From Bradyrhizobium guangdongense (lineage in GTDB: Bacteria; Pseudomonadota; Alphaproteobacteria; Rhizobiales; Xanthobacteraceae): a stretch of 64,000 bases of DNA. The notes below the pieces were generated by a model, which saw only the letters and a list, made by a program, of their open reading frames with translations, searched no databases and was not told where the DNA came from. The position numbers and the translations under genes were made by a program. Each line of letters begins with the position of its first letter. Positions within the stretch are counted from its first letter, which is position 1. The stretch is taken from NCBI RefSeq assembly GCF_004114975.1, contig NZ_CP030051.1, positions 2,418,001 to 2,482,000 of the forward strand, read 5' to 3'. Shown piece by piece: positions 1 to 64,000 of this stretch.

Positions 1-1
1 G

Positions 2-3000
2 GTTTCGCTGGTCGGCGGCCAGGTTATTTTTACGCCCGACAAGGACTATATCGGAGGCGCCTCATTCAATTATACGGTCACTGATGACGGAACAACTGAC
101 GGCCGCAGCGATCCCCAGAGCAGTTCCGGAATTGTGAGCATTAACGTCCTATCGACGAAAAATCTAACCTACCTGTTGAAGGTGGACGGGATTCAGGGCG
201 ATTCGACAGTGAAGGGCTATGAGGGTGCCTTCACGGTTGACGAGTTCACGTTCAACGAGCTGACCAAGCTGGCCGCGGGGGCGGGCGGTGGTGGTGCAGG
301 CAAGGCGCAGTTCGATCCGTTGACGGTCGATATCGGCAGGCTCTCGGCCGGGCTGGTAAAGCTCCTGGCAGATGCAGCGACAGGCAGGCACATCCCCACG
401 ATTGAGCTTGTGGGTCTGAAGCCGCAGGGCGATGCGCTGCAGAAGCTCTATGACCTGAAGCTGACCGACGCGACGGTGGCAGGCTTTGCCAGCGACGGCG
501 GCCACGACACGGCGATCGCTTTCGACTTCAACAGAGGCAGCGAGACGATCGCAGGTCAGAATGCCGACGGTTCGCTCAATGCGGGTCAGACCTTCAACTT
601 TACGGCCGGCCCGCTCGCGCCCGTCGACCACGACATCCTGACGGCGTTTGCGCATGATCACAGCGGGCCTCAGCTAACCTACCTGTTGAAGGTGGACGGG
701 ATCCAGGGCGATTCGACAGTGAAGGGCTATGAGGGTGCCTTCACGGTTGACGAGTTCACGTTCAACGAGCTGACCAAGCTGGCCGCGGGGGCGGGCGGTG
801 GTGGTGCAGGCAAGGCGCAGTTCGATCCGTTGACGGTCGATATCGGCAAGCTCTCGGCCGGGCTGGTAAAGCTCCTGGCAGATGCAGCGACAGGCAGGCA
901 CATCCCCACGATTGAGCTTGTGGGTCTGAAGCCGCAGGGCGATGCGCTGCAGAAGCTCTATGACCTGAAGCTGACCGACGCGACGGTGGCAGGCTTTGCC
1001 AGCGACGGCGGCCACGACACGGCGATCGCTTTCGACTTCAACAGAGGCAGCGAGACGATCGCAGCTCAGAATGCCGACGGTTCGCTCAATGCGGGTCAGA
1101 CCTTCAACTTTACGGCCGGCCCGCTCGCACCCGTCGACCACAACATCCTGACGGCGTTTGCGCATGATCACAGCGGGCCTCAGCTAACCTACCTGTTGAA
1201 GGTGGACGGGATCCAGGGCGATTCGACAGTGAAGGGCTATGAGGGTGCCTTCACGGTTGACGAGTTCACGTTCAACGAGCTGACCAAGCTGGCCGCGGGG
1301 TCGGGCGCTGGTGCAGGCAAGGCGCAGTTCGATCCGTTGACGGTCGATATCGGCAGGCTCTCGGCCGGGCTGGTAAAGCTCCTGGCAGATGCAGCGACAG
1401 GCAGGCACATCCCCACGATTGAGCTTGTGGGTCTGAAGCCGCAGGGCGATGCGCTGCAGAAGCTCTATGACCTGAAGCTGACCGACGCGACGGTGGCAGG
1501 CTTTGCCAGCGACGGAGGCCACGACACGGCGATCGCTTTCGACTTCAACAGAGGCAGCGAGACGATCGCAGCTCAGAATGCCGATGGTTCGCTCAAGGCG
1601 GGTCAGACCTTCAACTTTACGGCCGGCCCGCTCGCACCCGTCGACCACAACATCCTGACGGCGTTTGCGCATGATCACAGCGGGCCTCAGCTAACCTACC
1701 TGTTGAAGGTGGACGGGATCCAGGGCGATTCGACAGTGAAGGGCTATGAGGGTGCCTTCACAGTTGACGAGTTCACGTTCAACGAGCTGACCAAGCTGGC
1801 CGCGGGGGCGGGCGGTGGTGGTGCAGGCAAGGCGCAGTTCGATCCGTTGACGGTCGATATCGGCAAGCTCTCGGCCGGGCTGGTAAAGCTCCTGGCAGAT
1901 GCAGCGACAGGCAGGCACATCCCCACGATTGAGCTTGTGGGTCTGAAGCCACAGGGCGATGCGCTGCAGAAGCTCTATGACCTGAAGCTGACCGACGCGA
2001 CGGTGGCAGGCTTTGCCAGCGACGGCGGCCACGACACGGCGATCGCTTTCGACTTCAACAGAGGCAGCGAGACGATCGCAGGTCAGAATGCCGACGGTTC
2101 GCTCAATGCGGGTCAGACCTTCAACTTTACGGCCGGCCCGCTCGCGCCCGTCGACCACGACATCCTGACGGCGTTTGCGCATGATCACAGCGGGCCTCAG
2201 CTAACCTACCTGTTGAAGGTGGACGGGATCCAGGGCGATTCGACAGTGAAGGGCTATGAGGGTGCCTTCACAGTTGACGAGTTCACGTTCAACGAGCTGA
2301 CCAAGCTGGCCGCGGGGGCGGGCGGTGGTGGTGCAGGCAAGGCGCAGTTCGATCCGTTGACGGTCGATATCGGCAAGCTCTCGGCCGGGCTGGTAAAGCT
2401 CCTGGCAGATGCAGCGACAGGCAGGCACATCCCCACGATTGAGCTTGTGGGTCTGAAGCCACAGGGCGATGCGCTGCAGAAGCTCTATGACCTGAAGCTG
2501 ACCGACGCGACGGTGGCAGGCTTTGCCAGCGACGGCGGCCACGACACGGCGATCGCTTTCGACTTCAACAGAGGCAGCGAGACGATCGCAGCTCAGAATG
2601 CCGACGGTTCGCTCAATGCGGGTCAGACCTTCAACTTTACGGCCGGCCCGCTCGCACCCGTCGACCACAACATCCTGACGGCGTTTGCGCATGATCACAG
2701 CGGGCCTCAGCTAACCTACCTGTTGAAGGTGGACGGGATCCAGGGCGATTCGACAGTGAAGGGCTATGAGGGTGCCTTCACGGTTGACGAGTTCACGTTC
2801 AACGAGCTGACCAAGCTGGCCGCGGGGTCGGGCGCTGGTGCAGGCAAGGCGCAGTTCGATCCGTTGACGGTCGATATCGGCAGGCTCTCGGCCGGGCTGG
2901 TAAAGCTCCTGGCAGATGCAGCGACAGGCAGGCACATCCCCACGATTGAGCTTGTGGGTCTGAAGCCGCAGGGCGATGCGCTGCAGAAGCTCTATGACCT

Positions 3001-3226
3001 GAAGCTGACCGACGCGACGGTGGCAGGCTTTGCCAGCGACGGAGGCCACGACACGGCGATCGCTTTCGACTTCAACAGAGGCAGCGAGACGATCGCAGCT
3101 CAGAATGCCGATGGTTCGCTCAAGGCGGGTCAGACCTTCAACTTTACGGCCGGCCCGCTCGCACCCGTCGACCACAACATCCTGACGGCGTTTGCGCACC
3201 TGCATCAGGATCTATTCCTAGTCTGA
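2..3226 (+). CDS. C-terminal part of a giant cadherin/Ig-like repeat protein with six tandem Hcp-like domains (5' partial)
   Basis: The frame is open from base 2, so the start lies outside the window. The first ~50 residues look like the end of a cadherin/Ig-like tandem domain (FTPDKDYIGGASFNYTVTDD). Six ~170-residue repeats follow. Each resembles the T6SS tube protein Hcp: a VDGIQGDSTVKGYEG start, a glycine loop followed by GK, SAGLVKLLADAATGRHIP, then an LYDLKLTDATVAGFAS strand. Free Hcp is a ~160-residue ring-forming protein; six in one chain, behind an adhesin-like domain and with no T6SS genes nearby, is unusual. The last repeat switches to a tail ending DLFLV, an acidic residue plus four hydrophobic ones, as in several type I secretion substrates. 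I infer a type I-secreted surface protein; the function of the Hcp-like units is unknown. Confidence 0.85.
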   Translation, partial: VSLVGGQVIFTPDKDYIGGASFNYTVTDDGTTDGRSDPQSSSGIVSINVLSTKNLTYLLKVDGIQGDSTVKGYEGAFTVDEFTFNELTKLAAGAGGGGAGKAQFDPLTVDIGRLSAGLVKLLADAATGRHIPTIELVGLKPQGDALQKLYDLKLTDATVAGFASDGGHDTAIAFDFNRGSETIAGQNADGSLNAGQTFNFTAGPLAPVDHDILTAFAHDHSGPQLTYLLKVDGIQGDSTVKGYEGAFTVDEFTFNELTKLAAGAGGGGAGKAQFDPLTVDIGKLSAGLVKLLADAATGRHIPTIELVGLKPQGDALQKLYDLKLTDATVAGFASDGGHDTAIAFDFNRGSETIAAQNADGSLNAGQTFNFTAGPLAPVDHNILTAFAHDHSGPQLTYLLKVDGIQGDSTVKGYEGAFTVDEFTFNELTKLAAGSGAGAGKAQFDPLTVDIGRLSAGLVKLLADAATGRHIPTIELVGLKPQGDALQKLYDLKLTDATVAGFASDGGHDTAIAFDFNRGSETIAAQNADGSLKAGQTFNFTAGPLAPVDHNILTAFAHDHSGPQLTYLLKVDGIQGDSTVKGYEGAFTVDEFTFNELTKLAAGAGGGGAGKAQFDPLTVDIGKLSAGLVKLLADAATGRHIPTIELVGLKPQGDALQKLYDLKLTDATVAGFASDGGHDTAIAFDFNRGSETIAGQNADGSLNAGQTFNFTAGPLAPVDHDILTAFAHDHSGPQLTYLLKVDGIQGDSTVKGYEGAFTVDEFTFNELTKLAAGAGGGGAGKAQFDPLTVDIGKLSAGLVKLLADAATGRHIPTIELVGLKPQGDALQKLYDLKLTDATVAGFASDGGHDTAIAFDFNRGSETIAAQNADGSLNAGQTFNFTAGPLAPVDHNILTAFAHDHSGPQLTYLLKVDGIQGDSTVKGYEGAFTVDEFTFNELTKLAAGSGAGAGKAQFDPLTVDIGRLSAGLVKLLADAATGRHIPTIELVGLKPQGDALQKLYDLKLTDATVAGFASDGGHDTAIAFDFNRGSETIAAQNADGSLKAGQTFNFTAGPLAPVDHNILTAFAHLHQDLFLV
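164..3217 (+). repeat. Six tandem ~510-bp coding repeats arranged as a duplicated three-unit block
   Basis: Units start at 164, 674, 1184, 1691, 2201 and 2711, with lengths 510, 510, 507, 510, 510 and 507 bp. Units 3 and 6 share a shortened glycine loop (GSGAGAGK) and GSLKAGQ. Units 1 and 4 share AGQNADG and DHDIL. Units 2 and 5 share AAQNADG and DHNIL with the long loop. The pattern ABC-ABC shows that a 1527-bp three-unit block was duplicated after the units diverged. Copies differ at very few bases, including synonymous sites, so the expansion or homogenisation is recent. An open antisense frame also runs through each unit and is taken as a composition shadow. Confidence 0.95.
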
Positions 3227-3373
3227 TCGTCATCGGATGATCAATAGCACGCGACCTGCGAAGGGGCCGCGAAGCTCAAGTTAGCGGTGTCAGAAGTTGA
3301 GAGGGGGTTATCAATCGACGTCTTCGATACGCATACGCGAACGCCGCGAAACTGATTTAATACCCGCGGAGCG

Positions 3374-3759
3374 TCACGCCGCGTTGAGCTCGGATTCTGT
3401 GATGCGCCGGAATTCGAACAGCAATTCCTGAGGGTGCTTGGCAAGATATCCGACCACCTTGCGGTTGCGGAGCAGGTTTGACACGTAGCCGACCGCCAGC
3501 ACCAGGTTGAATTACGATCATCAGCTCGGCGCCCCGATCTGTCGGATCGGTCCTAGCTTGCGCAGTTCTGAAAAGGAGTTGAGTGCGAGGTGCTTCTCCT
3601 TCAGCAGGTCGACCACCTCAGCGAAGTTGCGCAATCAGGTCGGGGCACATCCGCCGCAGCGCGCGATTGATCTCGATGTAGCGGTAATCCCGGTCGGGGC
3701 TGAAGCCGATAAGCATCTGTTGCAGCTGATGGGCAACTCGGATCGGATATTCGAGTTCG
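3374..3759 (-). pseudogene. Remnant of a RepB/ParB-type partition protein C-terminal domain
   Basis: Read on the minus strand, three frame-shifted pieces line up with the C-terminal part of RepB-like partition proteins. They are YIEINRALRRMCPDLIAQLR, then VVDLLKEKHLALNSFSELRK with LGPIRQIGA, then LAVGYVSNLLRNRKVVGYLA ending at a stop near 3374. At least two frameshifts separate them and no start is visible. RepB proteins partition plasmids and chromids, and relatives of this C-terminal domain also occur on chromosomes. The remnant suggests an old replicon or integrated element. Family assignment is from remembered motifs. Confidence 0.6.
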
Positions 3760-4014
3760 TCCTGAGGTTATCTCGGCTTTCCCTTCGAGTCAGAAGCCTG
3801 AGAAGGTACGAAATAGCCGGCGCAGTACGGCTGACCTACTTTCGGAAGTTATAGAAGGGCCCAACCCGGATAACTTGTAAAATCGAATGCTGGCCTGAGG
3901 GCCGGCTCAAGATGGATCAAGGACGCGCAGAAAGCTGGCTGCCCCCTTGTTAAGCGACTCGTTTCAGCCAAATCAGATCATCGCGTTTAGCTTTCCGGAT
4001 AATGGTTCACCACT

Positions 4015-4290
4015 GTGCGTCGATTCCTGAATTGGTTCTTCCGCAACCGGGAAACTGGTGCCATTACGATTGCTCAATGGTCGAACCCAATCCTTTGAAT
4101 CGTCATAGCAGCCGGCGCTCTGCTTCCGATGGGGCCTTCAGTCGGCACGCTCGGTTTCGTCCTGACCGTAGTCTTCAAGGGCGCGCTTTTCGTCTGGGCC
4201 GCCGATGAGATCGCCCGCGGCGCGAATCCCTGGCGGCGTTGGCTGGGGGCGGTTGTAGCCGCCTATGAAATGGTGACCCTCCTCACCTAG
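4015..4290 (+). pseudogene. Small membrane protein gene interrupted by one in-frame TGA
   Basis: A GTG at 4015 opens a frame beginning VRRFLNWFFRNRETGAITIA. The frame continues to an in-frame TGA at 4096-4098, then carries on without shift through IVIAAGALLPMGPSVGTLGF and a hydrophobic stretch to a stop at 4288. The two halves read as one ~90-residue protein with two membrane segments and a C-terminal NPWRRWLGAVVAAYE. A Trp codon (TGG to TGA) is the simplest original state at the stop. An ATG at 4129 could still allow a 53-residue product. Function is unknown. Confidence 0.5.
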
Positions 4291-4386
4291 AACCCTACAT
4301 TGATCCAGGGGCGGCGAATCCGAGGTCGGAACCGGGGTGCGCCATTCGTCTTAAGTTCGTGTGTCAAGACTCTGGAGTTCCGCGTA

Positions 4387-5313
4387 ATGGCCCCCCACGC
4401 CAACTGGAAAGGGTTTCTTCGTCTTTCCCTCGTGACCTGCCCGGTGGCGCTCTTTCCAGCGACGTCGGAGAGTGAGAAGATCGCTTTCAACCAATTGAAC
4501 CGGTCAACGGGCCGACGGGTCAAATACCTGAAAGTCGACGCCGATACCGGGGAGGGGGTCTCTAGCGAAGATATCGTCAAGGGCTACGAGTTCGAGAAGG
4601 GCCAATACATTGAGGTGTCGAAAGCGGAGCTTGAAGAGATCGCGCTGGAGTCCACGCGTACCATCGAGATCGATGAGTTCGTCGATCGTTCCGACATAGA
4701 CCCGAGATACCTGATCAGGCCCTATTACTTGCGTCCAGACGGAAAGGTGGGCCACGAGGCCTTCGCCGTCATCCGCGAGACAATCCGTGAGATGGAGAAG
4801 GTTGCGATCGGCCGGGTCGTGCTCACGAACCGGGAGCATATCATTGCGCTGGAGCCGCTGGACAAAGGGCTTGTCGGCACACTGCTCCGCTACCCCTATG
4901 AGGTGCGCAGCGAGCAGGAATATTTCGATGAAATCCAGGGCGTTAAGGTCACAAAAGACATGCTGGATCTCGCCAAGCACATCGTGAACCAAAAGGGCGG
5001 GCGGTTCGATCCGGAGAAGTTTGAGGATCACTACGAGAGCGCGCTAGTTGACCTCATCAATCAGAAGCGCGCAGGCAAGACCATCGGCCCGAAGGAGCCG
5101 CCCAAGGGCGAAAACGTCGTCGACCTCATGGAAGCCCTACGGCGCAGCGTCGGGCAAGAGGCAACGCCGGCCAGGGCGGCCAAGCCAGCCAAGAAGTCAA
5201 AGAAGGCGGGGCCCAGCCAGAAGGAGATGTTGATGCCGATCACCGGCAAGAAGCAGGCAAAGGAGTTGGCTGCCAAGAAGCCGGCTGCTGGAACCCGGAG
5301 CAAGTCAGCGTGA
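4387..5313 (+). CDS. ku: Ku protein, DNA end-binding factor of non-homologous end joining
   Basis: A 308-residue homodimeric Ku, which binds broken DNA ends and recruits an ATP-dependent ligase. The start at 4387 gives MAPHANWKGFLRLSLVTCPV, the usual N-terminus of rhizobial Ku; the longer frame from 4300 adds 29 residues of no family character. The Ku core (YLKVDADTGEGV, DIDPRYLIRPYYLRPDGKVG, RVVLTNREHIIALEP) spans about residues 10-250. A Lys/Ala-rich tail (about 265-308) follows, as in Ku proteins with basic C-termini. The downstream gene overlaps its stop by 4 bp, so translation is probably coupled. No intact ligase lies beside it; a ligase fragment sits near 12.9 kb. Confidence 0.93.
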   Translation: MAPHANWKGFLRLSLVTCPVALFPATSESEKIAFNQLNRSTGRRVKYLKVDADTGEGVSSEDIVKGYEFEKGQYIEVSKAELEEIALESTRTIEIDEFVDRSDIDPRYLIRPYYLRPDGKVGHEAFAVIRETIREMEKVAIGRVVLTNREHIIALEPLDKGLVGTLLRYPYEVRSEQEYFDEIQGVKVTKDMLDLAKHIVNQKGGRFDPEKFEDHYESALVDLINQKRAGKTIGPKEPPKGENVVDLMEALRRSVGQEATPARAAKPAKKSKKAGPSQKEMLMPITGKKQAKELAAKKPAAGTRSKSA

Positions 5314-5645
5314 AGCATCTTGTCACGCTAGACGGCCGCTACATCGTCGTCCGCAGACGGCTCTGGCGGATAGCGAGCCCGGACCTCGAAGAAGACGAGA
5401 AGTCGAAGCTCGTGAAACAGCTCATGGCTACCAGGCGGGCGGTCCGGAACGCGAAGGCTAGTGCGGATCTCGATGCCCAGAGGGCGGCGCATCGGGCGGT
5501 GGAAGACGCCAAGCGCGCCTTGGCGAGCGGCGCTCCCGTCTGGTGGAAGGACGGCCCGCCGGACCTCAATCGCTATGTGGCTAAGAACACGCCTTACGCC
5601 GAGTGGTATACCGCAATCGCCAGATCGCGCCACAAGGAGGTGTGA
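5310..5645 (+). CDS. Conserved hypothetical protein coupled to Ku
   Basis: A 111-residue protein starting at a GTG that overlaps the ku stop (GTGA), a typical coupled arrangement. It opens with LVTLDGRYIVVRRRLWRIAS. An Arg/Ala-rich helical stretch follows (about 35-75), and it ends with PVWWKDGPPDLNRYVAKNTP and YAEWYTAIA. From memory, proteins with this WWxDGxPDxNR pattern occur beside Ku/ligase genes in rhizobia. No catalytic motif is seen; an accessory role in end joining is only suggested by position. Confidence 0.8.
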   Translation: MKHLVTLDGRYIVVRRRLWRIASPDLEEDEKSKLVKQLMATRRAVRNAKASADLDAQRAAHRAVEDAKRALASGAPVWWKDGPPDLNRYVAKNTPYAEWYTAIARSRHKEV

Positions 5646-6320
5646 ATGCCTAAAGCTGCAATCTTCGACCTCGACGGGACTCTTATCGATTCCGTCGATC
5701 TTCACGCTCTTGCTTGGCACGAAGCAATGGTGAAGTTCGGCCATGACGTCAGCTTCGCGCAAGTTCGAAGCCAGATCGGAAAGGGTGGCGACAAGCTCAT
5801 TCCTGTCTTCCTTTCCGAGGCCGAGCAGAAAGACCACGGCGAGGAAATGGAGGCCTGGCGCGGCAATCGCTTCAAAAGCGCCTATTTGCCGCTGGTGCGC
5901 CCATTTTCGGCGGTGCCAGACCTGCTGCGCCGGATTCGGCATGCAGGCATCCGGCTTGCAGTCGCTTCGTCGGCTAAGAAAGATGAACTAGCCACATACC
6001 TCGATATCGCAGGCATTGCCAATCTGGCGGAAGTGACCACTTGTTCAGACGACGTGCAGCAGTCCAAACCCGCCCCGGACATCTTCGAAACCGCTCTCGG
6101 GAAACTCGGCATCACGGGCAGCGATGCCGTAGCCATCGGAGACACACCTTACGACGCCATCGCGGCCAGAAAAGCCGGGATCACGACGATCGGTGTTCTA
6201 GCAGGTGGGTTCACCGAGGACGAGTTAAGGCGGGCGGGATGCGCCGAAATTTACCCTGGTCCAGCGGCGCTCTTCGCCTGCTTTGAGAACTCTTTGCTGG
6301 CCATGTCGCGCACCGCCTAA
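5646..6320 (+). CDS. HAD-superfamily hydrolase, phosphoglycolate phosphatase / beta-phosphoglucomutase-like
   Basis: A 224-residue haloacid dehalogenase-type phosphatase. Motif I is DLDGTLIDS at residues 8-16 (Asp nucleophile and general acid). Motif II is the Ser in VASSAKKDE. Motif III is the Lys in SKPAPDIFE, and motif IV is GDTPYDAIAA. The helical cap between motifs I and II is the size expected for subfamily I. It follows the preceding gene by 0 bp with GGAGG just upstream of the ATG, so it belongs to the ku operon. The substrate cannot be told from sequence; a nucleotide or sugar phosphate is plausible. Confidence 0.85.
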   Translation: MPKAAIFDLDGTLIDSVDLHALAWHEAMVKFGHDVSFAQVRSQIGKGGDKLIPVFLSEAEQKDHGEEMEAWRGNRFKSAYLPLVRPFSAVPDLLRRIRHAGIRLAVASSAKKDELATYLDIAGIANLAEVTTCSDDVQQSKPAPDIFETALGKLGITGSDAVAIGDTPYDAIAARKAGITTIGVLAGGFTEDELRRAGCAEIYPGPAALFACFENSLLAMSRTA

Positions 6321-6397
6321 CAAACAAATCCAGCGAGTGCATTCAATGTCCAGCCTTGAACCTCTGACTGCCCCTGGCGACACATAGAACAGGTCCG

Positions 6398-6595
6398 CTA
6401 GGATGTCGCAAATGACACTTCTTGCTCAGGCTGTTTCGGTCGCTCTTTCTCGCAATCATTTATCGACACGCCTAATGAAACAATTGTTGCTGTTCGAGCT
6501 TGCTCGCTTTTTTGTTTGGATTCCCGCCGCAATCCGTGCAGCCAGGTGATGCTGGCGGGATCCAGTTCAGCTGTCAGGACTAACGTTGGATCCAT
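6398..6595 (-). pseudogene. N-terminal fragment resembling a 2'-5' RNA ligase family protein
   Basis: The minus-strand frame starts MDPTLVLTAELDPASITWLH, which resembles the first strand and helix of 2'-5' RNA ligase-like phosphoesterases. After about 27 residues the similarity stops and the rest (KQKSEQARTATIVSLGV...) shows no family character. Neither of the two HxT/S motifs is present. The short leader similarity makes this tentative. Confidence 0.3.
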
Positions 6596-6625
6596 CCGAA
6601 CCCAATATCGCGATTACCCGCCGCT

Positions 6626-6888
6626 TCAGCAACTTCCGTCCGGACACTCCGGGCACGTGTCGCCGACCGAATCCAGGACGTCGCAGATCGCCGCGACGGC
6701 TTCAGTGGGAGAGGTCCCGAGAGTGGCTGCCGGTGGGCGAGTGCGATGGCGCGATCGCGGGCGTGAGGGTCAGCGCGGTCCTTCGCCCAGCCATGCTCTT
6801 CGCATTCTTGAATGGCGCCGGCCTCCTGCAGCACAGCGACCGCCCAGCCGCGCAGCGTCCGGATCACTGATCGCCTTTCCTTTGTCAT
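6626..6888 (-). pseudogene. Frameshifted small conserved hypothetical gene (Cys-rich C-terminus)
   Basis: On the minus strand the ATG at 6888 gives MTKERRSVIRTLRGWAVAVL and ECEEHGWAKDRADPHARDRA. About codon 57 (near 6715-6725) the frame must shift to continue as PTEAVAAICDVLDSVGDTCP and ECPDGSC before the stop at 6626. Both halves look coding and fit together as an ~87-residue protein ending in a CPECP-type motif, a form I recall from Bradyrhizobium hypothetical proteins. Either the gene is broken or the sequence has a local error. Confidence 0.5.
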
Positions 6889-7687
6889 CAGCATAGTGAG
6901 CGCTCCTGCAAGGTCGAATCCGTCCGCCCGCCTGCTCGTTCCGGGCGGTAAGCACGTGGCAGGGATTCGCAGCCGGTAGGGATGAAGCTTGTCCACCTGT
7001 TCCGCCGGTCACGTGCCCATCGGTGCCGGCGCGGCTCGGTAAGGCGCCTTCTTGGCTAACAAACTTACGATTGGCTAACAGCTTTGTGAGGGACGACGCC
7101 TAATGTCTGCGCGTTAAAGGCCATATACAGCTTGGGCGACTTGGAATGCGCAACAGGCAGAGCGGCTGGCGCTGGTCTATGAACAGATGGAGCAAGGCAA
7201 CCTCCCGGCACAGTTGCCGCGGTAATCAGGTCTCGCGGATCGGCTCGGCGCGACGGTTGTCCAAACTCGCCCGGCGCCGCTGTGGAAATGCCTGAAGAGT
7301 TGAAGCGTGGCTACCCGACCGAGTTCGCGACGGTCCGCCAGATGGTGACGGCGACCATCATGCATGCCAGGCCGAGCCGACCAAGCCGTGCGGCTTCTAA
7401 GCCTAAAGACGGTGATCGGATTGCGAGGATAGACATCAAGGGCGGCCTCGCCGCGCTGTGCGGCAATCGCGCGCATCTCGCCGGCGGTCGCCGAGGCCGT
7501 GGCGGAGAGCTTGTTAGTGGTAGCATCGCGTGGTAGCAATGCTCCAGCAGCCAAGTTGATTTTACTTGTTTTTCAGTGCTTTCCGGCGTCGCCCTTCGTC
7601 TCCCCTAGCGATCGCCAGTTCTTGAAGACTACCGCCGAAATCGCGCTCTCCGCTCGATTGCTTGGGCAAACGCAGCCTCTAAATCCG
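6889..7687. other. ~800-bp stretch without a convincing gene
   Basis: Short open frames on both strands lack conserved motifs and ribosome sites. One piece near 7125-7228 (+) reads WNAQQAERLALVYEQMEQGN followed by a stop and may be the 3' end of a lost gene. A minus-strand stretch near 7390-7530 (GEMRAIAAQRGEAALDVYPR) also looks like decayed coding sequence. No RNA gene or repeat was recognised. Confidence 0.5.
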
Positions 7688-7870
7688 CTAATGCAGACGC
7701 TGGTGAGGAGGATGAACCTCACACAACTGCTCCAATCTCAGCTCCAGCCGCTCGTTCAGCAGCATCAGCGCTCTGAGCGCATCGCGCAGATCGCCGTCAC
7801 AAGCGGCTACGATCTCATCGACTGCCAGCTCGTATTCATCAAGAGCAGATATGGTGCGTTCTCGTGGCAT
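7688..7870 (-). CDS. Small acidic hypothetical protein
   Basis: A 60-residue protein: MPRERTISALDEYELAVDEI, then VAACDGDLRDALRALMLLNE and a leucine-rich helical end. The frame opens further upstream to 8026, but the ATG at 7870 gives the compact, helical, coding-like part, and the upstream extension is Cys- and Gly-rich without structure. It resembles short helical proteins common in Bradyrhizobium accessory regions. Function unknown. Confidence 0.55.
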   Translation of the reverse strand: MPRERTISALDEYELAVDEIVAACDGDLRDALRALMLLNERLELRLEQLCEVHPPHQRLH

Positions 7871-8054
7871 ACGAACAACATCCAAACAGAAACCTAAGTA
7901 GATCGCGTCATTATGGGGGCATTTTCCCCGTAATTCACAAGCGGCATATGTTGTTGCGGGGGTGCAACCTGCGCGACCATCGGAGGTGCCAAGTTGGTTC
8001 ATTGACGCGACCAAAGCGCATCTCAATCTTGCTCCGATAAATAAGTCGCGGGGG

Positions 8055-8261
8055 ATGAAGGTGTTTGATGTCTATCGCAATGGGGCGAGTGACCTGCTCG
8101 TTCTAAGTTTAGGCTCGCCGATACCGGCAGCTTACTCCGGAAAAAAGTGGCGCAAGAGCAGACGGAGAATTCTGAAGGTTAGCGATGAGATCAAATCAGC
8201 CGTTCAGCGACACGGTTACTACGTTCGCAGCTCGCGGGTCACCAAAGATCGGGTGGTCTAA
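8055..8261 (+). CDS. Small basic hypothetical protein
   Basis: A 68-residue protein from the ATG at 8055: [20 protein letters not shown], then a Lys/Arg-rich centre ([17 protein letters not shown]) and a C-terminus ending KDRVV. A longer frame from 7962 exists. A decayed copy of the same sequence lies at 9508-9602, which supports that this was once a recognised gene. It converges with the next gene and their ends overlap by 4 bp. Function unknown. Confidence 0.45.
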
Positions 8262-8470
8262 GCGGAGCGGGAGCCTGCGGCACTCTTCACAACGCCATAT
8301 CTTCGCAACTCGTGCCCGGCAGCCGTCAAATTGAACCCTACGATTAGACCTAGGCGTCTTAACGTCAGGAGGGCGAGAGGGTCGCACAATTCGATGGAAA
8401 GTCCGGCTCTCAATACAGCTATGGTGCGCTGTTCATCGCTATCGAGATCAGCCCATGAGATGTCCACCAC
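8258..8470 (-). CDS. Small conserved hypothetical protein
   Basis: A 70-residue protein from a [23 protein letters not shown], then [20 protein letters not shown] and [10 protein letters not shown]. The leucine-rich repeating pattern suggests a small helical or winged-helix-like fold. Similar proteins (DEQRAIAVL... LCDPLAL... LTAAG) are, from memory, common in Bradyrhizobium. Function unknown. Confidence 0.6.
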
Positions 8471-8481
8471 ATGGCTTTCGC

Positions 8482-8719
8482 GTTAAACCATTATCTAAGA
8501 CCCAAATGTGTGTCTGATTTGGCGCAGGATAGCCATGGCGGCATCGCTGTACCGACCGCCTCAAGTATTGATCCAGCTGCCCCGTCCTAATCAGCTCATC
8601 GCTAAACAATTGTTCAAAACCCAAATGAGTGCCTGATTTGCCGCAGCATGCCCATCGCGGCATCGGTGTACCGACCGTTAGTTAGATATTGATCCAGCTG
8701 CGCTGTGGTAATCATCGCC
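8482..8719. repeat. Imperfect tandem duplication, period ~119 bp
   Basis: Two copies, about 8482-8600 and 8601-8719, share long blocks such as cccaaatg, cctgatttg, gcatcg, tgtaccgaccg and tattgatccagctg. The right copy lies inside the small gene 8614-8748; the left copy would encode a second version of its C-terminal half but carries a frameshift. Confidence 0.75.
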
Positions 8720-8748
8720 ACAACTGCCACTGCAAAGCCCTTAAACAT
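8614..8748 (-). CDS. 44-residue small secreted or membrane-anchored protein
   Basis: The minus-strand ATG at 8748 is preceded by AGGAGAGG about 5-7 bases upstream, a strong ribosome site. The product starts MFKGFAVAVVAMITTAQ, a short hydrophobic signal-like segment. It continues LDQYLTNGRYTDAAMGMLRQ and ends in IRHSFGF. Immediately downstream lies a degraded duplicate of the region from LDQYL onward. The gene is too short for standard gene finders; support is the ribosome site, the signal-like start and the duplication. Function unknown. Confidence 0.55.
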   Translation of the reverse strand: MFKGFAVAVVAMITTAQLDQYLTNGRYTDAAMGMLRQIRHSFGF

Positions 8749-8886
8749 TGGGCCTCTCCTTCAAAAGACCGCCAACTCGGCGTATTGAAAGATTTAAGCG
8801 TTCTCAGAATTTGCTGCCGCCTATGCGACCTAATATGGAAATGGTGGCAGTGATCAGTAACCACTTCCTTAACGGGCCCGATCTCG

Positions 8887-9198
8887 ATGCGCGAACCGGG
8901 CTCCGGACATGCACGGTCTCGTCCTGCCAAACTCGGTCCTCACCATCAGGCGTATCATGCGAGCGGGTCGCAAGTGATTTGGGTGTGCTTGGTGACTGCA
9001 CCGAGGTATCTACCACGCGAGAGTGCCTGCCTTTCAACGCTGGACCTTTTCCAAGGGGTAAGCACCTCCGCAGGCTCCACGAAAGTGGCAGCCGTCCCCG
9101 AGCCGTCCACATGGGCCATGATGATGCTCGGCTTCTGCGGCCTTGGCTTCATGGCGTATCGGCGCAAACAGATCGGCAGCGCGCTCGCAGTCACCTGA
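8887..9198 (+). pseudogene. Orphan PEP-CTERM sorting tail
   Basis: The last ~35 codons read [20 protein letters not shown] followed by MAYRRKQ. This is a textbook PEP-CTERM signal: PEP motif, hydrophobic segment, basic cluster, recognised by exosortase. The upstream part of the frame (from 8887) shows no secreted-protein character, no signal peptide and poor coding texture. This looks like the 3' end of a PEP-CTERM protein whose body has been lost. No exosortase gene is in the window. Confidence 0.55.
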
Positions 9199-9225
9199 GC
9201 GCCTCCGCATCTGATCGATCACGAC

Positions 9226-9254
9226 AAAGTCGCTCCTGATCGGGGCGGCTTTTT
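9226..9254 (+). terminator. Rho-independent terminator-like hairpin
   Basis: GTCGCTCC pairs, allowing G-U wobbles, with GGGGCGGC across a 5-base loop, followed by five T residues. It lies ~30 bp after the PEP-CTERM fragment stop and may be that gene's original terminator. Confidence 0.5.
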
Positions 9255-9507
9255 GCTACCATCACTAGATGCTCACCCTTCGCCCGATCGGCCCAGATGA
9301 CTATTCGGTTCACGAGGAAGGCGACCGATCGGCCGCATCCGCTTCGCTAGCGACCGTGCGCCAGCGCTGTGGCTATGGGCGTCACGGTGACCTTGCCGGG
9401 TCCGCCGTTCGACTTAGCCTGTAAGTGCCGAACGGTAGAGCGCAGAAAATAGCTGCTGCTGTTCTTATCTGATTCAAGCTGGCGTTCTGCGTGCGCTTGG
9501 CCAACTT

Positions 9508-9602
9508 GCGGGGAACGTGTTTGATGTCTATGGGCTCGCCGATGCCAGCAGTTTGCTCCGGCAAAAGCTGGCGCAAGGGCAGAAGAAAAATTCGCGGATT
9601 GG
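9508..9602 (+). pseudogene. Decayed copy of the small gene at 8055-8261
   Basis: The stretch gcggg...gtgtttgatgtctat is followed by ggctcgccgatgcc, then ctccgg, then tggcgcaag, matching 8050-8170 except for an internal deletion of ~36-46 bp and point changes. No intact frame remains. It records a past duplication within this region. Confidence 0.5.
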
Positions 9603-9651
9603 AGCCTCGGCGTGGCAATGTAAACCACAGCAAAAAACTAAGTAGATTGTG

Positions 9652-9897
9652 TCACTGGCCTCGCGAATAGTCCGACGATCCCCGCAGACGTGCGAGCTTT
9701 TCAGCGTCAATTGCAGCTCGCACTTCTCGTGCCGCTTTTAAGGCCCGCCGCATGAAGGGGTCTTCCGTATCCTTAGTGAAGGTAATGAGGCGGACACACT
9801 GCTGGCAGTTGATCTGATGGCCGTCACGCACCCTCTGTGATCGTTCATTGAACAGCCTGGTGCAGAACGGGCATCTGACTTTGACTTTGTCGTCCAT
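9652..9897 (-). CDS. Small zinc-ribbon-like protein
   Basis: An 81-residue protein with CPFC near residue 9 and NCQQC near residue 30, a two-knuckle zinc-ribbon pattern, followed by a charged helix (DPFMRRALKAAREVRAAIDA). A GAGG ribosome site sits about 10 bases before the ATG. Such proteins often bind nucleic acid or act as adaptors. It has no operon partner. Confidence 0.65.
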   Translation of the reverse strand: MDDKVKVRCPFCTRLFNERSQRVRDGHQINCQQCVRLITFTKDTEDPFMRRALKAAREVRAAIDAEKLARLRGSSDYSRGQ

Positions 9898-10107
9898 CGA
9901 CGCCGACCTCTACCGATTTGACAAGCTATGATTCTCATCTAGCTGCTGTTTCGATCGAGTAAACCGATCCGCCCACATGCGGTTAATAGCTGTTAGTGAT
10001 GGCGCACCACTCGTCCGTCCGTCCTTCCCGAACCCTCACGCCGCATCGCTTGGCCCACGTGGCGACTCAGCTTATCGATCCCGCATAAAGCACGCTGCTG
10101 CCCCTCC

Positions 10108-10551
10108 TTCAGCGACACGGAAGCCGCCGCCCGCAAGCCGATCGAGATCGCCAGCGTCATCGAGCTGGTGCAGGGCAGACGGATCTACATCGAGCTTATC
10201 AACGCGCCGTTCCTCAAGATGAGAGGCAGCGGCGAGGAATTTCGCGCAGGCATCGCGCTCGCGCTCGAGCGCGGCTGGATCGAGCTGCATGGGTCGGGGA
10301 CGTTCGTTCGGTTGGTCAACGTGCCGTTCTTCAATATGGGCGGTAGCGGCGAGGATTTCGCGCAGGCATCACGGTCGCCCAAGACGGCGGCTGGCTCGAG
10401 CTGCACGAGTCAGGGACGTATCTGCGGCTGATGAAGGCAACTCTTTCGCTTGACCGTGAGAGCTGCAGGTCCCGCCCGCTTTGCCCCGAGAAGCGGACTA
10501 AAAGCAGACTGCTCAGAATGGGAGCGATGGGTCAGGTAGCGAAAGTTTAGC
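10108..10551 (+). pseudogene. Hypothetical gene remnant with an internal 117-bp duplication and frameshift
   Basis: The frame reads RKPIEIASVIELVQGRRIYI, then two versions of one ~39-residue unit. The first (10201 on) is NAPFLKMRGSGEEFRAGIAL plus a GWIELHGSGTFVRL ending. The second (10318 on) is NVPFFNMGGSGEDF, in which one missing A shifts the frame; restoring it gives RAGITVAQDGGWLELHESGT. No start codon is visible upstream. The unit resembles a conserved Bradyrhizobium hypothetical protein (IYIELIN... ESGTF). Function unknown. Confidence 0.45.
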
Positions 10552-10588
10552 TATTCGGTGATTAGTTCCGCGCCATCGGCCGCGCGGG

Positions 10589-11668
10589 CTACCGATTCAG
10601 CGCGACCTCCTTGAATGCAATCACGAGCGCCTTTTCGAGTTTTCCTTGCATGCCCAAGAGAGTGCCGTATGCCTCGGCCCGAGACATCGTCGGCTTATAG
10701 TGGCGATGCTCGATCAACGCGGCGAATATGTCGGAGATGGTCAACATTCTAACGATGTCGCTGATGCTGCCGGCGCAGAGCGCGTCCGGATACCCGCTGC
10801 CGTCGAGATATTCGTGATGATGCCGGACGGCATCAAGAATTTCAGGTGAGACCCCGGTTTGGGCTTTCATGAATTCGAATCCCGTTACCGGGTGCGTTTC
10901 GACAAGTACCCGCTCGTCCGCGTTTAACCGTCCCGGCTTGTCAAGTATCGCTATGGGGATGGCCGCCTTACCGATGTCGTGAAAGATCGCGGCAGAGTAC
11001 AAGCGCTCGAGATCAGCTGGCTTCAGTCCCAGGCTAAGTCCGAAGTCGATGGCTACGCCGGTAACCAGCAGGCAGTGCTGGTAGGTCCCTTCGTGGTGGC
11101 GCCGCACGGTTGCCAGCCACTCGGTAAGCCCTCGCTCCCTGATCCGATCAGCCACCTTTGCGCCCGCTTGTTTCGCGCCGATCACATCCAGCGGCTTGTT
11201 CAACGACACCGCAGTGAACATCGATCCGATAGCGTCAACTGCGGCATGGACTGCGATGCCGGGCTGCGCCGCTCCGGCGTCGGCCGACTTAGCTTGATCG
11301 TGCAACGCTTCGAATAACCGCGGCGGGCTAATAGTGCTCGGTACAGCGAGTGTGGCTCCAAGTGCATAAGCTTGCGAGATCCCGACGTGAGATGGATGCT
11401 CCACGAGGAATATCCGCCGGGGAACCTTGGCTATTCGAGCATTTCTCTTTTTTAGAGCAGCGATGTTATCGATCATCCGCAGATCGGCCCGGACAACCAG
11501 CGCGTCGGGTACGTCCGTAAGCTTTGCTTCGAGATCGAGACGTTCACCTGCGACGCGGAATCTTCGGCTGAGCATGCTGCAGAGGTCCGAAAGGCCGACG
11601 GCAGTATCGGCCAGAACCTGCACAAACTTTGGAGTAGTGCTCATGAGGTCGGACAATGGATCTCTCAC
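10589..11668 (-). CDS. HD-GYP domain cyclic-di-GMP phosphodiesterase with an N-terminal receiver-like domain
   Basis: About 359 residues. The first ~130 residues look like a degenerate receiver or sensor domain. The HD-GYP domain covers roughly 170-350: HHEGTYQHCLLVTGVA, FHDIGKAAIP (the HD pair), ETHPVTGFEFM, HHHEYLDGSGYP (the GYP part) and ISDIFAALIEHRHYKP. These metal-binding residues are intact, so hydrolysis of c-di-GMP is likely. The GTG at 11668 overlaps the upstream stop (GTGA); ATG 11644 is an alternative start. It ends a four-gene cluster with a PilZ protein. Confidence 0.85.
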   Translation of the reverse strand: MRDPLSDLMSTTPKFVQVLADTAVGLSDLCSMLSRRFRVAGERLDLEAKLTDVPDALVVRADLRMIDNIAALKKRNARIAKVPRRIFLVEHPSHVGISQAYALGATLAVPSTISPPRLFEALHDQAKSADAGAAQPGIAVHAAVDAIGSMFTAVSLNKPLDVIGAKQAGAKVADRIRERGLTEWLATVRRHHEGTYQHCLLVTGVAIDFGLSLGLKPADLERLYSAAIFHDIGKAAIPIAILDKPGRLNADERVLVETHPVTGFEFMKAQTGVSPEILDAVRHHHEYLDGSGYPDALCAGSISDIVRMLTISDIFAALIEHRHYKPTMSRAEAYGTLLGMQGKLEKALVIAFKEVALNR

Positions 11669-11892
11669 ATCCAAAACGATCCCTGTTCCTCAGGTGCTTC
11701 GTTCAACCAGATCAGCGCCTCGCGCAATTCCAGGAACAACAATCGCTCTTCCGAGGCGGACGACCCGTCACCGTTGGACAGATAAAGAATAAAGTCCTTG
11801 CTCCCATTCCGAAACAGCGCCTCTCTAGCCTCGCAAATTGCTAACGATGAGGCGTCGATAAAGGAAACCGTCCGCGAAAAGAGTAGCTGCAT
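11665..11892 (-). CDS. Small hypothetical protein in the HD-GYP/PilZ cluster
   Basis: A 75-residue protein from the ATG at 11892: MQLLFSRTVSFIDASSLAIC, then FRNGSKDFILYLSNGDGSSA and a Leu/Glu-rich helix. It is acidic, without membrane segments. The stop overlaps the HD-GYP gene start, implying co-translation. It may be a small partner of the signalling proteins; no family was recognised. Confidence 0.6.
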   Translation of the reverse strand: MQLLFSRTVSFIDASSLAICEAREALFRNGSKDFILYLSNGDGSSASEERLLFLELREALIWLNEAPEEQGSFWM

Positions 11893-11928
11893 ATGATGCA
11901 ATGCGTTGCTCAAGAAGGGATGTCCCGC

Positions 11929-12252
11929 TTATGGCGTAGGAGCGGAATTATTCTGTTTTATCGCGACCGCGCGCTTTCTCGTTTTCTCCGTGAGGAAGTG
12001 GACACCAACCTGTGCTCCGTTGACCCAAACCAGCTCACACCGTCGAAATGCCAAACCGGTGGAAGACAGAACGAGGAAAAATTCCTGAGCCTTGAGCACG
12101 TCGGTGGACCCCTCTACTTCGAGCTTCGCCCCGGTCGCAGAGGCGTCGAGGAGAATGCATCCTCGCCGCCAAGTCCCGTCTGCGCCGACGATGTTGACCA
12201 GGTGCTTGTGTTCAAAATGTACGCGGCTGGCCTTTCGGCTGCTCCCCCTCAT
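11929..12252 (-). CDS. PilZ domain protein (c-di-GMP receptor)
   Basis: A 107-residue single-domain PilZ protein. It starts MRGSSRKASRVHF, where the RxxxR-type motif is expected, and includes DASATGAKLEV, a D/NxSxxG-type motif. It ends with a beta strand CELVWVNGAQVGVHFL. The ATG at 12252 has GGGGGA six bases upstream; the frame extends to 12318 without support. Next to an HD-GYP phosphodiesterase it probably reads the c-di-GMP level. Confidence 0.85.
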   Translation of the reverse strand: MRGSSRKASRVHFEHKHLVNIVGADGTWRRGCILLDASATGAKLEVEGSTDVLKAQEFFLVLSSTGLAFRRCELVWVNGAQVGVHFLTEKTRKRAVAIKQNNSAPTP

Positions 12253-12601
12253 CGCAATCCCCCAAATTGAAGGCACCAGGTTCAAATGATTGTTTTTCAA
12301 AAAGCGTGCGCAGCTCACCGCGCGCAGCGGTGAGGAGCTGATCGATGCGCTCGGACTGAGATATCAGTTGGTTTGCCGTTGTCCTGCTCGACAGTTGCCC
12401 GATCAACAATCGAATACTGGCGTTGGCCAGTTCGAGAATGAAGATCGCTCGTCCCAAATCCTCTGCTGAGCTGGGTTCTTGAGTTTCAACGGTCGAGACG
12501 AGCGCGCCAACCTGCGTTAGGATGGCGCGTGGATCGAAGCCTGATCGCTTCGACCCAGTGTGGCAGCGGCTAGGCCGGCGGAATTCCAGCACGGTAGACA
12601 T
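12212..12601 (-). CDS. Hypothetical helical protein overlapping the PilZ gene
   Basis: A 129-residue protein from the ATG at 12601 (MSTVLEFRRPSRC). The middle is helical and leucine-rich (DLGRAIFILELANASIRLLI, SERIDQLLTAARGELRTLF). The end overlaps the start of the PilZ gene by 41 bp, more than a usual coupling overlap, so either this C-terminus is non-essential or the gene is slightly extended. Function unknown. Confidence 0.55.
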   Translation of the reverse strand: MSTVLEFRRPSRCHTGSKRSGFDPRAILTQVGALVSTVETQEPSSAEDLGRAIFILELANASIRLLIGQLSSRTTANQLISQSERIDQLLTAARGELRTLFEKQSFEPGAFNLGDCDEGEQPKGQPRTF

Positions 12602-12830
12602 GTGGTTCAAAATCCGTTTGGGCTTCATTGCCCATCACGCAAATCAACAAACAACAGGCCGCGAGAATATGAGCACAAGCCTCGTCGTTGCCGCCCGTGT
12701 GTCACTTGCGGCTTCGCGGACAACAATCAGGTCGCGCGGCGCCCCGTTCAGCCATTTCATCCTTAAGTTGCTAACATAAGTTAAAGAGAAGTTCCATGGA
12801 AGGTGTTTAGATACCTTTAGATCCAAGGAT

Positions 12831-12992
12831 TTTGCGGGAGAGGGCGAGGCCGTCGTGCTCGGCACCGTCGGCGTCTCCGATTTCAACGCCCTGCACAGCC
12901 GGAAGCACGATCACGAGGTCCAGCTCTATGCCTTCGACGTGCTCGCCATGGACGGCGACGACCTCCGGCCGCTGCCGCTGCACGGATGCGAG
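12831..12992 (+). pseudogene. Internal fragment of an ATP-dependent DNA ligase (LigD/LigC type)
   Basis: The frame reads GEGEAVVLGTVGVSDFNALH, SRKHDHEVQLYAFDVLAMDG and DDLRPLPLH. This matches the ligase core motif III region (DGEAVV... F..L..R... YAFDVL...DG.DLR.LPL). The adenylation Lys and the OB-fold are missing on both sides, and a 5' part with a start is absent. It lies ~130 bp from a broken IS5-type transposase. With the intact ku at 4387 it points to a dismantled end-joining locus. Bases 13005-13116 hold a second open piece (EVIAALKKAIAAPCPTERLR) of unknown origin. Confidence 0.7.
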
Positions 12993-13118
12993 ACCTTACG
13001 CAGAAGTCATCGCCGCGCTCAAGAAGGCCATCGCCGCGCCCTGTCCGACCGAGCGGCTGAGATGGCTGCAGGCCGCGGCGACAACTCTTGCACGCCTAGG
13101 GTCTCTACCGAATTAACG

Positions 13119-13885
13119 AACTCTGATTCCTTTGCACCAACCTGATGCGATGCGGGGGAAGCTCGATGCGTAAGGGACTGTTCTGGCTTAACGACAAGCT
13201 GTGGGCTCGGATAGAGCCGCATTTGCCGCCGAACCAGACCGGTCCGGCTCGCGATGACGATCGCCGCATCATCATCGGTATCGTTCACATGGTTCAATGC
13301 GGCGCACGTTGGCGCGATTGTCCGCCCGACTATGGTGCCTACACAACGATCTGCAATCGGTTCGATCAATGGGTCAAGCGTGGGCATTGGCAGGCGATCT
13401 TCGAAGTGCTTGCCCGCGGCGGCAAGGATGGCGTGACCTTGTCCATCGACGCCACCTCGACCAAGGCGCATCGCTCGGCGAGCGGTGGAAAAGGGGGAGC
13501 ACAAACAGCGGTCGGCCTCGCGTGGCGGACGGACCACGAAAATCCACGCGCTGAGCGATCCTGATTGCAGGCCTTGCGCATTTCACCTAACTCCGGGACA
13601 AGACACCGGCATCGCCGCAGCTGGAACTCGCGCCACCCATGTCGGCCCTCATTGGCGACAAGGGCTATGACGGTGATGGCTTGCGCGCCGAAATCCTCAA
13701 TCGCGGCGCCAAGCCCGTCATTTCAAACAAATCCAACCGGGTAAGCCTCCACAGCTTCAAAAAGCGCATCTATAAAGGGCGAAATGTCATCGAACGCTGC
13801 TTCTGCAGGCTCAAGGACTTCCGGCGCATCGCAACCCCTTACGACAAGCTCGCCAGAAATTTCCTGGCTGCAATTCACCTCGATG
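13119..13885 (+). mobile_element. Degenerate IS5-family (IS427-like) insertion sequence
   Basis: Holds a broken two-frame DDE transposase. The left end probably lies near the ctctgattc motif at about 13124, and the right end is missing: transposase similarity ends after LARNFLAAIHL at ~13884 and no inverted repeat was found. The boundaries are therefore approximate. It sits between the ligase fragment and a small exported-protein gene. Confidence 0.65.
13166..13885 (+). pseudogene. IS5-family transposase, frameshifted and 3' truncated
   Basis: OrfA starts at 13166 (MRKGLFWLNDKLWARIEPHL) and includes MVQCGARWRDCPPDYG and the first catalytic Asp in LSIDATSTKAHRSASGG. An A4G5 run near 13490 (GGAAAAGGGGGAG) is a likely programmed frameshift site leading into orfB (SRGGRTTKIHALSDPDCRPC). 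A second, non-programmed break near 13605 separates this from MSALIGDKGYDGDGLRAEIL and YKGRNVIERCFCRLKDFRRI. The normal C-terminus is missing. The element is probably immobile. Confidence 0.8.
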
Positions 13886-13996
13886 GGCGAGCAAATTATC
13901 TGGCCCGGGCTAAATTTTCGGCACTCGCGTTCGCGGGCCCGATGGACTTGACGGACGCCATCAGGTTGAATGGGGCAAGCGAGGTTAGGTACGACA

Positions 13997-14278
13997 ATGA
14001 CGTCGAAATATCTGCTGGTCCTGCTTTTGATCGCCTCGCCGGCTGCGGCGCAGGTGAAGCCTGCTCTCAAAGCCTCGGCGGCGCATCCCGACCCTTGCGC
14101 TCCTATCGGGCGCACCGCGGACGGCAAACTGGTCTATTCCATGAAATGCGAGAGCCTGCCGGCACCGCCTCCGCCCCCGGCGCAGGCGGACCTGAAAGAG
14201 GCTCCCGCGCCGGCTGCAGAGCCGGAGCCGGAGGTGCGGCGGAGCGGCCTGTTCGGCTGGTCTTACGACCGCAGGTGA
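13997..14278 (+). CDS. Small exported Pro-rich hypothetical protein
   Basis: 93 residues with a Sec-type signal MTSKYLLVLLLIASPAAAQ, then a short segment with two cysteines (DPCAPIG, SMKCES) and a Pro/Ala/Glu-rich linker. The end is a conserved-looking GLFGWSYDRR. The ATG at 13997 starts the signal peptide; the longer frame adds nine unneeded residues. Probably periplasmic, function unknown. It precedes the purine genes but is 88 bp away with no sign of coupling. Confidence 0.65.
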   Translation: MTSKYLLVLLLIASPAAAQVKPALKASAAHPDPCAPIGRTADGKLVYSMKCESLPAPPPPPAQADLKEAPAPAAEPEPEVRRSGLFGWSYDRR

Positions 14279-14366
14279 AGGGGTGAGCGCCACTTGCGCA
14301 AAGCCCGCTGGAGTGCTCTTTCCTTGAAGTCTCCATGGGCCATGGTCCCGGAGCCAGAGACATGAG

Positions 14367-14780
14367 ATGAGCAAACTCGTTATCCGTGCTGGTGATTTCA
14401 CCTTCGATGCCCGTTTCGAAGAGCAGGCGGCGCCCAAGACCGTTGAGGCGTTTCGCAAGGCGCTGCCATTCGAGAGCCACATCATCCATGTGCGCTGGAG
14501 CGGTGAAGCCGTCTGGATGCCGCTTGGCGATCTCGACTTCGGCGTCGGATACGAGAATCACACCAGCTATCCTGCGCCGGGACAGATCATTCTTTATCCC
14601 GGCGGCATCAGCGAGACCGAGATCCTGATAGCCTATGGCGGTGTCCGCTTCGCAAGCAAGGTAGGCCAGCTCGCCGGCAATCACTTCATCACGCTAACCT
14701 CGGGTCTTGAGAACCTGGCAACGTTGGGCAAGAGCGTGCTGTGGAATGGCGCGCTGCCGATCCGCTTTGAGGAAGTCTGA
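14367..14780 (+). CDS. DUF3830 family protein (cyclophilin-like fold)
   Basis: 137 residues matching DUF3830: an N-terminal strand MSKLVIRAGDFTFDARFEEQ, TVEAFRKALPFESHIIHVRW SGEA, GQIILYPGGISETEILIAYG and the C-terminal LWNGALPIRFEEV. DUF3830 proteins have a cyclophilin-like barrel and no settled function. Its stop touches the GTG start of the allantoinase gene (0 bp), so the two are co-translated and followed 4 bp later by the OHCU/HIU gene. That places it in ureide catabolism as a possible enzyme or binding protein. Confidence 0.8.
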   Translation: MSKLVIRAGDFTFDARFEEQAAPKTVEAFRKALPFESHIIHVRWSGEAVWMPLGDLDFGVGYENHTSYPAPGQIILYPGGISETEILIAYGGVRFASKVGQLAGNHFITLTSGLENLATLGKSVLWNGALPIRFEEV

Positions 14781-15716
14781 GTGAGCGATATCAACTACCC
14801 CCGTGATCTCCGCGGTTACGGCCGCAACCCGCCGCACCCACAATGGCCCGGCAACGCTAGGGTCGCGGTGCAGTTCGTCGTCAATTTCGAGGAAGGCGGC
14901 GAGAACAACATCTTGCATGGCGACCGGGCCTCGGAAGCGTTCCTCTCCGACGTGCTCGGCGCACAACCCTGGCCCGGCCAGCGTCACGCCAATATCGAAT
15001 CCATGTTCGAATATGGCTCGCGCGCCGGCTTCTGGCGGCTGTGGCGGGTGTTTGGCGAGCGGAAGTGGCCGACCACCGTGTTCGGCGTCGCTACTGCACT
15101 CAAGCGCAATCCGGAAATCGTCGCGGCCATGAAGGAGTCCGACTGGGACATCGCGAGCCACAGCCTGAAGTGGATCGAGCACAAGGACATGACGGAAGCG
15201 CAGGAGCGCGCCGAGATTGTCGAGGCGATCCGCGTCCATACCGAGGCCACCGGTGCGCGGCCGCTCGGCTGGTACACCGGCCGCTCCTCCATCAATACCA
15301 ACCGTCTGCTGATGGAGGAGGGAGGCTTCCTTTATCTGAGCGACTCCTATGCCGACGATCTGCCTTATTGGGTGAATGGCGCGAACGGCAAGCAGCTCAT
15401 CATCCCCTATACGCTTGACGCCAACGACATGCGGTTCATCAATCCGCAGGGCTTTTCCGAAGGCGAGCAGTTCTTCACCTATCTCAAGGACGCCTTCGAC
15501 GTGCTCTATGCGGAAGGGCAAACGGCACCGAAAATGATGTCGGTGGGCCTGCACTGCCGTCTCGCCGGCCGGCCCGGCCGTGCCGCGGGACTGATCCGCT
15601 TCCTCGACTATATCGGCAAGCACGAGCGCGTCTGGGTGCCGACGCGGCTACAGATCGCGCAGCATTGGCACGACAAGCACGCGCATCTTGCCTCTGACGC
15701 GTTCGAGATCAGGTGA
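14781..15716 (+). CDS. puuE: Allantoinase PuuE (polysaccharide-deacetylase fold)
   Basis: A 311-residue cofactor-independent allantoinase that hydrolyses allantoin to allantoate. It has the PuuE signature of the NodB-like deacetylase fold: YPRDLRGYGRNPPHPQWPGN, VQFVVNFEEGGENNILHGD, EYGSRAGFWRLWRVF, DIASHSLKWIEH and RPLGWYTGRSSINTNRLLME. The normal second metal ligands of polysaccharide deacetylases are replaced, as is typical of PuuE. The GTG start abuts the DUF3830 stop, and the next gene follows after 4 bp. Confidence 0.92.
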   Translation: MSDINYPRDLRGYGRNPPHPQWPGNARVAVQFVVNFEEGGENNILHGDRASEAFLSDVLGAQPWPGQRHANIESMFEYGSRAGFWRLWRVFGERKWPTTVFGVATALKRNPEIVAAMKESDWDIASHSLKWIEHKDMTEAQERAEIVEAIRVHTEATGARPLGWYTGRSSINTNRLLMEEGGFLYLSDSYADDLPYWVNGANGKQLIIPYTLDANDMRFINPQGFSEGEQFFTYLKDAFDVLYAEGQTAPKMMSVGLHCRLAGRPGRAAGLIRFLDYIGKHERVWVPTRLQIAQHWHDKHAHLASDAFEIR

Positions 15717-15720
15717 GGTA

Positions 15721-16608
15721 ATGGCGCAGATTCCGCTCGCCGATCTCAATGCTGCAAGCAAGGCCGATTTCGTTGCGGCACTCGCCAATGTCGTCGAATA
15801 TTCGCCGTGGATCGCCGAGCAGCTCGCCGGCAAGCGGCCGTTCGCCGGCATCAATCAGCTGCATGCCGCGTTGATGGCGGCGATCCAGGCCGCCGAACCC
15901 GACGTGCAGTTGGCGCTAATCCGCGCGCATCCCGATCTCGCCGACAAGACCCAGCGCGCGGCGGGACTGACGGCGGAATCGACCGGCGAGCAGAACAGCG
16001 CCGGCCTCGACCGGCTCTCGGCGGCCGAATACGCAGCGTTCGAACGCGTCAACAACGCCTATCGCGAAAAGTTCGGCTTCCCCTACATCGTCTGCGTGCG
16101 GCGTTACACCAGGGACTCGATCCTGCGCGACTTCGAGACGCGCCTGCGCAATATTGCCAAGACCGAGACGCGCCGCGCGATCGAGGAGATCGGCCGCATC
16201 TCGGCGCTGCGGCTCGATCAGCTGGTTGTTGCCGACGACAAACTGAAAGTGCACGGCCATCTGTCGACCCATGTGTTGGACAATCATGCGGGCAAGCCGG
16301 CATCCGGAATCGCGGTGGAGCTGCTTGAGCTCGCCGCGCTCGGCGAGAGCCGCGTGATCGCACGTGGCGTCACCAACGCCGATGGCCGCACCGACCCGCC
16401 GCTGATCGGCGGTCGCCCGTTGCCGATCGGTCGCTACGAGCTGCGCTTCGGCATCGCCAAATACTACGCCGAGCGCAACGTACAGCTTGCGGATCCGCCG
16501 TTCCTGGACGAGATCCCGCTGCGCTTCGCGATCAGCGAACCGGAGGGCCACTACCACGTGCCGTTGCTGGTCACGCCGTGGAGTTACTCGACTTATCGCG
16601 GCAGCTAG
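15721..16608 (+). CDS. Bifunctional OHCU decarboxylase / 5-hydroxyisourate hydrolase
   Basis: 295 residues combining two uricolytic steps. Residues ~1-165 are OHCU decarboxylase: AHPDLADKTQRAAGLTAES, the EQNSAGLDRL stretch and KFGFPYIVCVRRYTRDSIL. Residues ~175-295 are the transthyretin-like HIU hydrolase: LSTHVLDNHAGKPASGIAVE, ending in the diagnostic YRGS. Together they convert 5-hydroxyisourate to (S)-allantoin, the PuuE substrate. The start at 15721 has GAGG just upstream; the longer frame overlaps puuE. It ends tail-to-tail with the xanthine dehydrogenase gene, overlapping by 4 bp. Confidence 0.92.
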   Translation: MAQIPLADLNAASKADFVAALANVVEYSPWIAEQLAGKRPFAGINQLHAALMAAIQAAEPDVQLALIRAHPDLADKTQRAAGLTAESTGEQNSAGLDRLSAAEYAAFERVNNAYREKFGFPYIVCVRRYTRDSILRDFETRLRNIAKTETRRAIEEIGRISALRLDQLVVADDKLKVHGHLSTHVLDNHAGKPASGIAVELLELAALGESRVIARGVTNADGRTDPPLIGGRPLPIGRYELRFGIAKYYAERNVQLADPPFLDEIPLRFAISEPEGHYHVPLLVTPWSYSTYRGS

Positions 16609-19328
16609 CCGCCGAACTTGTCGAGCAGCGCCGGAAACAGCCGATCCGGCTTGAAAGGCGGCGCCGTGAAGCGGATGCCGGTGGCATCCGCAATCGCGTT
16701 GCCCAGCGCGGCGGCGACCGGATTGTACGGGCTCTCGCTCATCGACTTTGCGCCGAGTGGTCCGATAGTATCAGACGTCTCGGCGAAGAACACTTCGGTG
16801 CGCGGCACATCCGCGAAGGACGGCAGATGGTAGTCGCGGAATTTGGGATTGGTGACGCGCCCCTCCGCGTTGATCACCACCTCCTCGTAGAGCGCCGCCC
16901 CCAGCGCTTGCGCGACGCCGCCCTCGACCTGGCCGCGGCACTGCATGGGATTGGCGACGACACCGGCATCGGCAGCCTGCACGCTCCGGAGAACCCTGAG
17001 CTCGCCGGTGCCCTTGTTCACGGCGACGCGAAAGCCCTGTACGTTAAAGCCGACCGAGCGCGGCGTGCCCTCGGAACTGCCGTGGCCTGCCATAGGACGA
17101 CCGCCTTCGCGCGCGAGCTTGGCGAGCTCGACAAAGGACATCCGCCGCACGCCGCTGACGACGAACTCGTCCTCAAGCGTGCAAGTCGCGATATCGCAAA
17201 GCCACGCGCCTGCGGCAGCCACCTTCAACTCAGTCGCGAGCTGAATAGCGGCAGCCTGCGTCGCCTTGCCTGCGACGAATGTGCCGGTGCTGCCATAGGC
17301 GCCGGTGTCGTGGCCGCCATGGGCGGTATCGGACTGGCGCAGGCGGATCCTGCCGACGGTGGTTGCGAGGATGGTCGCGGCGATCTGCCGGTGCACGGTG
17401 CTGGTGCCGTTGCCGAACTCGGCGGTGCCGACGGTGAGCTCGAAGCCGCCGTCGTCGTTGAGTGTGATCATGGCGTCCGCGATGTGGCCGGCGGGCGGCA
17501 CCGTGTCGATCATGGTCAGCGCGATGCCGTCGCCGGTCAGCCAGTCCGGCGACAGGTCAGGTGGCTGCTCCGCCTGCATCGCGCGCTCGACGAGGTCGAT
17601 GCACTGGTCGAGCCCGTAGGAGCCGTACAGCACGTCGTGATATTCGGACTCGGGCGGCGACAGCATGGGATCGCCTTCCCTGATGATGTTGCGGCGGCGC
17701 ATATCGTAGGGACTGATACCGAGCTGCCTGGCCAGCTCGTCGATCGCAGCTTCCACCGCAATGACGGCCTGCGGCAGGCCATAACCACGAAACGCGCCTG
17801 CGGGCACCGTGTTGGTGTAGACGACGAATCCGTCGAGCCGCTTGTTGGGGCAGTTGTAGACGGCGATGGATTCGGACACCGCATGGAACATCACGGAGGG
17901 GCCGTGATTGCCATAGGCGCCGGTGTTGGAGAGCACGTCGAGCTGGAGCGCGGTGAGCTTGCCCTCCGCATCGGCGCCGGCCTTGATCCGAACCCGCATC
18001 GGATGCCGCGTCGAGGTCGCGATGAACTGCTCCTCGCGCGTGAGCTCGAGCTTGACGGGCCGCCCGGTCTTGAGCGCGGCCAGCGCCAGGATATCCTCGA
18101 CAAACATCTCCTGCTTGCCGCCGAAGCCGCCGCCGACCCGCTCACAGAACACGCGGACCTTGTCGATGGGAAGTCCAAAGATGCCCGAGAGCGCACGCCG
18201 GGCCAGGAACGGCACCTGCGTTGACGTGCGGACATTGAGCACGCCTGTCGCGTCGAGCCAGGCAATGCCGCCATGGGTCTCCAGCGCGGCGTGTTGCACG
18301 CGGTGGCTGTGGAAGGTGCCCTCGTAAGTGACGGCGGACGTGGCGAGGGCGGCGGCGACGTCGCCAAACTCGCCATGGATCTCTGCGACGAGATTGCGCT
18401 GCGCGTCGGCGACGCGGTTCGCGCTGGTGCGATCAGGATGAACGCGCGGTGCTCCCGGCGCCATCGCGAATTCAGGATCAATCAACGCTGGCAAAATCTC
18501 GTACTCGACCTTCAGCCGCCGGCATGCCTCCTCGGCCGCGGCTTCGCTCTCGGCGACCACGGCGGCAACCTTCTGGCCGATGAAGCGGACCACGTCGTCG
18601 AGGACACGTGTGTCCTCGGGGTCCATCCAGTCCTTCTCGTGCCGCGCCGTCGAGAACAGAACCGCAGGCGCATCCTCATGTGTCAGGATCGCGTGCACGC
18701 CGGGCACAGTCATCGCCGCCGATCTGTCGATCGCGATAATCCTGGCATGCGCGTGCGGTGAGCGCAGCAGTTTGATGTGGAGCATGCCGTCAATTTGCGT
18801 GTCGAGCGTGTAGCGCGCTCTGCCGCGGACAACATCCGGGCCTGCAGGTGCCGGCAGGCTGCGACCGAACGCGGCGCCGGCTTCGACGCGCTCCTCAACA
18901 TTGCTCCTGCCGTGGATCGCATCCTCGATCGAGCGATAGCCGGTGCAGCGGCAAATATTGCCCTTCAAGGCGGCGCCGAGATCGGTGCGCTGGGCCTGAT
19001 TCAGCGAGGCGCAGGTCAGGATCATGCCGGCAGTGCAGAAGCCGCACTGGAACGCTTGCGCGTCAAGAAAGGCTTGCTGCATCGGGTGCGCGCCGTGATC
19101 GCTGCCGAGACCCTCGATCGTGGTGATGGTGCGTCCCTCGGCGCGAAACGCGGGAATCAGGCAGCTATGCACGGGCTCGCCGTCGAGCAGCACGGTACAG
19201 GCGCCGCAATCGCCGGCGTCGCAGCCCTTCTTCACGCCAAAATGGCCAAGCTCGCGCAGGAACGTGCGCAGGCATTGGCCCGCGCGCGGCGCATGCGGGA
19301 ACATCGTGCCGTTGATTTCAAAGCTCAT
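16605..19328 (-). CDS. Xanthine dehydrogenase-like enzyme: fused 2Fe-2S and molybdopterin subunits
   Basis: 907 residues. The N-terminal ~150 hold both [2Fe-2S] clusters: Cys 36, 41, 44, 56 (plant type), then Cys 95, 98, 126, 128 in CGFC and CRC. From ~165 the molybdenum subunit begins (DVVRGRARYTLD, RVGGGFGGKQEMFVED, GAFRGYGLPQAVIAVEAAID). Near the C-terminus SMSESPYNPVAAAL carries a Glu in the place of the catalytic Glu of the family. Many bacterial enzymes keep these as separate chains. It overlaps the FAD-subunit gene by 4 bp. Purine neighbours favour xanthine/hypoxanthine oxidation, but related hydroxylases use other N-heterocycles. Confidence 0.9.
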   Translation of the reverse strand: MSFEINGTMFPHAPRAGQCLRTFLRELGHFGVKKGCDAGDCGACTVLLDGEPVHSCLIPAFRAEGRTITTIEGLGSDHGAHPMQQAFLDAQAFQCGFCTAGMILTCASLNQAQRTDLGAALKGNICRCTGYRSIEDAIHGRSNVEERVEAGAAFGRSLPAPAGPDVVRGRARYTLDTQIDGMLHIKLLRSPHAHARIIAIDRSAAMTVPGVHAILTHEDAPAVLFSTARHEKDWMDPEDTRVLDDVVRFIGQKVAAVVAESEAAAEEACRRLKVEYEILPALIDPEFAMAPGAPRVHPDRTSANRVADAQRNLVAEIHGEFGDVAAALATSAVTYEGTFHSHRVQHAALETHGGIAWLDATGVLNVRTSTQVPFLARRALSGIFGLPIDKVRVFCERVGGGFGGKQEMFVEDILALAALKTGRPVKLELTREEQFIATSTRHPMRVRIKAGADAEGKLTALQLDVLSNTGAYGNHGPSVMFHAVSESIAVYNCPNKRLDGFVVYTNTVPAGAFRGYGLPQAVIAVEAAIDELARQLGISPYDMRRRNIIREGDPMLSPPESEYHDVLYGSYGLDQCIDLVERAMQAEQPPDLSPDWLTGDGIALTMIDTVPPAGHIADAMITLNDDGGFELTVGTAEFGNGTSTVHRQIAATILATTVGRIRLRQSDTAHGGHDTGAYGSTGTFVAGKATQAAAIQLATELKVAAAGAWLCDIATCTLEDEFVVSGVRRMSFVELAKLAREGGRPMAGHGSSEGTPRSVGFNVQGFRVAVNKGTGELRVLRSVQAADAGVVANPMQCRGQVEGGVAQALGAALYEEVVINAEGRVTNPKFRDYHLPSFADVPRTEVFFAETSDTIGPLGAKSMSESPYNPVAAALGNAIADATGIRFTAPPFKPDRLFPALLDKFGG

Positions 19329-20152
19329 GGCGGGGTTGTCCCTAGGAGCTCGGCGCGGATTTCCTCTGCAAGCCGCAGCGTCATGTGCTTGCGCCAGAGC
19401 GGCTTGCCATGAATGTCGGTGTGATAGAGATCGTCGGTAATCTCCTCGACGACAGCGGCCCGAAGCGCGTCGGCGTCAGGCTGCTTTGCAAACGATATCT
19501 GGATCGGGCGTATGGTCGAGGCAGTTACCGTCAGCTTCAACGTTCCCTTGCTGTCGAGGCTTCCGATCAAAAGGGCCGCGGAGCGGCCGACCGGCGCAAG
19601 CGAGATCTGGCGAAACGCGCAGCGGCGTTTCAGTGCCGAAAGCGGTATATCGATCTGCCGCAGCAGGTCGCCAGGCGACAGGCGGTTGCGCTGATTGCCG
19701 GTGACGAATTCGGCGACGGGAACCCTCTGTTCGCCGCCGTCCGCTTTCCAGATGGTGCAGACGCCCTCGAGCGCTGATGTCAGCGAGATCATCGGTCCCG
19801 CCGGCAGCGACATGCAGAGATTGCCGCCCACCGTCGCCGTCTTCCAGATCTTGAAGGAGGCGAGGAAGGCGCGGCAGCACCGGCTGATCAGCGGCGCTGC
19901 GAGCCAATCAGGCGGGCAGGCGAGCGCATCGAGTTGCGAAATCGTGCAGGTGGCTGCAATGCTGAGGTGGCTGTCCGTAGCGACCAGCGCCGGCCATTTC
20001 AGGTCGGTGAGATCGATCAGTCGCGTAAGGTGGGCTTGCGGTTCCGAGAACAGCCACGTGCCGCCCGCGAGCCAAGCATCACCTGGCGTCCAAACGGGCA
20101 GTTCGGAGCGCGTTTGCGGATGGGAAACCGCTGTGATGGTATTCAAGTCCAT
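19325..20152 (-). CDS. FAD-binding subunit of the xanthine dehydrogenase-like enzyme
   Basis: 275 residues of the CO-dehydrogenase flavoprotein/XdhB type. LAGGTWLF marks the first FAD-binding loop (usually AGGT) and TATVGGNLCMSLPAGPM the second (TVGGN...). The C-terminal domain includes SLAPVGRSAALLIGSL and ADALRAAVVEEITD. It passes electrons from the [2Fe-2S] clusters to NAD+ or another acceptor. It is first in a two-gene operon and its ATGA junction overlaps the large-subunit gene. A sigma-54-like promoter lies 49-63 bp upstream. Confidence 0.9.
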   Translation of the reverse strand: MDLNTITAVSHPQTRSELPVWTPGDAWLAGGTWLFSEPQAHLTRLIDLTDLKWPALVATDSHLSIAATCTISQLDALACPPDWLAAPLISRCCRAFLASFKIWKTATVGGNLCMSLPAGPMISLTSALEGVCTIWKADGGEQRVPVAEFVTGNQRNRLSPGDLLRQIDIPLSALKRRCAFRQISLAPVGRSAALLIGSLDSKGTLKLTVTASTIRPIQISFAKQPDADALRAAVVEEITDDLYHTDIHGKPLWRKHMTLRLAEEIRAELLGTTPP

Positions 20153-20200
20153 GGCTGCGATAGGGCCTGCACCCGGTGAATTGACTCGAGGTAAAGTCTT

Positions 20201-20215
20201 GCAAGACCAGCGCCA
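20201..20215 (-). promoter_or_regulatory. Candidate sigma-54 promoter of the xanthine dehydrogenase genes
   Basis: On the minus strand TGGCGCTGGTCTTGC, followed by A, fits the -24/-12 consensus TGGCACG-N4-TTGC at 9 of 11 fixed positions with exact spacing. Transcription would start near 20189, about 37 bp before the FAD-subunit ATG. Sequence evidence only. Confidence 0.5.
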
Positions 20216-20253
20216 AGTGGCAACAACAAGTCGCGGTCATCACGCTCTCGGGC

Positions 20254-20268
20254 TGGCCCTTGCCTTGC
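20254..20268 (+). promoter_or_regulatory. Candidate sigma-54 promoter of the 8-oxoguanine deaminase gene
   Basis: TGGCCCTTGCCTTGC, preceded by C and followed by A, fits the sigma-54 consensus at 9 of 11 fixed positions with exact spacing. The predicted start near 20280 is ~26 bp before the ATG at 20306. It stands back to back with the minus-strand site at 20201-20215. Confidence 0.5.
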
Positions 20269-20305
20269 AAGCCTGCTGTCAGCGGATGTGGGGAGAAGCA
20301 GGCGC

Positions 20306-21655
20306 ATGAGCGATGCGAAGCCGATCTGGATCAAGGATCCCCTTGCGATCCTCGCCGATGGTGCGGGGCGCGGGATCGTCGTGAGGCATGGTCGCATCAT
20401 CGAACTCGTGCCCAAAGGCGGGACGCCTGTGACCACTGACGTTGCGGTGTTCGATGCGAGCGCGGACGTCGTGCTGCCGGGCCTCATCAACACCCATCAT
20501 CACTTTTACCAGACGCTGACGCGGGCGCTGCCGGCGGCGATGGACCGCGAGCTGTTTCCTTGGCTCCAGGCGCTCTATCCGGTGTGGGCAAGGATGACAC
20601 CTGAGGCGCTCGAACTTGGGGTGACCGTGGCGATGTCGGAGCTGCTGCTCTCGGGTTGCACGACCACGACGGATCATCACTACGTCTTCCCGGCAGGACT
20701 CGAAGAGTCCGTTGACATCGAGGTCGGCGTCGCAAAGCGCCTCGGCATGCGCGTGCTGCTGACGCGCGGTTCGATGAACCTGTCGCAGCGCGATGGTGGC
20801 CTGCCTCCTGACAGCGTCGTGCAGGACGAGGACACCATCCTCGCCGACAGCACGCGCGTGGTGGCCAAGCATCACCAGCGCGGGTCGGATGCCATGGTGC
20901 AGATTGCGCTTGCACCTTGCTCCCCGTTCTCGGTGACGACGTCGCTGATGCGCGCCACCGCCGATCTCGCCGACAAGCTCGACGTGCGCCTGCACACCCA
21001 TCTCGCCGAGACCGAGGACGAGAACAAATTCTGCGAGCAAATGTACGGATGCCGCCCGCTCGACTATCTCGAGCAGTGCGGCTGGCTCAATCCGCGGACC
21101 TGGCTCGCCCATGGCATCTTCTTCAATGCCGACGAGATGAAGCGGCTCGGCAAGGCCGGGACGACGATCAGCCATTGCGCGTGCAGCAACCAGCTGCTGG
21201 CCTCCGGCTGCTGCCCGGTCTGCGAGATGGAGGAAGCTGGCGTCGGTATCGGCATCGGTGTCGACGGCTCGGCCTCGAACGACGGGTCGAACCTGATGCA
21301 GGAAGTGCGGGCGGCGTTCCTGCTGCAGCGGGCGCGCTATGGCGTCAGCAAGGTCAGCCACAAGGATGCGCTGCGCTGGGCTACCCGGGGCTCGGCGGCT
21401 TGTGTCGGCCGTCCGGAGCTCGGTGAGATCGCGGTCGGCAAGGCCGCCGACCTCGCGCTGTTCAAGCTCGATGAGCTGCGCTTCTCCGGCCATGGCGATC
21501 CCCTGGCCGCACTGGTGCTTTGCGGCGCGCATCGGGCCGACCGGGTGATGGTGGCGGGGAACTGGACCGTGATCGACGGCGCGATCCCGGGACTGGACGT
21601 TCCGGAGCTGATCCGCCGGCACAGCGCCGTGGCGCGGGCGATGCAGGTGGGGTAG
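20306..21655 (+). CDS. 8-oxoguanine deaminase (amidohydrolase superfamily)
   Basis: A 449-residue amidohydrolase-superfamily enzyme. The metal-binding HxH lies in NTHHHFYQTLTRALP (~residue 60). Further features are TTTTDHHYVFPAGLEESVDI, the HTHLAET motif, LAHGIFF, ISHCACSNQLLASG and the catalytic Asp in GVDGSASNDGSNLMQEVRAA. The Cys-containing SHCACSN and the length fit 8-oxoguanine deaminases, which make urate from 8-oxoguanine; hydroxydechloroatrazine-type relatives cannot be excluded. The ATG at 20306 lies six codons into the open frame. It is divergent from the xanthine dehydrogenase operon, another urate-producing activity. Confidence 0.82.
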   Translation: MSDAKPIWIKDPLAILADGAGRGIVVRHGRIIELVPKGGTPVTTDVAVFDASADVVLPGLINTHHHFYQTLTRALPAAMDRELFPWLQALYPVWARMTPEALELGVTVAMSELLLSGCTTTTDHHYVFPAGLEESVDIEVGVAKRLGMRVLLTRGSMNLSQRDGGLPPDSVVQDEDTILADSTRVVAKHHQRGSDAMVQIALAPCSPFSVTTSLMRATADLADKLDVRLHTHLAETEDENKFCEQMYGCRPLDYLEQCGWLNPRTWLAHGIFFNADEMKRLGKAGTTISHCACSNQLLASGCCPVCEMEEAGVGIGIGVDGSASNDGSNLMQEVRAAFLLQRARYGVSKVSHKDALRWATRGSAACVGRPELGEIAVGKAADLALFKLDELRFSGHGDPLAALVLCGAHRADRVMVAGNWTVIDGAIPGLDVPELIRRHSAVARAMQVG

Positions 21656-21665
21656 GTAATGAGAA

Positions 21666-21713
21666 GGAGGGGGCGACCACAAGTGCCGGGTGCTTCTGGC
21701 CACCCCCTCCAAA
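21666..21713. terminator. Hairpin between convergent genes, possible terminator
   Basis: GGAGGGGG near 21666 pairs with CCCCCTCC near 21706, and CTCC...GGAG repeats just after form a second small stem. It lies between the deaminase stop and the end of the binding-protein gene. No T-run follows, so it is a weak or bidirectional candidate. Confidence 0.35.
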
Positions 21714-21758
21714 CCTCCTCCGGGAGGAGCAGGTGATCTAGGGAATGCAAGAAGCGTG

Positions 21759-22838
21759 CTACTTGCCCGGTAGCTTGTCGTCCATGCCCTTGACGTAGAA
21801 ATTCATGCCGAGGATCTGGCCGTCGGCGAGATTGGCGCCGCCCTTGCACTCGATCTCCTTGCCGTCCTGCCCAATCACAGGGCATTTGAACGGGTGCAGC
21901 TTGCCTGCGGTGATCGCGGCCTGGGCATCCTCGGCGATCTTCTTCACGTCGTCGGGCATGTTGGTGTAGGGCGCCATCGCGAACATGTGGCTGTCAAGCC
22001 CGCCCCAGGTGTCCTCAGACTTCCAGGTGCCGTCGAGCTCGGCCTTGACGCGTTCGATGTAGTAGGGGCCCCAGGTATCGAGGATCGAAGTCAGCTGGGT
22101 CTTGGGTCCGAACTTGATCATCTCGGAGTCTTGGCCGAAGGCGAGCTTGCCGCGTTCGCTGGCGATCTGCATCGCGGCGGGCGAGTCCGTGTGCTGCATG
22201 ATGACGTCAGCGCCCTGGTCGATCAGCGCCTTGGCGGCATCGGCTTCCTTGCCCGGGTCGAACCAGGTGTTGGCCCAGATGATCTTGACCTTGATGTTCG
22301 GGTTGATGGTCTGGGCCGCGATCATCGTCGCGTTGATGCCAGAGACGACCTCCGGAATCGGGAACGAGCCGATATAGCCGAGCACGCCGGACTTGGACAT
22401 CTTGGCGGCGATCAGGCCTTGAATGTAGCGGCCCTGATACCACTTGGACGAATAGGTCGACATGTTCGCGTTGCGCTTGTAGCCGGTGGCGTGCTCGAAA
22501 TGCACGTTCGGATATTTCTTGGCGACCTTCAGCGTCGGATCCATGTAGCCGAATGACGTCGTGAAGATCAGCTTGTTGCCGGCGCGGACGAGCTGCTCGA
22601 TGGCGCGCTCGGCGTCGGGACCTTCGGGGACGTTTTCCAGATATGTGGTCTCGATCCTGTCCCCGAGCTCCTTCACCAGCGCCTGCCGGGCAAGCTCGTG
22701 CTGGTAGGTCCAGCCGAGATCGCCGATCGGGCCGAGGTAAATGAAGCCGACCTTGAGCTTGTCGGCGGCGGAGGCTGCACTGATGCTCCCGGCAAGCAGA
22801 AGGCCGGCAGCTAGCGCAACAAGTGATTTCCTCATCAT
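21759..22838 (-). CDS. BMP-family ABC transporter substrate-binding protein (importer 1)
   Basis: 359 residues with a Sec signal (ALAAGLLLAGSISAASAA) and a BMP/PnrA-like fold: KVGFIYLGPIGDLGWTYQHE, IFTTSFGYMDPTLKVAKKYP, QGLIAAKMSKSGVLGYIGSF and GADVIMQHTDSPAAMQIASE. BMP proteins bind nucleosides or purine bases. There is no lipobox Cys, so it should be a free periplasmic protein. Of the ATG codons, 22838 follows GGAG. It is the last gene of the ATPase-permease-permease-binding protein operon and sits 76 bp after the permease gene. Confidence 0.88.
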   Translation of the reverse strand: MMRKSLVALAAGLLLAGSISAASAADKLKVGFIYLGPIGDLGWTYQHELARQALVKELGDRIETTYLENVPEGPDAERAIEQLVRAGNKLIFTTSFGYMDPTLKVAKKYPNVHFEHATGYKRNANMSTYSSKWYQGRYIQGLIAAKMSKSGVLGYIGSFPIPEVVSGINATMIAAQTINPNIKVKIIWANTWFDPGKEADAAKALIDQGADVIMQHTDSPAAMQIASERGKLAFGQDSEMIKFGPKTQLTSILDTWGPYYIERVKAELDGTWKSEDTWGGLDSHMFAMAPYTNMPDDVKKIAEDAQAAITAGKLHPFKCPVIGQDGKEIECKGGANLADGQILGMNFYVKGMDDKLPGK

Positions 22839-22914
22839 CAATCTCCAACATCAGGGGAAAGCCACAATCCGCAACGCGCGCGCCCCATCGCGCACGTCCC
22901 GGACATCAAAACTC

Positions 22915-23832
22915 TTAGCGGTCAGGCACGAACACGGTGCCGAGCGCGGCCGGCGCGGTCGAGCCGCCGGTGCGCGCGCGGGAGAGCAGGACCAGCACGA
23001 TGACGGTCGCCAGATAAGGCAGCGCGGACATGAACTGCGAGGGAATGCCGACGCCCCAGCCTTGCGCGTGCAATTGCAGGATCGTTACTGCGCCAAACAG
23101 ATAAGCGCCGATCACCAGCCGGCCCGGTCGCCACGACGCGAACACGACCAGCGCCAGCGCGATCCAGCCGCGACCGGCGGTCATGCCGGGAATGAAGAAC
23201 GGCGTGTAGGCGAGCGGCAGGTAAGCGCCGGCAAGGCCGGCGCAGGCGCCGCCGAACATCACTGCGAGGGTGCGGATGCGCAGCACGGGATAGCCGAGCG
23301 CGTGCGCGGAGATGTGATTGTCGCCGCAGGCACGCAGGATCAGTCCTGCGCGCGTGCGGTAAAGGAACCACCAGACGCCGATGATGAGGGCGATGGAGAA
23401 ATAGACGAAAGCATCTTCGCCGAACAGCACGCGGCCGATCAGCGGAATGTCCGTGAGGCCGGGAATATAAAGCTGCGCGGCCGGCGTGAGCCGCTCGCCG
23501 ACAAAGCCAGCGCCGATCAGACCCGACAGGCCGACGCCGAGAATGGTCAACGCCAGCCCTGTCGCAACCTGGTTGACAGCGAGGCCAAGCGCCATCAGCG
23601 CGAAGATCAGCGACATCAGCGTTCCCGCGACGATGCCGAACAGGGCCCCGATGAAGATCGATCCGGTGAGCCAGGCCCCGCCAAAGCCGCAGGCTGCGCC
23701 GACGATCATCATGCCCTCGACGCCGAGATTGAGGACGCCGGACCGTTCGGTGACGAGTTCGCCGGTTGCCGCAATCAACAGCGGCGTCGAGGCGGCGAGC
23801 ACCGACAGGATGATGGCTTCAACCAGCTCCAC
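22915..23832 (-). CDS. BMP-type ABC transporter permease (importer 1, second permease)
   Basis: A 305-residue, strongly hydrophobic permease of the BPD_transp_2 (LIV-like) family with about eight to nine membrane segments. Typical features are TERSGVLNLGVEGMMIVGAA, NQVATGLALTILGVGLSGLI, RTRAGLILRACGDNHISAHA and AGAYLPLAYTPFFIPGMTAG RGW. GTG start; the gene overlaps the preceding permease gene by 14 bp, as is usual for this operon type. Confidence 0.88.
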   Translation of the reverse strand: MELVEAIILSVLAASTPLLIAATGELVTERSGVLNLGVEGMMIVGAACGFGGAWLTGSIFIGALFGIVAGTLMSLIFALMALGLAVNQVATGLALTILGVGLSGLIGAGFVGERLTPAAQLYIPGLTDIPLIGRVLFGEDAFVYFSIALIIGVWWFLYRTRAGLILRACGDNHISAHALGYPVLRIRTLAVMFGGACAGLAGAYLPLAYTPFFIPGMTAGRGWIALALVVFASWRPGRLVIGAYLFGAVTILQLHAQGWGVGIPSQFMSALPYLATVIVLVLLSRARTGGSTAPAALGTVFVPDR

Positions 23833-24910
23833 GGGCCACCTGACGATTGAGGAAAACCAACTTGAAGCGGTAGAGGATCAGGGAATCGCAGGCGAGCACG
23901 TAGAACAGCAAAATGCCCTGGAAAACCTTAGTGACATCTAATGGGATCTTCATTGCGATCTGCGCCTGCTCGCCGCCGATAAAGGTCAATGCGAGAAAAA
24001 GGCCTGCAATTAATATTCCAATCGGGTTCAATCGGCCGAGAAAGGCCACGATGATCGCTGTGAAACCGTAGCCAGGCGAGATGCCGGGCTGCAGATGCCC
24101 GACGGGACCGGCGACCTCGATGATGCCGGCAAGACCGGCGAGTGCACCCGATACTGCGAAAGTCAGGATGATCAGCTGGTTGGCGTTGAAGCCGCCGAAT
24201 CGCGCAGCGCGCGGCGCGGCGCCGACCACGCGGATCTCGAATCCCTTGATGGTGCGCCCGAGCAGGATTGCGGCGGCCGCGACGACGAGCAGGGCGATGA
24301 TCGAACCGAGATGCAGCCGGCCGCCTTCGATCAGCAGCGGCACCGTCGCGACGGGATCGAACTCCGCCGTGGTCGGGAAATTGAAACCGTTCGGATCGCG
24401 CCAGGGACCGCGGACGAGATAGTCCAGGAGGAGGTCGGCGACATAGACCAGCATCAGGCTGGTAAGGATTTCGCTCGCACCGAACTTCACCTTGCAGATC
24501 GCCGGGATCAGTGCATAGAGCGCGCCAGCGGCTGCGGCGAGGACGAACATCGCTGGTAGCACCCAGCCGCCGGCATCGGTGCCTTGCGTCTTCACGGCGA
24601 TCCAGCTTCCAGCGACGGCGCCGATCAGGAATTGTCCTTCCGCGCCAATATTCCAGGCGTTGGCGAGATAGCAGAGTGCCAGCCCCATCGCGATCATCAC
24701 CAAGGGGGTCGCCTTCACCGCGATCTCCTGGAGTGAGTAGCTGTCGGTCAAGGGCGCGATGAAATAGGCATGCAGCGCGAGCAGCGGATTCTTGCCGAGG
24801 ATCGCGAACAGGATGGTCATGGTCGCGATCGTCAGGCCGATCGCGATCAGCGGAGAGACAAGCGCGATCGTGTTGGAGCGCTCAGTGCGCTTCTCAAGCA
24901 CCAACTGCAT
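23819..24910 (-). CDS. BMP-type ABC transporter permease (importer 1, first permease)
   Basis: A 363-residue permease with an N-terminal tail before the first membrane segment (IALVSPLIAIGLTIATMTIL), then NAWNIGAEGQFLIGAVAGSW, FGASEILTSLMLVYVADLLL, FEIRVVGAAPRAARFGGFNA and GYGFTAIIVAFLGRLNPIGI. This is the longer of the two permeases in BMP-type importers. It overlaps the ATPase gene by 17 bp and the next permease by 14 bp. Confidence 0.88.
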   Translation of the reverse strand: MQLVLEKRTERSNTIALVSPLIAIGLTIATMTILFAILGKNPLLALHAYFIAPLTDSYSLQEIAVKATPLVMIAMGLALCYLANAWNIGAEGQFLIGAVAGSWIAVKTQGTDAGGWVLPAMFVLAAAAGALYALIPAICKVKFGASEILTSLMLVYVADLLLDYLVRGPWRDPNGFNFPTTAEFDPVATVPLLIEGGRLHLGSIIALLVVAAAAILLGRTIKGFEIRVVGAAPRAARFGGFNANQLIILTFAVSGALAGLAGIIEVAGPVGHLQPGISPGYGFTAIIVAFLGRLNPIGILIAGLFLALTFIGGEQAQIAMKIPLDVTKVFQGILLFYVLACDSLILYRFKLVFLNRQVARGAG

Positions 24911-26483
24911 GCGTGGCCTCCTTCGGCTCGAGGCTGCTTCCTCCCATCAGCAGGCCGAGCTTCTCGCGCGTTGCCTCGCTCGCTGCGAGCGGAGCAGACA
25001 GCCGGCCGTGGAACATCACGGCGATGCGGTCGGCGATCTCGGCCAGTTCGTCAAGATCCTGGCTGGTCACCAGCACCGCGGCGCCGGCGCTTGCAAGATC
25101 GAGCAAAGCCTGGCGGATCACGGCGGCGGCACCGGCATCGACGCCCCAGGTCGGCTGGCTCACCACCAGCACCGCGGGGTTGCGCAGGATCTCCCGGCCG
25201 ACAATGAATTTTTGCAAATTGCCGCCCGACAGCGATGCAGCTTCCGGATCGCGCTTGGCCTTGCGCACATCGAAAGTCTCGGTCGCCTTGTCCACGGTCT
25301 TCAGCGTGGCCGCCGTGTCGATGAAGCCGTGCTTGACCATGCCGCTGGCGGCGTGTCCGGTCAGCAGCGCGTTCTCCGACAGTCTCATGCGCGGCGCAGT
25401 GCCGTGGCCGAGCCGCTCTTCGGGCACAAAGGCGGCGCCGAGCTTGCGCCGCTTGGTGATCGAGAGGTGGCCGGCGGCGATGCCTTCGATGACGACCGTG
25501 CCGGGATCCTTCGACAGCCGCTCGCCGGACAGTGCCGCGAACAACTCGTCCTGGCCGTTGCCGGCCACGCCAGCGATGCCGAGGATCTCGCCGCCCTTGA
25601 GCTCTAACGAGATGTGTTCGAGCCGCACACCATGCGCCTCTTCCGGCGCGAGCGTGAGATCGTTGACGACCAGCCGCGGGATCGTGGTCTTGCGGCCGGC
25701 GGCCGGCTTCACCTCCTTGATCTCGCCGCCCACCATCATGCGGGCAAGCGAGGCGGCGGTCTCTAGGCGGGGATTGCAGGTGTGGATCTTCTGGCCGCCG
25801 CGCAGGATGGTGGCGGTATCGCAGAGTCGCTTCACCTCCTCGAGCTTGTGGCTGATATAGAGGATGGCGCGGCCTTCGGCCTTGAGCCGTTCCAGCACCA
25901 CGAAAAGCTGGTCGGCCTCTTGCGGCGTCAGCACCGCGGTGGGCTCGTCCAGGATGAGGAATTTCGGGTCCTGCATCAGCGCGCGGACGATCTCGATGCG
26001 CTGGCGCTCGCCCACCGACAATTGCCAGACCTCACGCCGGGGATCAAGCGGCAGGCCATAGGTCTTCGATACCCGCTCCAGCCGCGCCGACATGTCCTTG
26101 AAGGATTCCTTGCCGTCGAGCCCAAGCGCGACGTTCTCGGCAACGGTGAGATTGTCGAACAGCGAGAAGTGCTGGAACACCATGCCGATGCCGCGGCTGC
26201 GCGCCTCGGCAGGACCGGACAGCACGATACGGTCGCCTTGCCAGTGGATCTCACCGGCGCTGGGCTGGATCAGCCCATAGATCGCCTTGACCAGCGTCGA
26301 CTTGCCGGCGCCGTTCTCGCCGAGCAGCGCGTGGATCTCCTTCGGCCAGATGTCGATGTCGATGGCATCGTTGGCGAGGGAGTCCCCATAGCGTTTGGTG
26401 AGCCCGACCGTCCTGAGCAACGGGGACTCGCCGGAATGCAGGCCGTTGGGCGTCGGATCTAACATTCGCTGGTATGCTGGCAT
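24894..26483 (-). CDS. BMP-type ABC transporter ATPase with two nucleotide-binding domains (importer 1)
   Basis: 529 residues with two ABC domains. The first has Walker A GENGAGKST (~residue 57), signature LSVGERQRIE and Walker B FLILDEPTAVLT. The second has a degenerate Walker A (GVAGNGQDEL) but a recognisable signature LSGGNLQKFIVGREILRNPA. This asymmetry is normal for YufO/RbsA-type ATPases. The N-terminus MPAYQRMLDPTPNG has alternative starts. It is the first gene of the operon; its promoter must lie in 26484-26800. Confidence 0.9.
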   Translation of the reverse strand: MPAYQRMLDPTPNGLHSGESPLLRTVGLTKRYGDSLANDAIDIDIWPKEIHALLGENGAGKSTLVKAIYGLIQPSAGEIHWQGDRIVLSGPAEARSRGIGMVFQHFSLFDNLTVAENVALGLDGKESFKDMSARLERVSKTYGLPLDPRREVWQLSVGERQRIEIVRALMQDPKFLILDEPTAVLTPQEADQLFVVLERLKAEGRAILYISHKLEEVKRLCDTATILRGGQKIHTCNPRLETAASLARMMVGGEIKEVKPAAGRKTTIPRLVVNDLTLAPEEAHGVRLEHISLELKGGEILGIAGVAGNGQDELFAALSGERLSKDPGTVVIEGIAAGHLSITKRRKLGAAFVPEERLGHGTAPRMRLSENALLTGHAASGMVKHGFIDTAATLKTVDKATETFDVRKAKRDPEAASLSGGNLQKFIVGREILRNPAVLVVSQPTWGVDAGAAAVIRQALLDLASAGAAVLVTSQDLDELAEIADRIAVMFHGRLSAPLAASEATREKLGLLMGGSSLEPKEATHAVGA

Positions 26484-27036
26484 GGATGAATTGCCTCAAT
26501 AGTGGGCTAGTTTGAACCGCCGCGTAAGGTGTGAAAAAGCGTCATCCCTTGCTCAACGCGTCGGCAGGCCGCCGGTGTCACGATTCGGGGCGCTTTCCGG
26601 CCACCTGTTCGGCCCTCGGGCGGCCATTGAGAGTGCATCGTGCGTTCGGAAACCGTTGCAAATTTGTGACGGTTCAAGCCAAATCGGAACCGGCTATGCA
26701 GGCTTGACGTGAAGTTGAGCAAAGTGGCCCGCGGCTCGTATGCATTGGACTGCGACGATGGCGATCGTCTTCGACAGCCGTGATTGGGGCGTTGCCTCAA
26801 CGCAAAAGGCGAGCAGAATCAACCGGGAATGTTTGGCGTCGCCGTCTCTGGCGTCGTCGAGCTTCGGGAAACGTCGCCAAAGAAATCCCCTCAAATGATA
26901 CGGCGTCACACCACATGGTGCCGAAACAAGCGGCATGCCTTGAAAAAAGTTGAGGCTTCTCACCTCGGGACTTCGGCGCAAGTGTCGCCCGCAGGGGACG
27001 TTCATTGCTACGCGTCCAAACTTGGGGGTATTCAGG
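26484..27036. other. Divergent regulatory gap between importer 1 and the outer-membrane channel gene
   Basis: 553 bp with short open frames only, none with motifs or a good ribosome site. It must hold the promoters of the importer-1 operon (leftward) and the channel gene (rightward). No sigma-54 consensus with the right spacing was seen here, unlike the two other purine promoters. TTGACGTG near 26704 (+) is a possible -35 element. Confidence 0.5.
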
Positions 27037-28149
27037 ATGTCGTTTCGTTTCAGGGCAGTCGCAGCCGCGCTGCTGTCACTAGTTTCGCTTGCCACTGGTG
27101 GCTTGGCGCAGGCCGCGGATTTGCCGGTCAAGGCTGCGAAGAAGGCGCCTGACCTCCCGTTCTTCCTGGTGATAGACGACCGCGTGTCGTTCTCCTGGAT
27201 GCCGAAGGGCACCGATCCCGGCATGTGGAGCACCCGCCCGGATGGCAGCATCAACGGCAAGACGGCCAAGCAGGTCTACTCGTTCACCCACTTCGATCTC
27301 TGGGCCTATGGTACCAACTTCTTCACCATCTCGATGTTCAAGTCGGGTCAGAACGATCCGTCCAACCCGTGCATTGCCCCCGGCCTGCTGTCCAACTTTG
27401 CGGCGGGTAATTGCGCAGGTGCAACCGAGATCTACGGTCTGTTCCGCTCGACCTTGGGCTGGAACGAGCTGTTCAACACCAAAGCCTTCACCGCCGGCCC
27501 GTTGCATAACATCTCCTTCGAAGTCGGTATGGACGGCAACAGTGAGAACACCTTCCTCGCGCCTGCCAAGCGCGACGTCGTCGCCGGTCTGCAGTTCGCC
27601 TTCGACCTGCCTTACAAGGGTTACATCAACGTTGCGCCCTTGATGTACTGGGAGTTCTCGAACCACAATGCGTTCACGCAGTGCGGCACGGTCTTCGCCG
27701 GTGGCACGGTGCCGGGAACGTCGTGCAACTCCGATGGCAACGTATCGTACAACCCGACCTGGGCCGTCGAAATCAACTATTACATGGACCTCGGCTTCCT
27801 GCCGCCGAACATGCAGTTCTGGTCGATCAGCGGCCGCGCTGGTTGGTATGGCCCGAAGGGCGACTCGAACGGCCTTCCTGCGCTCTCAGGCGTTGGCCGG
27901 ATGTCAACCGCCTCCAAGACCGAGCTGAACAGCGAACCGATCCGCCTGACCTTCGACGCCTCGAAGGCGGTCTGGGGTGACAAGTACTCGCACTTCGTCG
28001 ACCTCTGGGTCGCCTACCGCTACTGGCAGAACAAGTTCGGCCTCGACCACAACGCCGCGCCCGGCGTCTGCACGGTCGCCGCGACCGGCCAGAGCACCAA
28101 CAGCTGCACCGAGTCCACGGTCTACGGTGGCGTCACGGTGAAGTTCTGA
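27037..28149 (+). CDS. Outer-membrane protein, probable Tsx-like nucleoside channel
   Basis: 370 residues with a Sec signal (ALLSLVSLATGGLAQAAD). The rest alternates in amphipathic strands typical of a beta-barrel, with aromatic girdle residues, and ends in the outer-membrane signature ...VYGGVTVKF with terminal Phe. FTHFDLWAYGTNFFTISMFK and HFVDLWVAYRYWQNKFGLDH recall Tsx/OmpK nucleoside channels. Two short Cys pairs (SNPC...AAGNC) may stabilise loops. The ATG at 27037 follows GGGGG; the longer frame precedes the signal peptide. Position between two nucleoside-type ABC importers supports purine passage; the Tsx assignment is tentative. Confidence 0.65.
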   Translation: MSFRFRAVAAALLSLVSLATGGLAQAADLPVKAAKKAPDLPFFLVIDDRVSFSWMPKGTDPGMWSTRPDGSINGKTAKQVYSFTHFDLWAYGTNFFTISMFKSGQNDPSNPCIAPGLLSNFAAGNCAGATEIYGLFRSTLGWNELFNTKAFTAGPLHNISFEVGMDGNSENTFLAPAKRDVVAGLQFAFDLPYKGYINVAPLMYWEFSNHNAFTQCGTVFAGGTVPGTSCNSDGNVSYNPTWAVEINYYMDLGFLPPNMQFWSISGRAGWYGPKGDSNGLPALSGVGRMSTASKTELNSEPIRLTFDASKAVWGDKYSHFVDLWVAYRYWQNKFGLDHNAAPGVCTVAATGQSTNSCTESTVYGGVTVKF

Positions 28150-28230
28150 TCGGTTGACGGTCTCAAAGATTTCGGTGGCGCCGTGCAGAAATGCGCGGCG
28201 CCATCCGTGTTTCGACAGGTACCGCAGCGC

Positions 28231-28716
28231 CTACTTCGTCCACACGTCGTCGTGCAGTGCCTGGGCCTCGTCTTCGAGCAAAGGGCCCACGATCTCGGTC
28301 GGCCGCTGGCCGCTCGCAAACACCTTACGGCAGGGAAGATCGAGCGTCGGGTTCTCTGGGTGGTTGCCGGTGACGCCGCGCAGGCGATGCTCACTGAGGC
28401 CGTAGACCACACGACCGATGCCGGCCCAGTAGATCGCGCCCGAACACATCGCGCAGGGCTCGGCGGAGGAATAGAGCGTCGAGCGTGCCAGTACTTCGCG
28501 GTTCAGCGTGCGGCAGGCTTGCGTCGCCGCCAGGCGCTCGGCGTGCGCGGTGCCGTCGTGGTCAGGCATGTAGCCGTTCTCAGCTTCGATCAGCACCTTG
28601 CCGTCGGTATCGACGACGATGCAGCCGAAAGGATGATTGCCGTGCGTGAGGGAACGGCGCGCGACCACAAAAGAGACGCGCAGGAAGTATTCGTCGCGCT
28701 CAGTTGCGCCGCTCAT
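28231..28716 (-). CDS. Guanine deaminase-like nucleoside/nucleobase deaminase (CDA fold)
   Basis: A 161-residue zinc-dependent deaminase of the cytidine/deoxycytidylate superfamily. Zinc motif HAE lies in GTAHAERLAATQA (~residue 58) and PCAMC in SSAEPCAMCSGAIYWAGIGR (~90). The catalytic Glu is present. GNHPFGCIVVDTDG fits the guanine deaminase/TadA subgroup. In this purine operon guanine deaminase (guanine to xanthine, feeding the xanthine dehydrogenase) is the best guess. The gap to the ATPase gene upstream is 14 bp, so it is the last gene of the importer-2 operon. Confidence 0.8.
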   Translation of the reverse strand: MSGATERDEYFLRVSFVVARRSLTHGNHPFGCIVVDTDGKVLIEAENGYMPDHDGTAHAERLAATQACRTLNREVLARSTLYSSAEPCAMCSGAIYWAGIGRVVYGLSEHRLRGVTGNHPENPTLDLPCRKVFASGQRPTEIVGPLLEDEAQALHDDVWTK

Positions 28717-28730
28717 CGCTGACTCCCTGG

Positions 28731-30248
28731 TCAGTGCCCCGCCATATGCCGGCCGACCACGGTAAGATCGGCCTCGCTGGTTCGTGCTTCATACACGAAT
28801 TCGCCGTGGAACATCACCACCAGCCTGTCAGACAATTCGAGCAATTCGTCGAGATCCTCGCTGACCAGCAGCACCGCCGCGCCGCGGTTGCGCGCAGCCA
28901 TGATCTCGGCGTGGATCTGTGCCACGGCCGCGAAGTCGAGGCCAAAGCATGGATTGGCTGCAATCAACACCTCGACATCGCCCGCCAGTTCGCGGGCGAG
29001 CACCGCGCGCTGAACATTCCCGCCCGACAGCGCCGAGATCGGTGTCTGGGGCGTGCGGGTCTTGATCTTGTACTGGCCGATCTTCCTCTTCGCCTCGTCG
29101 CGGAAAGCGCCGCGGTTGAGCCACCAACCGCCGCTGGCGAAGGGAGCGCGGTCGAACTCGCGGAACGCGATGTTGTCGGCCACGCTCATGCCTCCGACGC
29201 AGGCGTTCTTGAGCGGCTCCTCGGGCAGCAGCGACATCTTGTGGCGTCGCATCTCCTCGCGGTTGGCGTGATAGGAATCGCCAGAGATGCGGATCTCGCC
29301 GCCCTCGGCCTCGCGCTGGCCGGCCAGGACCTCGACCAGCTGGCGCTGGCCGTTGCCGGAGACGCCCGCGATGCCGACGATCTCGCCCGCGCGCACGGTG
29401 AGGCACACGTCATGGACGGCGATGGCGCCGGCATCGTCGACCGCGCGGAGCTTTGAAAGCTCAAGGCGCGCCTGGCCGGCTTCGCCGGTGCGCGCCGGCT
29501 GGACCGTGAGCTCCTCGGCTCCGATCATGGTGCGCGCCATGGCATCCGGTGTCAGCTCGGAAACCTTGCCGGCTCCGGCGAGTTTGCCACGGCGTAGGAT
29601 CGTGACCTCGTCGGCGAAGGCCATGACCTCACGGAACTTGTGCGTGATCATCAAAATGGTCAGCTCGCCTCTGACGACCATGTCGCGGAGCATGCCGAGC
29701 ACCTCGTCGGCTTCGGCCGGCGTTAGCACAGAGGTGGGTTCATCAAGGATCAGGAAGCGCCGCTTCAGATAGAGCTGCTTGAGGATCTCGCATTTCTGCC
29801 GCTCACCTGCGGAGATATCCGAGACCTTCGCGGAGAGCGGCACCTTGAAGGGCATCCGCGCCAGGAATGCCTCGAGCTGTTTCATCTCCTTCGGCCAGTT
29901 CACCACGGCCGGCACATCGTCGCGCGCCAGCACCAGATTTTCGGCCACCGTCATGGCCGGCACCAGCGTAAAGTGCTGATAGACCATACCGAGACCGAGC
30001 GCGTGCGCATCTTTCGGGTTGGCGATCGCCTGTTCGTGGCCGCCGATGAGGATGTCGCCTTCGGTCGCGTGGTAGTAGCCCATGATGCATTTGACGAGGG
30101 TCGATTTCCCGGCGCCGTTCTCGCCGAGTAGCGCATGGAACGAGCCCGGCCGCACCTTCAGTGCGACATTGTCCAGCGCCAGGAAATCGCCAAAGCGCAT
30201 GGTCATGGCGATGGCGTCGAGGCCGAAGGCGCCTGTTGGCGCGGGCAT
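28731..30248 (-). CDS. BMP-type ABC transporter ATPase with two nucleotide-binding domains (importer 2)
   Basis: 505 residues, starting MPAPTGAFGLDAIAMTMRFG. The first ABC domain has Walker A GENGAGKST, signature ISAGERQKCEILKQL and Walker B FLILDEPTSVLT. The second has GVSGNGQRQL and signature LSGGNVQRAVLARELAGDVE. A GTG at 30263 overlaps the upstream stop and would add five residues; I favour the ATG at 30248. The much longer open frame (to 30839) is an artefact crossing the hydrolase gene. It pairs with the permeases at 30954-32992. Confidence 0.9.
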   Translation of the reverse strand: MPAPTGAFGLDAIAMTMRFGDFLALDNVALKVRPGSFHALLGENGAGKSTLVKCIMGYYHATEGDILIGGHEQAIANPKDAHALGLGMVYQHFTLVPAMTVAENLVLARDDVPAVVNWPKEMKQLEAFLARMPFKVPLSAKVSDISAGERQKCEILKQLYLKRRFLILDEPTSVLTPAEADEVLGMLRDMVVRGELTILMITHKFREVMAFADEVTILRRGKLAGAGKVSELTPDAMARTMIGAEELTVQPARTGEAGQARLELSKLRAVDDAGAIAVHDVCLTVRAGEIVGIAGVSGNGQRQLVEVLAGQREAEGGEIRISGDSYHANREEMRRHKMSLLPEEPLKNACVGGMSVADNIAFREFDRAPFASGGWWLNRGAFRDEAKRKIGQYKIKTRTPQTPISALSGGNVQRAVLARELAGDVEVLIAANPCFGLDFAAVAQIHAEIMAARNRGAAVLLVSEDLDELLELSDRLVVMFHGEFVYEARTSEADLTVVGRHMAGH

Positions 30249-30259
30249 TTCGCCGATGA

Positions 30260-30943
30260 TCACGAAATCGCTCCGATGAAGGCCTCGGAGGTGGAGACCG
30301 CGCCGAACACACCGCCCTGCATCTTGATCATCTTGAGCGCGTGCTCGTGATTGCTCTTGTCCGTCGCGCCGCAGCAGTCTTGCAGCAACACGCATTCGAA
30401 GCCGCGGTCGTTGGCCTCGCGCATGGTGGTGTGGACGCAGACGTCGGTGGTGATGCCGGTGAGCACGATGTTCTCGATGCCGCGCACGCGCAGGATCAAT
30501 TCCAGATCGGTTGCGCAGAACGAGCCCTTGCCGGGCTTGTCGATAACAGGCTCGCCGGGCAAGGGTGCAAGTTCCTCGATGATGTCCCAGCCGGGCTCGC
30601 CGCGCACCAGGATGCGGCCGCAGGGACCGGGATCGCCGATGCCGGCACCGATCTGGCGCGAGCGCCAGCGCTTGTTGGCGGGAAGATCGGAGAGATCCGG
30701 GCGATGGCCTTCGCGGGTGTGGATGATATGAAAGCCCTGCTTGCGCATCGCAGCGAGCACTCTTTTGATCGGCTCGATCGGCGCCCGCGTTAGCGACAGG
30801 TCGTAGCCCATCTTGTCGACATACCCGCCGACGCCGCAAAAATCGGTCTGCATGTCGATGATGATGAGCGCGGTATTTTGGGCGCGGAGATCACCATTAT
30901 ATGGCCACGCATAAGGCTCGGACTTGATGTAGCGCTCGGGCAT
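30260..30943 (-). CDS. Cysteine hydrolase, biuret amidohydrolase-like (isochorismatase superfamily)
   Basis: 227 residues with the isochorismatase-like catalytic triad Asp30 ([11 protein letters not shown]), Lys136 (IDKPGKGSF) and Cys169 (TGITTDVCV). Long stretches such as [45 protein letters not shown] and [15 protein letters not shown] match, from memory, the Rhizobium leguminosarum biuret hydrolase BiuH. The triad is shifted by six residues consistent with a shorter N-terminus. The enzyme would release ammonia from biuret, giving allophanate. It lies inside an importer operon; no allophanate hydrolase is in the window. Ureidoacrylate or another small ureide is an alternative substrate. Confidence 0.82.
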
Positions 30944-30953
30944 GATTTGCTCT

Positions 30954-31880
30954 CTAGCGGGTGATTGACAATTCCGCCGGGGCTCCGGTCAGGGTGCGCT
31001 TCGGCGAGCAGGTGATGATCATGATCGCCAGCGTCAGGATGTAGGGCGCGGCGTTGAAGAGGTGATAGCCTGATGTAACGCCGACCGACTGCAGCGCCGG
31101 CCCAAGTGCCGCGGCGCCGCCGAAGGCAAGCGAGGCCCACAAGCAGAGCAGGGGATCCCAGCGTGCGAAGATCACCAGCGCCACTGCCGTGATGCCCTGG
31201 CCGGACGAGAGTCCCTCGTTCCAGCTTCCTGGGTAGAACAGCGACAGGAACGAGCCGCCGATGCCGGCAAGGAAGCCACCGACCATGGTGGCGCGCAGGC
31301 GGATCAGCAGTACGGAGTGACCCATCGCGCGCGCGGCATCAGTGCTTTCGCCAGCGGTGCGGATGAGAAGACCCCAGCGTGTCGTGCGGAACGCCCAACA
31401 GAGGACCGGCGCGAGCGCGACGCCGATCAGGAACAGCACGTTGACGCGCAACGCGGCGCGGACTTGCGGGATGTCGCTCCACCAGCCGAAATCGATCGCA
31501 GGCAGCCGCGGCGCGGTCGGCTCGATCAGCGGTTTGCCGAGATAGAACGCGAGGCCGGTGCCGAACAGCATCAAGGCGATGCCGACCGCCACGTCGTTGA
31601 CCCGTGGCAGCGAGCAGATGCCGGCATGGAGCGCGCCCAGCAGCGCGCCGGTGATGCCTGCGGCAAGTACGCCGAGCCAGGGCGATCCAGTGAGATAGGA
31701 AATGCCATAGGCGCTCATCGCGCCCATCACCAGCGTGCCCTCGAGGCCAAGATTGATGCGGCCCGAACGCTCGGTGATGCATTCCCCCAGGCTCACGAAC
31801 AGGAAGGGGGTGGACACGCGAATGGCGCCGCCGAGCACGGCCAATGGGACTGTCCAGAGTCCGATCGATCCGTCTGCCAT
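30954..31880 (-). CDS. BMP-type ABC transporter permease (importer 2, second permease)
   Basis: 308 residues, about eight membrane segments, BPD_transp_2 family: [60 protein letters not shown] and [20 protein letters not shown]. The start ATG at 31880 overlaps the upstream stop as TGATG, a coupled start; the longer frame to 32717 runs through the neighbouring permease in another frame. The hydrolase gene follows after 10 bp. Confidence 0.88.
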
Positions 31881-32992
31881 CAGGACCTGCCTTTCAACAA
31901 ACCGATGCGCCCGTAGAGCGCGTCGCTGGCTAGCACGAAGACGAAGATGATGCCCTGGAGCACCAGCACGGATGCATCGGGAAGCCCCAGGCGACGCTGC
32001 AACAGGCCGCCGCTGGCGCTGATACCACCGAGCAGGATCGCGACGGGAATGATCGCAAGCGGATTTTGCCGCGCGAGGAAGGCGACAAGGATGCCAGTGA
32101 AGCCATAGCCGGCGGCGAGATTGGCGTTGGTGCGGCCCTGCACTGCTGCGACCTCGACCATGCCGGCAAGACCCGCGGTGCCTCCGGCGAGAAAGCAGAT
32201 GGTGAGGATCAGCTTGCTGACGCCGAGACCGACGATTCTTGCAGCGCGGATGTTGCCTCCGGCAACGCGCGCGGCGAAGCCGAACACGGTGTGATAGATC
32301 AGGATGTAGGCGGCGATCGCGGCGATCAGGCCGAACACGAGCCCCCAATGTATGTCGGTGCCGGGGATCGAGCCGATCATGTTGGCGGCGCCGATCTCGC
32401 GCGTGGACGGTTTGTTGAGACTCGCGGGATCGCGCATGGCGCCTTCCACGAGATGATTGAGGATCGCGAGCGCGATGTAGACGAGCAAGAGGCTCGAAAT
32501 CGTCTCGTTGACGCCGCGATATTGTCGCAGCGCGCCTGCCAGCATGATCCACAAGCCGCCGCCAATCACGCCGGCGCAGACCATCGCAATCTGGATCGCC
32601 AGCGGCGGAAGACCCTGAAGCGCGAGTGCGGCGCTGGTCGCCGACAATGCGCCGATCAGCAGTGCGCCTTCGCCGCCGATGATGACCATGCCGAGCTGCG
32701 CCGGCAGCGCCGTGCAAAGTGCGGTGAGGATGAGAGGCGCAGCACGCGTCAGCGTGTTCTGCCAGGAGAACCAGGTGCCGAACGCGCCGTAGTACATGTA
32801 GAAATAGAGGTCGAGCGGGTTCTTGCCGGACATTGCGACGAAGATGCCGAAGACCGCGAGTGCGCCGACCAGCGCCGCGCCGGGAATCAGGATGTACTCG
32901 ATGGTGCCGCCATGGCGTTGCAGAAAATCGGCGTCGGCGGCCGGGGCAACTGCCCCGACCGCTTCGGCGGACTCCGCAGCTTCCGTCGTCAC
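31880..32992 (-). CDS. BMP-type ABC transporter permease (importer 2, first permease)
   Basis: 370 residues with a ~35-residue cytoplasmic N-terminus, then about nine membrane segments. Features include GIFVAMSGKNPLDLYFYMYY, AQLGMVIIGGEGALLIGALS, GVNETISSLLLVYIALAILN, FAARVAGGNIRAARIVGLGV and AAGYGFTGILVAFLARQNPL. The GTG at 32992 overlaps the binding-protein stop (GTGA), which fixes the start; the frame upstream to 33313 lies within the binding-protein gene. Confidence 0.88.
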   Translation of the reverse strand: MTTEAAESAEAVGAVAPAADADFLQRHGGTIEYILIPGAALVGALAVFGIFVAMSGKNPLDLYFYMYYGAFGTWFSWQNTLTRAAPLILTALCTALPAQLGMVIIGGEGALLIGALSATSAALALQGLPPLAIQIAMVCAGVIGGGLWIMLAGALRQYRGVNETISSLLLVYIALAILNHLVEGAMRDPASLNKPSTREIGAANMIGSIPGTDIHWGLVFGLIAAIAAYILIYHTVFGFAARVAGGNIRAARIVGLGVSKLILTICFLAGGTAGLAGMVEVAAVQGRTNANLAAGYGFTGILVAFLARQNPLAIIPVAILLGGISASGGLLQRRLGLPDASVLVLQGIIFVFVLASDALYGRIGLLKGRS

Positions 32993-34101
32993 GAAGTCGC
33001 TCCGATCACGCCTTCGACGAGATAGTCCATCTTCTCGAGCTCGGGATCCTTCTGGCCGCGATCGGTGCCGGCCGCGATCACCGTCTTGCCCTTGTTGTCG
33101 ACGAGACCGCCCTTGAAGATGGCGTAGCCCTCTGCCGACAGGAACTTGGCCTTGATGTCGTCGGCGTGCTTGCGCGCCTCGGCGGACACGGCTTCGCCGT
33201 AAGGCGAGGTCTTGACGATCTCTTCCTTGAGGCCACCGCGATAGAAGTTCGGGATGCTCTCGCCGGCGGCGATCATCTTGACGAACTTCGGATAGAGCGC
33301 CTCCCAATTCCATTCGGCGCCGGTGAGATAGGCTTTCGGCGCCAGCGGCGACTGGTTGGTGTGATAGCCGCAGACGAAGGCGCCGCGGCGCGCGGCGTTC
33401 TCGACCATCGTCTTCGGGCCGTCGACATGGCAGGTCAGCACGTCCACGCCCTGGTCGATCAGGCTGTTGGTGGCCTCGGCTTCCTTGACCGGCATCGACC
33501 AGTCACCGGTGAAGATGACCTGGGTGGTGGCTTTGGGATTGGCGAGCTTGGCGCCTAGCGCGAAGGCGTTGATGTTGCGCAGCACCTGCGGAATCGGCTT
33601 GGCAGCGACGAAGCCGAGCTTGCCGCTCTTGGAGGTGTAGCCGGCGATGATGCCGGAGATGTACTGGGCTTCGTCGATATAGCCGAAATAGCTGCCGGCA
33701 TTCTTCGGGTCCTTGTCAGTCCAGAGGCCGCCGCAATGCTCGAAGTGAAGCTTCGGGTACTTGGTGGCCATCTTGACCATGTGCGGATTGTAGTAACCGA
33801 ACGAGGTCGGGAAGAGCAGGGTCGCGCCGTCGAGATTGATCATGGACTCGATCGTCTTCTCGACCGCGTCGGTCTCCGGCACCTTCTCTTCCTCGACGAC
33901 CTTGAGGCCGGGAATCTTCTTCAGTGCCGCCGCGCCTTGTGCGTGCGCCTGGTTGTAACCGTAGTCATCGCGTGAGCCGACATAGATGAAGCCGATGGTC
34001 GTCTCGGCCGCAAAGGTCGGACGGGCGCCGGCCGCTGCGCCGAGGGTGAGGGCGGCGCCGCCCTTCAACAAGTGTCGTCGTGAAATCCTGCCTAAATCCA
34101 T
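32989..34101 (-). CDS. TAT-exported BMP-family ABC substrate-binding protein (importer 2)
   Basis: 370 residues. The N-terminus has a twin-arginine signal (ISRRHLLKGGAALTLGAAAG), so it is exported folded. The mature part has the BMP fold: TIGFIYVGSRDDYGYNQAHA, LLFPTSFGYYNPHMVKMATK, SGIIAGYTSKSGKLGFVAAK and GVDVLTCHVDGPKTMVENAA. It differs clearly from the importer-1 protein and probably has another ligand, perhaps a ureide given the hydrolase in the operon. GGGGAG precedes the ATG. It is the first gene of a six-gene operon with a sigma-54 promoter ~66 bp upstream. Confidence 0.9.
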   Translation of the reverse strand: MDLGRISRRHLLKGGAALTLGAAAGARPTFAAETTIGFIYVGSRDDYGYNQAHAQGAAALKKIPGLKVVEEEKVPETDAVEKTIESMINLDGATLLFPTSFGYYNPHMVKMATKYPKLHFEHCGGLWTDKDPKNAGSYFGYIDEAQYISGIIAGYTSKSGKLGFVAAKPIPQVLRNINAFALGAKLANPKATTQVIFTGDWSMPVKEAEATNSLIDQGVDVLTCHVDGPKTMVENAARRGAFVCGYHTNQSPLAPKAYLTGAEWNWEALYPKFVKMIAAGESIPNFYRGGLKEEIVKTSPYGEAVSAEARKHADDIKAKFLSAEGYAIFKGGLVDNKGKTVIAAGTDRGQKDPELEKMDYLVEGVIGATS

Positions 34102-34178
34102 TGCTTGCTCCCCTTGGCGGAATGGACCGCCTCAACCTCGCGGCGACGCCGGTCTGACGAAGCCCGGGACAGGATGTC

Positions 34179-34193
34179 GCAAGCTTCGTGCCA
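34179..34193 (-). promoter_or_regulatory. Sigma-54 promoter of the importer-2/biuret hydrolase operon
   Basis: On the minus strand TGGCACGAAGCTTGC matches the -24/-12 consensus TGGCACG-N4-TTGC at all 11 fixed positions with exact spacing. The expected start near 34167 lies ~66 bp before the binding-protein ATG. In alphaproteobacteria such promoters are commonly driven by NtrC under nitrogen limitation; the activator site was not identified. The upstream 34200-34320 stretch is AT-rich. Confidence 0.8.
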
Positions 34194-34330
34194 GAGGTTA
34201 GGGGGAGGGCATCTTCATCTAAGCGTTTGAAATAAAATATGTTTCTTCATTGACCGAATCTTGATCAGAGATGCTTATGATGAAATATTAGGCGCAATAA
34301 TCTCGTTGTATGCAATTGTGTTGAGCAGCC

Positions 34331-35794
34331 TTGCCGCTGCGCCGGGACGTCATCGGGGTGAGATACGAATCAATCACGTATGGCGCGGTACCCCGCCGTC
34401 GCCGAGATCCCCCGGCCCGTATCAGCAGCGATATTTCCTTGCCGTCACATCGTGGAAATCGATTTTACCAAGGCCTGGCCGCTACCCTCGTCGCCAACGC
34501 CCTTCAGGCGGTCAACTTTCTCGGTGATCGGCTCCTGAGAAAGTCGCAACATTCTTCGGCGCTCATCGAGGACCTCTATCGTTACGCGATGGAAAGCGCG
34601 TTTTCGCTCTCCGAGGCGTTCCTTGTCACAGGTGCGCCGCACGCCTCAGCCTACTATCCACGCGACTTTGCCTGGTTCTATCCTGATGTTCTCGACCCAG
34701 AGACCATCATGGATGAGCAAGACGCGGTGCGGCGGGCGCGCCTTCTGGAAAAAAGCGTTCGCCTGCTGCTGGAGGCGGCTCGCGCCGGCGTCATCACGAC
34801 AACCATCGTTCCGGCAGGGCGCGGTCGGTATCTCGGCGTGAACTATTTTTCGCGGCCCTCGGATACGCTGCTGGGCATTTTGGCCGGTCTCCAGCAGATG
34901 CTCTCCGCCGAGGAGCGGGGGTCGTCTCATCTGGCGATGTCGCAATGCGCCCATGCCGGGCGCCTGTTGCTGGTCGAATATGGCGGCGACCTGAAGCGCG
35001 CAATCCTAAAGCTTGCCGGCGAACTCGAGCCGTTCGATGTTCAGGGCACGAGATATTTGCTCTGTGACGCCAGTCGGCCGCGCTCTGCGGCAACCGACAC
35101 CCGCGCCGAACGTCGGCGTTTCGTCACCAATGCCTGCGTGTACACGACTTTCGTGTGGGGCGTGCAACTCGGCTTGGTCGAAGAGAACGAGCTGAAGCGG
35201 CTGCTCGGGCGCGACCTCGCGCAGTACAAGCAGGATCTGCTCAGCCTGTTCGGGAGAGACGGCTATATCAGACATTCGCTGGATGGGCCGGCGGGCACGC
35301 CCTCATCCCTGGTCGCGCTCGATTTCGTCGGCGTGCATCGCGGCTTCTGGAATATGAACGATGCGAGCGAGCGCGCATTTTTCGCGGCCACGGCGGATTT
35401 GATCATCGCCGAGCCGCGCTTCCGCATCCCCAGCACGTTCCACTTCCTGGTGTCGGCGGACAATCCGCGCAACAAGATCATCCACACGATTGCGGCACCG
35501 GCCTATCAGGGGAGATCATCGTGGCCGACTTTCAACGTCGAGTTCGCCGATCGCATGCTGGACTTCGACGAGTACGCCGGCAACGAAACCTACCGGGCCT
35601 GCGCGCAAGCGATTCTGAAGGACATCCGCACCGCGACTGAGATCTATGGTGGCTATCAGGAATTAATTTCGGAGCAGGGGCTGAAATATCGCACCTGGGC
35701 CTATCAAGGCGCGGTGGCCCATTCCTGGTTTCCACGCTTTCTGTCGGTCTGGAGGAGAGCGTATGGAACGCCGCTCCTCCGGTGGAATGACTGA
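34331..35794 (+). CDS. Six-hairpin-glycosidase-like hypothetical protein
   Basis: Up to 487 residues; the start is uncertain because 34331 is a TTG and the first ~50 residues are basic and poorly structured. From ~70 the protein is helical with (alpha/alpha)6-barrel character: SALIEDLYRYAMESAFSLSE, YYPRDFAWFYPDVLD (acid-rich, glycosidase-like), VPAGRGRYLGVNYFSRPSDT, SLDGPAGTPSSLVALDFVGV and YGGYQELISEQGLKYRTWAY. This recalls amylo-alpha-1,6-glucosidase or GH15/GH63-type folds. No signal peptide is evident, so it is probably cytoplasmic. Substrate unknown. Confidence 0.6.
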   Translation: MPLRRDVIGVRYESITYGAVPRRRRDPPARISSDISLPSHRGNRFYQGLAATLVANALQAVNFLGDRLLRKSQHSSALIEDLYRYAMESAFSLSEAFLVTGAPHASAYYPRDFAWFYPDVLDPETIMDEQDAVRRARLLEKSVRLLLEAARAGVITTTIVPAGRGRYLGVNYFSRPSDTLLGILAGLQQMLSAEERGSSHLAMSQCAHAGRLLLVEYGGDLKRAILKLAGELEPFDVQGTRYLLCDASRPRSAATDTRAERRRFVTNACVYTTFVWGVQLGLVEENELKRLLGRDLAQYKQDLLSLFGRDGYIRHSLDGPAGTPSSLVALDFVGVHRGFWNMNDASERAFFAATADLIIAEPRFRIPSTFHFLVSADNPRNKIIHTIAAPAYQGRSSWPTFNVEFADRMLDFDEYAGNETYRACAQAILKDIRTATEIYGGYQELISEQGLKYRTWAYQGAVAHSWFPRFLSVWRRAYGTPLLRWND

Positions 35795-35899
35795 TCCGCG
35801 AGAGGCCTCTGGCGGTCAAGCCCATCAGCTCGCTGTCTTCGAAAGCCTTGGCCGACTCAGTGCAGTCAAGATTGCCTTCCGCTCTGCGCAGCGCAGACG

Positions 35900-36121
35900 T
35901 CATGCAGCGACGTCGAGGAGCCGGCACGAGCCACGTACCAGCGCCTTGCGGCCGGTCGCGGTCATCGCGGGCGTGCCGTCGTGAATCACGACGAGTCCGA
36001 GCTTGACGAGATCTTCGAGGAGATAGGCCTTCGAGAGGCGGCCGCTCGACACTGGATTACGAAGCGCACGCAGCGCCGCCCATTGGTCCGGTGAAAGATC
36101 GAAGTCCACGTCGTTGCTCAT
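35900..36121 (-). CDS. Small winged-helix-like hypothetical protein
   Basis: 73 residues: MSNDVDFDLSPDQWAALRAL, then RLSKAYLLEDLVKLGLVVIH and MTATGRKALVRG. The pattern of two helices, a third helix with LVKLGLV, then a hairpin and TxxGRxAL is typical of a small winged-helix unit like the tail of MarR-type proteins. Single gene, function unknown. Confidence 0.65.
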   Translation of the reverse strand: MSNDVDFDLSPDQWAALRALRNPVSSGRLSKAYLLEDLVKLGLVVIHDGTPAMTATGRKALVRGSCRLLDVAA

Positions 36122-36475
36122 GTTGCCTCAAGCGATAGTCATGTTCGCGCGCCCCTGTTAGCGGCGCCGCATGAACACCATGCGACGACAATGAGTCGGG
36201 AATTCGGTGAGCGGTTTAGAACCACCCTTCACGAATTGCCTCACGCCGTTGCGCCACAAAGGTTAAAGATTGATCGGACGCGTAGATCGTCCCGATTACA
36301 GATCACTAATTGATGATTCTGATTTGATGTTGCGTTGCGACGAATGCGGTGCACGGGAAGCGCTGCTGTCCCATTTCGCGGCGCGATATGCACGCAAGGA
36401 ATGAGACGCGCGCTTTGTGACTCTGCTACGCTGATTTGCGGGGAATGGCTTTCACACGACAAGGAGTGTGAGTGC
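36122..36475. other. 354-bp gap without a clear gene
   Basis: It holds the promoters of the flanking genes. A 25-codon open frame from 36327 begins MLRCDECGAREALLSHFAAR and has one CxxC, but no ribosome site was seen. The stretch 36280-36330 is AT-rich (attgatgattctgatttgat). Confidence 0.45.
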
Positions 36476-36658
36476 ATGAACAGGCTGGTGGAGATTCGCA
36501 GTCAGGAATCCCTGTGCCGTGAGCGCGCCGCGCTCGATTTTGAGCGCCGGGTTTTCTGGCTCACGCAGGCTGAGGAATGGGAACAGCGCGCGCTCGACGA
36601 AATTGCCTATCACTTTCGCGAGTGCAATACCGACCACACAGAGCTTGTACGAAGCTGA
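36476..36658 (+). CDS. Small charged hypothetical protein
   Basis: 60 residues from an ATG preceded by AAGGAG: MNRLVEIRSQESLCRERAAL, then DFERRVFWLTQAEEWEQRAL and a short tail. It is highly helical and rich in Glu, Arg and Trp. Similar short genes occur in Bradyrhizobium. The stop lies 21 bp from the convergent VWA gene. Function unknown. Confidence 0.65.
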   Translation: MNRLVEIRSQESLCRERAALDFERRVFWLTQAEEWEQRALDEIAYHFRECNTDHTELVRS

Positions 36659-36679
36659 CGCTCCCCGGGAACCCGGGAC

Positions 36680-38059
36680 TTACTGGTAGGTCGCAACGAT
36701 GTCGGAGACGGCGCGCTCGAGTTGCTGCGCGGTGGCGCATTGGCGCACCACGCTACAGAAGGTCGCGTAGCGCGGCATCTCGGAATCTCCAAAGCCCCAG
36801 GCGAGCCGTCCTTCGGGATTGAGCCAGACCAGTCGCTTTGAGCGCTCGGAGATGCGCCGCAGGATATCGGCGCGCGGGTCGAGATTGTTGCTGCGGGCAT
36901 CGCCGAGCACGATGACCGTGGTCTGCGGCGTCAGCGTGCTCATGAAATCCTTTTCGAAATCGACCAGCGAAGAACCGTAGTCGGAGGAGCCGAATCCGAC
37001 CTTGGACATGATCTCCGCCATTGCCTCCTCGGGTGACTTCTTCTCCAGGATCGGGCTGACCTCGATCAGATGCGAGGAGAATGCGAAGGAGCGGACGTCG
37101 TCGACCACCTCATGCAGCGAGTGGACCAGGAGCAGGAAGAAATCCGAGACCTGCGCAACCGAACCGGAGACGTCGCACAGCGCCACGATCTTCGGCCGGT
37201 CGCGGTGTTTGCGCTTCCATGCGGTGAGGAAGGGGACGCCGCCCCAGGCAGCGTTGCGGCGAAGCGTTCGGCGGACGTCGAGATGGCCGCGGCGCTGGCG
37301 CTTGCGTGGCTTCGAGTAACGCTCGCGCAGGCGGCGCGCGATTTGCCGGATCAGGGCGCGCATCTCAGCGATCTGCCGCCGTTCAATGCGGGCGAGCGGT
37401 GCGTTGCGCAGGATCTCGTTGCGGAGATTTTCGGCCTCCTCGCGGGCATAGAGCGCAAGTCCTTGCGAGACGGTGTCGCGCACCGCATCGCGTAAGGCAT
37501 CGAGTCCGGTCCGCAGGCGCTCCGCCAGTGCCGGATTGCTCGCGGTCAGATCGTCGAGATCGTCGCGCAAGCGCTGGAGACCCATGGCATCGAGGATGCG
37601 GCTGGAGAAGATGCCGCGCTGGGTGGAATAGCGGATATCGGATAGGGGCGCCGCGCCGGATGCGCTGGCGATCGCGGCTTGTATGGCGTTGCGGTCCTGC
37701 GACAGCAGCATCTGGGCGAGCGGGCCAAGTCCTTCGATCGGCTGGCCTCCGCCCGGGTCGCCGGCCGGGTCAGAAGAGGGAGGCTGGTCCGCATTCGGCG
37801 AGGCATCGTCATTGTTGCTGGCTTCGGGTTGCTCCGGCGGCGGCTCGGGCTGGCTGAAGAACAGATCAAAGCAGTCGCCGAGCGCGAGCTTCTCGTCCTG
37901 CGATTTGGCGAGCGTCAGGAGCAGCGCATCGCGCAAGATAGCGCGGTCGGTCAGACCGACCTGCGCGACCGCACGCATCGCATCGATGCTTTCGGCGGGT
38001 GAGACGTGGACACCGGCGCCGCGCGCAGCCCTAAAGAAACGATGAAGGTTCTCGCGCAT
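36680..38059 (-). CDS. VWA-domain protein, CoxE-like
   Basis: 459 residues. The N-terminal half is helical with an acidic Pro/Asn-rich linker (~90-130) and a basic stretch (RRLRERYSKPRKRQRRGHLD). The C-terminal ~200 residues are a von Willebrand A domain with metal-ion-dependent adhesion motif DVSGS (KIVALCDVSGSVAQVSDFFL), the Thr-type site (FGSSDYGSSLVDFE) and VIVLGDARSNN. CoxE-type proteins work with a MoxR/CoxD AAA+ ATPase in maturing enzymes such as CO dehydrogenase. The ATPase gene is directly upstream; the ATG at 38059 is 5 bp after its stop. Confidence 0.85.
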   Translation of the reverse strand: MRENLHRFFRAARGAGVHVSPAESIDAMRAVAQVGLTDRAILRDALLLTLAKSQDEKLALGDCFDLFFSQPEPPPEQPEASNNDDASPNADQPPSSDPAGDPGGGQPIEGLGPLAQMLLSQDRNAIQAAIASASGAAPLSDIRYSTQRGIFSSRILDAMGLQRLRDDLDDLTASNPALAERLRTGLDALRDAVRDTVSQGLALYAREEAENLRNEILRNAPLARIERRQIAEMRALIRQIARRLRERYSKPRKRQRRGHLDVRRTLRRNAAWGGVPFLTAWKRKHRDRPKIVALCDVSGSVAQVSDFFLLLVHSLHEVVDDVRSFAFSSHLIEVSPILEKKSPEEAMAEIMSKVGFGSSDYGSSLVDFEKDFMSTLTPQTTVIVLGDARSNNLDPRADILRRISERSKRLVWLNPEGRLAWGFGDSEMPRYATFCSVVRQCATAQQLERAVSDIVATYQ

Positions 38060-38064
38060 CGGCG

Positions 38065-39012
38065 TCAACCGAAGACGTTGGACCGTGCCGCCTTGGCAAT
38101 GAAGGTCGTGATTTGCGGTGCTGCGGCCTCGATATCAGCCTCGTATTTCAGGAGCACGTTGAGGGTGTCCTTGACCATCTCGGTATCGAGCTCGGAAGCC
38201 TGGAGCAGCACCAGCACGCGCGCCCAATCGATGGTCTCGCTCACCGATGGCAGTTTCTTCAGGTCAAGCGAACGGATCTCATGGATGAAGCCGACCATCT
38301 GCCGGCGCAGCGTATGAGAGATGCCGGGCACGCGACTCTCGACAATGCGTTCTTCAAGTCGCTGCTCGGGAAAGCCGACATGCAGATGCAGGCAACGCCG
38401 CTTCAAGGCGTCGCCGAGATCGCGTTCGCTGTTGGAGGTGAGGATCACCGTTGGTGGTGTGATCGCCGAGACCGTACCGAGCTCGGGGATCGTGACCTGG
38501 AAGTCGGAGAGGATTTCCAGCAGCAGCGATTCGAATTCGGCATCCGACTTGTCGATTTCGTCGATCAGCAGCACGCAGCCGCCCGGCTGCTCCAGCGCCT
38601 GGAGCAGGGGGCGCGGCTCGACGAAGTCTTTGGAGAAGAATACGTCGCCGAAATCATGCAGCTGGTCGAGGGCGGCGTGCAGCGTCTGCGCGCCGCCAAG
38701 GACTTCGCCGAGCTTGTCCTTGAGGATCTGCGTATAGAGAAGCTGCTTGGCGTATTTCCACTCGTAAAGCGCCTTGGCTTCGTCGAGACCTTCGTAGCAT
38801 TGGAGGCGGATCATCTTCTTGCCGCGCCAAGCCGCGATCGCCTTGGCCAGTTCGGTCTTGCCGACACCAGCAGGTCCCTCGACAAGAATCGGCTTTTCGA
38901 TCTGTTGCGACAAATAGACGGCGGTTGCGATCTGCCGGCTCGCGATATAGCCCTGCGCGGCGAGGCCATTCTCCACTGCCTCGATCGACGTCGAGGCCTT
39001 CTGATCAGCCAC
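38065..39012 (-). CDS. MoxR-family AAA+ ATPase, CoxD-like
   Basis: About 315 residues. Walker A GPAGVGKTE (~residue 48), Walker B CVLLIDEIDKSD, sensor 1 LTSNSERDLGDALKRRC and the MoxR-type lid with FIHEIRSLDLKKLPSVSETI. The C-terminus ends ITTFIAKAARSNVFG. The GTG at 39012 gives the usual VADQ... start; a TTG-initiated frame to 39075 is less likely. It forms a two-gene operon with the VWA protein. Such pairs act as chaperones that insert or modify metal cofactors; the molybdenum hydroxylase at 16605-20152 is a possible client. Confidence 0.87.
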   Translation of the reverse strand: MADQKASTSIEAVENGLAAQGYIASRQIATAVYLSQQIEKPILVEGPAGVGKTELAKAIAAWRGKKMIRLQCYEGLDEAKALYEWKYAKQLLYTQILKDKLGEVLGGAQTLHAALDQLHDFGDVFFSKDFVEPRPLLQALEQPGGCVLLIDEIDKSDAEFESLLLEILSDFQVTIPELGTVSAITPPTVILTSNSERDLGDALKRRCLHLHVGFPEQRLEERIVESRVPGISHTLRRQMVGFIHEIRSLDLKKLPSVSETIDWARVLVLLQASELDTEMVKDTLNVLLKYEADIEAAAPQITTFIAKAARSNVFG

Positions 39013-39154
39013 GAAAGGGCGCTCCCAAAGGTTTTGCTTGAGGCTTGTTCTGCCTGCGTTCCCGGCAAAGAACAAGCCTCGTTTGGGAGAGGCCAGCTCC
39101 GCGTGAATGACGTTTTTTCCGCTCAGCGCAAATATTTGGGCGGCGCCTTCGCGG

Positions 39155-39355
39155 TCAGTTCCGAAGCAATTCCGGCTTGCGGATCGTCTGTCTCACCTCG
39201 GCGCCGCAATCGGCGCATTCATAGATGAAGTCGATCTTGGCAAGGCTCCAATGCGGCTCGACCTCGCGCACATACATCGGCAGGAACCCCATGCACGTCG
39301 GGCAATTCACGGGCGCGATTTCGATATCCTGATGATGCTGTACATAGGCTGGCAT
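39155..39355 (-). CDS. Small zinc-ribbon protein
   Basis: 66 residues from the ATG at 39355, preceded by AAGGAGAG. A CPTC (~residue 18) and a CADC (~residue 48) form a two-knuckle zinc ribbon around a MYVREVEPHWSLAKIDFIYE strand region; the end is VRQTIRKPELLRN. Function unknown, but the fold suggests a nucleic-acid or protein adaptor. Confidence 0.75.
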   Translation of the reverse strand: MPAYVQHHQDIEIAPVNCPTCMGFLPMYVREVEPHWSLAKIDFIYECADCGAEVRQTIRKPELLRN

Positions 39356-39582
39356 CTCGGCTCTCCTTCGCAGGCGACCCCCAAATCCCGCGCAGAGGCT
39401 ACTGCTTGACGCCGCAAATTCTGTCATCAACTCTTTCGAACAGAGGCGGAACAGCCGAGATTTGCGCTCGGCTGTGACATTCTAGTTACGTATATGGACT
39501 GTAGCGGGCGGACCAAATGCCTATCTTCTCTGGCCGGTCCGCTTTTCTCGGACTTCCACTGCAACGATAAGGGAGTACGCCC

Positions 39583-40557
39583 ATGACCCACGCTATTCGT
39601 TTTCACAGGACCGGCGGTCCGGAAGTTCTCGTTTGGGAGGAAGTCAGCGTCGGCAAGCCGGGGCCGGGCGAGGCGCGCGTCCGCCATACCGCCGTCGGTC
39701 TCAACTTCGTCGACATCTACAACCGGTCGGGTCTCTATCCAGCGCAGTTGCCAAGCGGGCTTGGCAGCGAGGCAGCTGGGGTTGTTGAGGAGGTCGGGCC
39801 GGGCGTGACGGATGTGAAGCCGGGCGATCGCGTCGCCTATGGAGCTTCGCCGCTCGGCGCCTATTCCGAGGCGCGGCTGATCCCCGCGGATCGGCTCTTG
39901 AAGCTACCTGATGGTGTGGACGACAAGACCGCGGCCGCGATGATGTTGAAGGGACTGACCACACAATATCTGATCCGGCAGACCTATCGCGTGAAGGCCG
40001 GGGACACCATTCTGCTGCACGCAGCCGCGGGCGGCGTCGGTCTGATCCTAAGCCAGTGGGCCAAGCATCTTGGGGCAACCGTGATCGGCACCGTCAGCAA
40101 TGACGAGAAGGCAAAGCTCGCCAAGGCACATGGTTGCGACCACGTCATCATCTACAGCCGCGAGGACTTTGTGAAGCGCGTCGATGAGATTACCGGGGGC
40201 AAGAAGGTCCCGGTGGTCTATGATTCCGTCGGCAAGGACACGTTCCTGAAGTCGCTGGACTGCCTCGCGCCCCTCGGAGTAGTCGCTCTGTTTGGCCAAT
40301 CCTCCGGTGCGGTCGAGCCGCTCAATCTCGGTCTGCTCGCGCAGAAGGGCTCGCTCTATGTCACCCGGCCGACGTTGTTCACTTATGCGGCGAAGCGCGA
40401 GAACCTGGTCGCGATGGCGAACGAACTGTTCGACGTCGTCAAGTCCGGGGCGGTCAAGATCGAGGTGCACCAGACTTATGCACTGAAGGATGCCGCCAAG
40501 GCGCATGCCGATCTCGCCGCGCGCAAGACCATTGGCTCGACGGTTCTCACAGTGTGA
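39583..40557 (+). CDS. qor: NADPH:quinone oxidoreductase (zeta-crystallin type)
   Basis: A 324-residue zinc-free medium-chain dehydrogenase/reductase. FVDIYNRSGLYP is the QOR substrate-side motif, GSEAAGVVEEVGPGVTDVKP the family signature and LLHAAAGGVGLILSQWAKHL the NADPH-binding Rossmann motif (AxxGGVG). VVYDSVGKDTFLKSLDCLAP is also typical. It reduces quinones by one or two electrons and helps in oxidative stress. Single gene with AAGGGAG upstream of the ATG. An unusual antisense frame covers its 3' half. Confidence 0.92.
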   Translation: MTHAIRFHRTGGPEVLVWEEVSVGKPGPGEARVRHTAVGLNFVDIYNRSGLYPAQLPSGLGSEAAGVVEEVGPGVTDVKPGDRVAYGASPLGAYSEARLIPADRLLKLPDGVDDKTAAAMMLKGLTTQYLIRQTYRVKAGDTILLHAAAGGVGLILSQWAKHLGATVIGTVSNDEKAKLAKAHGCDHVIIYSREDFVKRVDEITGGKKVPVVYDSVGKDTFLKSLDCLAPLGVVALFGQSSGAVEPLNLGLLAQKGSLYVTRPTLFTYAAKRENLVAMANELFDVVKSGAVKIEVHQTYALKDAAKAHADLAARKTIGSTVLTV

Positions 40558-40875
40558 TGGTCTGCTGGACGATGACGCGGGGCCGCTCACACCTGCGTCA
40601 TGTCCGCGCTCGTGCTTGCGCAGGTCGCGGGCGTGATCGAGATGGCTGGCCTGGAGATTGATGTCTTCAGACGGGATTTCGGGAAGGGCAGCCTCGGCTA
40701 AAATCGCTTCGGTCACGTCCTTGATGGAATTTTCCGCGATTTCGTGAATGAACGAGATGTTTTGGTGTTCCCCGGAGCTGACGCGGGAGACCACCTTGCG
40801 CCTGGTGATCTCGGGGTCGACGATCGTTTCGCGGCAGCGCCGCCCGTAGTCGATCATCACGACGAAATACTGCAT
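40048..40875 (-). CDS. Hypothetical protein whose frame runs antisense into qor
   Basis: The first ~95 residues (40590-40875) look like a real small protein: MQYFVVMIDYGRRCRETIVD, PEITRRKVVSRVSSGEHQNI, SFIHEIAENSIKDVTEAILA. It resembles ~70-residue rhizobial hypothetical proteins. Instead of stopping, the frame continues 170 codons antisense through the 3' half of qor, to 40048. That extension is probably not functional; either the native stop was lost or the family is naturally longer. Confidence refers to the N-terminal part. Confidence 0.5.
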   Translation of the reverse strand: MQYFVVMIDYGRRCRETIVDPEITRRKVVSRVSSGEHQNISFIHEIAENSIKDVTEAILAEAALPEIPSEDINLQASHLDHARDLRKHERGHDAGVSGPASSSSRPSHCENRRANGLARGEIGMRLGGILQCISLVHLDLDRPGLDDVEQFVRHRDQVLALRRISEQRRPGDIERALLREQTEIERLDRTGGLAKQSDYSEGREAVQRLQERVLADGIIDHRDLLAPGNLIDALHKVLAAVDDDVVATMCLGELCLLVIADGADHGCPKMLGPLA

Positions 40876-40973
40876 GAAGCAATCTGCCGCGCCCCAGGCC
40901 GGTGCGCGGCAGAGTATGTCTGAAAAATGGAATTAGATCAGGTTGATTTCCAAAAATCGGAAATCCTTGCCCC

Positions 40974-41582
40974 CTACCGGCCCTTCTTGCGCGGGCGGGC
41001 CGACTTGGCGCGCAGCCGCTCAAGCTGGCCTTTGGGCATCGACAGGCAGATCTCTCCAACCCAGTCGAGCTTTACGCCGACGATCGGCTTGGCGTTGAAG
41101 CTGGTGAGGTTGACCACAGAGGGGGATTTGCCCCGTTCGATGGTCTTCAGATAACGTTCGCCGGTCTTGAGCCGAACGACGGCCTCTTCGCCGTAGAAGC
41201 TCGACAGCGGATGACGTTGGTCCTTGTAGACCACGATCACGTCCCCACTTTCGTATTTGGGCAACATTGAATCGCCGACGATCTCGAAGGCGATGGTTTC
41301 TTCCATGATCGGGAAGGGCAGTGTGATGTCGCCGAGTCCCTCCGGCGGAACCTGCTCGTAATCCGGCTCGATCACGGCCCCGGCTCCGACGCGGCCCATG
41401 ATCGGCGCGAGGTTCAGCTCAAGATATTCCATGATCGGAATGATTTCCGAGGCCTTCACCAGGCGTTCGCCGCCGAGAATCTCAGACACCGCGCCCGGGC
41501 GTACGCCCATGGCGGCCGCCAGTCCGCCCTTGCTCTTGCCCGTCTTCTCCAGGCCCCGTTCGATCATCGCAACGTCCAACAT
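40974..41582 (-). CDS. HTH/S24 (LexA-like) transcriptional repressor
   Basis: 202 residues. The N-terminal HTH spans ~1-55 (MIERGLEKTGKSKGGLAAAM GVRPGAVSEILGG). An Ala-Gly pair in GRVGAGAVI is in the place of a self-cleavage site. The S24 domain has the Ser in FEIVGDSMLPKYESGDVIVV and the Lys in GERYLKTIE, so autocleavage is possible. The end is basic (RAKSARPRKKGR). The ATG at 41582 follows GAGGG. It is divergent from a GcrA-like gene with a perfect palindrome between them, so it probably regulates both. Confidence 0.8.
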   Translation of the reverse strand: MLDVAMIERGLEKTGKSKGGLAAAMGVRPGAVSEILGGERLVKASEIIPIMEYLELNLAPIMGRVGAGAVIEPDYEQVPPEGLGDITLPFPIMEETIAFEIVGDSMLPKYESGDVIVVYKDQRHPLSSFYGEEAVVRLKTGERYLKTIERGKSPSVVNLTSFNAKPIVGVKLDWVGEICLSMPKGQLERLRAKSARPRKKGR

Positions 41583-41623
41583 GGTGATTCCCTCGATTGC
41601 CCATGGCTCCCCGCCTCTTGTAA

Positions 41624-41698
41624 TCCGAAATTCGGAATTGATGCAATTATGAATATCAGAAACTAGCCTTGACTTTAGCATTCGGAATAACGGAATGT
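41624..41698. promoter_or_regulatory. Operator region of the S24 repressor
   Basis: TCCGAAATTCGGA at 41624-41636 is a perfect 6+1+6 inverted repeat, 42 bp before the repressor ATG. A second cluster at 41680-41697 has ATTCGGAAT and CGGAAT as spaced half-sites, just after a TTGACT (-35-like, 41669) directed at the GcrA-like gene. Shared half-sites suggest one repressor acts on both divergent promoters. Confidence 0.5.
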
Positions 41699-41747
41699 GT
41701 GATCCGCCTCGGATCGTGCGATCGGGGGCGCATCACAGGACAGCAGC

Positions 41748-42281
41748 ATGGAACTGGGCCATTGGCCGTCGGAGCATTCCGACGCGCTTCGCGACTATTT
41801 TCTCAAAGGTCTGTCATATGCGGAGATCGGAAGACAGATTAACGCAAGGTTTGGAACGGCTTACACGCGCAATGCAGTGGCCGGTCGTGCCAAGCGGCTC
41901 GGGCTTGCCGCGCCCGGACGGATGGCAGGTCCGTCAATCGTGCCCTCCTTGCCGGGCGACCTCGGTCCGCTCCCGCAACGTCGCGGCGCGTTGCCGGGCC
42001 TGACCCTGCCGCCGCTATCAGCGCAGAAGCCCGCCAAACCAGTCAAATTGCGTTGTGTCGGGGTCCGGCCGCGCTTGATCACGCTGCTCGAGCTCGAGCG
42101 AGGCGATTGCCACTATCCGTATGGCGGCGACAAGGAGGGAGAGGGGATCAGTTTCTGCGGTCATCCGCGTCAGCCGGGCTCGAGCTATTGCGCGCCGCAT
42201 TTGCGCCTGACCCGCGGCCCCGGCACCCCGTCCGGCCAAGCCATGGGCACGGTCGTGCTGCGACTGGTCTCTGCGGCCTGA
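41748..42281 (+). CDS. GcrA-family regulator
   Basis: 177 residues. The N-terminal DNA-binding helix-turn-helix reads HSDALRDYFLKGLSYAEIGR and YTRNAVAGRAKRLGL, as in GcrA. A Pro-rich linker follows. The C-terminal sigma-70-interacting part has LLELERGDCHYPYGG and ISFCGHPRQPGSSYCAPHLR, the Cys/His pattern of the family. GcrA recruits RNA polymerase to methylated cell-cycle promoters; this copy may be an accessory paralogue because of its phage-repressor-like neighbour. The next gene follows 50 bp on. Confidence 0.88.
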   Translation: MELGHWPSEHSDALRDYFLKGLSYAEIGRQINARFGTAYTRNAVAGRAKRLGLAAPGRMAGPSIVPSLPGDLGPLPQRRGALPGLTLPPLSAQKPAKPVKLRCVGVRPRLITLLELERGDCHYPYGGDKEGEGISFCGHPRQPGSSYCAPHLRLTRGPGTPSGQAMGTVVLRLVSAA

Positions 42282-42331
42282 CCTGCGCGGCCCAGCGTCC
42301 CTTCTCACGTCAATTCGCAAGGAGTCTCCGA

Positions 42332-42895
42332 GTGCCCCGTGCCAGACGCAATACGTCCTACAAATTGACCGGCCTTCACGACCGGCGATCGCGCGACCTG
42401 CCTTTCAATGCGGAACGGGCGGAGGTCGAGATCGACAATCCCTTGGCGCTCGATCTGGACGAGAAGATCATCGCCATGCGGTCGATCCGCAACGATCCGC
42501 TCGCCCGGTTGCATTCGCACCACCAGATCGATGAGGCGCAATATCGGGGTGGCCGCGCCTATCAGAATGATTGGGAAAAGGCTGAGCGGGGGCCTCAGGC
42601 CATGGATCCGACCCGGGAATATGTCGACGGCACGCGCTCTCGCGAGCTTGTGACCGAGAGCCAGCGAAAGGCTGTGCTGCGGCTGAACCGGGTCGAGCGC
42701 GAGCTTGGCACCGACGGCTCAGCCCTGGTGCATGACGTGCTGGTCCTGGGCTTGACCATGGACCAGATCGGGCAGCGCCGCGCCGTCCGCACCCAGCGCT
42801 GGAACGACTATTTCGCACGGCGGTTTCGCGAATGCCTCGATCGGCTGGCGCTGGTTTACGGTTTTGCGACGGATGCGTCGGTCCGGCGGCGCTGA
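42332..42895 (+). CDS. Conserved alphaproteobacterial protein, DUF6456-like
   Basis: 187 residues from a GTG with AAGGAG eight bases upstream. The centre reads HQIDEAQYRGGRAYQNDWEK and the C-terminal half is helical: RKAVLRLNRVERELGTDGSA, then VLVLGLTMDQIGQRRAVRTQ. The pattern (YRGGR, then a helix-turn-helix-like end) matches, from memory, DUF6456 proteins that accompany regulators. It is probably DNA-binding and cotranscribed with the GcrA-like gene. Confidence 0.65.
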   Translation: MPRARRNTSYKLTGLHDRRSRDLPFNAERAEVEIDNPLALDLDEKIIAMRSIRNDPLARLHSHHQIDEAQYRGGRAYQNDWEKAERGPQAMDPTREYVDGTRSRELVTESQRKAVLRLNRVERELGTDGSALVHDVLVLGLTMDQIGQRRAVRTQRWNDYFARRFRECLDRLALVYGFATDASVRRR

Positions 42896-42938
42896 ATGAG
42901 GCGCCGGCGGGGTGTACCGCCGGCAGACCTTCCGCCTC

Positions 42939-43295
42939 TTACGGATGCGGCATGATCTGATAGGGCGTGGTGTAGGGCTCGACGCGGAGCGAGGCGTTGG
43001 CCAGCAGGCCGATCTTCGCGGTGGGCGCCTGTCGCATTTCGCCGTTCTGTCCGCGGTGCACGTTGTACTGCCAGACGGTGAGATCGCCCTTTTGGGCGAG
43101 TGCGTGCGCGACCGCACTGGCGTCGTTTCCGCCGAGCGCCTGGAGCTCATCGGGCGACAAGCCGATAATGATCTCGTCCTTGATGGTAACGACCTTGAAA
43201 AGGTTCATTTTGATCTCCTGCGCCCATGCGCCCTGTGTCGAAAGTGTGAGAAGCGCAACCGCGGCGCCCTTGATGAGATCGCAGCGAGAAAGCAT
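42939..43295 (-). CDS. Small periplasmic hypothetical protein
   Basis: 118 residues with a Sec signal (LIKGAAVALLTLSTQGAWAQ). The mature part reads MNLFKVVTIKDEIIIGLSPD ELQAL, then GDLTVWQYNVHRGQNGEMRQ and ends YTTPYQIMPHP. The ATG at 43295 has AAGGAC upstream; the open frame extends further without support. Similar small exported proteins occur in Bradyrhizobium. Function unknown. Confidence 0.65.
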   Translation of the reverse strand: MLSRCDLIKGAAVALLTLSTQGAWAQEIKMNLFKVVTIKDEIIIGLSPDELQALGGNDASAVAHALAQKGDLTVWQYNVHRGQNGEMRQAPTAKIGLLANASLRVEPYTTPYQIMPHP

Positions 43296-43484
43296 GCCGT
43301 CGTCCTTTGCTGACGCGCGCCCGATCGAACAGTCCATCAGCCAGGGCGCTCGTGATCTGCGTGGCCGTTTCGCAACGCTTGGTCGCGGGATATTGAACGA
43401 CGGTTCACAGCACGAGAAATATCGGGTGCTGATGAACCATGATGCGGGGTAGCGAGTCCAAGCCGAAAGATCAGGGACCATCCA

Positions 43485-43949
43485 ATGAAATTGACCTACG
43501 CTATTTGTTTGTTCGCATCTCTCAGCCGCGTCGGTCCCGCCATGGCCACTGATCCGTTTTATGTCGGAAGTTGGACATTGACGACGGCCGTGGTGGCGCC
43601 GTGGGCTGATCCGCACCGCAAACCCGACGATGCGGAGCGCGCGCGACTGATCGGCAAGACGGTCGTTCTGAAAGCCAGGGAAATCTCTGGTCCGCGCCCC
43701 TTTGCCTGTGTGAAGCCGCAATACAAAGTGACGGACTACGGTCCCGAAATGATCTTCCAGGGAGCATTCGACGAGATGCAGCATGCTGACGCGAAGGCCG
43801 ATCCGAAGGCGCTCGCCGTTTCGCTCGGCTTCACCGCGGCGCGTATCAGGACGTTGGAGACCGGGTGCGAGATCGACATTCACTTCGTGGACGATACAAC
43901 CGCCGAGATAGGGCTCAACAATTACGTGTATACGCTGAGGAAGCGCTAG
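43485..43949 (+). CDS. Exported hypothetical protein
   Basis: 154 residues with a short signal (MKLTYAICLFASLSRVGPAM A) and a compact beta-rich mature part: FYVGSWTLTTAVVAPWADPH, LIGKTVVLKAREISGPRPFA, GFTAARIRTLETGCEIDIHF and AEIGLNNYVYTLRK. Two Cys (FACVKP, TGCEID) could pair. The shape recalls lipocalin-like or lysozyme-inhibitor-type proteins that bind within the periplasm. Function unknown. Confidence 0.65.
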   Translation: MKLTYAICLFASLSRVGPAMATDPFYVGSWTLTTAVVAPWADPHRKPDDAERARLIGKTVVLKAREISGPRPFACVKPQYKVTDYGPEMIFQGAFDEMQHADAKADPKALAVSLGFTAARIRTLETGCEIDIHFVDDTTAEIGLNNYVYTLRKR

Positions 43950-44336
43950 TCCGCGCTTGCCAGTTTCCGATCATCCGGGAAACGACTTGAAACGTTGGTC
44001 GAATTGACAGCTGCCTGGGCCGTGACCACTGATGCTGCTTCTTGACGCAGGTGGGTGACGGCGGCGGGTAGTCCTGTTATCCGGAATTGTTGTGGCGCGA
44101 TGCTGGCGAAGCATCGCTGCGTATTACGGTTGAGCTTGCCGGATCGGTTGCTCCTTGCCATAGTTGCAACTTACCGGTCGGCCCAAGTCTGTTCAGATGC
44201 GTGGCCCAGCGGTGCAAGATGCTGGGATGTTGCGACCTTGATTTTGTCGTCGCCATGGCGTTGGTGACGACGTCCGGTCCTTGATCGGGCTTCCGACGTA
44301 CGACCCCGAAAGGCCGAGTCCTGTGATAGGTGCGAG
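43950..44336. other. 387-bp gap with one doubtful short frame
   Basis: A frame at about 44087-44284 (+) contains CHSCNLPVGPSLFRC and CKMLGCCDLDFVVAMALVTT, with several Cys that could form a zinc site, but the start is unclear and no ribosome site was seen. The rest holds no repeats or motifs. Confidence 0.4.
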
Positions 44337-44522
44337 ATGAAAAACCTCAATTTCGCGGCTGAACTGCATCTCAAACTCGGCGCCCCCGCGAATAGCACCG
44401 TCGAGAGCCTCCGCCTGCTGCGAGCCTTTCTCAAGCTGGCGCCCCGCCAGCGCTTCGAGGTCATCAAGCTAGTTGAAGACCTCGTCACCGACGAAACCCT
44501 CCCCGAACTTCCCGTGTCTTGA
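44337..44522 (+). CDS. Small helical hypothetical protein
   Basis: 61 residues: MKNLNFAAELHLKLGAPANS, then TVESLRLLRAFLKLAPRQRF and EVIKLVEDLVTDETLPELPV. Two amphipathic helices are likely. It precedes the phasin gene by 136 bp. Function unknown. Confidence 0.55.
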   Translation: MKNLNFAAELHLKLGAPANSTVESLRLLRAFLKLAPRQRFEVIKLVEDLVTDETLPELPVS

Positions 44523-44658
44523 ACTCGGCCGCGCCGAGGTTGCGCTTTGTCCAGCTTTTAGGCCCGAGGCAGACCGGCCGGCTCCCGGGAGAGCCTGGCC
44601 GCTGGATGATAGTGCGACAAATGTGATAGTCAGTCAGGATAAAGGGAGGAGAGCGACC

Positions 44659-45000
44659 ATGATCGAACCGAAGCTCGAAGTTCCGGCAGAACTGCGCGAC
44701 CTGGCCGAGAAGACGATCGACCAGGCGGAGAAGGCATTCGGAATGTTTTTCGATGCCGCCACCAAATCGATATCCTCTGTTCCCGGCACGGGTGCGGATG
44801 TGTCCAAACAGGCGCTCGCGTTCACCGAGCAGAACATGAAGGCGGCGTTCGAACATGCCCGCAAGCTGGTTCATGCAACCGATCTTCAGGAAGCGATGCG
44901 AATCCAATCCGATTTCCTGCGCAGTCAGTTTACCAATGCCGGCGATCACATGCGCCAGATGACCGGCAACTTCATGCAGTCGGGCAAGGGCAAGTCTTGA
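44659..45000 (+). CDS. Phasin (PHB granule-associated protein)
   Basis: 113 residues from the ATG at 44659 with AGGGAGGAG upstream. Phasin-type amphipathic helices run through the protein: PAELRDLAEKTIDQAEKAFG, FFDAATKSISSVPGTGADVS, FTEQNMKAAFEHARKLVHAT and MRIQSDFLRSQFTNAGDHMR. It is slightly shorter than most phasins. It would coat polyhydroxybutyrate granules. The longer frame from 44473 overlaps the upstream gene and is unlikely. Confidence 0.85.
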   Translation: MIEPKLEVPAELRDLAEKTIDQAEKAFGMFFDAATKSISSVPGTGADVSKQALAFTEQNMKAAFEHARKLVHATDLQEAMRIQSDFLRSQFTNAGDHMRQMTGNFMQSGKGKS

Positions 45001-45159
45001 TGATCTAGCCCGACAAGTAAGTCCTGGTTGGGTTCCCGCTTCTCGCGGTGCAGGTCCATAGTGGGCCATTGGATGTGCGCCATCCGCCATTCATCATGTT
45101 TCTGCTGATCCCTGTCGGTTCGCCTGACAGCAATTTGCGTTTTGAGGGCGCGGCGCGGG

Positions 45160-45480
45160 CTACTGCCGCAGCGATCCGATATAGGCCGCCAAGTCGGCGG
45201 CTTCGGTCCGGCTCAGGGGAAAGTTCGGCATCTTTGGATGCGGGTCGAGCAGGAAAAAGGCGAGTCTCTCCGCGCTGAAATCGGGCTTGCGCGCAACCGA
45301 TGCGAAGGAAGGCACGTCGGCGCTGGCCTGGGTCTGGCCGCTCGCGACCACATGGCAGCTCGCACACCAGCGCCGGGCAAGATCAGCCCCGTGATTGGCA
45401 TCAGCTGCGAAAGCAGGCGACACGCCGAGGCCAGACATTGTCGCGAGCAGAAACCAAATTTGTCTCAAGTGTTCGCGCAT
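45160..45480 (-). CDS. Small periplasmic cytochrome c
   Basis: 106 residues with a Sec signal (WFLLATMSGLGVSPAFAAD) and one heme site CASCH in RRWCASCHVVASG. A Met axial ligand is likely in PHPKMPNFPLS. The end is the usual class I helix EAADLAAYIGSLRQ. The start at 45480 begins the signal peptide; the longer frame adds unrelated residues. It resembles short c-type cytochromes that shuttle electrons to oxidases or dehydrogenases. Confidence 0.85.
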   Translation of the reverse strand: MREHLRQIWFLLATMSGLGVSPAFAADANHGADLARRWCASCHVVASGQTQASADVPSFASVARKPDFSAERLAFFLLDPHPKMPNFPLSRTEAADLAAYIGSLRQ

Positions 45481-45517
45481 CTGATCACCTGCGTAAATTT
45501 CACCGCGGACCGTGTAC

Positions 45518-45748
45518 TTAGCCGCAGCACGATCCCGGAAATTGCGAGAGGTCGATGCGGGCAATGATTGACCGCAGCAGTCTGCGGGCCGAGCGATAGA
45601 GATGCCTAACCAATCCCGGCACCCTCGCCGGGGGCAGGCCAAGGCTTTCGGTATCCAGCCTTTGAGTATAGTGCGACACGTGCCTCTCCGACGCTTGTGC
45701 TGCAGCCTTTCTATCGCGGCCGGGGGCAGTTGCGTTGATCTGCCGCAA
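45518..45748 (-). CDS. Doubtful small basic hypothetical protein
   Basis: A frame of up to 76 residues with an Arg-rich, helical end (LVRHLYRSARRLLRSIIARI DLS). It lies between two genes of the same strand and has no clear ribosome site or known relatives. It could equally be a chance frame. Confidence 0.22.
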   Translation of the reverse strand: MRQINATAPGRDRKAAAQASERHVSHYTQRLDTESLGLPPARVPGLVRHLYRSARRLLRSIIARIDLSQFPGSCCG

Positions 45749-45758
45749 AGCGCGGAGG

Positions 45759-46589
45759 CTAGTAGTCGCCGGGATTCATGATCATCGGGCTGGTCGTATC
45801 GGCCGGCGCCAGCGCGCTGCTGGCGCTGTCCCGCAGGAAGCGGTCGAGCGTCGCTTGGATCTTCTCTTTGACCGATTCGGGACCCCGATCGCTCATCTCG
45901 GTGTGCTGCGCCCCGGTATGGATGATGTCGATACCGCGCGCCTTGGCCTCTTCCGGCGTCGGCAGCACGCCGGGGTCGGTCACGAAATGCGGATCCTTGG
46001 AGCGGAACGACAGGATCTTCATGCGGTCGTTGAGGACGAAGGGCACTCTCAGGTTGTCGAGCGTAATCACCTTCGACACCAGCTCGGGATGCTGCTTGGC
46101 GACATACATAGAGACGTCGCCGCCGTTGGAATGGCCAACCAGTGTGAGGTGGTCATAGTCGGCATTCTCCTGCCGTCCCTTCAGCGTGTTCAGCACGAAG
46201 AGGATGTTGGCCTCGCAGCGCATATAGACCTCGCGGCGGCCGACATATTGCTGGCCGACATGCGTCATCAGGGGCGGGTCGCTCGGCAGATCCTGCTGGA
46301 TGCTGGCGACCAGATAGCCGCGGGCCGCAAGGACGTTGGCAAGGAACGAATACTCGGTCGCCTTGACGGTGTTGCCGTTGCTGATAACGGCGACCGGCAG
46401 CTTCCAAAGGCCGAGATTGGCCTTGTTCTCGTAGTCGCGCCGCACGGCGATTTCGACCGAGATAGGCCTATGGCGCGAAGCATCGAACAGGGACAGCGTC
46501 TCGTGCCGGATCGCAAATTTGCTGACGACGATGTATTGGCCCACTGCAAGGATGCAGAGGAAGGCAAGAATTGCGAACACCCTCTTCAT
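45759..46589 (-). CDS. Membrane-anchored or exported alpha/beta hydrolase
   Basis: 276 residues with an N-terminal hydrophobic anchor or signal (RVFAILAFLCILAVGQYIVV). The nucleophile elbow is GHSNGG (~residue 154), the oxyanion-side region is KLPVAVISNGNTVKATEYSF, and a His near GIDIIHTGAQHTEM may complete the triad. Residue order fits dienelactone-hydrolase/chlorophyllase-like hydrolases. Substrate unknown. Confidence 0.75.
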   Translation of the reverse strand: MKRVFAILAFLCILAVGQYIVVSKFAIRHETLSLFDASRHRPISVEIAVRRDYENKANLGLWKLPVAVISNGNTVKATEYSFLANVLAARGYLVASIQQDLPSDPPLMTHVGQQYVGRREVYMRCEANILFVLNTLKGRQENADYDHLTLVGHSNGGDVSMYVAKQHPELVSKVITLDNLRVPFVLNDRMKILSFRSKDPHFVTDPGVLPTPEEAKARGIDIIHTGAQHTEMSDRGPESVKEKIQATLDRFLRDSASSALAPADTTSPMIMNPGDY

Positions 46590-46746
46590 GGTTCCGTCTC
46601 AATCACTTTTGACTGAACATGGCTATTGAAAACCGCCGGATCGAGCGATCGTGAGCACGTTACCGGATTAAATTTAGGCAAGTCTCTTGGGGGCAAGTCT
46701 CTTGGGGACGGCCCCAATGGGCTCGTTCCAGGCGACGACTGCGCGA

Positions 46747-48543
46747 CTAGAGACAGCCGTTCCTGCCGCGTTCAGGGCAAAGCCTGAAGGCGCTCGACAG
46801 GGTGAAGAGGAAACGCGGGCTGCGGCGCTCATTATCCGGCGCCCGGTAGCTCAAGGGCACGGCTACGCCGAAATCTACTTGGAGATCCTGGGGCAGGAAA
46901 AACCGCACGCCGGCACCGGCGGACGTCAGGGCCAGGCCCTCGCTCAGCCGGTAGCCGTCGTTCCAGACCGCGCCGGCGTCTCCGAAGGCGTAGAGCTGGT
47001 AGCCGCTCCAGTAGCGGAAATTGAGCTTTTGGTCGAATCGCAGTTCGAGCGAGCCGGCAAGGCCGTTGTCCCCGCTGATCTCTGCCGCACCATAGCCGCG
47101 GCCGAAGGCGGCGCCGCCGAGATAGAATTGCTGCGAAGTGAACAGCGGACGTGACGCGGTCTGGCTCGCCGCAGCCAGCTTGAGCGACCATGCGTCGTTG
47201 AGGGTCTGGTAGCGTGTGAACCAGAAGTTCAGTACCGAGAAGTTCGAGGCCGCACCATCACGCGACAACAGATCGTCCTCGAAATGCGAGGCGCCGAAAA
47301 CGTCGAGGCCCTGGCGAAAGGTCATCGTCGCGTAGTTGATGCCGCCGAAGCCGTCCTGGAGCCGGTAATCGGCAGTCAGACTCGCAGTCCTGATGTGATC
47401 GTTGTACCAGGGGCCGTAAACATCGTGCTCCGAGACGTTGCTGAAGGTCGTCGCCGCAGTCAGGACCAGCGAGGAAGACTGCGACTGTAGAGGGACGATG
47501 CTGGCGCGCAGCTCGAACGCCTCGGTCGTAGTGATGTCGCTGGCGAGGCGACGCGCATCGCCGGGCCGGACCGCGCTGTAGAGGACGGATGCACCAAGGC
47601 GCACGCCATCGACTCCGACCGGCGTGTCATAGGACAACCGTCCGAAGCCGAGCTCGCGCGGGTCGTTGGCAATCGTCGACAGGTTGACGGCTAGCGTGTC
47701 GCCGGGGGCGAGGTAGGAGTTGAACGCGCCGGTCGCATAGCTCTGCCAGGGACCGACCGATGACGAGCCGAGATTGTCCAGGCCGAACGAGGTAAAGACG
47801 TGCCACGTTTTGAGATAGACTGTCAGGCGGAAGCGACCGGTCGTACCGCCGATTTCCTCCAGCGCAGTATCGGTGATCCGAACACCCGGCCTGCCGTTGA
47901 TGAGGAACAGCTGGCGCTCGACTGTTGCGAGGCGCGACGGCCGTTCGGCCAGCACCGGCCCGAGCATCGGCCTCACGCCGAACTGCTCAGCGTCGTCGCC
48001 TTTCAGGTTGGCCTCAACGATGGTGCCTTCAATCACCTGGATCCGGACCCGGCCGTCGGCAATGTCCTGAGCAGGCACGATCGCGCGGCTCAGATGAAAG
48101 CCCTGCGCGCGGTAGAGATCGCTGATCGCACCGGCGATCGCGGCCAGGTCGGCTTGCGAGACCTGCTTGCCGAGATAGGGCTGGTAAGTGGTGGCGATGC
48201 TATCGTGCGGGATGGCGTGGGCGCCGCCGACGGTGATGCTGCGCAGCACAAACTGTGGTCTGGTATCGCCGCCGGTTTTGGGTTGGCCGACCGACGGCAG
48301 CTTCACTGCGGGGCGGCTTAAGGATTCCTGCTCGGTTTGGTTTTCGAAGTATTTCTCGGGTTGGCGAGGATCGAAGCCCGGCTGGTGAGCCTGTTGCGCC
48401 ACCGCTTGTGAGGTTCCGGCAAATATCGGCGCAAGTAGCATCAGTGCGGCAACCAGATACCGTCCGGCCGCGCCGCGCGCGGGGTGTTCTCCGTAGTTCG
48501 ACGGGGAAAGCTCCAGGTGCCGGTCACGATTTGGTAGCCGCAT
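46747..48543 (-). CDS. TpsB/ShlB-FhaC-type outer-membrane transporter
   Basis: 598 residues. After a signal region (ALMLLAPIFAGTSQAVAQQA), a POTRA domain (~90-185) has LRSITVGGAHAIPHDSIATT, DLYRAQGFHLSRAIVPAQDI and GRVRIQVIEGTI. The 16-strand FhaC-like barrel follows with the conserved late motifs FYLGGAAFGRGYGAAEISGD and GSLELRF, ending in the hydrophobic strand FLFTLSSAFRL. This exports a TpsA partner in two-partner secretion, but no TpsA with an N-terminal TPS domain is visible here. It is divergent from a FecR-domain gene (129 bp). Confidence 0.88.
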   Translation of the reverse strand: MRLPNRDRHLELSPSNYGEHPARGAAGRYLVAALMLLAPIFAGTSQAVAQQAHQPGFDPRQPEKYFENQTEQESLSRPAVKLPSVGQPKTGGDTRPQFVLRSITVGGAHAIPHDSIATTYQPYLGKQVSQADLAAIAGAISDLYRAQGFHLSRAIVPAQDIADGRVRIQVIEGTIVEANLKGDDAEQFGVRPMLGPVLAERPSRLATVERQLFLINGRPGVRITDTALEEIGGTTGRFRLTVYLKTWHVFTSFGLDNLGSSSVGPWQSYATGAFNSYLAPGDTLAVNLSTIANDPRELGFGRLSYDTPVGVDGVRLGASVLYSAVRPGDARRLASDITTTEAFELRASIVPLQSQSSSLVLTAATTFSNVSEHDVYGPWYNDHIRTASLTADYRLQDGFGGINYATMTFRQGLDVFGASHFEDDLLSRDGAASNFSVLNFWFTRYQTLNDAWSLKLAAASQTASRPLFTSQQFYLGGAAFGRGYGAAEISGDNGLAGSLELRFDQKLNFRYWSGYQLYAFGDAGAVWNDGYRLSEGLALTSAGAGVRFFLPQDLQVDFGVAVPLSYRAPDNERRSPRFLFTLSSAFRLCPERGRNGCL

Positions 48544-48672
48544 GATTTTTCATAGTTTTTTATGGTCAATGATCGGTTAACGCGCCCGCGGGACTCCCCG
48601 GTTGCTGCTAAGCCAATCTTGAATGATTTCGGATACGCATCAGGCTCGCAGTAACTCAGGCTGGGGTCCGTC

Positions 48673-49911
48673 ATGATTGTCCGAATTGGAATGCAGTGCG
48701 CCTTGCTGGCAGCGCTGATCCTGGGAATGGCGGCCGGCGCATCCGCTGCGGATGACGGCGTCTGGTCGGTCAGCAAGTCGTCGGGCGAGGTCTGGCTCGC
48801 CACCAGCGGCGCCCAACAGGTGTCCTTGAACCAGGAAGAGAGTCTCAAGCCGGGCGATACCATTCGCACCGGGCGCAACGGGCGCGTACTGCTCGTTCGT
48901 GGCGAAGAGACTATTTTGATCTCTCCCAACTCGGTCGTCGGCTTGCCGGCCGAGAAGAAGGAGGGACTTTCCACCACCATCATCCAGCGGGCCGGCTCGA
49001 TCCTGCTCGAGGTCGAAAAGCGCAACGTCAAGCATTTCGAGGTCGAGACGCCCTATCTCGCCGCCGTCGTCAAGGGAACGCATTTCAGCGTCACGGTGGG
49101 TGCAGGAAGCACCAAAGTCGGCGTGCTGCGCGGCCAAGTTGAAGTCTCCGATTTCAGAACCGGCCAGGTCGCTCAGGTCATGCCGGGACAGGTGGCCACC
49201 GCTTTCGAGCACGGCGCGCCGGGTCTCCGTCTGAATGGCAGAGGTACGCTCAATCCTATCGAGCAAGGCAAGCCGCGCGCCTCGACGATCGAGCGCGTCC
49301 CCGTGCCGAAGTCGGGTCTATCGGCGCCGCGCAACGCGGCGGACGGTCATACCATTCATGCGCTTGGTCTGATCGACAAGGGCACTAAGACAGCCGGCAC
49401 GCCGACCCCATTGCGTCAGGCCGTTGGAGCTCATGCGCCCAAGGCCGGCGTGGTGCGCATCTCGAACTCGCTTGGCGAGGTCAAGCTGAACTTCCACAAG
49501 GTCACGCATGGGCTTGCCCATGAGGCCATCGCGCCGGGGCGGGTGCGTAATGCGAACGCCAGCACCGACACGGTGTGGGGCGACGGCAAGTCGGGGGCGA
49601 CGACCGCGAGCAACAGCTCGGCCGTCACGGCGATGACAGAGAGTAGCAGTAACGCCGCAGCGAGCTCCACGTCGACGCCATCCAATCCCTCGGGGGCGGT
49701 CGCCGCCGCCGGCTCCTCCAGGGATGCGCCGAGCGGAAACAACGGCAACAGAGGAAATGGCGGCAACAGCGGTAACACCGCCAATAACGGCAATGGTAAC
49801 GGCAACGGAAACAGCGGTGCCACCGGCAATGGCAGCGGCAATGGCAATAGCGGAAACGCTGGCAATGGCGCTAACAACGGCAACCATTTCGGTTGGAATA
49901 GGCATCACTAA
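48673..49911 (+). CDS. FecR-domain protein with an Asn/Gly-rich tail
   Basis: 412 residues. A Sec signal (LLAALILGMAAGASA) precedes a FecR domain: GEVWLATSGAQQVSLNQEES, LKPGDTIRTGRNGRVLLVRG, VEKRNVKHFEVETPYLAAVV and KGTHFSVTVGAGSTKVGVLR. From ~310 the sequence becomes Ser-rich and then a tail of GN/NG repeats of ~60 residues, ending HFGWNRHH. The protein is periplasmic or surface-exposed, not an anti-sigma membrane protein. It is followed 60 bp later by a CHASE2 signalling gene. The partner sigma factor of classical FecR is absent. Confidence 0.85.
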   Translation: MIVRIGMQCALLAALILGMAAGASAADDGVWSVSKSSGEVWLATSGAQQVSLNQEESLKPGDTIRTGRNGRVLLVRGEETILISPNSVVGLPAEKKEGLSTTIIQRAGSILLEVEKRNVKHFEVETPYLAAVVKGTHFSVTVGAGSTKVGVLRGQVEVSDFRTGQVAQVMPGQVATAFEHGAPGLRLNGRGTLNPIEQGKPRASTIERVPVPKSGLSAPRNAADGHTIHALGLIDKGTKTAGTPTPLRQAVGAHAPKAGVVRISNSLGEVKLNFHKVTHGLAHEAIAPGRVRNANASTDTVWGDGKSGATTASNSSAVTAMTESSSNAAASSTSTPSNPSGAVAAAGSSRDAPSGNNGNRGNGGNSGNTANNGNGNGNGNSGATGNGSGNGNSGNAGNGANNGNHFGWNRHH

Positions 49912-49971
49912 TTTCGGCTGTCATCGTGAGGGGGCACTTGGCGGCGAGCGTCGCCGGTGCAGGGGAGCAAG

Positions 49972-52710
49972 GTGAAACGCTATCGGCCGCATATCCTGGT
50001 CGTGATCGCGCTGGCGGTCGTGCTGTCTACGGGATGGCACAGCTCGCTTCGCAACGCGCTCACGGATCTACGCTTTGCATGGCAATCGCGTATCGCCAGC
50101 GGCGACGTCGTCGTGGTGGCGATCGACACGCCCTCGATCGATCAGGTTGGCGTCTGGCCCTGGCCGCGTCGCCTGCATGCCGACCTCCTGCACAGGCTTG
50201 AGGCCGCTGGCGCTCAGGACGTAGCTTTCGACATCGACTTTAGCACGCCATCGGATACGGCCTCCGACGAGGCCTTCCTCACCGCGCTCCGAGAAGCCGG
50301 AGGCTCGACGATCCTGCCGTCCTTCAAGCAGCCGACGCCAAACGGCGGCGCGACGCATATCAACCGTCCCCTCAAGCCCCTCAGCAACCAATCGTGGCCG
50401 GCCGTCGTCAATGTCGCGATCGAACCGGATGGGCTCGTTCGCCGCTACCCGGTCGGCGAGAAGCTCGGTGATGTCCAAATGCCCTCGATGGCCATCGTGC
50501 TTGCCGGGCAGGACGTCAATCGACGACCGCCTTTCCTGATCGACTTCAGTATTCAATCGACATCCATTCCCAGCGTTTCGTATGTCGACGTGCTGCGGGG
50601 GGACGCCGCGGCGCTCGAGAAGATAAGAGGCAAGAAGGTCATCGTCGGTGCCACCGCACTCGAACTTGGCGACCGTTTCAGTGTCCCAAATGGCCGTATC
50701 GTCGCGGGGCCGGTCCTGCAGGCCCTGGCGGCCGAATCGGTGCTGCAGAACCGCATGCTGCACTGGACGTCGGATGTCGGCATGATCGCTGGCCTCGGCC
50801 TCATCTGCCTCTTGATGATGTATTCATGGCGCCGTGTCGCTCCGGGGGTCCGCGTCGCGATCCTGATTGCAGCTGGAGCAGCCATCGAGCTGACGGCGGT
50901 TCTCGTGCAGCAGCATTGGCCGTTCGTGATTGACACGTCGCTGTTCCACATCGCGATCGTCGCCTATCTGACGGCCATCGCGCTGGATGAGATCGATTTC
51001 CGCAGCCTGCTCGGACGCATCGCCGAAAGCCGCTTTCATCGCATCGCGATGTCGCTCGGCGATGGTCTGGTCTGCACCGACGAGGAGCACCGGATCACGG
51101 TCTGGAATCCCGGCGCGAGCGCGATCTTCGGCTATATGCCGACCGAGATGATCGGGCGCCCGTTCGAGACACTTTGTGCGAGTCCTGCGGAAGCGGGCAC
51201 AAAGACCTTCGCCATTCGAGACGCTGCGCGCCAGGCCCTGCTGGTCCCCGGTGGTGCTGTGGTGGTCGAGTTCGAGGGCCGGCGGAAGACTGGCGAGACC
51301 TTCCCGGTCGAAGCAAGCTTCTCGGGTTGGCAGGGAACGGATGGGTTCCAATACGGCGCGATCTTGCGCGACATTTCCGTGCGCAAGCGCGAAGCCGAAC
51401 GCGTCAGATATCTCGCCGAGTATGATGCGCTGACGGGGCTTGCCAACCGCAACACGCTGCAGGCGGCCCTCGTCGGTCTGATCGCTGCAGCGGAACGGCG
51501 ATCTTCCAAGGTCGTGTTGCTCGTATTCGGGCTCGACGGATTTCAGCAGATCAACGACATGCTTGGACACTCGGCCGGCGACCTCGTGCTGCGGGCCGTG
51601 GCTGAGCGGCTGCGGGCCGAATCCGACAGCAAGGCGATCATTGCGAGGCTCAGCGGTGACGAGTTTGCGATTGCGCTGGATTGCGCAAGCGAGCCGATTG
51701 GCGCGTTCGCCGAACGGATCGCGCGTGCCTTCGAGGCGCCGCTCGCAACGGGTACGCGCCAACATCGCGTGAGGATCAGCATGGGTGTTGCCGTCTACCC
51801 GGACGGTGGACAGAACGCCGACGATCTCCTGAGCAATGGCCATCTTGCGTTGACCAAGGCAAAGCTGACGCGACGCGGCAGTCACGTGATTTTCGAGAGC
51901 GCGATCAGGCAGGAGCTGGAAAGCCGGCTGACGCTGGAAAGCGAGCTGGCGCTTGCCGCCGATCGTGGTGAGTTCGAGCTGTTCTACCAGCCTCAGGTTC
52001 GCTTGATCGATGGCAGTCTGGTCGGAGCCGAAGCGCTGATCCGCTGGCGGCATCCGGTGCGTGGCTACGTCTCGCCCGGAGAGTTCATGCCGGTCGTCAA
52101 TACCTCGGCGTTGTCCGAGCGGATCGCGAGCTGGGTGATGGAAACCGCCGCCCGCCAGGCACGCGCGTGGGAATTGTCGGGCAACGCCGTGCGCGTTGCA
52201 ATCAACCTGTCGCCGTCGCAGCTCCAATCGGGTGATCTTGCGCATTCCGTGGCGGAGTTGCTGAAGGCGACAGGGTTAGCTCCTTCGCTGCTCGAGATCG
52301 AGGTCACCGAAGATATCCTGTTGCACGACGAGGCTCGGGTGCTCGACATTTTCAAGCGCATCCAGCAGCTCGGGGTCCGCATCCTGTTCGACGATTTCGG
52401 AACGGGCTATGCGAGCCTGAGCTATCTGAAGAAGTTTCCGCTCGACGGGCTCAAGATCGACCGCTCGTTCGTGCTAGGTCTGCTCGCCAATTCCGACGAT
52501 GCCGCGATCGTCGGCTCGACCATCGGCCTGAGCAAACAGCTTGGTCTGACCGTCGTTGCCGAAGGCATCGAGAACCGCGCTACGGCCGACTTCCTGGTCA
52601 GCATGGGATGCGAGGAAGGGCAGGGCTATTTCTTCGGCCGTCCAATGCCTGCCGAAGCCTTCGAGAAACAATTTTGGCCGGCTGAGATCGAAGCCGTCAG
52701 CGCTGCGTGA
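49972..52710 (+). CDS. CHASE2-PAS-GGDEF-EAL transmembrane signalling protein
   Basis: 912 residues (GTG at 49972 with GGGGAG upstream; GTG 49957 also possible). A first membrane helix (ILVVIALAVVLSTGW) precedes a periplasmic CHASE2 sensor (~40-280), three membrane helices (~285-350), a PAS domain (~370-470), a GGDEF domain (~490-645) with RLSGDEFAIAL, and an EAL domain (~655-900) with EALIRWRHP, NLSPSQ, EVTEDILLHD, DDFGTGYASLSYLKKFPLDG LKIDRSFV and AEGIE. The GGDEF motif is SGDEF, so cyclase activity is doubtful; EAL residues are intact, so it should hydrolyse c-di-GMP. Confidence 0.9.
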   Translation: MKRYRPHILVVIALAVVLSTGWHSSLRNALTDLRFAWQSRIASGDVVVVAIDTPSIDQVGVWPWPRRLHADLLHRLEAAGAQDVAFDIDFSTPSDTASDEAFLTALREAGGSTILPSFKQPTPNGGATHINRPLKPLSNQSWPAVVNVAIEPDGLVRRYPVGEKLGDVQMPSMAIVLAGQDVNRRPPFLIDFSIQSTSIPSVSYVDVLRGDAAALEKIRGKKVIVGATALELGDRFSVPNGRIVAGPVLQALAAESVLQNRMLHWTSDVGMIAGLGLICLLMMYSWRRVAPGVRVAILIAAGAAIELTAVLVQQHWPFVIDTSLFHIAIVAYLTAIALDEIDFRSLLGRIAESRFHRIAMSLGDGLVCTDEEHRITVWNPGASAIFGYMPTEMIGRPFETLCASPAEAGTKTFAIRDAARQALLVPGGAVVVEFEGRRKTGETFPVEASFSGWQGTDGFQYGAILRDISVRKREAERVRYLAEYDALTGLANRNTLQAALVGLIAAAERRSSKVVLLVFGLDGFQQINDMLGHSAGDLVLRAVAERLRAESDSKAIIARLSGDEFAIALDCASEPIGAFAERIARAFEAPLATGTRQHRVRISMGVAVYPDGGQNADDLLSNGHLALTKAKLTRRGSHVIFESAIRQELESRLTLESELALAADRGEFELFYQPQVRLIDGSLVGAEALIRWRHPVRGYVSPGEFMPVVNTSALSERIASWVMETAARQARAWELSGNAVRVAINLSPSQLQSGDLAHSVAELLKATGLAPSLLEIEVTEDILLHDEARVLDIFKRIQQLGVRILFDDFGTGYASLSYLKKFPLDGLKIDRSFVLGLLANSDDAAIVGSTIGLSKQLGLTVVAEGIENRATADFLVSMGCEEGQGYFFGRPMPAEAFEKQFWPAEIEAVSAA

Positions 52711-52770
52711 CCTGCTCGGAAAGCAGTTTCACGGTCGCACCCCCGTCATCACAGGCTCCCGTCACATGTG

Positions 52771-52800
52771 AAGGGCCGCAATGTTGCGGCCCTTCTTGCT
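52771..52800. terminator. Bidirectional rho-independent terminator
   Basis: AAGGGCCGCAA and TTGCGGCCCTT form a perfect 11-bp stem with a 2-base core, lying between the convergent CHASE2 and DUF1236 genes. The sequence after it on + is CTTGCT, so the T-run is short; the stem is strong on both strands. Confidence 0.65.
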
Positions 52801-52826
52801 CGGTTAGGCATCTGCTTTCGAAAGGA

Positions 52827-53945
52827 TCAATCGATCTCTTCGATGACCCGGCGGTCTTGCGGCTCGACGATGTAGGTGTGGCTGTCCCGGTTGATGTACC
52901 GGTACTCGCGAAGGGTCGGAGCATCCCGATACACTTCCTCCGGAAAGGCCTCGATCTCCACGCCATCAGGCACGCGCTCGCCGGTCCGGATCTCGGTACG
53001 GACTGTGCTGCCCGTCGTCCGCCGCTCATGCTCGACCGGGCGGGCCTTCGCGTGCTTGCGGATCACCTCGCGGTCGCGATCGCTGAACGTCGTCTTGCGC
53101 CTCTCGGTAGGTGCCGGCGCCGACGCAGTGGAGCGGCCGGAGTACGGCAGGACGGCCACGATCTTCTCGCTGGACGGCTCAACGATCACGATCTCGTCCT
53201 TGACCAGGACGAAATTGTAGCCCCGATATTGCGGCACGATCTCGACAACATCGGCCGGCAAGGGCTGCAGGCGGACATCGCGCGGCACGATTGTGCCGAC
53301 CGACAGCGAGAAGTTCACGTTGGTCAGCGGTTGCACGTTCAAGTGCGAAATCGACGAACTGATGCGGGTCCGCTGCTGATCGTTGATGTTCACTGACGCG
53401 TTCACGTTGGTGTTGGACGAACGATCGGCCGTGGTCTGCTGATTGTTCGGCTGCTGGGCCGTATTGGTCGAGCCGCTAGCCGCCGGTGACTGCGCCTGGT
53501 TGCTGCCCGACGCCGGTGGGTTGGCGTTCTGCGTCTGGGTGCTCGATGGTGTGGGGGAGCTTGTCTGCGCCTGGTTCGAAGGCGTGGCGGTCTGGTTGGC
53601 GGGCGGATTGGTCTGTGCCTGGTTGGTCGACGTGGCCGACCCCGGCGCCTGCGTGGTGTTGGTGGTGGTGTTTGGGCTCGATGACTGACCTGCGGCAGTC
53701 TGACCGGTCGAGGACGGAGACTGTGTCTGGGCCGAATTGGTCGAAGGACTGGTTTGGGCAGATCCTGAAGCCGAGTTGGATGATGGGGCCGACGTCGAAG
53801 ACGATGGGGGCGTCGTCGATGTGGAGTCCTGTGGATGCTGCGTCGCCGATTGGGTGGAGCTGGATGTGCTCGGAGACGATTGTGCGAACGCCGACGTTGC
53901 GATTGCGAGGGCAGCGGTCGTAGCCAGGAATAGACGCTTGTTCAT
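52827..53945 (-). CDS. DUF1236-domain periplasmic protein with a low-complexity Ser/Thr/Asn/Gln region
   Basis: 372 residues. Signal MNKRLFLATTAALAIATSAF AQ, then ~170 residues of Ser/Thr/Gln/Asn/Pro repeats (e.g. NQAQTNPPANQTATPSNQAQ), then two DUF1236 domains: SSSISHLNVQPLTNVNFSLS, VGTIVPRDVRLQPLPADVVE, and later RTEIRTGERVPDGVEIEAFP, REYRYINRDSHTYIVEPQDR. DUF1236 is common in Bradyrhizobium cell-envelope proteins and has no settled function. The start at 53945 opens the signal; 53975 adds ten residues. Confidence 0.85.
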   Translation of the reverse strand: MNKRLFLATTAALAIATSAFAQSSPSTSSSTQSATQHPQDSTSTTPPSSSTSAPSSNSASGSAQTSPSTNSAQTQSPSSTGQTAAGQSSSPNTTTNTTQAPGSATSTNQAQTNPPANQTATPSNQAQTSSPTPSSTQTQNANPPASGSNQAQSPAASGSTNTAQQPNNQQTTADRSSNTNVNASVNINDQQRTRISSSISHLNVQPLTNVNFSLSVGTIVPRDVRLQPLPADVVEIVPQYRGYNFVLVKDEIVIVEPSSEKIVAVLPYSGRSTASAPAPTERRKTTFSDRDREVIRKHAKARPVEHERRTTGSTVRTEIRTGERVPDGVEIEAFPEEVYRDAPTLREYRYINRDSHTYIVEPQDRRVIEEID

Positions 53946-54098
53946 CTGGAACCTCCTAATGTGTATGTTGATCAACCCTTGGTGCGCCGCGCGGTTCCGG
54001 ACCGGGAAGTTTTGGCAACAGCACGCCTTGCTGCTGGCGCGATATGGCGTGCAGCCAGGATTGGGCGGAACTCAGGGCAAAGTCCGCCCTAACGAGAT

Positions 54099-55127
54099 TC
54101 ACGCGCCAGCGGCCAGCTCGCGATATTGGCGTTCGTACTCACTCGCCATCCGGCTCGCGGCGAACCGCTGCTCGAAACGGGCGCGGACTCCTCTTCGATC
54201 AAGTCGACCAACTTCGTCGACCGCTGCAATTGCCCGTTCCTCGCTGTCCACGATAAAGCCCGTGACCCCGTCTTCCACGACTTCCGGCACCGATCCCGAA
54301 CGATAGGCGATCACGGGCGTGCCGCACGCCATCGCTTCGATCATGACCAGGCCGAAGGGCTCCGGCCAGTCGATTGGAAACAGCAAGGCGGCAGCACCGG
54401 CGAGGAACGGCTGCTTGCGGATTTCGTCCACCTCCCCGACAAGCTCGATGTTCTCGCCATCGATCTCGGGCTCGAGTTTCTTCGTGAAGTAGGTTGTCTC
54501 GGCGCGAGGTATCTTGGCGGCAATGCGCAGCGGCATTCGGGCGGCGCGCGCGATCCGTATGGCATCTTCCGGCCCCTTCTCCGCGGTGAGCCGTCCGAGA
54601 AAGGCGAGGTACGAGCCCTTTTCGTAGCGAGGCCGGAATAGATCCCGGGGCAGGCCGTGCGGAATCGTCGCGAGCCAGTTCGCGTTCGGCAGCGCACGGC
54701 GCTGATTGTCGGAGATGGAGACGAATGGGGCTGTCGGAAAACGCGCGACCACATCGGAGAGGCCCGGAAGGTCGAGCCGGCCGTGCATTGTCGTCAGAAA
54801 CGGCACCCCGGTTCGGCTCAGCACGGGCAGGGGCAGCCAGTCCACATGGGAGTGGATCACGTCGAAGTCGCGCGCACGCTCCGCGATGGCCTCGATCAGC
54901 AGCGCGCAGGCCGCGCTCGGATCGACGCCCTTGCGTCCCAGGCGCAGAGCCCGCGGCCACACCGCGTGCAGCTTTCCCGCCGTATTTGAATCGCCACTCG
55001 CGAACAGGGTGACGTCGTGGCCACGCGCGACCAGTTCGTCCACCAGCCAGGCGATCACCCGTTCCGTGCCGCCGTAAAGCCTGGGAGGAACGCTCTCGGC
55101 CAACGGTGCAAGCTGGGCGATCCGCAT
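54099..55127 (-). CDS. Glycosyltransferase family 4
   Basis: 342 residues, GT-B fold. The N-terminal domain has MRIAQLAPLAESVPPRLYGG TERV and HSHVDWLP. The C-terminal domain has YLAFLGRLTAEKGPEDAIRI, a nucleotide-sugar site, and the E(x7)E motif in EPFGLVMIEAMACGTPVIAY. GGTERV is typical of rhizobial family 4 enzymes. The ATG at 55127 lies 4 bp after the tiny upstream gene, so the start is well fixed by coupling. Likely acts in polysaccharide or glycolipid assembly; substrate unknown. Confidence 0.88.
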   Translation of the reverse strand: MRIAQLAPLAESVPPRLYGGTERVIAWLVDELVARGHDVTLFASGDSNTAGKLHAVWPRALRLGRKGVDPSAACALLIEAIAERARDFDVIHSHVDWLPLPVLSRTGVPFLTTMHGRLDLPGLSDVVARFPTAPFVSISDNQRRALPNANWLATIPHGLPRDLFRPRYEKGSYLAFLGRLTAEKGPEDAIRIARAARMPLRIAAKIPRAETTYFTKKLEPEIDGENIELVGEVDEIRKQPFLAGAAALLFPIDWPEPFGLVMIEAMACGTPVIAYRSGSVPEVVEDGVTGFIVDSEERAIAAVDEVGRLDRRGVRARFEQRFAASRMASEYERQYRELAAGA

Positions 55128-55131
55128 CGAT

Positions 55132-55254
55132 TTAGGCCCCAAATACGATCCGCAAGCCAATCACGATGATCGCGGAGATCACGAAGGAAATCGCGAGCAA
55201 CGTCCAACTCGGCCTTGTGCTTCCGCGGGCTACGCGCGCGACGAGCATTTTCAT
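55132..55254 (-). CDS. 40-residue single-span membrane protein
   Basis: Minus-strand ATG at 55254: MKMLVARVARGSTRPSWTLL, then the membrane segment AISFVISAIIVIGLRIVFGA and a stop. The N-terminus is basic and would stay inside. It lies 5 bp after the 69-residue gene and 4 bp before the glycosyltransferase start, so it appears to be part of a three-gene operon. Too short for most gene finders. Confidence 0.6.
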   Translation of the reverse strand: MKMLVARVARGSTRPSWTLLAISFVISAIIVIGLRIVFGA

Positions 55255-55259
55255 GCCCG

Positions 55260-55469
55260 TCAACATTCGTCTTCGGGAAGCTGGTGCAGATAGGCTATCC
55301 CGAAGCTGGCGAGTTCTTCGGTGTCGCTCTCGCGCTCTTCCCCTCTTCTGTGCAGGTGGCGCTCAAGCAGACAGCGCCTGTTGTCGTGAGCGTCGACATC
55401 GGGATGCTGGGCCCGATACACCGTCCATGCCGTTTCCGCAGCGTTCTTCAAGACGGTTTCATCGACCAT
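55260..55469 (-). CDS. Small acidic hypothetical protein
   Basis: 69 residues: MVDETVLKNAAETAWTVYRA, then QHPDVDAHDNRRCLLERHLH and ESDTEELASFGIAYLHQLPE ending DEC. Charged and helical. It is the first gene of the glycosyltransferase operon. From memory, close relatives occur as stand-alone genes in Bradyrhizobium. Function unknown. Confidence 0.6.
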   Translation of the reverse strand: MVDETVLKNAAETAWTVYRAQHPDVDAHDNRRCLLERHLHRRGEERESDTEELASFGIAYLHQLPEDEC

Positions 55470-55641
55470 GCTTCACTCTCCGGAGGCGGCTCGTTCGCTG
55501 CCAACTCAAGGCACTTCGGAAAGTTTCCGGTTTTTCCCGTTCTTTAGACGAAGAGAGGAAGCAGGCCGGTAGCAGCAACCATTGCCTATTTTTCCCGTTG
55601 TCGACGGGGCGCGAGCAATGTGGATGTGAAAGGAAATCTCG

Positions 55642-56058
55642 ATGAATAAGATCGCAATGTCGGCCCTGATGGCCGGCGCACTTGGTCTGAGTTCAATAGC
55701 GGCGACGTCTCCCGCCCAAGCTCAGTGGCGAGACTGGGGCCCGGGGATCGCCGGCGGCCTTGTTGCCGGTGCGGTGATCGGCGGGCTTGCCTCCTCGGCC
55801 TATGGCTGGGGGCCAGGCTACGGCTACTACGGCTACGGTCCAGGCTATTACGGGGCCGGCTACTATGGCGGGCCCTACGCTTACGATTACGACTATGATG
55901 CCCCGTACCGCTGGGGCAGCGGATACGCCACGACCACCTACTACACGCGGCCCGTGACATATGGCTATCGCTATCGCCACGTCGTGCGTCCCGCCTACGC
56001 TTATTACCGCGGGTCCTATCCCGTGGTGCGACACCGTTGGCATCATCACCATTGGTGA
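55642..56058 (+). CDS. Gly/Tyr-rich exported protein with a histidine-rich end
   Basis: 138 residues. Sec signal MNKIAMSALMAGALGLSSIA ATSPAQAQ; then a glycine-zipper-like hydrophobic stretch (AGGLVAGAVIGGLASSAYG), which may insert in or coat a membrane. The rest is dominated by Tyr and Gly (GYYGYGPGYYGAGYYGGPYA) and ends RHRWHHHHW, a possible metal site. GAAAGGAAA precedes the ATG. Envelope protein of unknown function; such proteins are frequent in Bradyrhizobium. Confidence 0.7.
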   Translation: MNKIAMSALMAGALGLSSIAATSPAQAQWRDWGPGIAGGLVAGAVIGGLASSAYGWGPGYGYYGYGPGYYGAGYYGGPYAYDYDYDAPYRWGSGYATTTYYTRPVTYGYRYRHVVRPAYAYYRGSYPVVRHRWHHHHW

Positions 56059-56099
56059 GCGCTACTTCTGAGCACGACGCTCCTTCCGATCACGATATG

Positions 56100-56127
56100 G
56101 GCCGCGCCCGGGATCGCGCGGCCTTTC
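56100..56127 (+). terminator. Rho-independent terminator
   Basis: GGCCGCGC and GCGCGGCC form a perfect 8-bp stem with an 8-base loop, followed by TTTCTC. It lies 42 bp after the stop of the Gly/Tyr-rich protein gene. Confidence 0.6.
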
Positions 56128-56261
56128 TCGATCAGGACGTCATTTGCATCGGCGATGCGTAACGACGAGCCAGTCTCCAGCGGACCGCCCGCAGCCAGCA
56201 CACCTTCAATAAGGGCAGGGTTGGCAACAAGAGCAGGACTTGGCGCTAATTCTTCGACGCT

Positions 56262-56522
56262 CTAGCGCCGACGCGCGACCGCGACGCCGAAGAGGAAAGC
56301 CACAAACAGGCTGGCCAGGGGCGCTTCGCGTGTGATGGCCGCCACCGTCGCGAGTGGCCGTCCAGGCTTTCGCGCTTCATCGATCGCATTAGTAAGCCGA
56401 TCGACGGCGGCATGCAGACCTCCCGTCACCTCGCCGATGGTGCGGGACACGTCGGCCGCCGCGTCGATGGCGCGCTCGGCCATACCGGGCTGGGATGTGG
56501 ACCGGGGGATGTCCGTGCTCAA
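56262..56522 (-). CDS. Small membrane-anchored helical protein
   Basis: 86 residues if started at the TTG at 56522, which has GGAGA ~8 bases upstream; the next ATG is at 56483. The helical body reads MAERAIDAAADVSRTIGEVT and GGLHAAVDRLTNAIDEARKP, and the C-terminus is one membrane segment plus an Arg tail (PLASLFVAFLFGVAVARRR). This layout matches the DUF883/ElaB-like small anchored proteins. Function unknown. Confidence 0.65.
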   Translation of the reverse strand: MSTDIPRSTSQPGMAERAIDAAADVSRTIGEVTGGLHAAVDRLTNAIDEARKPGRPLATVAAITREAPLASLFVAFLFGVAVARRR

Positions 56523-56560
56523 GCGCCATCTCCAAATTGACGAAACAAACGAGGTCGGCA

Positions 56561-56655
56561 CCTTTGGCTATCCGCGCGTGCGCTTGTTCTGAACAGCGGG
56601 CCCGTGGGCCTTTGGCTATCCGCGACAGGCGCCGTCTTGAACGGCGGGTGCCGAC
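56561..56655 (+). repeat. Two imperfect ~48-bp direct repeats
   Basis: CCTTTGGCTATCCGCG occurs at ~56562 and ~56611, each followed by a similar stretch ending in TTCTGAACAGCGGG or TCTTGAACGGCGGG. They lie in the gap before the arginase gene. No function is evident. Confidence 0.6.
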
Positions 56656-56764
56656 CGTGCAGTGAAAATGCGGCGGGCAGGAATTCGTTCCAGCCCCCCG
56701 GGAAACGACGGGTGCGAATCTCTGTTACGCTGGATGCAGCCTTTGCGGACCTTAGGAGATTGCC

Positions 56765-57742
56765 GTGACCGATCGAACCATTGCGGATCGAGCCCGGCGC
56801 ATCGCGCTGCTGGGCGCCCCCATCGACATGGGTGCTTCGCAGCGCGGTACCTTGATGGGCCCTGCGGCGCTGCGGACGGCCGGGCTTGCAACGCTGCTGG
56901 AAAGCCTGGATTTCGAAGTGGTCGATTACGGCGACCTGTCGGTTGCCGAAGTCGGCGATCTCCGCGACAAGCCGCCGGAGAAGGCCAACCACTACCGCGA
57001 AATCCAGCGCTGGACGCGCGTGCTCAGTCGTCGCGGCTATGAGATCGCGCAAACCGGTGCTCTGCCGATCTTCCTTGGCGGCGATCACACTCTGTCCATG
57101 GGTTCGGTCAATGCGATGGCGCGACACTGGCAGGAGCGCGGACGCGAACTGTTCGTGCTCTGGCTCGATGCCCATGCCGACTACAACACGCCGGAGACGA
57201 CGATCACGGCCAATATGCACGGCATGTCGGCGGCATTTCTGTGCGGCGAGGCCGGCCTTGACGGGCTGCTGGGCGATGATCGGCGGGTCTCGATTGATCC
57301 GAACAGGCTGGACCTGTTCGGCGCGCGTTCGATCGACAAGCTCGAGAAGGAGCTGATGCGTGCGCGCCGGATCAGGGTCGTCGACATGCGCCAGATCGAC
57401 GAGTTCGGCGTCGCGGTTCTGATCCGGCGTGTCATCGAGCGCGTCAAGGCGAACAACGGCGTGCTGCATGTCAGCTTCGATGTCGATTTTCTCGATCCTT
57501 GCGTCGCGCCTGGCGTTGGCACCACCGTGCCGGGAGGGGCGACCTATCGTGAGGCGCATCTGATCATGGAGCTGCTGCACGATTCCGGCGTGGTGGGATC
57601 CGTCGACATCGTCGAGCTCAATCCGTTCCTGGATGCGCGTGGCCGCACCGCGCGCACCGCCGTAGAACTGATCGGCAGCCTGTTCGGTCAGCAGATCACC
57701 GATCGACCCACTCCCAGCAATGCGATCGCGCCGGGAGAATGA
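56765..57742 (+). CDS. rocF: Arginase
   Basis: 325 residues, ureohydrolase fold. Manganese-binding motifs: GGDHTLSMGS (~residue 107), LDAHADYNTPETTITANMHG (~138) and SFDVDFLDPCVAPGVGTTVP GG (~240), and a C-terminal Glu region (DIVELNPFLD). It converts arginine to ornithine and urea. The GTG at 56765 follows AGGAG. Many rhizobia use arginase in arginine catabolism, so it also returns nitrogen. Agmatinase is a less likely alternative because of the TANMHG-type loop. Confidence 0.9.
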   Translation: MTDRTIADRARRIALLGAPIDMGASQRGTLMGPAALRTAGLATLLESLDFEVVDYGDLSVAEVGDLRDKPPEKANHYREIQRWTRVLSRRGYEIAQTGALPIFLGGDHTLSMGSVNAMARHWQERGRELFVLWLDAHADYNTPETTITANMHGMSAAFLCGEAGLDGLLGDDRRVSIDPNRLDLFGARSIDKLEKELMRARRIRVVDMRQIDEFGVAVLIRRVIERVKANNGVLHVSFDVDFLDPCVAPGVGTTVPGGATYREAHLIMELLHDSGVVGSVDIVELNPFLDARGRTARTAVELIGSLFGQQITDRPTPSNAIAPGE

Positions 57743-57898
57743 CGCCGCGTTTGTGCGTCGCGAAAAATGGAACTGCTCTTGCAGCCGGTGGACTTAGGTC
57801 AGTTCTGATCAAAATGGCCTGTTTTTGAAATGCGCGAGAATTGCATATTTGCGTCGTAGAAGCTTTCATGCGGGCCAACCTTGAGCCGAGGGTCCGCA

Positions 57899-59167
57899 AT
57901 GAGCAGCAAGAGCGACATCGAAGATCAATCCGCCCGAACGACGCGCCGTCGCTTCCTGCAAGGCGGGGCCGTGGCAAGCGGCGTTGTCCTGGGGGCCGGT
58001 GTTTCGGCCGCCGCAGAGACGGACAACCTTCCGCCCCACGTCCCAGATTGGATGAAGACACCCGGCGATCCCATGGGAAGCCAACCTTATGGAGCGCCAT
58101 CGCCGTTCGAGAAGGGTGTGATCAAGAACATCTCGAAGAACCTGAAGCAGTACATTTCGGCCTCCGGCCGCACGCCGCTGCAGGAGCTTGACGGCATTAT
58201 CACGCCGAACGGGCTGTTCTACGAGCGGCATCACGGCGGCGTTCCGACCATCGATCCGGTGCAGCATCGCTTGATGCTTCACGGGCTCGTCGAACGGCCG
58301 CTGATCTTCACCATGGACGATCTCAGGCGCTTCCCATCGGAGTCTCGCATCCACTTCCTCGAATGCTCGGGAAATCCTGGTTACACCAAACCCTACGGCA
58401 AGACGGCTTCGGATCTCGTCGGCCTCCTGAGCTGCGCCGAATGGACGGGCGTCAGCCTGAAGCTGGTGCTCGAGGAGGCCGGGCTGAAGCCGGAGGCCAA
58501 ATGGGTAATCGCCGAAGGCGCGGACGCGGCCGCTTTGACCCGCAGCATCCCGATCGAGAAGTGTCTTGAGGACGCCATGCTGGTCTACAGCCAGAATGGC
58601 GAGCGGCTTCGCCCGCAGCAGGGCTATCCGTTGCGGCTGCTGCTGCCGGGATTTGAAGGCAATATGAATGTGAAATGGCTGCGCCGGCTGCACGTGGCCG
58701 CCGAGCCGGTCTATTCGCGCGAGGAGACCTCGAAATACACCGACCTGCTGCCTGATGGCACGGCGCGCGAGTTTTCTTTCTACATGGAAGCGAAGTCTAT
58801 CATCACGCGCCCCTCCGGCGGCCAGCGTCTGAGCGCACCGGGCTTCCACGAAATCACCGGCATCGCCTGGAGCGGCCACGGCAAGATCAAACGCGTCGAA
58901 ATATCCCTCGATGACGGCCAGAGCTGGCAGGATGCACGACTGCAGGAGCCGGTGCTGACGCGCGCCCTCACGCGCTTCCGCCTGCCCTGGCAGTGGGACG
59001 GCAAGCCCGTGGTGATCCAGAGCCGCGCGATCGATGAGACCGGCTATGTGCAACCGACGCTCGCCGAACTGCTCGCGGTCCGCGGCGAGAACTTCTTCTA
59101 CCACAACAACGCGATCTGGCCCTGGCGCATCGCGGCCGACGGAGACGTGACCAATGCGCTGGCGTGA
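57899..59167 (+). CDS. soxC: TAT-exported sulfite dehydrogenase SoxC (sulfite oxidase family molybdoenzyme)
   Basis: 422 residues with a twin-arginine signal (TTRRRFLQGGAVASGVVLGA). The molybdopterin-binding oxidoreductase domain has ERHHGGVPTIDP, the catalytic Cys in IHFLECSGNPGYTKPYG, and GYPLRLLLPGFEGNMNVKWL RRL; the C-terminal Mo-co dimerisation domain follows (GHGKIKRVEISLDDGQSWQD). The fold and motifs fit SoxC, the partner of a diheme or monoheme cytochrome. It overlaps the cytochrome gene by 14 bp. Confidence 0.87.
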   Translation: MSSKSDIEDQSARTTRRRFLQGGAVASGVVLGAGVSAAAETDNLPPHVPDWMKTPGDPMGSQPYGAPSPFEKGVIKNISKNLKQYISASGRTPLQELDGIITPNGLFYERHHGGVPTIDPVQHRLMLHGLVERPLIFTMDDLRRFPSESRIHFLECSGNPGYTKPYGKTASDLVGLLSCAEWTGVSLKLVLEEAGLKPEAKWVIAEGADAAALTRSIPIEKCLEDAMLVYSQNGERLRPQQGYPLRLLLPGFEGNMNVKWLRRLHVAAEPVYSREETSKYTDLLPDGTAREFSFYMEAKSIITRPSGGQRLSAPGFHEITGIAWSGHGKIKRVEISLDDGQSWQDARLQEPVLTRALTRFRLPWQWDGKPVVIQSRAIDETGYVQPTLAELLAVRGENFFYHNNAIWPWRIAADGDVTNALA

Positions 59168-59693
59168 GACCTGGATCGTCGTTGTTGCCGTCATTCTGTG
59201 TGGCTCGGTCAGCGGAGCGCAGGCGGAAGGTCCATATGGCATCGGCCGGCCGGCAACCGCGGCTGAGATCGCAGGCTGGAACATCGACATTGGGCGCGAC
59301 GGTCGCAATCTTCCCGGGGGACGCGGATCAGTCAGCCACGGACGCGAGGTGTTTGCGCAGCAATGTGCGTCATGTCATGGCGACAAGGGCGAAGGTGGGG
59401 TCGGTGATCGCCTCGTCGGGGGGCAAGGCACGATCGCGACGGCGAAGCCAATCCGCACGGTCGGCAGCTATTGGCCCTATGCGCCGACATTGTTCGACTA
59501 CATCCGCCGCGCCATGCCGCAGAATGCCCCGCAGTCGTTGAGCGACGAGGACGTCTATGCGGTGTCGGCCTTTATCCTCAATCTCAATGGCGTGGTGGGA
59601 CCCGATGCGACGCTCGATGCGGACTCGCTTGCAGCCATCAAAATGCCCAATCGTGACGGGTTCGTGGGCGATGCCCGCCCGGACGTGAAGTGA
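59154..59693 (+). CDS. Cytochrome c partner of sulfite dehydrogenase (SoxD-like)
   Basis: 179 residues with a Sec signal (TWIVVVAVILCGSVSGAQA). One CASCH heme motif (VFAQQCASCHGDKGEGGVGD, ~residue 76) and a Met axial ligand near RAMPQNAPQSLSDEDVYAVS. The N-terminal YGIGRPATAAEIAGWNIDIG RDG is a SoxD signature. It accepts electrons from SoxC. It is shorter than two-heme SoxD proteins (one heme only). Confidence 0.85.
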   Translation: MRWRETWIVVVAVILCGSVSGAQAEGPYGIGRPATAAEIAGWNIDIGRDGRNLPGGRGSVSHGREVFAQQCASCHGDKGEGGVGDRLVGGQGTIATAKPIRTVGSYWPYAPTLFDYIRRAMPQNAPQSLSDEDVYAVSAFILNLNGVVGPDATLDADSLAAIKMPNRDGFVGDARPDVK

Positions 59694-59798
59694 TGACGGC
59701 GGAGTTCCGAGCTTTGGTTTGGAACTTGCTGGCCGCTTCAGGGGAACCGGGTGGGGAGAACGGAATTAACCTGCGATAGGAAATAAGCGGACCCTTCG

Positions 59799-60077
59799 AT
59801 GACCGATGAACGTTTCGCAGATTCCATGTCTACGGCGCTCCGTCACCCCGGCGTCATTGCTTTGATCGTGGCGGCAGTGACGATTGCGGCGATGCTGATC
59901 GTCGACCACGGCCCCTGGAGCCGGGCCAAGACCCAACCCGCGCACGTCGCGATGTACGCGACCACGGGTGAAGCGGCACGTGCGGCCGGAGCCATCGTGC
60001 TCCCAACCGAACCGAAGTCGCCGATCGAACCCGCGCGGCCGAAGACGTCGCCAGCCGTCAACCCCGTGACGCCTTAG
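59799..60077 (+). CDS. Small membrane-anchored hypothetical protein
   Basis: 92 residues with one membrane segment (VIALIVAAVTIAAMLIVDHG) after a ~17-residue N-terminus. The periplasmic part is Pro/Ala-rich and ends KTSPAVNPVTP. It is convergent with the enolase-superfamily gene (6 bp apart). Function unknown. Confidence 0.6.
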   Translation: MTDERFADSMSTALRHPGVIALIVAAVTIAAMLIVDHGPWSRAKTQPAHVAMYATTGEAARAAGAIVLPTEPKSPIEPARPKTSPAVNPVTP

Positions 60078-60083
60078 GGTTTC

Positions 60084-61298
60084 TCAGCTCTTGCGGCCGT
60101 AATTCAAGAGTCCGCCGCTCGTTTTCGGCGGATGGGCGCGAAGGGCTTCCTCGTTCGGCTCGGTGCCCCAGCCGGGACGGTCCGGTATGATCAGATGACC
60201 GTTCACGATCTCCGGCTCATGCGTGAAGAGCTCGCGGTCCCAGGCGAGACGATCGATGTCGATCTCCATGATGCGCAGGTTCGGCACAGCCGCGCAGAAA
60301 TGCGCGTTCATCATCGAGCAGAGATGACCGTAGAAGTTGTGCGGCGCGACGTTGACCTCGAAGGCTTCGGCGGCCGAGGCAATCTTCATCGATTGCCACA
60401 GGCCATTCCAGGGCGTGTCGATGATCGCCACGTCCATCGCCTGTTCGTGGAAATAGGGCAGGAATTCGCGCAAGCCCAACAGCGTCTCGCACGAGGAGAT
60501 CGGATGCGGACTTTGCCTGCGGATGTAGCCGAGGGCCTGCGGATTGAAGCTGTCGATCTCGATCCAGAACATGTCGAGATCGGCGATCTCCCGCAGGATC
60601 TTCAAATAGCCTTCGGTCTTGGCGTTGAAATTGCAGTCGAGCAGGATGTCGACGTCGGGGCCTGCGCCGTCGCGGATTGCTTCCAGATGCATGCGCAGGT
60701 CACGCAGGATCTTGCGGTCAACGTTGATCTCGGGCGCAAAGGGCGAGCCGAAGCCGGGCCGCCAGCCGGTCGGCTTGCCTTCGTCGTAGGAGAAGATGTT
60801 GGTCTTGAGCGCGGTGAATTTCTTCTCGCGCACCTCCTGGCCCATCGCCTTGACGCCGTCGAGGTTTTCGATGGCCGGCTTGTACCAGGACGGATGATTG
60901 ATCCGCCACGTCGCACAATGCGACCAGTAGACCCTGATCCGGTCGCGGATCTTGCCGCCGAGAAGCTCGTAGCAGGGGACGGCGAGGCATTTGGCCTTGG
61001 CATCGAGCAATGCATTCTCGATCGCCCCGAGCGCCTGGGCCACCACACCGCCGGCCGCGGGGCGGGTCGCTGCGAACAATTCGGCATGGATGCGCTCGTG
61101 CTGAAAGACGTTCTGGCCGATGACGCGCCCCGAGAGCCGCTGGATCGCAGCACCGACGCCGGGTGAGCCAAAGCCCTCGTCAAACTCACTCCAGCCAACG
61201 ACGCCGTCTTCCGTCGTCACCTTGACGAAATGGTAATTCCTCCAGCCGGCGTCGCAGGCGAGGATCTCCAGACTTGTTGCTTTTGATGATTTTGTCAT
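60084..61298 (-). CDS. Enolase-superfamily enzyme (mandelate racemase/muconate lactonizing type)
   Basis: 404 residues from the ATG at 61298 with GGGAG upstream. The N-terminal capping domain (VKVTTEDGVVGWSEFDEGFG) precedes the barrel: AIENALLDAKAKCLAVPCYE LLGG, GPDVDILLDCNFNAKTEGYL (metal ligand Asp), FWIEIDSFNPQALGYIRRQS (Glu) and PISSCETLLGLREFLPYFHE (Glu). The catalytic acid/base near NVAPHNFYGHLC is a His. This His at the seventh or eighth strand fits sugar-acid dehydratases. Substrate unknown; the gene is alone. Confidence 0.85.
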   Translation of the reverse strand: MTKSSKATSLEILACDAGWRNYHFVKVTTEDGVVGWSEFDEGFGSPGVGAAIQRLSGRVIGQNVFQHERIHAELFAATRPAAGGVVAQALGAIENALLDAKAKCLAVPCYELLGGKIRDRIRVYWSHCATWRINHPSWYKPAIENLDGVKAMGQEVREKKFTALKTNIFSYDEGKPTGWRPGFGSPFAPEINVDRKILRDLRMHLEAIRDGAGPDVDILLDCNFNAKTEGYLKILREIADLDMFWIEIDSFNPQALGYIRRQSPHPISSCETLLGLREFLPYFHEQAMDVAIIDTPWNGLWQSMKIASAAEAFEVNVAPHNFYGHLCSMMNAHFCAAVPNLRIMEIDIDRLAWDRELFTHEPEIVNGHLIIPDRPGWGTEPNEEALRAHPPKTSGGLLNYGRKS

Positions 61299-61471
61299 GT
61301 CGCTCCCTGTCGCGCCGTGCGGCGTCTTCTTGATTTGTGTCCCGGTCGCAAGCCTGGGCCCAGCCACAATTGGTAAGCTAACGACCGAGTGCCGTGAAGT
61401 CCGCAAACGCTTGACCAGCCATCGAATTTTGACTGTGCCGGCGGAAGCTCCGTAGAAGTCCGGAGGTCGTG

Positions 61472-61657
61472 ATGTTTCTTGGGATCGTCCCGAAATTGCG
61501 CCAAGCCCTGACGCTTTTGGCCACAATCGGAATCGACCTTCCGCGCATGAAATTCATGGCGATGATTTCGATCCTGGCGCTGCTCACGATGGGTGGGGCC
61601 GCCATTTCCGATCAGATTCTGACGGCCGATCAGCACGTCGCGCACGGGGTGGAGTAG
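61472..61657 (+). CDS. Small membrane protein
   Basis: 61 residues from the ATG at 61472 with CGGAGG five bases upstream: MFLGIVPKLRQALTLLATIG, then PRMKFMAMISILALLTMGGA and an end ILTADQHVAHGVE. One hydrophobic segment is clear. It is 42 bp before another tiny gene in the same direction. Function unknown. Confidence 0.45.
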   Translation: MFLGIVPKLRQALTLLATIGIDLPRMKFMAMISILALLTMGGAAISDQILTADQHVAHGVE

Positions 61658-61698
61658 CGCGGCGGGCGAGGGCGCTTTGTCCTTGGGGGAAGACGACG

Positions 61699-61800
61699 AT
61701 GCTTTCACTGGATCAGTTCTTGCGATTCATCAGCGTGCCGGCCGTGTTCGCAGCCTTCATCATCGCCTCGCAAATCTCGGCGGCGCTGTCGCCGGTTTAG
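61699..61800 (+). CDS. 33-residue small hydrophobic protein
   Basis: ATG at 61699 with GGGGGAAG upstream: MLSLDQFLRFISVPAVFAAF, then [13 protein letters not shown] and a stop that overlaps the end of the convergent transporter gene by 4 bp. The protein would form a single membrane helix. Too short for standard prediction; the ribosome site and hydrophobic pattern are the support. Confidence 0.4.
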   Translation: MLSLDQFLRFISVPAVFAAFIIASQISAALSPV

Positions 61801-63116
61801 CCAATCACCGACGAGCCGAGCATCGCGAGCACGGCCAGCGCCATCAGCCCGGTGCCGAGCCAGCCGAGCACGATCAGCCATTGGCGGGCCCTGAAGCGGC
61901 CCATGATGGCGCGGCTCGAGACGATCAACATCATCATCGCCATGATCGGAACTGCCACGACGCCGTTGAGCACCGCGCTCCACACCAGCATGTGGATGGA
62001 ATCGATCCCGGTGAAGCCGAGCCCGAAGCCGATGATGGTTGCGGCGGCGATGATGGTGTAGAAGCCGACCGCCTTCTCGGGCCGTGCCTCCAGCGTGGCG
62101 CGCCAGCCGAAGATCTCGGCGACGCCGTAAGCCGCCGAGCCCGCCAGCACCGGGATCGCCAGAAGGCCCGTACCGATGATGCCGAGCGCGAACAGCGCGA
62201 AGGTGAAGTCGCCGGCGAGCGGCCGCAGCGCCTCGGCCGCCTGCGTCGCCGAATTGATGTTGGTGACGCCGTTGGCGTTCAGCACCGAGGCCGTGGTCAG
62301 GATGATGAAGAACGCGATGCCGTTCGACAGCAGCATGCCGGAGATCGTGTCGACCCTGATGCGCGTGAGCTCGGGATCTCCGCCGCGCCTGGTTTCCTCG
62401 CGCAGCGGCTTGTCGCGCGTGCCGAGATTCATCTCCTCGACCTCCTGAGAAGCCTGCCAGAAGAACAGGTACGGGCTGATGGTGGTGCCGAGCACGGCGA
62501 CGACCATCATGAGATAGTCGGCGCTGATGTCCGCTTTCGGCCACACGGCGGCCAGCAGCGCGGTGCTCCAGGGAATCTTCACGGTGAAGGCGGTCGCGAC
62601 ATAGGCGAACAGCGCCAGGGTGAGGAATTTCAGCCCCGGCGCGTAGCGGCGATAGGGCAGAAACACCTGCAGCAGGGTCGAACCGGCGGCGAAGATCAGC
62701 GCGTGCTCGTGGTTGAGCCCGCCGATGACGAGCGAGAGCGATTCCGCCATCGCGGCGATGTCGGCGGCGATGTTGAAGGTGTTCGCCATCACGAGCAGCG
62801 CCACCAGCCCGAGCACCAGCCATCGCGGCGCGAGCTCCATCACATTCGCGGCCAACCCCTTGCCGGTGACGCGGCCGATCTGTGCGCTGACGAGCTGGAT
62901 CGCGATCATGAACGGCGTGGTCAGGAACACCGTCCAGAGCAGTCCATAGCCGAATTGCGCGCCGGCCTGGGAATAGGTGGCGATGCCCGAGGGATCGTCG
63001 TCGGCCGCACCGGTGATCAGGCCCGGCCCGAGCCGCTGCAGCAGCGTCGGTGCGGACTTGGTCGGCGCAGCGACGGTGGCGCGCTTGGAGGCTTCAGGTT
63101 TGGACCGGTTCGACAG
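61797..63116 (-). CDS. NRAMP-like transporter with altered metal-site motifs
   Basis: About 439 residues with ~11 membrane segments. No ATG, GTG or TTG starts the full-length frame: the conserved N-terminus ([32 protein letters not shown]) can begin only at a CTG at 63116, which has GGAAGGTGAG just upstream; the first standard start (63, ~62930) would lose the first membrane segment. TM1 has DPSG instead of the NRAMP DPGN, and TM6 has [15 protein letters not shown] instead of MPHxxY. The substrate is therefore probably not the usual Mn2+/Fe2+. Confidence 0.75.
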
Positions 63117-63323
63117 GGCTCACCTTCCGGAAATTGCGAATTCGAGGTTTAAGCGCGAACCTGCCAGGAAAGTTCCCTCGGGCTCGGCCGGCGACCCGCC
63201 TCCGCATGCCGCTGCGGGCCGTTGCGGCGCTTCTTGCATCGCTTCGAGACGGGCGCGTAACTCTGCCGCTTGCGGTGAGGCACGACGCTGTCGCGGCCTA
63301 CACGTTAAAATTTATGGAGCGCT

Positions 63324-64000
63324 GATGCGGCATGGCATCACGCCCACCCAGGTCAATCCGCTCGCGCCCGATCAAGCCGCTGCATTGACCCGCGACGGTT
63401 ATCTCCTGCTCCGCGGTGCCGTGCCGGCGGCTTGGCGCGATGCGCTGCGGGCCGCCTTCGACGCCGGTGTAGGCACCGTCGACCAATGGTCGGCGCCCCG
63501 CGGAAGCGGCTGGCGGCATGCGCTGGTCGATCTCGATCCAACGGTCCAGCGAACCTGCCGCCTGCCGCTCCTGCTTGCGGCGGGAGCGCACATCCTGGCC
63601 TGTCCGGTCTTTCTGGCTCAGGTCGAGGGACGCGAGCCGCTCCCGGGCGGCGGCCATCAGCCTCTGCACCGCGACGGTGCAGGCACCAAAGCCATCGCTG
63701 CCCTGGTCTTCCTCGATGCCTACGGGCCTGACAACGGCGCCACGCGCCTCGTTCCAGGCCATCTCGACCGTGGTGAGCCTGATGAGGCTTCAGCGCTGAT
63801 CATGGCGGGCGAGGCAGGGGACATCCTGGTGATCGACGCTGACTTGCCGCACGGTGCGACTCTGAACCGTTCCGGGCGCGGCGGCGTTCATTGCTGCCGA
63901 GCTTCGTGCAGGAGCGTCATCGGCCGACCCAGGATGCGTGCCGCGCCATCCGCGATGTGCGGATGGATACCTCGGAGCTGTTTGTCCCGCTCGGAACGGC
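63324..64000 (+). CDS. PhyH-like Fe(II)/2-oxoglutarate dioxygenase (3' partial, probable frameshift)
   Basis: The frame from the ATG at 63324 runs to the window edge. It has [20 protein letters not shown], the iron ligands HxD in [33 protein letters not shown] and the distal His/Arg in [12 protein letters not shown]. From ~63880 the sequence becomes unlike the family ([13 protein letters not shown]), while the neighbouring frame continues it well ([38 protein letters not shown]). A GC-rich tract (GGGCGCGGCGGCG) at this point suggests an indel. Substrate unknown. Confidence 0.7.

What the first reader, a model, noticed from the sequence alone, without database searches (positions are those of the whole stretch)
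164..3217. Six fused Hcp-like domains in an adhesin-type protein, with an ABC-ABC duplication
T6SS Hcp normally works as free ring-forming subunits. Here six domains are joined in one chain behind a cadherin/Ig-like region, with no T6SS genes in the window. Shared variants show that a three-unit block was duplicated as a whole. Fused rings could stack into a tube or pad on the surface.
Basis: partly seen in the sequence, partly recalled or inferred. Interest (0 to 1): 0.75.

Follow-up and report, generated by a model that had tools for sequence, protein, structure and literature searches.

The report
Single-chain six-domain Hcp rings
A bacterium related to Bradyrhizobium that lacks a type VI secretion system carries a giant protein with two sets of six tandem copies of that system's ring-forming tube protein; in relatives the copy number keeps returning to six, which suggests that each set folds into one ring made from a single chain.

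Summary
The full protein (2337 residues) has six divergent Hcp-like units, two cadherin-like domains, then the six Hcp units of the window. The C array is ABC-ABC in DNA. The own genome has no TssC or VgrG match. Of 73 proteins counted, 49 have six units, the window protein has 6+6, none has more than six per array, and 23 have fewer, 15 of them cut or frameshifted by my reading. The six-unit arrays form 29 clusters at 70% identity and reach six as 6x1, 3x(AB) or 2x(ABC). An AlphaFold2 model (pLDDT 80.5, pTM 0.74) matches Hcp unit by unit, and neighbouring units match phage tail-tube chains such as T5 pb6, which makes a pseudo-hexameric ring from two tube domains per chain. Best reading: each array is a single-chain Hcp-type ring, here two rings joined by cadherin domains, outside any T6SS and probably exported by type I secretion. 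The count is well supported; ring closure and export are inferred; the role is unknown.

The parts
2..3226 (+). 3' part of one open gene (2337 aa in full, L007:8213-15226 = G000:C1:2414213-2421226); the first 3.8 kb, with the N-terminal six-unit array and most of the two cadherin-like domains, lies outside the window
2..163 (+). end of the second cadherin-like domain and linker to the C array
   Evidence: Pfam Cadherin_5, best stretch at residues 1207-1293
164..673 (+). Hcp-like unit C1 (type A)
674..1183 (+). Hcp-like unit C2 (type B)
1184..1690 (+). Hcp-like unit C3 (type C, 3-nt deletion)
1691..2200 (+). Hcp-like unit C4 (type A)
2201..2710 (+). Hcp-like unit C5 (type B)
2711..3223 (+). Hcp-like unit C6 (type C) with its own C-terminal tail
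3188..3223 (+). last 12 residues AFAHLHQDLFLV: acidic residue followed by hydrophobic residues, compatible with a type I secretion C-terminal signal (motif recalled)

Best explanation
Each array of six Hcp-like units folds into one six-membered ring made from a single chain, the intramolecular version of the Hcp hexamer. The window protein carries two such rings, one of each subtype, joined by two cadherin-like domains. It works outside any T6SS. It is most likely exported as one unfolded chain by type I secretion and folds outside the cell; covalent linkage would let a six-part ring form there without six separate subunits having to meet at low concentration. Its role is probably that of an extracellular or surface ring-shaped binding module. 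Shown here: unit homology, counts, repeated build-up to six, no match to two T6SS markers, purifying selection on the two units tested. Inferred: ring closure, type I export, extracellular location, function.
Confidence: 0.72

Rival explanations
1. The units form a linear string, like stalk repeats of fibrillar adhesins, and six is a historical accident or loose length preference.
For: Cadherin-like and Ig-like neighbours are typical of such proteins; some arrays have 2, 4 or 5 units.
Against: No array above six among 73 proteins; six reached through three block structures; neighbouring modelled units have the geometry of tube-ring neighbours; cadherin-like domain counts vary in the same proteins.
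Confidence: 0.13
2. Arrays form rings but do not close on themselves: chains pair or interleave with other chains, or the N and C arrays of one protein make a mixed or twelve-membered ring.
For: Two- and four-unit relatives exist and would need partners, as pb6 with two domains per chain does.
Against: Free-standing six-unit chains of about 1040 aa (P0012-P0027, P0031) and proteins with an N-type array only (P0006, P0007) exist.
Confidence: 0.1
3. The protein serves a T6SS as a special tube segment or evolved effector.
For: Pfam family; source names such as 'type VI protein secretion system component Hcp'.
Against: No TssC and no VgrG match in the own genome; TssC absent in all five array genomes tested.
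Confidence: 0.02
4. The copy number is an assembly artefact.
For: Units are 98-99% identical in the window; the draft of B. zhengyangense shows 2+2.
Against: Of 19 proteins in which no two units exceed 70% identity, and which an assembler should not confuse, 13 have exactly six; the others have 2 (three), 4 (two, one with a frameshift-like tail) and 5 (one, which starts inside a unit).
Confidence: 0.03

Closest known systems
T6SS tube protein Hcp (TssD, PF05638)
   Same: Same fold and full-domain sequence homology; six copies make the ring.
   Different: Six copies in one chain, twice per protein; no TssC or VgrG match in the genome; attached to cadherin-like domains; relatives carry RTX, Ig-like or Hint domains.
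Tail tube protein pb6 of phage T5 and similar tail proteins
   Same: Fusion of the hexamerisation domain within one chain, giving a pseudo-hexameric ring (PMC5717097, passages); neighbouring modelled units superpose on it.
   Different: pb6 has two such domains per chain and three chains per ring; here six domains in one chain. A bacterial protein, not a virion part; no relative in phage records.
VCBS/cadherin/RTX-type exoproteins and fibrillar adhesins exported by type I secretion
   Same: Cadherin-like domains and C-terminal motif; RTX repeats in relatives.
   Different: No RTX match in the window protein; the main body is Hcp units with a nearly fixed count instead of a variable stalk.
Extended or 'evolved' Hcp effectors (recalled)
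   Same: Hcp fused to further domains.
   Different: As recalled, those carry one Hcp domain and belong to a T6SS.

Membership tests
T6SS Hcp | Hcp domain homology and fold | tested here: met
   (fold modelled for the C array only)
T6SS Hcp | works with a T6SS (sheath TssC, spike VgrG in the genome) | tested here: not met
   no match in own genome; no TssC in five array genomes; other T6SS genes not sought
T6SS Hcp | separate single-domain subunit of about 160-190 aa | tested here: not met
   2337 aa with 12 units; other hits in the genome searches lie mostly in open frames under 300 aa
T6SS Hcp | six-membered ring | tested here: inconclusive
   count of six and modelled geometry of neighbours; closure not seen
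Type I secreted exoprotein | RTX or similar repeats and uncleaved C-terminal signal, no N-terminal signal peptide | tested here: inconclusive
   C-terminal motif present; no RTX family in the Pfam list; N-terminus not examined with a signal predictor
Type I secreted exoprotein | T1SS ATPase in the genome | tested here: met
   TIGR01842, 736 bits, over the cut-off; 4.6 Mb from the gene
Fibrillar adhesin | adhesion and surface display | not testable with these tools
   domains only

The most novel reading that the evidence does not exclude
A family of T6SS-independent, probably type I secreted proteins in which the Hcp/tail-tube ring has become a single covalent chain, with copy number repeatedly driven to six by ring closure through 6x1, 3x2 and 2x3 duplications; the window protein is a two-ring member. 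This would complete the series 1x6 (Hcp), 2x3 (T5 pb6), 6x1.
Probability: 0.68. Interest if true: 0.85.

Novelty: new variant of a known kind. Interest (0 to 1): 0.77.

Why it matters
It would be a natural single-chain six-part ring of the phage-tube fold, free of any injection machine, and a rare case in which a quaternary symmetry can be read from a gene's repeat number. It makes testable why a ring would be linked covalently (assembly after secretion at low concentration) and offers a ready-made monomeric Hcp ring for structural work. It also warns that a protein named 'T6SS Hcp' in a database need not belong to a T6SS.

Tried and rejected
First AlphaFold2 job with only three sequences gave a useless model and was not interpreted. 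The genome-contig scan with nine arrays confirmed one locus, B. zhengyangense. No array relative in plasmid or phage records. A genomic partner was sought among ten neighbouring frames (four in G212, three in G224, one in G004, one on each side in the window genome); apart from periplasmic binding proteins beside the arrays of G212 and G224 nothing recurs, and other neighbours were not scanned. The promoter and terminator scan gave no more sites than shuffles. VIA-align rows that span units 1 to 6 were considered as proof of closure and rejected as too weak. Paper searches for tandem or fused Hcp, single-chain rings and Hcp with type I secretion gave, judged from the listings only, no description of such proteins; the library holds open-access papers only. 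PMC5717097 and PMC8718954 were seen as passages.

Full report
Observation. The six repeats exist as described and all six match Pfam T6SS_HCP above its cut-off. The reading frame is open at the window's left end; in the own genome (G000, two contigs) the gene runs from L007:8213 to 15226, 2337 residues. Pfam T6SS_HCP matches the C array only (six places); the N units are Hcp-like by profile comparison: against 26 single-domain Hcps taken from genomes, N units align over the domain with 98.3% probability, C units with 99.6%, N with C 98.9%. A single N unit against PDB sequences gave only E = 0.024 to an Hcp, a C unit E = 3e-07. The genus is that of Bradyrhizobium zhengyangense: G406, listed as same genus, holds the contig of that named record.

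ABC-ABC. Leaving out the last 40 columns, units 3 and 6 of the C array are identical, 1/4 differ at 4 and 2/5 at 2 columns, neighbours at 3-14; 11 of 15 listed variable columns follow the pattern, four do not. In the N array, units 1-5 differ from each other at 3-13 of 561 positions; unit 6 has a divergent end (49-56 differences).

No T6SS. The own genome has no match to TssC (PF05943) or to the VgrG/GPD family PF05954; both searches ring in the E. coli control genome. In a chosen set of nine genomes, TssC is absent in all five with arrays (G000, G212, G406, G224, G004) and present in the four others, which have only short Hcp hits (G169, G363, G194, G114).

Count in relatives. Two searches with one unit of the full protein as query gave eleven distinct proteins including the window's own: nine have exactly six units, the window's 6+6, and one named 'partial' has one. 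A third search with a profile of six arrays gave 59 hits, 57 of them new. In all 68 proteins: six units in 47, twelve in 1, five in 5, four in 7, three in 5, two in 2, one in 1. Adding five open frames from genome stretches (L043 6, L044 6, L045 2, L046 4, L047 2+2) makes 73: 49 with six, one with 6+6, 23 with fewer, none with more than six per array. Of the 23, I judge 15 as cut or frameshifted from their ends (P0011, P0029, P0030, P0037, P0039, P0040, P0045, P0046, P0051, P0053, P0057, P0058, P0062, P0063, P0068) and 8 as intact at both ends (P0032 and P0033 with 5; P0065 and L046 with 4; P0066, P0067 and L045 with 2; L047 with 2+2). This judgement is mine, by eye. Among the 19 proteins in which no two units are more than 70% identical, so that an assembler should not confuse them, 13 have six, the others 2 (three), 4 (two, P0065 and P0068) and 5 (P0037, which starts inside a unit). 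L043 and P0016 are probably the same gene held twice.

Bias. The query is itself six-unit, only the 7995 candidates sharing most words were scored, and the hits span 543-1794 aa; arrays of 7-10 units would fit. Genome searches without a length limit (149 genomes of the family; 265 of the genus; 397 of the order; 385 of the class; 398 of the phylum; samples overlap, and in the larger ones at most 9-10 candidate stretches per genome were scored for G000) showed arrays only in G000, G212, G224 and G406 of the genus and in G004 of the family. Two of these genomes have one or two contigs and give 6 and 6+6; the drafts give 4 (G224, about 60 contigs), 2+2 (G406, about 90), and 6 and 2 (G004, about 680). 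Other listed hits lie mostly in open frames under 300 aa, as expected for ordinary Hcp; longer ones with one match are 332 (G863), 411 (G114) and 413 aa (G353). G406 copies are 99.4-99.6% identical in DNA, so collapse is plausible but not shown.

How six is reached. The 51 six-unit arrays fall into 43, 29, 16 and 5 clusters at 90, 70, 50 and 40% mean unit identity; the largest cluster at 50% holds 20. Six arrays (P0008, P0009, P0010, P0050, P0052, P0060) alternate ABABAB by similarity against separation; in the tree, both triads are clades in 5 of 5 tested (P0010 was not in the tree; support 0.73-0.997). The units of 20 of 31 arrays in the tree are monophyletic, support 0.63-1.0; the other 11 are not. 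So many arrays look rebuilt or homogenised and still have six. Between the window and B. zhengyangense, dS is 0.68 (N1) and 0.65 (C1), with dN/dS 0.06 and 0.11, whereas units inside each array are nearly identical: the likely reading is homogenisation after the species split, with the reservation that the B. zhengyangense draft may be collapsed. The cadherin linker evolves faster (dN 0.217, dS saturated). As a control, cadherin-like domains found by a profile seeded from the window protein number 1-6 in 12 of the 50 proteins with six or 6+6 units, and none were found in 38.

Export and role. Nine relatives are listed with RTX repeats (PF00353: P0004, P0009, P0010, P0037, P0050, P0060, P0061, P0066, P0067), and 31 of 50 six-unit proteins end in an acidic residue followed by hydrophobic ones against 8.9% (5679 of 63618) of internal windows; 19 of 50 do not. 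That this resembles a type I secretion signal is recalled. PrtD-type ATPases (TIGR01842) pass the cut-off in 4 of 5 array genomes, not in G004, and in none of 14 control genomes; none of the ten neighbouring frames scanned is a T1SS gene. The role remains open: I favour an extracellular ring-shaped binding module, with low confidence in that last step.

Noticed in passing
L043:6371-7618, L043:11202-12428 and L046:3261-4502: In G212 (C-type array) and G224 (N-type array) the arrays lie beside related periplasmic binding protein genes (Peripla_BP_6; those of G212 are 57 and 60% identical to that of G224), although the arrays belong to different subtypes.
   Followed up: partly
L045:11395-14967 (G004): A protein with two Hcp-like units followed by glycine/aspartate-rich repeats (by eye), in a genome that also has a six-unit array; two units would need three chains for a ring, as in T5 pb6.
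   Followed up: partly
window 8887-9198: Small open frame with [29 protein letters not shown] near its end, which looks like a PEP-CTERM sorting tail (recalled motif).
   Followed up: no
window 4300-5310: Ku-type DNA end-binding protein (PF02735).
   Followed up: no
P0008: ABABAB array in one protein with a Hint_2 domain, so the arrays are combined with a self-processing type domain too.
   Followed up: no
L027:12118-13767: Transposase-like gene downstream of the B. zhengyangense ortholog (looks like IS66 by eye); the neighbourhood differs from the window's.
   Followed up: no
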